Positions 1 to 20,381 of a DNA stretch of 20,381 nucleotides are shown piece by piece. The stretch spans positions 1-20,381 of IMG/VR virus record IMGVR_UViG_3300043469_000259. The stretch is one strand, 5' to 3'. The translations under genes and the position numbers were made by a program. How positions within the stretch are numbered: the first letter of the stretch is position 1; every line of letters starts with the position of its first letter. Under the pieces are notes generated by a model. That model saw only the letters and a list, made by a program, of their open reading frames with translations. It was not told where the DNA came from and did no database searches. This DNA is from a virus.

Positions 1-3000
1 TACAACTCTTGCAATTTCATTAGGGTTTGATTCTGACAATACATTAACATTGATACTATAATTATACACTGAGTCCCCTACTGAATCTCCATTATTTATT
101 GCTTTCATTTTATCTATACCTTGAGATTGGACTGCATACTTGCTCATAACAAATTCTCCTGGGGTAAGCATTGCAGGAACTGTGTCGGTTCCCTTTGCAT
201 ATCCTCCAGAATTAAACAAACTTGAAACAAATCCACCTGAAGAAAAAGTTGGAACCTGTTTACGGGGATAATTACCATAACCAGTACCAAAGTTAGGGTT
301 TGAAGTATTGAATAGTTGTGCTTGTTCATTGAATTTGAGATCTCCTGCAGCAAGTGCTTCTGCTTCCTCCTTGTCTTTGAGTTCTGCTGCTGCTTTAGCA
401 ACTGCTGCTGCCTTTACGGCTGCTACTTTGACAGGATCAGTTTCTGCTGGGACTGGATAATCTGGAATTTCATAACCAATAACCTCTCCACGACTATTCT
501 TGATTGGCTGAGGTTGAAGAGTTAAAGAGTTTGATCCTCGTCTATCAGTGTCGGAGACGACATCAGTCGGACCTCCAAAAGACCTAGAACCATAATCTCC
601 TATATTCTCTTTGGTTTTTAAAGCACGATATAAAGCCCAAGAAGTTCCTGTCCAACTATAAAAATAAAAAAAGTTGTCATCTGCTAGTGCTGTTGCATCG
701 GGACGATTGTTGTAGTCTAGTAATGGGTGGGTTTGAGCCCTCTCTGCATTTAGTTGTCCTCTCTGACTTTTTTCGCTAATTCTTCTAAAATCATCGTCTA
801 GTCCTGCTTCTCTTAGTTTTGCGCGTTGAGCGATATTCAATCCTTTGTCGCCGTAATTTCCATATTCAGTTTTTCTAGGATCTGGCAGTCCAAGTGCTAT
901 GATTTTATCTATATATGTTTGATCAAATGCAGCATCTGCTGCTGCGGTTTGTGCATTGATGCTTTGCTCAGTTGATATCAATGATGCTTTATTTGCTGCA
1001 TCCCCTTGTTTTAGGTTTTTGGTTTCATTTCCACCTGCACCATTTCCACCTGCACCATTTCCACCTGCACCATTTCCACCTGCACCATTTCCACCTGCAC
1101 CATTTCCATCCCATGTTCCTAGGCCTTGACTTGCTGGGGCTGTACTATCTGCTGTTACCTTTGCTGCTTTTGCTGTTGCAACTTTTGCTTTTGCTGCATC
1201 AACTTTCTTAGACAGTTCTGAAAACTTACCAGCCTCACCTTTGTTTGTTGCATCTTTAAATGCCCTTTCTGCATCAGCCAATTCTTTTTCTGCAACAGTT
1301 AGTGCCTGATCTGCTGCTGCTTGTTGTTGAGTCTTGTTTTTTGCATCAAGAACTCCCTGTGGAGTTTTATTGTATGCTTTTAACTTATCAAGAACGGATT
1401 GCCACTTCTTATCAATTGCATCTGTTGATGCAAGGAGTACTCCAAGTTGTTTATCCAGGTCTTTACCTGCTAAAGTATTAGCATCTATTCTTGCCTTTAT
1501 TCTATCCCAACTATATCTTGTTTGATCTAATACTGTTATCTCATCAACAAGTTTATCTATTTGTTCTTGAATTAAAGTGTTGGCATATGTTAAATCTTCA
1601 ATTTTATCTTCTAGAGGCTCTAGTTGCTTTGTTTGAATCTCTAATATTTTATCTTCTTTATCTCTAATCTTAAGAAGTGCTCCTTCACGAAGTTCTTCTA
1701 GTCTATAAATTTCATCTTGCTTAACTCTTATTTGTTCTTGGATTGCAACTCTTCCAGGGTCTGTCTCCATTCTATAAAGTTGTTGAGATATTTCAAACTG
1801 ACGGCTTTGTATATCCTTTTCACTTAACCCGCTTTGTGGCCCACGAAGCCCATCAATCTCATTTTTTCTTGCTTGCTCTAAAGCATCTGAAGCATCTGTC
1901 TGAAGTCTTCCTGCTGCATCTGCACGGTTTGCTTGCATTGCTTGTGCAGCAGATGAGATATCTCCCTTTGATAATGCATCCGCAAGATCGAGTTGCCCCT
2001 TTTGTTGACTTAATATTCCATCATTAATATTTGAAACCTTTTGAAGCGCTTCTGCTTGCTTGTCATATTTTTCATTAATCTTTTCTGCTGCATTAGAAAT
2101 TAAGGCTAAGTCATTTGATAGAGTGGTATTTTCTGTATTTAGTTTTTCCATAGCACGATCACCAAAGATGGGATTCATTTCTAGGTCTCTATTTAAATCA
2201 TTTACTTCTTCTGATAAACTCTCAATTGGTCTTGAATAATTTTTTTCAATTGCTCTTTGATCTTTTTCAATTTCACGATTAATTAGTTCAATTTGTCTTC
2301 TAAATATTGCTGCAGATGCTTCTGCTTCTTTAATTGATTTGTTATTAGCATTCATTGTGTCAACCATTGCAGTTGTTCTTGGGTCTGCACCAGTTCTTAG
2401 CAGGCTTTCTTGAACAGCAAACATTTCATCTACAAGTTCGAGTCCTGGTTTAGCAGACTCAGAGAATTGTCCAGCATTAAATTTAATTTGAATATCAATA
2501 ATCTTTTTAGCCTCAATAGAGTTTAAATAATTTGCTATCTCTTCAGAATCAACCTTTCCATCTTTAAGGTCTTCAATTAAATGTCTTGCAAGTGCTGGGT
2601 CATTTAATACCTCTGTCATCTGGTCTGCAGAAAATCCTGCAAGTTGCATTGCTGTTGAAAGTTTTGGCATTTGCTCAAGTAGTTTAAACTCTTCATTTGC
2701 CATAATCATTTTTTGGCTAAGTGCAAATCTTTCAGTCTCAGATGCAGCCTTTTTTAAATCTTCAATGTACTGTTTTCTTTCTGGACTTCCAACTTTACCA
2801 AGAGCACCTGATGCAATTGCTGCTGCAGTGGCTGCATCTTGAACATGCTCTAGTGCTTCTGTTGCACTTGCTCCACTTGCAATTAGCATTTTAAATGCTG
2901 TTTCTTGGTTTGTAATTTGCTCTACTGTTTCTCTATTAACAACATTGGCTTCTCCAACTATCGCCTCATTGTATGTCTTCATCATTTTTACACCAGTAGG

Positions 3001-6000
3001 AGTAAGTCCTTCAATATTTGCTTTTGTTTTTGGTAGGGCTTTTCCTTTTTTATCTTTTTTAAACTTAAAGATTGCTTTATCCCCCGTGAGTTTTGCTAAC
3101 TCATTAAAGTCTTTTGCAGACATCCCCATAATCATATCTCTAAATTCTTTTGGAACCTTCATTCCTATCATTCTTTGTTGAAGGCCATCAAACATCTTAA
3201 ATGCAGTAGACATGTCTTTCTTTACTTTTGGATTACTAAATGCAGCAAGCATAGACTGTAATGGTTTTGTTGCATCAAATGCACCATCACGAACATTCTT
3301 AATACGCATAGCAAGATCATCAAGGAAGTCTAGAGGGTTTGATCCACCTACTTTAGGAGTTGCTGCAGGCACATCTGCTCCAACAGAAGTTACTCCTCCT
3401 AATCCTGACATTTCAAGTTTTTCAACTGCAAAATCACTATCTGAAAGAAGTTTTAATGCTGCAACATTTTTTGCTAAAATTGCTACATAAGCATCGGAGC
3501 CAATTGCAATTCCGTCTATATATGCTTGATTCATAGCCTGCTGAGCAGCAAGAAATTCTATATCTGCAGTACGGGTTTTATCGTTTACTGTAGCCTCATA
3601 TATCTGCTGTGCTGCAAGTTTTTGCAAGTACTCTGTTTGTTGCTCAAGAGTTCCTTTCTTAAACTGTTCCATTCTATCTTCGTTCTTTTCTAATGCATCG
3701 GTTGCAGCCTTCATATTTGGAGAGACATCGGCAGAGGCATCAACGGTCTTGCCATCTTCTGAGGCTAAAGATGTTTTGCCAGCCTTCTTAGCATCTTCTT
3801 TTATTTTTTCAAGTGCTGCTTGCTCTTTCTTGATTGTTTCAAGTCCTGCAAGGCCTATGGTTGTAACCATAATCTCAAAGTCAATTGTATTTCCATCTAG
3901 AGCCTGAATACTTTTTAGGGTTTCCATCATTGAGTCAAACTGCGCTGGATCTTTCTTTTTCATTACCATTTCTGTAATAATTGAAGTTGCTTGTTTTTTA
4001 CCCTCTGAAGTACCAAATCCTGAAAACATACCAAACAATTCTTTTGTTTTGGATGTACCCTTTGTTTTAATTGCTGCGTTTAGCAAGAAATCCATTTCGT
4101 TTAACTTGCCACTGAACAGATCCATATAACTTGTTGCTTCTGATGGACTCAAAACCTTGCTTCCAACAAGCATTTCCATTTTTGCCTGGAATTGTTGTGC
4201 TCCTTTTTCTCCAGCAAGACCAGTAGTTACATTCTTACCCAGTTCGGAATTGTACTCTCCATAAGTAGTATCATTTACAAGGTTTTTAGTTTTCTTTAAA
4301 AATGTTTTAGAAGCCTCTTCTTGATCTGTACCCTTGTATGTTGACTCAACCTGTGCTTTAGATGCATCAAAGTATGCATCCTCACGCATTGCTTGCTTAC
4401 CCCAAACAGAACCACTATAAACTTTATCAAAACTTGCTGCACTTCTATTTATTTGTGAAAGAACTTGATCATTCATAAATTGAGTGTCTTTTACATTCTG
4501 AGCATTAAGTGCAGAAAGTTGTGTTTCAATCTCTAATTTCTTTTGTGCATTTGCTGTTGATGCTAACTCTGCTTCTAATTTTTGTTTTGCAGTTTCATAC
4601 TCAACCTGTACCTGGTCTGCCATCATTGTTGCCAACTCTAAGTTGTTCATATTTAATGCTGCAAGTGCTGCTACTTCTTTTCTTGCTCCTTGTCCAAATC
4701 CTGACTTTGATGCAACATTATCTTCAAGGTTATTGGTTCTTTGTCCTGCCTTTGCCATTATTGCAACTCTGGCTTTCATAGGTTCCTTTTCTAGATCTTC
4801 ACCATCAGGTCCAATCAGTGAGGTTAGTTGACCAATAACCTGCATTTCAAGTTTTGCATCTTTAAGTTCTATAGCCAAGGCTGCTGCGATGCTGTTTGCT
4901 GCGTTACTGTCTAAAACTCCATCTGCAACTCCTGTTGCAAGTTTTAATGCTAGATCTGATACTGCTTTATCTTGGCCAAACTCTTTAACATTTTTTTGAA
5001 AAAGTTCTTTTTCTTTTTTGCCAGGTTCTGATCCTAAAAATTGTTTTCCAAATATATCGTCAATCTTAACTGCTTCATCATACTTTCCATACTGGCTTTT
5101 TTCTCTACGCTTATCCATTTTTTCAGATGCGCCAACCCTACCAGTCATTTCTCCTATTGCCTTTAATCCACTTCTTGTTGCTGAAAGATCTTTTGCAAAC
5201 TGTGCTGCTTTGCCAGCCATAGCATTAAGGTGCTTATTAAATAGGTATGCTCCTGCTGCTACGGCTGCTAGGGCTACTACAATACCCTGCGGTCCTGTCA
5301 ATCCCGCAATCATTGGGGCGAACTGTGCAACAGTTGCTGCGCCACCAAGTGCTGCTGTTACTTGTGGTGGTGCTCCTGCCATACCAGCAACCATTGCTGC
5401 TGTACCTAATGCTCCTGCAGCCTTTCCAGAAACCTTTCCAACCTTTTCTTTACGCATTCCACGTTTCTTTTTGCCTAGTTGACTCTTCGTAAGAGTTGTA
5501 GGTTGTCCAGTTTCTGGATCAAAAAGTATCTGCCCCTTCTTGTCCCTTGTGTAGGTTGATGCTTCATCATAGGCTTCTACAGATCCCATTGCTGTTGCTG
5601 GGTTTACATAATTATTATTTGTTTGTGCTCCTGCAGGGATAATTCCATTTTCTGCTGCAAGTCTTGCTGCTTCGTCTGCATTATTTTTTGTAAGCCTATC
5701 TCTCTCTATCTTCTTTTGTTTTTCAATTTCTTCATTTACTTTTGCAATGCTTTCTGAAGAGTTTGCAATATTTTCTTGTGCTATTCCAGTTGCCCCTGTT
5801 GCTTGAAGAACTTCTCCAAGATTTCCAGTTGTTGCATTTGTTATTTGTGCACCAGTTAAAAGGTTTTCTGTATTTTGTGTTTGAGCATCAAGGGCATCGC
5901 TAGTTACATTTGCAAGTTCATCTGTTTTTTCTGCAACTAATACTGTTGACTTTGCTGTATCAGTGGTACCCTCAGCAATAACTTTCTTTGCTTTTTTAAC

Positions 6001-9000
6001 TGATGGGGTTAGGCTTGATTTTTCTTTTGCTTCTGATGTTGATCCTACTCTTGCTCTAGCACCAAGTTTTCTTCTTTGTCTATCTTCTGATTTAAGAATT
6101 TGTCTCTCTTCATAGTCTTCTGGATTATTAAGGTCATCATAGAATGCCTTGTTTCCAACATCCATCTTTTCATTTATTACTTCTGTTGGAACTGCAGTGT
6201 TACCAAGTGTTGAAGATTGTGCAGATACTCCTGCCTGCCCTTCTTTCATTCCAAGAGTTAAACCTTCTGCAACTTCTTTTCCTGCTTCAATGGCTTTTCT
6301 AGATGGTGAGTCTGCTGCTGTTCCAGCCTCGCTTCTAACTCCATCAATTGCTGCTTGACCAACGGTGGCTCCTTGTGATCTAGCATCTGTAACGGCTGCT
6401 TCATCTACTTCTATAAAATTACCTTGGCCACCAGGCCTTCTTACTTCTGTGCCACCTGTTTGATATGTTCCTCGCTCATTGTATTTTGGTTTATCTGCTG
6501 TATAGGCTTCACCTTTAACGTTTGTTTCACCTCTAGCAACTGCATCTGCGTTGGCAATTGCCTTCTGTTCTGCGTCCATGTGGAGCCTTACTCCAGTAAC
6601 CGTTTCTCTTGCTACTTTAAAAACTTGACCAAGTTCAGTATCTAGTCCAGCAACCTGAGAACGAACAGTTTGCTCAATTCCTTGAAATACTACGTCGTCA
6701 AATATTTGCCCTGGGTTGGCCTGCTTCCATCGTGTAACTTCTTGTAAAAGTCTATCATCATATACTTGTAATGCTCCAGACAGTTGTTCAAAGTTTCCAC
6801 CACCGATTTCAACTGCTTTTGACCATTTTGAAACTCCAGTTGCTGAAAAGTCTTCCAAGAAAGCATCAATTGTTGGAACAGTATTTCCTGGAATATCTTT
6901 ATATTTTTTAATCTCTGGGGATCCATCGGCCATTGCTTTATTTATTTGCCCCTGAAGCATGTATACTGGGCTGGCGGTAGGCATTGCAACATTGGTTCCA
7001 TTTGCTTGATTACTTGCTTCAATTGCTCTTTGAAGATTTAAAAGTTCTGATTGCGTTTTTTCATGTGTTATGTTTATAGTTCTAGATAACTGATCAATTG
7101 GAATTGAAGTAGATGTTTCAGCATGGGAAAACTGCTGAACTTGTTGTTGGCTTGCTCTAGGATTGTAAAATTTATGTAGGCTTGCATCTGCCCCTGCAGT
7201 TCCTACTTTTTTAGTTGCCGTAGATGCTCCAGAAGCAGTTAATTGCCTACCTCTACTTTCTGCAGCATCTGCTGCTGATTCAATAACACTTTTTACGCTA
7301 CTAACCAAAGATGCTCTTAACTGCTCTAAACTTGCTTCACTACTATCAGTTACTGTTCTGCCAGTTGCTTGTGCGTAGGCAATAAGTTTTTCTGCAGAAG
7401 TTTTATTAATAAACTCAAATTGTTTACCAATTTCATCTGCTACACCTGCTGAATCATTAGAGCGACTAGCCATCTGACTAATAAAGGTTTGTTGATCACC
7501 AGTAACAACTCTTCCAGTTCCTTGATTATATCTTTTTACGGATCCATTTTGAAGTGCTGCTACTAATTCTGGATTATCCTTTGCAGTCTGCTTAGTGATA
7601 ACAACTTCCCCAGGAGTAAGCAATGCTGGGACTGTATCTTTGTTTCCGCTACCTGGGACTACTCCACCCTGTGCAAACTTCTTTGGAGGTAGACCTGCTA
7701 CTGCTCCTGCTGGTCCTGGTACTGAGTTAAATAGTCCTGGTGATGATTGTGCAAGTGCTCTTGCCTGAGTTGCTGCATTTCCATATGCTGCAGCAAGTGC
7801 ATTAACGGATGCCTGCTCAACATTGAATGTAGAAATTAATTGACTGTGAGATGTGTGTAGGGCATTAGATTGTGCAAGGTTTTCAATCTGCTGATTAGTT
7901 AAATAATCAAATCCGCTACCAAGAACATTGCTTGAACCATTAAGTTTGGCAATTCCTCCACGAAGCATAGCAAAAAATTTAATTAAGTTAGCAACTCCGT
8001 TAGCAAGAATACCAAATGTCATCAAAGCAATTGGGGCTAATCCGCCAATCACACCAATCATAATTGCTATTACTTTTTTTGTTCCGTCACTTAAACCATT
8101 AAACTTTTCTAGGATCTTTCCAACAAAGTTAACAATTGGAGTTACTGCTTGCAAGAATGCCTTACCTACGGGAACAAGTTGAAGTTTAAGGTTTTCCATA
8201 GACTTCTTAAATTTGTTACCAGTCATGTCTTCAACCTTGCCAAGTTCTCGCTCAGACAAGATTGCTAATTCTTCAACTGATGCCCCAGCAAGTCCAAGGG
8301 CTCTTGCAGCCTGTGAAGAATCTTTTGTTACGTTTTGAAATAATGTAGAAAGACGAGCAAACTGGAACTTACCAAATAGTTGTTCAATTGCTCTTGCACG
8401 GTTAAGAGGATCTAGTGTATCAAGTGCTCTTGCAAATCCTACAACAGTTCCTTTTAGATCTCCCTTATTTGCTTCAACAAGACCAGTAATATTTATTCCA
8501 AGATCGGCAAGGAATTCACTAGCCTTCTTAGAAGGATTAATCATAGAAGCAAGACCAGACTTAAGTGCGTTAGCACCTTCTGATGCGTTAATTCCACCTT
8601 CCTTCATCGCAGTCATAAAGAATGCTAGGTCTTCTACAGATCCACCAAGTTGCTTTATAACTGGTCCAGCCTTTGGAACAGCAATTGTTAAATCCTCAAT
8701 AGAAAGAACAGTTTGGTTTTCTACTGCGTTAAGGAAGTTAATTTTTCTTGCAAGATCTTCTGTTGCAATTCCAAAAGCATTTGTTAAAGAAATTGTTGTT
8801 TCTAAGGCCTGTTGTTGCTCAACTTGACCAAGGACTGAAAGTCGTGTTGCCTGAATTACTTGAGAATTAAGCGCGTCTCCAGTAAGACCCATTGCTGCTG
8901 CTGAAGCAGCCATTTCAACAGTATCTTTTACTGCAATTCCATATTTAGTAAATTCTTTTCCAAGTCTTTGAATGTCTGCAATTGCTTTATCAGTTGCATC

Positions 9001-9726
9001 TCCACCTGTGAACATGTCTCCATAAACTCTTGTAAACTTTGTAACAGCCTGTTCCATTTCCATGAATGTTTTTGCTGCTGTAGAGCCAAGAATAGAAAGA
9101 GGAATAGTCAAACCAACCATTAACTGGCGACCTGCCCACTGAGTATTCTTACCAAAATTTAGGAGTTGAGTTGAGCCTTGGCTTAATAACTTATTTAAAA
9201 ATTGCTGTCTTTGTGCAGCCATTTGCATACGTGTTGCATAATCTGCATACTGGCCATTGACCATCTTAAGGTGCTTTGGAACTACCTGAAGAGTCTTGAT
9301 CATGTCTCCATTTGCAGACTGCATCTGAATATACTGAGACTGTAGAAGTTTTACTCTGTCTTTACTAGCACGGGTTAATGTCTCACGCTCTTGTGCAAAC
9401 ATCCCTTTAAATACCTTGGTATTTTGCGTTGCTGCTGCTGCGGTGTACCTAAAGTACTGTCGCATTGACATTTGATTTTTTTCAAGTGCTTGCGTGAAAG
9501 AAGATGTACTTGAGGCTACATCTTTTTGAGTTGCAACAAACTTTCCAGTTGCATTAATAGCCTGCATTAACTGGCTATTAAGGCCCTTCTGGGCATTCAT
9601 TGCTGCAACATTACCCTGAGTTAGGGTTTGATTAAAACGGCTGAGTCCAGACTGTAACTGACGTAATTGTGCTAAGGCTTGACTGGTATCAAAATTAATA
9701 CCAATATTTGCATTTACGTCAGCCAA
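1..9726 (-). CDS. Tape measure protein, very large, 3' end outside window
   Basis: This protein sets tail length and is ejected with the DNA. The reading frame is open from 9726 to the window edge, 3242 codons, so the C-terminus is missing. The start is TTG at 9726: a stop (TGA) sits directly before it in frame, and AGAGGTG lies 6 bases upstream. Residues about 190-600 look like the PhageMin_Tail core, ending in a hydrophobic stretch at about 543-582. A second hydrophobic Ala/Gly-rich segment is at about 1430-1500. A long charged coiled coil runs at about 2635-2780 and a GAGGN repeat linker at about 2874-2900. The family motif with DTVPALLTPGE occurs near residue 695 and again near 3180. The visible end resembles the usual tape measure C-terminus, so probably little is missing. 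At roughly 1.5 angstrom per residue it predicts a tail near 490 nm. It follows the two chaperone genes, the usual position. Confidence 0.93.
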   Translation of the reverse strand, partial: MADVNANIGINFDTSQALAQLRQLQSGLSRFNQTLTQGNVAAMNAQKGLNSQLMQAINATGKFVATQKDVASSTSSFTQALEKNQMSMRQYFRYTAAAATQNTKVFKGMFAQERETLTRASKDRVKLLQSQYIQMQSANGDMIKTLQVVPKHLKMVNGQYADYATRMQMAAQRQQFLNKLLSQGSTQLLNFGKNTQWAGRQLMVGLTIPLSILGSTAAKTFMEMEQAVTKFTRVYGDMFTGGDATDKAIADIQRLGKEFTKYGIAVKDTVEMAASAAAMGLTGDALNSQVIQATRLSVLGQVEQQQALETTISLTNAFGIATEDLARKINFLNAVENQTVLSIEDLTIAVPKAGPVIKQLGGSVEDLAFFMTAMKEGGINASEGANALKSGLASMINPSKKASEFLADLGINITGLVEANKGDLKGTVVGFARALDTLDPLNRARAIEQLFGKFQFARLSTLFQNVTKDSSQAARALGLAGASVEELAILSERELGKVEDMTGNKFKKSMENLKLQLVPVGKAFLQAVTPIVNFVGKILEKFNGLSDGTKKVIAIMIGVIGGLAPIALMTFGILANGVANLIKFFAMLRGGIAKLNGSSNVLGSGFDYLTNQQIENLAQSNALHTSHSQLISTFNVEQASVNALAAAYGNAATQARALAQSSPGLFNSVPGPAGAVAGLPPKKFAQGGVVPGSGNKDTVPALLTPGEVVITKQTAKDNPELVAALQNGSVKRYNQGTGRVVTGDQQTFISQMASRSNDSAGVADEIGKQFEFINKTSAEKLIAYAQATGRTVTDSSEASLEQLRASLVSSVKSVIESAADAAESRGRQLTASGASTATKKVGTAGADASLHKFYNPRASQQQVQQFSHAETSTSIPIDQLSRTINITHEKTQSELLNLQRAIEASNQANGTNVAMPTASPVYMLQGQINKAMADGSPEIKKYKDIPGNTVPTIDAFLEDFSATGVSKWSKAVEIGGGNFEQLSGALQVYDDRLLQEVTRWKQANPGQIFDDVVFQGIEQTVRSQVAGLDTELGQVFKVARETVTGVRLHMDAEQKAIANADAVARGETNVKGEAYTADKPKYNERGTYQTGGTEVRRPGGQGNFIEVDEAAVTDARSQGATVGQAAIDGVRSEAGTAADSPSRKAIEAGKEVAEGLTLGMKEGQAGVSAQSSTLGNTAVPTEVINEKMDVGNKAFYDDLNNPEDYEERQILKSEDRQRRKLGARARVGSTSEAKEKSSLTPSVKKAKKVIAEGTTDTAKSTVLVAEKTDELANVTSDALDAQTQNTENLLTGAQITNATTGNLGEVLQATGATGIAQENIANSSESIAKVNEEIEKQKKIERDRLTKNNADEAARLAAENGIIPAGAQTNNNYVNPATAMGSVEAYDEASTYTRDKKGQILFDPETGQPTTLTKSQLGKKKRGMRKEKVGKVSGKAAGALGTAAMVAGMAGAPPQVTAALGGAATVAQFAPMIAGLTGPQGIVVALAAVAAGAYLFNKHLNAMAGKAAQFAKDLSATRSGLKAIGEMTGRVGASEKMDKRREKSQYGKYDEAVKIDDIFGKQFLGSEPGKKEKELFQKNVKEFGQDKAVSDLALKLATGVADGVLDSNAANSIAAALAIELKDAKLEMQVIGQLTSLIGPDGEDLEKEPMKARVAIMAKAGQRTNNLEDNVASKSGFGQGARKEVAALAALNMNNLELATMMADQVQVEYETAKQKLEAELASTANAQKKLEIETQLSALNAQNVKDTQFMNDQVLSQINRSAASFDKVYSGSVWGKQAMREDAYFDASKAQVESTYKGTDQEEASKTFLKKTKNLVNDTTYGEYNSELGKNVTTGLAGEKGAQQFQAKMEMLVGSKVLSPSEATSYMDLFSGKLNEMDFLLNAAIKTKGTSKTKELFGMFSGFGTSEGKKQATSIITEMVMKKKDPAQFDSMMETLKSIQALDGNTIDFEIMVTTIGLAGLETIKKEQAALEKIKEDAKKAGKTSLASEDGKTVDASADVSPNMKAATDALEKNEDRMEQFKKGTLEQQTEYLQKLAAQQIYEATVNDKTRTADIEFLAAQQAMNQAYIDGIAIGSDAYVAILAKNVAALKLLSDSDFAVEKLEMSGLGGVTSVGADVPAATPKVGGSNPLDFLDDLAMRIKNVRDGAFDATKPLQSMLAAFSNPKVKKDMSTAFKMFDGLQQRMIGMKVPKEFRDMIMGMSAKDFNELAKLTGDKAIFKFKKDKKGKALPKTKANIEGLTPTGVKMMKTYNEAIVGEANVVNRETVEQITNQETAFKMLIASGASATEALEHVQDAATAAAIASGALGKVGSPERKQYIEDLKKAASETERFALSQKMIMANEEFKLLEQMPKLSTAMQLAGFSADQMTEVLNDPALARHLIEDLKDGKVDSEEIANYLNSIEAKKIIDIQIKFNAGQFSESAKPGLELVDEMFAVQESLLRTGADPRTTAMVDTMNANNKSIKEAEASAAIFRRQIELINREIEKDQRAIEKNYSRPIESLSEEVNDLNRDLEMNPIFGDRAMEKLNTENTTLSNDLALISNAAEKINEKYDKQAEALQKVSNINDGILSQQKGQLDLADALSKGDISSAAQAMQANRADAAGRLQTDASDALEQARKNEIDGLRGPQSGLSEKDIQSRQFEISQQLYRMETDPGRVAIQEQIRVKQDEIYRLEELREGALLKIRDKEDKILEIQTKQLEPLEDKIEDLTYANTLIQEQIDKLVDEITVLDQTRYSWDRIKARIDANTLAGKDLDKQLGVLLASTDAIDKKWQSVLDKLKAYNKTPQGVLDAKNKTQQQAAADQALTVAEKELADAERAFKDATNKGEAGKFSELSKKVDAAKAKVATAKAAKVTADSTAPASQGLGTWDGNGAGGNGAGGNGAGGNGAGGNGAGGNETKNLKQGDAANKASLISTEQSINAQTAAADAAFDQTYIDKIIALGLPDPRKTEYGNYGDKGLNIAQRAKLREAGLDDDFRRISEKSQRGQLNAERAQTHPLLDYNNRPDATALADDNFFYFYSWTGTSWALYRALKTKENIGDYGSRSFGGPTDVVSDTDRRGSNSLTLQPQPIKNSRGEVIGYEIPDYPVPAETDPVKVAAVKAAAVAKAAAELKDKEEAEALAAGDLKFNEQAQLFNTSNPNFGTGYGNYPRKQVPTFSSGGFVSSLFNSGGYAKGTDTVPAMLTPGEFVMSKYAVQSQGIDKMKAINNGDSVGDSVYNYSINVNVLSESNPNEIARVV
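1027..1107 (-). repeat. Five perfect 15-base tandem repeats inside the tape measure gene
   Basis: The plus-strand unit ATTTCCACCTGCACC repeats five times without mismatch (1027-1101), then a partial unit follows (1102-1107). In the coding frame this gives repeated GAGGN pentapeptides, a flexible glycine-rich linker. Because the unit is a multiple of three, copy number can change without breaking the frame. Perfect DNA identity suggests recent expansion. Confidence 0.95.
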
Positions 9727-9732
9727 TCAAAA

Positions 9733-9739
9733 CACCTCT
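9733..9739 (-). promoter_or_regulatory. Ribosome binding site that fixes the TTG start of the tape measure
   Basis: The coding strand reads AGAGGTG, then six bases (TTTTGA), then TTG. The in-frame TGA just before the TTG rules out any start further upstream, and the next in-frame ATG is dozens of codons in. This site therefore supports TTG 9726 as the start. Confidence 0.7.
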
Positions 9740-10063
9740 TTACTTGATTGAGTTTAAAAGACCTGTTGTATCAGAAAGTTGCATTCCTGAAGCAGCATCA
9801 ATGATCTTATAGACTGTAGGAAGATCTAGATTTTCCTCAATCGCCTCTCTGTTGTCTGCTATTGCAGGCAAATATTGTTTAAATGCAATTTGTACGCAGT
9901 CAATTAAAACATCCATAGACTTAGTGTTGTCTTCTGCGACTTCCTGAAGTTTAGTAAACTGCTCCATAAATGGCTTTAGTAGAGATATTTTTAGTGGCTT
10001 AATCTGAAACTTTGTTCCATCAATAAGTGATAATTCGTTCTTGCTTTCTGCTTCTTTAACCAT
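9740..10063 (-). CDS. Short tail assembly chaperone (first-domain only)
   Basis: A 107-residue protein, probably the lambda gpG-type chaperone that keeps the tape measure soluble while the tube assembles. It is clearly paralogous to the first domain of the gene just upstream: both have DG at residues 15-16 and PLKI at 23-26, then a Cys near 55, KQ near 62, a conserved Pro, and a DLxxxY(K/D)I(I/L)D block at 80-90. It lacks the second domain of the longer protein. I chose ATG 10063 over ATG 10075 because GGAGG lies 5 bases before 10063 while the earlier ATG is fused to this site. It ends 13 bases before the tape measure start. Near its 3' end lies an in-phase T TTA AAC heptamer. The chaperone role is inferred from position and from paralogy. 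Confidence 0.8.
   Translation of the reverse strand: MVKEAESKNELSLIDGTKFQIKPLKISLLKPFMEQFTKLQEVAEDNTKSMDVLIDCVQIAFKQYLPAIADNREAIEENLDLPTVYKIIDAASGMQLSDTTGLLNSIK
9752..9758 (-). other. Canonical slippery heptamer T TTA AAC, possible -1 frameshift site
   Basis: The coding strand of the short chaperone reads CTT TTA AAC near its end, so T TTA AAC fits the X XXY YYZ rule in the correct phase. A -1 slip would replace the last four residues by twelve others and stop at 9714, overlapping the tape measure start. I see no obvious stimulatory stem-loop or pseudoknot downstream. The location, at the 3' end of a tail chaperone gene, is where such sites are known in many phages. Confidence 0.4.
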
Positions 10064-10087
10064 GATTTCCTCCATTGTAGTTGTTTA

Positions 10088-10096
10088 ATTATACCA
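10088..10096 (-). promoter_or_regulatory. Extended -10 promoter candidate TGGTATAAT
   Basis: It lies in the gap between the long and short chaperone genes. The coding strand has TG-N-TATAAT, then 24 bases to ATG 10063, giving a leader of about 18 bases that includes the GGAGG ribosome site. No convincing -35 box is visible. The same TGGTATA core occurs before 10796 and 19226. Confidence 0.45.
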
Positions 10097-10112
10097 TAAG
10101 CAGGCTTATTTT

Positions 10113-10796
10113 TTACTCTATTCTTTCATAGGATAGGCCCATACCAATTCCAAACCCAGCCCTTTGTGCGTTAATCCCTTGAAGAGCAACAATATCTTTT
10201 GAGTTGGCTGCTTGCCCACCACTAAATACTCTAGCCTTCATTTCTTCCCAGGCATTACTCTTTTGAGTATTCTTGTCTAGGTCGACCCCTTGCATTGCTG
10301 CAAGAAATTTCTTTTCATCGTAGTTTAGTTCTCTGCCTATAGATAATGTTATCATTAATTCTGGCATAGATAATGATCTTTCTAGTTCGTCGTAGTCTTT
10401 CCATATCCCCAGCAAAAATACTTCAGACTCTAGTTTTGCAAGGTCAAGGTCTTCCCAAGAAGACCCACTGTCTACAGCCTGTTTTTTAATTGGCTCTTCT
10501 GATTTTTCATTAATTTTAATACCAGCAGTTACATCTAAAATATCATATATGTTTTGCAAGTCAACATACTCTTCTAGCATTTCCTGGCTTTGAGTAATCT
10601 CTGGCCTAAACTGTTTCATACAAACCCTTGCACATTTTGACAAAGCAATAATGGCTTCAAGGTCTCCTTTAGAGTTTCTGACATCATCAAAAATATCCAT
10701 TAACTGTCTAAGATATTTTATTTTTAATGGAGACAGTTCTATTTCTACCCCATCTTGCAGAGTAATATTTTTTGTATTATATACCGTTGTTGCCAT
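10113..10796 (-). CDS. Long tail assembly chaperone (two domains)
   Basis: A 227-residue protein, probably the counterpart of the lambda gpGT frameshift product but made as one continuous frame. Residues 1-97 match the short chaperone nearly without gaps (DG 15-16, PLKI 23-26, KQF 61-63, DLQNIYDILD 79-88). A polar linker (98-112) leads to a second domain at about 113-175 with WEDLDLAKLE and SMPELMITLSIGRELNYDEKK, which I take as the T-like part. The C-terminal tail is Gly-rich. I chose ATG 10796; the upstream in-frame TTG at 10826 sits inside a terminator stem. No Shine-Dalgarno precedes ATG 10796, but TATACT ends six bases before it, consistent with a leaderless transcript. It lies between the tube and tape measure genes, the standard chaperone position. 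Confidence 0.8.
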   Translation of the reverse strand: MATTVYNTKNITLQDGVEIELSPLKIKYLRQLMDIFDDVRNSKGDLEAIIALSKCARVCMKQFRPEITQSQEMLEEYVDLQNIYDILDVTAGIKINEKSEEPIKKQAVDSGSSWEDLDLAKLESEVFLLGIWKDYDELERSLSMPELMITLSIGRELNYDEKKFLAAMQGVDLDKNTQKSNAWEEMKARVFSGGQAANSKDIVALQGINAQRAGFGIGMGLSYERIE

Positions 10797-10802
10797 TATA
10801 CA

Positions 10803-10811
10803 AGTATACCA
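10803..10811 (-). promoter_or_regulatory. Extended -10 promoter candidate TGGTATACT, leaderless geometry
   Basis: TG-G-TATACT lies just downstream of the tube-gene terminator. Six bases separate TATACT from ATG 10796, so transcription would begin at or next to the A of the start codon. This fits the absence of a ribosome site. The ten-base string TGGTATACTT is identical before the gene at 19226. Confidence 0.5.
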
Positions 10812-10843
10812 AAGAGAAAGGCCCAATCCCGAAGGATTGAGCC
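10811..10843 (-). terminator. Rho-independent terminator after the tube gene, UUCG loop
   Basis: The minus-strand RNA has a ten-pair stem, GGCUCAAUCC with GGAUUGGGCC (one U-G wobble), closed by a C(UUCG)G tetraloop. A pyrimidine-rich UUUCUCUUU run follows. It starts 20 bases after the tail tube stop codon, so it would separate the highly expressed tube gene from the chaperone genes. Confidence 0.85.
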
Positions 10844-10862
10844 TGTCCCATATTAAGTTATA

Positions 10863-11489
10863 TTATGATGCTGCTGGGATGGTACGATCTACGATCTTAC
10901 CGTATGATGCGTCATCATTTGGAAGAAGACGGAATGATACTTCGAACATTGTCGCTTCGTCTCTCTTTGCAGATACTGTAACGCTTTCAATTGAAAGTGC
11001 ACGGTATGCTACGTAAACTCTTTCGAGTTCATCTGATGCTGCACATTCGCCAGTTCCTGGACCAACTGCAACCAAACCGCGTTCGACTGGGCATTCGCCG
11101 ATGTCTCCTGCTGAAAGATTAAGTGTTGGGTTTCCTGATACTGTGTTGAGATCTGAATCTTTACCTGCAAGGGCAAAGAGAAGATTCTCTAGTGTTGATT
11201 CTGCGAATGTAGTATTTAGGTTTACCTGCATGCCTTGCTTGAACAACTTAGCAACGTCAAGAACCTGATCTACTGCAACCTCACCAAAGTCTGGTTGGAA
11301 TTCAATTTCCAAACCATTCATTGTGTAACCAACGTTACGGAAATCTGCATCATTTGACAAAGTTGTCTTGTATGATACGTCTTCTGCGTATGCTGGAAGG
11401 GCTGCTTCTGTAAGTACGCCTGCTTCATGTGTGAAGAGGGCTGCTGCTCCAACAATAATATTGTTGCTGCTACCACGTGTATATGCCAT
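10863..11489 (-). CDS. Major tail tube protein
   Basis: A 208-residue protein, proposed as the subunit of the tail tube that polymerises around the tape measure and forms the DNA channel. It starts with a Gly/Asn-rich segment, has alternating beta-strand-like stretches (for example LNTTFAESTLENLLFALAG and the C-terminal ATMFEVSFRLLPND), and has the size and soluble character usual for siphovirus tube proteins. GAGGTGA lies 6 bases before ATG 11489. It has its own gap upstream with a hairpin and a strong terminator downstream, fitting an abundant protein that needs separate dosage. The order terminator gene, tube, chaperones, tape measure supports the call, which rests on context as well as sequence. 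Confidence 0.82.
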   Translation of the reverse strand: MAYTRGSSNNIIVGAAALFTHEAGVLTEAALPAYAEDVSYKTTLSNDADFRNVGYTMNGLEIEFQPDFGEVAVDQVLDVAKLFKQGMQVNLNTTFAESTLENLLFALAGKDSDLNTVSGNPTLNLSAGDIGECPVERGLVAVGPGTGECAASDELERVYVAYRALSIESVTVSAKRDEATMFEVSFRLLPNDDASYGKIVDRTIPAAS

Positions 11490-11519
11490 TTATTTCACCT
11501 CTTTTTTTTCTTTTGGATT

Positions 11520-11560
11520 AAAAGGGCTTGTTTCCTCAAGATTAATTATACAGCCCTTTT
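11520..11560 (-). terminator. Hairpin between tail terminator and tube genes
   Basis: The arms AAAAGGGCT (11520-11528) and AGCCCTTTT (11552-11560) pair perfectly over nine bases around a 23-base loop. The hairpin begins at the stop codon of the tail terminator gene. In the minus direction the stem ends in four U residues but no longer U run follows, so it may be a weak or bidirectional terminator or an RNA-stabilising structure. The loop also contains TATAAT (11545-11550), 55 bases before the tube ATG. Confidence 0.5.
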
Positions 11561-12117
11561 TATGCATTTACTGAATCAATTATGTCTTGTTGTTGATGGT
11601 AGTCGTAGTCAATAATTATCTTATTACCCGCATAGGTTCGGGCTGTTCCAAAGTCGACTATATCTCTTGCCTCTTCTAGTTGATAAATCTTAAAATCATG
11701 GAAATAGAACTTACAGGTAACGAAATCTGGTTTTAAAACAGTTCCAAAATTTATTGGATTATTTTTAGCCCATTTGTTTAGATCTTCAGCGCTTTCGTCT
11801 CCACGATCTAGAAGTCTTAAAACAGCCTCTTGAATTCTAATCATATTGGTAGTTGTGTTTGACGCAGTATAATAAAAATAATACAAAACCTGTTCAGATT
11901 TTATATGAGGAAATGGACCCCTACGCATTCTAAACATTCTGTCATAAACTGCCATAGTTCCACCTGTCGGGAATTGTGTTTGTAACGCCTCTAATGTAGA
12001 TGGTCCTGTTGGGAAAAAAGGGACATCATCTAATTGTGTCAACTCTGAAATCTTTGCTTGAAGATATTTATTAATCCACAATACTGGAGTATTTATTACT
12101 GATGTTGAATCTGTCAT
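11560..12117 (-). CDS. Probable tail terminator protein
   Basis: A 185-residue protein, placed as the tail terminator that caps the tube and joins it to the neck. N-terminal residues LWINKYLQAKISEL and the DDVPFFPTGPS segment begin a fold with a central run of aromatic beta strands (HIKSEQVLYYFYYTASN), a pattern seen in minor tail/terminator proteins of actinobacteriophages. Position just after the gp10-like neck gene and before the tube gene is the standard slot. Its ATG overlaps the upstream stop by one base (TAATG), so translation is probably coupled. The stop is followed at once by the hairpin at 11520-11560. The assignment depends largely on gene order. Confidence 0.65.
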   Translation of the reverse strand: MTDSTSVINTPVLWINKYLQAKISELTQLDDVPFFPTGPSTLEALQTQFPTGGTMAVYDRMFRMRRGPFPHIKSEQVLYYFYYTASNTTTNMIRIQEAVLRLLDRGDESAEDLNKWAKNNPINFGTVLKPDFVTCKFYFHDFKIYQLEEARDIVDFGTARTYAGNKIIIDYDYHQQQDIIDSVNA

Positions 12118-12791
12118 TATCCAGCCACCTTTGCGTTAACAACCCATCTGTAACCTGTAGATAAGCCAGTGGATCTTCCACTACGCATCCCTTTTCTTAG
12201 ATTTTTCTTATATACTATTGGGTTCTCAAAATATTGTCCCAGGTTGCTGCTTTTTAAAAATGCCTGTGTAAAGTATCTACCAAAGAACATGTCAAATGCT
12301 TTTTCAAATTCCCCTTGAGTGTTTCCTCCTGGATTTTCAACAACTACAGGCTTCTTTGTATAAACAACTTCTCCATCTACTTCAAACCTTAAAGCATCTG
12401 CAAATCGTGGTTTTATAATTACCCTGGTTCCATTTTCCATTATCTCTGCCTTATTACGAAAGGGCTCTGTTGATCCCTGACCTACAGTTGAAGACTGCTT
12501 GAAATTTGATATAAAAGATAATCCCATATTGCTAACAGTATAGTCTATATCGAATAGTCTGGCTTCAGGACTACCATTTTTATACCACTCATAAACGTGA
12601 TGCAAAGTTGATGGAGAAACTCTTGCATTTGTATCAATAAACTGAGAGGCCATCTCTGACACATCTGCTCCTAAAAGTTTTAGGAATTCTGACTTTCCGT
12701 TCTGTACTCCTTCAGTAAAACCAGTTGAGTAATTAATAAGATTTTTCATCTGGTTATTAAATTTTTTATTATCGAACCTGGCTTTTATCAT
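12117..12791 (-). CDS. HK97 gp10-like neck / tail-completion protein
   Basis: A 224-residue protein. The N-terminal helix-rich part with KFNNQMKNLINYSTGFTEG followed by GKSEFLKLLG resembles the start of gp10-like neck proteins of Gram-positive phages. The middle has a conserved-looking segment with STLHHVYEWYK, then RVIIKPR. The C-terminus is basic (KKNLRKGMRSGRS). In the family these proteins sit at the head-tail junction or help complete the tail. It overlaps the upstream gene by four bases (ATGA) and the downstream gene by one (TAATG), so it belongs to one tightly coupled neck operon. Confidence 0.7.
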   Translation of the reverse strand: MIKARFDNKKFNNQMKNLINYSTGFTEGVQNGKSEFLKLLGADVSEMASQFIDTNARVSPSTLHHVYEWYKNGSPEARLFDIDYTVSNMGLSFISNFKQSSTVGQGSTEPFRNKAEIMENGTRVIIKPRFADALRFEVDGEVVYTKKPVVVENPGGNTQGEFEKAFDMFFGRYFTQAFLKSSNLGQYFENPIVYKKNLRKGMRSGRSTGLSTGYRWVVNAKVAG

Positions 12792-13234
12792 ACATCTACC
12801 GCCTGATTCTCAGACCTTCTAATAATTAGTTTGTAATATTCAACTGACCCAAATGGTCCAACAAATGGGTCTTGTGTTGCAATTTCAAATATTGTTGACT
12901 TGCCTGATCTTGGACCAGAAGTTTCTGTGTATATATCGTTGCAGTTTTTATCCCTAATATTTGTAACAATAACATTTGTAATTGAGTTTTTGGATTCAAG
13001 GCTTGACATTCTTATATCTGTCTTTGCTCTGCCAATAAGAATCTTATCTTGTGTTATGTTTACATTGGGCGTTACTTCTTCTTTAAATGCTCCGCCTGCA
13101 GGTGCAAAAGAACATGCAATTGTTCTATCAAGTATCCAGGTCTTTTCTACGTTACCGTAAACTCCCTGCTCAACTATTGGATGATAAACATCTGCAAGCA
13201 TTGGAAATGCAAAGTCTGGCTCTTCGCATATCAT
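12788..13234 (-). CDS. Head closure (neck) protein
   Basis: A 148-residue protein, probably the stopper/head-closure ring like SPP1 gp16 or PBSX XkdH, which seals the packaged head and receives the tail. It is mostly beta-like, opening with a short acidic segment and a DVYHPIVEQGVYGNVEKTW stretch, a common start in this family, and ending in YKLIIRRSE. Size is normal. The ATG overlaps the adaptor stop by one base (TAATG), and the end overlaps the next gene by four bases (ATGA), indicating translational coupling. The call rests on size, pattern and position between adaptor and gp10-like gene. Confidence 0.65.
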   Translation of the reverse strand: MICEEPDFAFPMLADVYHPIVEQGVYGNVEKTWILDRTIACSFAPAGGAFKEEVTPNVNITQDKILIGRAKTDIRMSSLESKNSITNVIVTNIRDKNCNDIYTETSGPRSGKSTIFEIATQDPFVGPFGSVEYYKLIIRRSENQAVDV

Positions 13235-14154
13235 TAAATCACACCTGGCTTGACAATGGTCTTAACATATTTGTCAAGTATCTTATCAACTAAGAAGTTC
13301 CCAGTACCGCCAAGCATTGCCTTATCAAACTGAATTCTAAACTGATCTGTGTTGTAGGCTGTTATATATCTCTTGTAGTAATCTAACTTACCACATTTAA
13401 GATCTTCTATCAATAGTTTGGCTGCGTACTCTACGTCATCAGGTACTTTAAGATATCCGTGGTCTACAACAAATGTGTAGTCATATCCTGATGGGAAAGA
13501 TATTCCTTCATATCCATAGTAACCAAGATCTCCACTTGCAACTGGTAGATTCTGTGCTGTTGACTCATACCTATTTAACTCAAGAACATCTGCACGAACT
13601 CTCTGTATAGCAGTCTTGTCTGGTGTTATTGCATACTGATAGTCACCAAGGTCTGGGTTTGATTTATCATAGACTAAAACGTTATTCTCATAAACCTTAA
13701 ATACTCTATAAACCTTTTCCCATAAAGAAAAATAATCTGAGCCATTTCCAGTTCCAACTACTGTTATCTTTTTGTTATAAAATCCTTCTGGCACAAATGT
13801 GTCTATCATTGATCTTGCTACTAATTCTAAAATTTTATATTCTGCAATCTCTGATGCAGTTGTTCCTAATGTATTTGGATCTACATATGGTCGGATTAGT
13901 TCATAGAACTCTTCGTGAATTAATTCTTCACCCTCGCCAATATTGTAAATCTCTACTCTATAGTTATTGTCATATCTTCCAGGGAGTTGAATGTTTATAT
14001 CGTCTCCTGTTGACCATCCTAAAAATTCTAAAACCTGTACTGAAAGGTCCGCCATATCTGTTACTCTTGCGTATATATCTGCATCTTCGTACCCTAAAGG
14101 TACAACAAAATTTACAACAATGTCGTCGTATGGCGGAACTCTCAATATCTCCAT
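13234..14154 (-). CDS. Head-tail connector (adaptor) protein
   Basis: A 306-residue protein, probably the adaptor ring that binds under the portal. Residues about 103-165 look like an adaptor core: a helix (ASEIAEYKILELVARSMIDT) followed by a FVPEGFYNKKITVVGTGNG turn and a strand-rich segment. An extra beta-rich N-terminal domain of about 95 residues and a long Tyr-rich C-terminal half make it larger than the usual 100-170 residues of the family. The C-terminus has another helical part (AAKLLIEDLKCG). It starts three bases after the stop of the accessory head gene without an obvious nearby ribosome site. The role is inferred from order and partial resemblance. Confidence 0.6.
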   Translation of the reverse strand: MEILRVPPYDDIVVNFVVPLGYEDADIYARVTDMADLSVQVLEFLGWSTGDDINIQLPGRYDNNYRVEIYNIGEGEELIHEEFYELIRPYVDPNTLGTTASEIAEYKILELVARSMIDTFVPEGFYNKKITVVGTGNGSDYFSLWEKVYRVFKVYENNVLVYDKSNPDLGDYQYAITPDKTAIQRVRADVLELNRYESTAQNLPVASGDLGYYGYEGISFPSGYDYTFVVDHGYLKVPDDVEYAAKLLIEDLKCGKLDYYKRYITAYNTDQFRIQFDKAMLGGTGNFLVDKILDKYVKTIVKPGVI

Positions 14155-14157
14155 GAA

Positions 14158-14592
14158 TTACTTACCGAATTCCTTGGCAACTTCTTCTGGCGTTGCTAGA
14201 CGAATATGTGAACGAGTGAGCCACTTTTCAGAAGCATCCTTGCTAACAATATTGTAGCCACGATAAACCTTGCCTACCTCTGACCAAGTAACATTCTTCG
14301 TTGAATAAACTGCTACCTTTTCAGAAACTAATACTTCAGCCTTTTTCTTTGCGGAGCGTGGCTGACGAACTGTTGTAGTTGCTCCTATTGCACCATCTCC
14401 TACTGGACCAAGTGCTGGAACTTCTTCTACGTGTGAATCGTATGTTGGTGTTGTAATTGCGCTAACTGGCTCTTCAACAACTGGTGCTGGAGCCTCTACT
14501 TCAGGTTCTGCTGGAGTCTCAACTGGTGCTTCTTCAACAACTGGGGTTTCAACTACTTCTTCTTCTGATGTAGGATTATTTGTATATTCCAT
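14158..14592 (-). CDS. Probable accessory head protein, Pro/Glu-rich
   Basis: A 144-residue protein directly after the capsid gene, where decoration or accessory head proteins are commonly encoded. Residues about 9-50 are almost entirely Glu, Pro, Val, Ala and Thr (for example VVEEAPVETPAEPEVEAPAP), a likely disordered acidic arm. A basic RSAKKK patch leads to a compact C-terminal domain of about 55 residues (KVAVYSTKNVTWSEVGKVYR onward, with WLTRSHIRLATPEEV). I chose ATG 14592 because AGGAGG lies 6 bases before it; a GTG further upstream (14658) falls inside a hairpin. I do not know the function of the C-terminal domain. A head-related role is inferred from position only. Confidence 0.75.
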   Translation of the reverse strand: MEYTNNPTSEEEVVETPVVEEAPVETPAEPEVEAPAPVVEEPVSAITTPTYDSHVEEVPALGPVGDGAIGATTTVRQPRSAKKKAEVLVSEKVAVYSTKNVTWSEVGKVYRGYNIVSKDASEKWLTRSHIRLATPEEVAKEFGK

Positions 14593-14611
14593 TTTATTCC
14601 TCCTGAATAGT

Positions 14612-14620
14612 ATTATATCA
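14612..14620 (-). promoter_or_regulatory. Extended -10 promoter candidate TGATATAAT
   Basis: TG-A-TATAAT lies 19 bases before ATG 14592 and just downstream of the hairpin that follows the capsid gene. A second TATAAT lies a few bases upstream. A start site about seven bases downstream would give a short leader that still contains AGGAGG. No clear -35 box is visible. Confidence 0.4.
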
Positions 14621-14633
14621 TTATAAGTAGTAA

Positions 14634-14664
14634 GGGGAGCAGGAGAATTAACTCCCACTCCCCC
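14634..14664 (-). terminator. Strong hairpin after the major capsid gene
   Basis: The arms are GGGGAG plus GGAG and CTCC plus CTCCCC, ten pairs in all with a 2x2 internal loop and a six-base AT loop, lying 22 bases after the capsid stop. In the transcript direction only a weak U-containing run (UUACUACUU) follows, so it may be a partial terminator or protect the capsid mRNA. On the opposite strand a five-T run follows, but no gene there needs it. Confidence 0.5.
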
Positions 14665-14685
14665 TAATTTTTAACTGTTTACAGA

Positions 14686-15834
14686 TTATGAATCTGATTC
14701 AGCATCAGCGAATGCGACAGCATCTTGTTCTTCCCATTGAATACCGAAGCGAACGAAGACTGTATATTCTACAGTGTCCTTCTTTGGCTTGTATTCACGG
14801 TTTACAGTGATGTCACGCTGGAATCCCCATACACGGTTCTGTGGGAATGTCAAGTCGACATATCCTGCAGGGTAGTATGGAACTTCCTGTACGTCAATTC
14901 CGAGAACACGTGTTGTACGTGCTCCACCGAATGTCTGTGCTCCACCGTCAAGGTATGCTTGACGATTAGTTGGAGTTCCGCCAGCCTGTGAAGCAAATGC
15001 TTCAGCAACTGCGTCTGCTAGGGTACCGTTATTCTTAACGATTCCCTGGAATGCATCTGTACCAGCATAGAACTTCAAGTTAGACTTGATAGCACGATAC
15101 TTGCGTGGCATTGCAAGAATGATGTTCTGCATTACATCTGTTGTCCAGGCGTTATTAGCGACTGTTACAACTGACTCATGAGCATCTCCGTCAGTCTTTA
15201 CACGGTTTACGAAACCGTTTAGGATTGAAGTAAATGCGTTTGAACCTGTTCCTGTTCCGTTGATTGCAAGGTCTTCGATATCATTACCGAAAGCGTTTGT
15301 CATCAAGCGTACAATGTGATCTTCTAGTGCTGCACCTTCGATGTTATCTTCTAGTGCTTCTGCAGATACTTCCCAGTCAAGACGAATCTTCTTTGTAGTC
15401 AATTCAACCTTTGAGAATGTTGCACCTGCGTTTGTGTAATCGCCAACTGCTTGCGCTGCTGCACGAATAACACGCTCTCCGACGTTTACCTTTTCGAGTT
15501 CCATTGTATTGGCTCTCATTGTAACGCGACGGCCATCTTGGGCGAGAATGGTAGCATCCCACACGTAGTCAATAAAACGACGTGCTTGCTCTGGGCGTAG
15601 GATACCTGATCCAGCCTCACCTGAAGGGTTAACTGCATTTGGTCCAGATGTTACTCCTGATAGTGCTGTTGGGATATTACCCAAGACACCACCATCGGTG
15701 TAATTACCTGGTACGTTTGAACCTGCTTCAGATCCAGATGCGAATGCACCTTGTCCCTGATACAGTCCTGGTGCTGTTCCACCAAGATTACCTGAAGTTC
15801 CAGGTTGGTTCTTTTCTATATTTTGTTCCGACAT
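14686..15834 (-). CDS. Major capsid protein, HK97 fold
   Basis: A 382-residue protein forming the icosahedral shell. The first 78 residues are Gly/Ser/Asn/Pro-rich and look flexible. The folded part begins at about ILRPEQARRFIDYVWDAT (78-95), continues with a segment like the HK97 E-loop and spine (KVELTTKKIRLDWEVSAEAL) and ends with the P-domain-like and C-terminal strands (VDLTFPQNRVWGFQRDITV, VRFGIQWEEQDAVAF). It lacks the charged helical delta domain used as internal scaffold in HK97, consistent with a separate scaffold encoded just upstream. CAGGAGGT lies 6 bases before the ATG, one of the strongest ribosome sites here, fitting high expression. It follows the protease gene by 28 bases and is followed by a hairpin. 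Confidence 0.93.
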   Translation of the reverse strand: MSEQNIEKNQPGTSGNLGGTAPGLYQGQGAFASGSEAGSNVPGNYTDGGVLGNIPTALSGVTSGPNAVNPSGEAGSGILRPEQARRFIDYVWDATILAQDGRRVTMRANTMELEKVNVGERVIRAAAQAVGDYTNAGATFSKVELTTKKIRLDWEVSAEALEDNIEGAALEDHIVRLMTNAFGNDIEDLAINGTGTGSNAFTSILNGFVNRVKTDGDAHESVVTVANNAWTTDVMQNIILAMPRKYRAIKSNLKFYAGTDAFQGIVKNNGTLADAVAEAFASQAGGTPTNRQAYLDGGAQTFGGARTTRVLGIDVQEVPYYPAGYVDLTFPQNRVWGFQRDITVNREYKPKKDTVEYTVFVRFGIQWEEQDAVAFADAESDS

Positions 15835-15862
15835 ATTGTCACCTCCTGTGATTTTTTACTTA

Positions 15863-16423
15863 TTAATTAAATAAGTCGGCTGTTTTGAGGAAACTACCGC
15901 CCCATAGGGATTTTTCAACCGTTTCAGGTTGATTCTGTACTATCTCGCCGAGATCGCCAGACTTTCGGAAAGCAGTGTCTTGCTCTACAAGTTCCACACG
16001 CTTACCAAATTCATTGAATCCACTTGATACTGTTGCAATATCTTTTGCAACTGCTTCAAATGAACTTTTTGCTGTTTCAACATCAACCTTTGAAGACTTA
16101 AGCATTTCTACTTCTGCCTGCAATGAGTTAACCTTTGAAACTAGATCGCTAAAGGCTGATTCTAGAGTGTTCTTGATTTCTACAGTTGAATCAACTGCTT
16201 CATCTGATTTAGATACTTCTGTAACTTCTTCAACTACGTCAACTGCAGAAGTCTCTTCAGACTTTGCAATCTCTTCAGATGCTGGGGCTTCATCAGCCTT
16301 AATAACATCTTCTGTAGTTGTTTCAACTACTGCATCAACCTCTGGAGCGACCTCTGACTTTTCTACTTCTACTGCTGCTTCTGTTTCAAGAACTTCTGCA
16401 ACTGCTTCTGTCTTTTCTGTCAT
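15863..16423 (-). CDS. Nested capsid scaffold protein, in-frame internal start
   Basis: A 186-residue product predicted from an internal ATG at codon 252 of the protease gene. AAGGAGGT stands 7 bases before it, far better than the protease's own start, which lacks such a site. The product is acidic at first (MTEKTEAVAEV and many Glu/Val repeats), then a predicted coiled coil (residues about 95-150), then a short C-terminal segment ending in LFN that could bind the capsid. This composition is typical of scaffolds. The arrangement matches lambda, where Nu3 is the C-terminal part of protease C and starts inside it. Assembly would use many free copies plus a few fused to protease. Confidence 0.75.
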   Translation of the reverse strand: MTEKTEAVAEVLETEAAVEVEKSEVAPEVDAVVETTTEDVIKADEAPASEEIAKSEETSAVDVVEEVTEVSKSDEAVDSTVEIKNTLESAFSDLVSKVNSLQAEVEMLKSSKVDVETAKSSFEAVAKDIATVSSGFNEFGKRVELVEQDTAFRKSGDLGEIVQNQPETVEKSLWGGSFLKTADLFN

Positions 16424-17176
16424 AGGTTGTACCTCCTTGTTAATCTTAGAAGTATTAATGCCTTTAGCACTATCAACTAAGAATTTTATCATTGTTACTT
16501 TTTCTTTATCCGTTTTTTCAACGAAACCTATATTTTCCATTTGTTCACCGTTTATTGGACTAGTTTCTGACTCATTCTCAGATGCCAAAACTATACCATT
16601 TGCTTTATCGTAAAAAACATTTTCTAAAACTGTTGCGTCACCCTTAAATACATCTACTCCGTCTACCTTTTCAACAGATACAATGTTTGCAAATTGATTT
16701 GCTGGGGAATCTACAAGACTCAACTCAACTAAATCATATTCTTTAATAACTCTAATTTGTGTGTCTGACTTTTCATCATATGCGTCATCCCACTTATTCA
16801 TTCTTCCGCCAATAGAAAAACCAGTTAGCGTTCCATCTAGAACTTTTTCCCAAGTATCTTGTGCACCTTTTGAAACATATGCGGAGACAAAAACACCCTT
16901 ATAAAACTTCTTTGATTCTGGATCAAAGTACTTGTCTTCTTTAAAGTTAACCATCTTGCCTACTGCTAGTGGTTGGTGCATTTCTCTAATGTTCCCACGG
17001 AATTTTGCAAATGCTGCCATTGATGCTTCTGCTGTTACGATGTCATCTTGCTTATCAATATTGTCAAGTGATGCAAAGCCTGAGACGATTCTTCGCTCTT
17101 TATCTACCTTACTAAAAGGCATCGAAAGTCGGAGATTATCTCCCTCTGAATTCCAGTGTGCTTTAGATATAATCAT
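15863..17176 (-). CDS. Prohead protease (XkdF-like) fused to a scaffold region
   Basis: A 437-residue protein. Residues 1-170 look like an XkdF/S78-type capsid maturation serine protease: His67 in EMHQP, Ser121 in TGFSIGG, and an acidic residue in ELSLVDSPAN (Glu151 or Asp156) as the likely third member. Residues 171-250 link to a very acidic Val/Ala/Glu-rich stretch (252-345), then a coiled-coil-like helix (about 346-400) and a C-terminal tail with KSLWGGSFLKTADLF. An internal ATG at codon 252 with a strong ribosome site should make the last 186 residues alone as scaffold. This gene has no Shine-Dalgarno; TATAAT lies nine bases before its ATG. It sits between portal and capsid genes as in PBSX. 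Confidence 0.87.
   Translation of the reverse strand: MIISKAHWNSEGDNLRLSMPFSKVDKERRIVSGFASLDNIDKQDDIVTAEASMAAFAKFRGNIREMHQPLAVGKMVNFKEDKYFDPESKKFYKGVFVSAYVSKGAQDTWEKVLDGTLTGFSIGGRMNKWDDAYDEKSDTQIRVIKEYDLVELSLVDSPANQFANIVSVEKVDGVDVFKGDATVLENVFYDKANGIVLASENESETSPINGEQMENIGFVEKTDKEKVTMIKFLVDSAKGINTSKINKEVQPMTEKTEAVAEVLETEAAVEVEKSEVAPEVDAVVETTTEDVIKADEAPASEEIAKSEETSAVDVVEEVTEVSKSDEAVDSTVEIKNTLESAFSDLVSKVNSLQAEVEMLKSSKVDVETAKSSFEAVAKDIATVSSGFNEFGKRVELVEQDTAFRKSGDLGEIVQNQPETVEKSLWGGSFLKTADLFN
16431..16438 (-). promoter_or_regulatory. Internal ribosome binding site AAGGAGGT for the nested scaffold
   Basis: The coding strand reads AAGGAGGT, seven bases, then ATG at 16423 in the protease frame. An anti-Shine-Dalgarno match of eight bases at ideal spacing inside a coding region is unlikely to be chance. 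Confidence 0.85.
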
Positions 17177-17185
17177 GGTTATTCT

Positions 17186-17191
17186 ATTATA
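17186..17191 (-). promoter_or_regulatory. -10 promoter candidate TATAAT before the protease gene
   Basis: TATAAT lies in the 38-base gap after the portal, nine bases before ATG 17176, preceded by GGGTATA. With no ribosome site at this gene, a very short-leader transcript is plausible. No -35 box is convincing. Confidence 0.4.
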
Positions 17192-17214
17192 TACCCTTTT
17201 TTATTGAAGTATCA

Positions 17215-18822
17215 CTATTTGGACATATCGGACACATCGTCAACTTTACGACCTTCGCCTTTTGGATTTCTTCCACTTACTGTGGCTGGTCCGTCAGACT
17301 GGTTATTAGTTCTTTCTGTGTCTCTTTGTCTATCTGCATTATCATTTGCTGTGTCTTGAGGTTTTGGATCGAAAGGCTCGTTACCGCCTTCAATCTGTGG
17401 AAGACCAAGAAGTTCTCTACCTTCATTTGGTAGCATAACCTGAGTCTTAACAAGTCTTTCAATTATTTGTGATTGAGCAATTTCATCTGTAAGAGTAAGT
17501 TCGTTAAACTTAAACTCCAAGATATCTGTTTTTTCTCTTATAATCTTGTTAATCATTTTCTCAAGATTTCTTTGTGCTGGTCTTGCAACTTGCTCTTTAA
17601 ATGTGCGGTCTTGAGATAGGGCTGCAGCGATGGCTGCTGAATCAGAACCACCAATTTTAGAAAGAGGAACTTGATGTGCAACAAGAATATCATCTCTGTT
17701 TTGTTTGCGATACTCTTTAAATGATGCCTCTTGAATTCCATTTTCTACAGGATCCATCTTAAACTCTACCTTGTTGGTATCTGAATCTCCAGGAAGTGGA
17801 ATATATAGTGTTCTATGATTTTGTCCTTTAAGACCACTTTGAAGAAATCTAAACATTTTATCTTCTGCCTCAGCAGATAGTTTTGCTCCCTTAAGCGTTA
17901 CAACATATCTTGGCGTTGCTTTATTCTGGAAGTAGTCAATATTGTATTGTGATGCAAGTTGATCTCCGTGAAGCGATCCAATCGCAGACATGATATCTGG
18001 AACGCCATAAAAAGTATTTAGTGGTGAGTATTCTTTAAAATGAATAATCTCATTTGGACGAGCATCTGTTCCAAGTGGATTTGCATTTGTTGCTCCAAAG
18101 TTACGGAAGTAAACTACTTTGTTTGCAATGACCTGAACAAAGCCATCACGAAGACGACGAACACGCATTGTTGTAGATGGGATATGACCAACATATCCAA
18201 TGTCCCCACGAACTGTTCTTCCTACTTCAAGGTATCCATTTCCTGTTGCTTGTAGATCAGTAAACACCTTTTCCATGGTTGTAGTAAAGGAGTCTTCTGT
18301 ATTTAGAGATTCTAGCCAATCGCTTAACTCAATCTTGGCTCTTTCAATTCTTCTACGTGCATTTTCTGCTGTCTTTGGTTCTGATGCTTCTAACTTAAGC
18401 ATTGTTCTTTTAGAAACCTTAAACTCATAACCAAGCCCAACAATATTTTCTACCTTGGCATCAATTGCTGCGTGGTTTGCAAATGAAGTATCATAGAAAC
18501 TTGCAAGTTCGTAAAGATTCCATGGTGGAGTAATTACATCGAATAGTCCGTAAGCATTTCTAAATACTGTTCCTGAGTTAATCTCTTTGGACTTTGCTCC
18601 GTCACGACCAGTGCTTTCTGCTCTTGAACTTTCTATGTATGCTGGTGTTGCTTCACCCTTTAGTACACGAGTTGTTCTTCTTTTAAAGTTTGCATCAAGT
18701 CCCTGCAAATCTTTGACTACATCCCATGACTGATTAAATGGATCTTGCTTTGTAAAAGTGTCATCTTCAGGAAGTGGACTATCTGTCTTTGCTCTAATAA
18801 AAAATTCTTTGTCTTCACTCAT
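17215..18822 (-). CDS. Portal protein, PBSX type
   Basis: A 535-residue protein forming the dodecameric ring at the unique capsid vertex, through which DNA enters and leaves and on which the terminase and adaptor dock. Residues about 95-190 hold the wing region (ITPPWNLYELASFYDTSFAN start), residues about 255-300 the conserved IIHFKEYSPLNTFYGVPDIM segment, and residues about 300-470 a stretch very like PBSX portals (DQLASQYNIDYFQNKATPRY, ILVAHQVPLSKIGG, then a long helix). The C-terminus is Asp/Asn/Arg-rich and probably disordered. Length is normal for the family. The ATG overlaps the stop of the preceding small gene by one base (TAATG), so translation is likely coupled. It is followed by the protease gene, as in PBSX. 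Confidence 0.93.
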   Translation of the reverse strand: MSEDKEFFIRAKTDSPLPEDDTFTKQDPFNQSWDVVKDLQGLDANFKRRTTRVLKGEATPAYIESSRAESTGRDGAKSKEINSGTVFRNAYGLFDVITPPWNLYELASFYDTSFANHAAIDAKVENIVGLGYEFKVSKRTMLKLEASEPKTAENARRRIERAKIELSDWLESLNTEDSFTTTMEKVFTDLQATGNGYLEVGRTVRGDIGYVGHIPSTTMRVRRLRDGFVQVIANKVVYFRNFGATNANPLGTDARPNEIIHFKEYSPLNTFYGVPDIMSAIGSLHGDQLASQYNIDYFQNKATPRYVVTLKGAKLSAEAEDKMFRFLQSGLKGQNHRTLYIPLPGDSDTNKVEFKMDPVENGIQEASFKEYRKQNRDDILVAHQVPLSKIGGSDSAAIAAALSQDRTFKEQVARPAQRNLEKMINKIIREKTDILEFKFNELTLTDEIAQSQIIERLVKTQVMLPNEGRELLGLPQIEGGNEPFDPKPQDTANDNADRQRDTERTNNQSDGPATVSGRNPKGEGRKVDDVSDMSK

Positions 18823-19226
18823 TAGTCATCACTTCCATATTTTGCAATAGTATCCTTGGCTGCTTGTACTGCACCAAGATCGTTCATAGATGGAATTAAT
18901 CCTTCTGCCATTCTTTGTTTTTGCTCAGAGTATTCTTCTTCTGAGATTCTGGTTAGACCTGGAACGAAGATGCATTCTCCATCTCCTTCATCCCCGTAAT
19001 ATCTTGCTGCTTCTTTAAGTTTTGATATTTGAAGGATATCTCCTTTCATTGATTCAATGTTTAAAACAGAACCAGTTCCATCCGTAAACCACTTACCGTT
19101 AGCCTTTTTGTAAACATAAAGACCCCAGTCATAGTGTTTTTCAATAATTTTTGCACGGGACTCTCCCACTTGCCCTTTCATTCTGGGCAATTGCTTCTTC
19201 TTTTTACGCGGATCTTGAGGATTCAT
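18822..19226 (-). CDS. Small conserved-looking protein of unknown function before the portal
   Basis: A 134-residue protein that I do not recognise. It starts with a very basic segment (DPRKKKKQLPRMKG), has a central part with YDWGLYVYKKANGKWFTDG and a second half with helices (KLKEAARYYGDEGDGE, then SEEEYSEQKQRMAEG), and ends acidic. No signal peptide or membrane segment is seen. It has no Shine-Dalgarno; TGGTATACT ends seven bases before ATG 19226, the pattern of a leaderless start. Its stop overlaps the portal ATG by one base, so it is made together with the portal and may assist packaging or portal function. That role is inference only. Confidence 0.78.
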   Translation of the reverse strand: MNPQDPRKKKKQLPRMKGQVGESRAKIIEKHYDWGLYVYKKANGKWFTDGTGSVLNIESMKGDILQISKLKEAARYYGDEGDGECIFVPGLTRISEEEYSEQKQRMAEGLIPSMNDLGAVQAAKDTIAKYGSDD

Positions 19227-19233
19227 ACCTATA

Positions 19234-19242
19234 AGTATACCA
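19234..19242 (-). promoter_or_regulatory. Extended -10 promoter candidate TGGTATACT before the portal operon
   Basis: TG-G-TATACT sits in the 18-base gap after the preceding gene, seven bases before ATG 19226. The spacing predicts transcription starting at or within a base or so of the start codon. It shares ten bases exactly with the element before the long chaperone gene. Confidence 0.5.
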
Positions 19243-19244
19243 TA

Positions 19245-20381
19245 TTAGACAGCACTAGCCGTTATTTGTTTCGAAGTAATACCTTTATACACGGTATACT
19301 CGTACCCATTAACTGTAAACACCTTGTCCGTATCAATAATAATCTTGTTAGTTCCTGTGTAACTCTTGTAGATTGTTGATGGATCTACTCCATAATAACT
19401 TGTTGAAGATAAAATCAAAACCCCACGCCAAACAAAAGAAGATGTTTTCCAGTTATCCCATTCAAGGGTAAGAGGAAGAGAGTATTTAACTCCAAACCAC
19501 GGTCGTATATCAACCTTTTGAACCTCTTGCAGGTTTGTTGATTGATAATAAGATATCATATTAAATGTTATTGGTCCATTTAGATTAATTGACCCAACCC
19601 TAGAATCAAAGTTTAATAGGTTTGGAAATGATATTCCCAAGAATCCCCACTCTTTTACAGTTACAACGGGCTCTTTGACAAGTTTTCCATTCCAATAAAA
19701 CCCTATATTGTCTTCTAGTTTTCCAGTTCTTACGTTTATAGCATAAATCTTAGCCCGTTCTCCACTTGGGTGAATGGCTACCATATAAAATTTTATATGA
19801 GTGTCTTTTGATTGAATCTCAAATATTTCTGTTGAGGCGTACGGGAATGCATCTTGATCGTACCTTATTGCTATCTGCATAGCCATAACCTTGTAGTTGC
19901 TAGACATTTCTTTATTAATTGGAATAGACAATCCACGATTAACCACTGGATCAAATGTTCCTTTTAACTCTATTCCCGTATATCTTGTTAGATAGAGGTA
20001 TGGAGAACTACCCTTGTAAATTGAAAACGGATTCCTATCTTTATAGTCATAGTAAAATCCAGATTTTTTGTATGGGTACATTTCATTTCCAAATCTTGTT
20101 CCAATTGGATTCGGAGATGTTGAATTAAATGCCTGAGAAGCATACTCAAGGTTTCTAATCTTAACCTTGTTGTTTATAATACCTTTTACATTAAAGTCTA
20201 AATGTGTGACAAGTGCAAGATCTGTTACTCTGACATCTTTTGGAGGGTAAATGATCATATTATTTACAACTTCGTACTTTGTGTTCATCCAGTTATTTCC
20301 TGGAGAAACAATAGAATCATTAGAAGGTTTTTCTATATTAATAAAGTTTGACTCTAAAAGGTTGGCTCCGTTTTCAATATA
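19245..20381 (-). CDS. Large beta-rich virion-like protein, 5' end outside window
   Basis: The frame is open to the right edge, giving 378 residues of a longer protein that stops at 19245 (TAA); the ATG at 20288 is internal, as coding sequence continues above it. It is rich in Tyr, Asn, Ile, Phe and Lys, with alternating strands and few helices. The part with KVMAMQIAIRYDQDAFPYAS, FYMVAIHPSGE, IGFYWNGKL and WGFLGISFPN recalls concanavalin/laminin-G-like beta sandwiches of phage adhesion or tail proteins, but I cannot confirm that. It shows no catalytic motif I recognise. Its position before the portal, where a terminase gene is usual, is odd. It ends 18 bases before the next gene and its probable promoter. 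Confidence 0.7.
   Translation of the reverse strand, partial: YIENGANLLESNFINIEKPSNDSIVSPGNNWMNTKYEVVNNMIIYPPKDVRVTDLALVTHLDFNVKGIINNKVKIRNLEYASQAFNSTSPNPIGTRFGNEMYPYKKSGFYYDYKDRNPFSIYKGSSPYLYLTRYTGIELKGTFDPVVNRGLSIPINKEMSSNYKVMAMQIAIRYDQDAFPYASTEIFEIQSKDTHIKFYMVAIHPSGERAKIYAINVRTGKLEDNIGFYWNGKLVKEPVVTVKEWGFLGISFPNLLNFDSRVGSINLNGPITFNMISYYQSTNLQEVQKVDIRPWFGVKYSLPLTLEWDNWKTSSFVWRGVLILSSTSYYGVDPSTIYKSYTGTNKIIIDTDKVFTVNGYEYTVYKGITSKQITASAV

Follow-up and report, generated by a model that had tools for sequence, protein, structure and literature searches.

In most long-tailed phages, the tail chaperones gpG and gpGT are produced by a programmed frameshift. Few recoding events in tailed phages are as conserved as this -1 frameshift, and the usual reason given for it is the need for a fixed ratio of the two forms. 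The two forms in lambda share an N-terminal domain to which the long form adds a C-terminal domain, and they are encoded between the major tail protein and the tape measure. The lambda short form is in large excess, at 30:1 (PMC5009743), and both forms are absent from the virion. In the published model, many gpG and one gpGT sit on the tape measure, and the T domain binds the tail tube protein (PMC5009743).

There is a precedent for encoding the two forms separately: Vladimirov, Gautam and Davidson (2022, Virology 566:9) reportedly described distinct short and fused long chaperone genes in T4-like phages. The same arrangement is attributed to some T4-like phages in articles that cite it (PMC10885494, PMC12846349). 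As described there, one gene encodes the short form and another a continuous fused long form, with no frameshifting, which is in principle the solution seen here; the phage group is a different one, and the comparison is one of descriptions. Some Microbacterium phages are described as having two ORFs without an evident frameshift (PMC7302621), a departure from frameshifting within the actinobacteriophages, but a fused long form with a paralog is not reported in that description.

Also close to our locus are the chaperone genes of Streptomyces phages in the family Stanwilliamsviridae (for example Blueeyedbeauty gp36/gp37 and Francob gp36/gp37), with homologous G and T domains (36-44% identity) in the same neighbourhood. 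They have a single G, preceded by a promoter and a Shine-Dalgarno sequence, no third gene, and a T that is read in the -1 frame, in most cases past a C_CCA_AAT site. Here we analyze a 20,381-nucleotide stretch of a viral contig (IMG/VR record IMGVR_UViG_3300043469_000259, positions 1 to 20,381; hereafter the window), in which sequence comparison makes it likely that the -1 programmed frameshift of the tail chaperone module was replaced by gene duplication. No described case in the window's clade was found in the open-access literature.

Composition and identity of the chaperone genes

The tail module of the window is ordered on the minus strand as major tail protein, long ORF, short ORF and tape measure, with the following features:

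10863..11489, minus strand: major tail protein gene, directly upstream of the chaperone genes (phrog_2175, E 1.9e-32; phrog_885 major tail protein, E 0.0018)
10819..10844, minus strand: terminator-like hairpin between the major tail protein gene and the long chaperone gene
10803..10811, minus strand: extended -10 TGGTATACT, exactly 6 nt before the ATG at 10796; predicted leaderless promoter of the long gene
10113..10796, minus strand: long chaperone gene (GT-like), 227 aa, with G-like and T-like domains in a single uninterrupted frame
10506..10796, minus strand: G-like domain, residues 1-97 of the long protein, which pairs with the short protein (phrog_10504)
10461..10505, minus strand: linker of the long gene, the site of the slippery sequence and the G stop codon in split relatives
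10116..10460, minus strand: T-like domain, residues ~113-227 of the long protein (phrog_10474)
10088..10096, minus strand: extended -10 TGGTATAAT, 24 nt before the short gene start; predicted leadered promoter
9740..10075, minus strand: short ORF as called, 111 aa, from the alternative start at 10075
10069..10073, minus strand: Shine-Dalgarno GGAGG of the short gene, 5 nt before the ATG at 10063
9740..10063, minus strand: short chaperone gene, a G paralog of 107 aa when read from the probable ATG start at 10063
1..9726, minus strand: tape measure protein gene, 3242 aa, directly downstream of the short gene and open at the window edge

The initial annotation of this DNA, made from its sequence alone, had proposed that the first gene encodes both chaperone domains in one continuous frame and the second a paralog of the first domain only. 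The 227-aa ORF (10796-10113) is indeed uninterrupted, and the short ORF holds a G-like domain alone. The most likely start of the short gene is 10063, since DG and PLKI then fall at equal positions in both proteins and GGAGG lies 5 nt before it; from this start, the two proteins share D15-G16 and P23-L24-K25-I26, exactly the register given in that annotation. The tape measure call follows the annotation of the gene at the same place in Streptomyces phages. This ORF is very long (at least 3242 aa), with a run of GNGAG repeats towards the C-terminal part (~1020-1110 of the window, minus strand). Elsewhere in the window, the C-terminal half of an S78-type prohead protease ORF (15863-17176, minus strand) is long, acidic and coiled-coil-like and may act as a fused scaffold.

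By BLASTP, residues 1-97 of the long protein are 29% identical to the short protein (63% positives over 94 aa, E=2e-15), and profile-profile comparison between alignments of their relatives joins columns 1-96 with E=2e-32 and 99.9% probability. Both proteins match phrog_10504 (long E 4.7e-18, short E 3.9e-18) and the C-terminal part of the long protein matches phrog_10474 (E 1.2e-12), two families without annotation in PHROGs. The T-like domain shares 40-44% identity with the product that Streptomyces phages encode in the -1 frame. When annotated phages were searched by tblastn, both domains were found in 127 Streptomyces phage records, at one place per record, and 5 Rhodococcus phage records were added to the matches of the long protein only. 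Most of these homologues carry the annotation tail assembly chaperone, and the next ORF is labelled "hypothetical" or a second chaperone. Blueeyedbeauty, Circinus, Francob and Starbow have the order major tail protein, G, T in another frame and tape measure, and the T of Francob is annotated as a joined two-piece CDS.

AlphaFold2 models of the two proteins (mean pLDDT 78.5 and 77.3) have a beta-hairpin plus helices in common. The short model matched a viral model named tail assembly chaperone (Foldseek E=4.9e-7, TM 0.76). Among solved structures, the HK97 gp13 chaperone (2OB9) ranked first against the long model and second against the short model, in weak matches that were tied with other chains (Z 4.3 over 84 residues and Z 4.3 over 83 residues, respectively). 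Sequence profiles gave no match in the PDB, and Foldseek gave no significant PDB match to the long model. Sub-threshold matches to Pfam DUF4778 and SGTA dimerisation were dismissed as noise. Profile searches placed neither protein in an unrelated family, and the two domains are predicted to fold alike. Both are homologous to the Stanwilliamsviridae-type chaperone family (phrog_10504 plus phrog_10474), and their location between the major tail protein and the tape measure matches. The proposed identity of both genes as tail assembly chaperones is supported, mainly by sequence and gene position: homologues are annotated as such in Rhodococcus phages and, at an equal gene position, in Streptomyces phages, and the Foldseek match of the short model agrees.

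The locus resembles that of lambda in its two forms with a common N-terminal domain and in its position. Unlike in lambda, one continuous gene encodes the long form and a separate downstream paralog the short form, and the two G domains are different proteins rather than the same sequence. In the window, T does not lie in another frame overlapping the 3' end of G, as it would in a frameshift-type locus, and no slippery heptamer is in phase near the end of G.

Two arrangements among relatives and the loss of the frameshift

Relatives were collected from phage records and by five scans of viral contigs and one of genome contigs, each listing at most its best 80 loci, and were classed with profiles for the G and T domains. 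This gave at least 372 loci, among which L085 and L086 are the window itself. At least 266 loci have G and T in one ORF followed by a separate G (fused), and at least 6 more have the fused ORF alone, each with a contig end within 120 nt of the gene. At least 97 encode G and T in separate ORFs and lack a further G (split), and 1 further locus is truncated to T. Among the matches listed, no intermediate was found between the fused state with a paralog (at least 272) and the split state with a single G (at least 97), and rare intermediates may have been missed because each scan lists its best 80 loci. In whole records, ten of the fused type (~100-120 kb) have exactly two G places and six of the split type have one. 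The independent numbers are below the locus counts, as several loci are overlapping pieces of one contig; among the matches listed there are 152 distinct T sequences in the fused state and 64 in the split state, represented at 85% identity by 69 fused and 36 split loci. The clade is a large group of mostly uncultured aquatic phages related to Streptomyces phages, and the phage collection searched yielded no isolate of the fused type.

The scan of genome contigs returned a single locus, of the split type. At 110 kb and with a split-type chaperone locus, contig L241 (CAINGU010000031.1) is probably of phage origin and misplaced in the cyanobacterium genome bin that holds it. In L285, L286, L288 and L282, the split-type G carries a ~34-residue insertion mid-domain.

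The window is a metagenomic contig, and an indel introduced into a truly split gene by assembly or sequencing could produce a long frame of this kind. The chance of such an artefact is negligible and we regard it as refuted: among the matches listed, the long frame is open in 272 of 272 fused loci (at least 272 loci from many metagenomes, with 152 distinct T sequences), and the former slippery site and stop codon have been replaced, not shifted.

In all 97 split loci among the matches listed, T lies in the -1 frame and overlaps G by 18-123 nt. An in-phase slippery heptamer was found in the overlap of 31 of the 36 split representatives among the matches listed (CCCAAAT in 15, CCCAAAC in 13), and the other 5 have CCCGGAA at the slippery-site position. 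CCCGGAA in place of C_CCA_AAY occurs in Karimac-type Streptomyces phages, namely L084 and the related split loci L253, L257, L268 and L271. The linker of the fused representatives holds an in-phase XXXYYYZ heptamer in 6 of 69 cases, all of them unrelated A- or AT-runs and none of the C_CCA_AAY type; the window linker (10461..10505) has no slippery heptamer in phase. Codon identity at the junction of the fused gene is at the gene average (0.98-0.99), with no synonymous constraint and no extra codon conservation among the representatives.

Translational slippage into an early stop, as in dnaX, or a hidden frameshift could still let the long gene make its own short form, leaving the paralog to serve another purpose. 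The A-run of the window linker (ATT AAA AAA CAG), the heptamers of the six fused representatives and the early stops of both alternative frames past the junction in most relatives would fit such a mechanism. The heptamers are not conserved, however, and the fused genes have lost the C_CCA_AAY site seen in split relatives; among the matches listed, presence of the paralog coincides perfectly with loss of the split. Since no heptamer of the old type is found and the junction codons are unremarkable, a frameshift in the long gene is not indicated, and we reject this mechanism as improbable on slippery motif, alternative-frame length and codon conservation. At the level of sequence, this agrees with the initial annotation, for which a frameshift from the long gene to the short form would have been contrary evidence.

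Two further candidates were rejected. A fossil slippery site in the short paralog (in-phase C CCA AAN) was found in 0 of 69 representatives, with the D-P residues kept in 9 of 69. A fixed frame relation from the long to the short gene, as in frameshifting or coupling, does not hold, as all three relations occur (116/89/61).

A 103-row tree built from T and the major tail protein needs a single change of state (29.6 on average after shuffling), on a branch with support of 79, and the split lineages L302, L353, L363, L298 and L370 adjoin the fused clade. A tree of T, tail protein and tape measure N-terminus also gave one change with support 100/100, for 50 rows that leave out four of these five closest split lineages (L298, L302, L353 and L363), whose data were unusable there, and include flagged long branches. 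The G domains of the long genes form one clade (99) and the short paralogs another (94), the latter grouping weakly with the G of the nearest split phages. The trees give one origin of the fused state and one duplication, in keeping with the earlier proposal of gene duplication in place of the frameshift. Mean identity is 62% within the short paralogs and 50% within the long-gene G domains, and the two G domains within one locus are only ~36% identical. All three domains are under strong purifying selection (dN/dS 0.064, 0.067 and 0.128, rough values with dS near saturation).

Low pairwise identity is the one observation that would fit a short gene that is an unrelated small protein, similar by chance, or a recent duplicate that is functionless and decaying. 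We hold this to be very improbable given the comparisons above (E=2e-15 and 2e-32), the shared phrog family, a dN/dS of 0.13 and the match of its model to a tail assembly chaperone model. The paralog is always present in the clade among the matches listed, and its conservation across the 69 representatives refutes both versions.

Start signals of the two genes

The promoter, terminator and leaderless calls reported here are sequence predictions. Median Shine-Dalgarno energies were -2.9 kcal/mol for the long gene, -10.3 for the short gene, -10.2 for the split G and -2.0 for random ATGs, and the short gene had the stronger value in 66 of 69 representatives. The GGAGG duplex has an energy of -9.3 kcal/mol, as computed in L001, which encodes proteins identical to those of the window. 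The extended -10 motif TGnTATAnT lies 5-7 nt before the long-gene ATG in 54-55 of 69 representatives, at exactly 6 nt in 48; in the 14 of 69 that lack the strict motif, about half have a related -10 at similar spacing and about half one further away. Before the short gene, 68 of 69 representatives have the motif, in most cases at 25-27 nt, and 22 of 35 have it before the split G, mostly at 22-28 nt. Across the loci, 67 of ~9,305 ATGs have TGnTATAnT at 5-7 nt, of which 54 are long-gene starts and only 13 fall among the ~9,236 other ATGs. A scan for consensus -35 plus -10 promoters was uninformative at the locus, and the extended -10 search was useful.

Leaderless genes in bacteria have a TANNNT -10 box with its first T ~12 nt upstream of the start codon (PMC3160421), and among the promoter classes mapped in Mycobacterium tuberculosis the extended -10 is the strongest (PMC3898074). 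In the long gene, the -10 has its first T 12 nt upstream of the start, and no Shine-Dalgarno sequence is found. The long gene is predicted to have a leaderless-type promoter, and the short gene is predicted to keep the ancestral start type of a promoter plus a strong Shine-Dalgarno sequence. The initial annotation had expected separate promoters and ribosome sites for the two genes. Conserved sequence strongly supports separate starts, but only the short gene has a Shine-Dalgarno sequence, the long gene being of the leaderless type.

Of the 69 fused representatives, 57 have a terminator-like hairpin ahead of the long gene, compared with 9 of 690 random windows, and none was found in the gap between the two chaperone genes (0 of 69). 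In L051, L225 and L226, cargo genes lie between the pair and the short gene retains its own promoter and Shine-Dalgarno sequence, which suggests that the pair works without adjacency. The cargo, named by eye, is a class I methyltransferase-like ORF in L225 and L226 (~2212-2870) and oxygenase-like and HD-domain-like ORFs in L051 (~3708-4800). A second copy of TGGTATACT (19234-19242, minus strand) lies 7 nt before the ATG of the ORF at 18822-19226, beside the portal gene, a second predicted leaderless-type start in this phage.

Duplication may have served a division of labour, with each G domain binding its own part of the tape measure or its own partner and dosage being secondary. Their identity of ~36% within a locus, their separate clades, the higher conservation of the short G (62% vs 50%) and its weak grouping with the nearest split G would all fit. 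The conserved opposite start signals of the two genes point instead to dosage, and the folds are predicted to be alike. Specialization of this kind is compatible with duplication in place of the frameshift rather than exclusive of it, and we consider it possible, if doubtful.

Proposed origin and significance

Duplication in place of the frameshift can be laid out as a series of steps. The ancestor would have carried a terminator, promoter, Shine-Dalgarno sequence, G, slippery site, T in the -1 frame and the tape measure. In one lineage, the G copy beside the tape measure would have stayed a stand-alone gene, now the short gene, and the first G copy would have fused in frame to T as the long gene, with loss of the slippery site. 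The long gene would then have come to start right at the promoter, without leader or Shine-Dalgarno sequence. The domains, fusion, duplication, slippery-site loss and conserved signals in this series are shown by sequence.

For transcript starts, protein ratio and complex formation, we infer the following. The long protein would be scarce, its G domain joining the chaperone coat on the tape measure and its T domain recruiting the tail tube subunit, and the short protein would be the abundant form that makes up the coat. The upstream terminator would limit read-through into the long gene, the long gene would start leaderless and the short gene from a strong Shine-Dalgarno sequence, and the two promoters would act in series with no terminator between them. 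With this last arrangement, long-gene transcripts can carry the short gene and not the reverse, so more mRNA is expected for the short gene than for the long one. Actinobacteria can translate leaderless mRNAs efficiently, however, and the long form need not be made at a low level. The short:long ratio is probably set by gene expression; given the distinct conserved start signals, separate starts are its most likely basis, not frameshift efficiency. On balance we lean towards a single-step switch, in which duplication and fusion occurred together, the ratio was rebuilt by opposite start types, and the G domains then co-evolved as a heteromeric pair.

Beside the T4-like case as described, the window's clade has adjacent genes, an ancestral state that survives in relatives, a switch mapped to a single branch and opposite conserved start signals. 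What is new here is this combination, seen independently of the T4-like phages in a clade of Streptomyces phage relatives. For annotation, pairs of "hypothetical protein" genes of this kind can now be recognised in many metagenomic phage contigs. For the chaperones themselves, two identical N-terminal domains would not be required. The survival of sister lineages with and without the frameshift allows a direct question to be asked: is the frameshift itself needed, or just the ratio?
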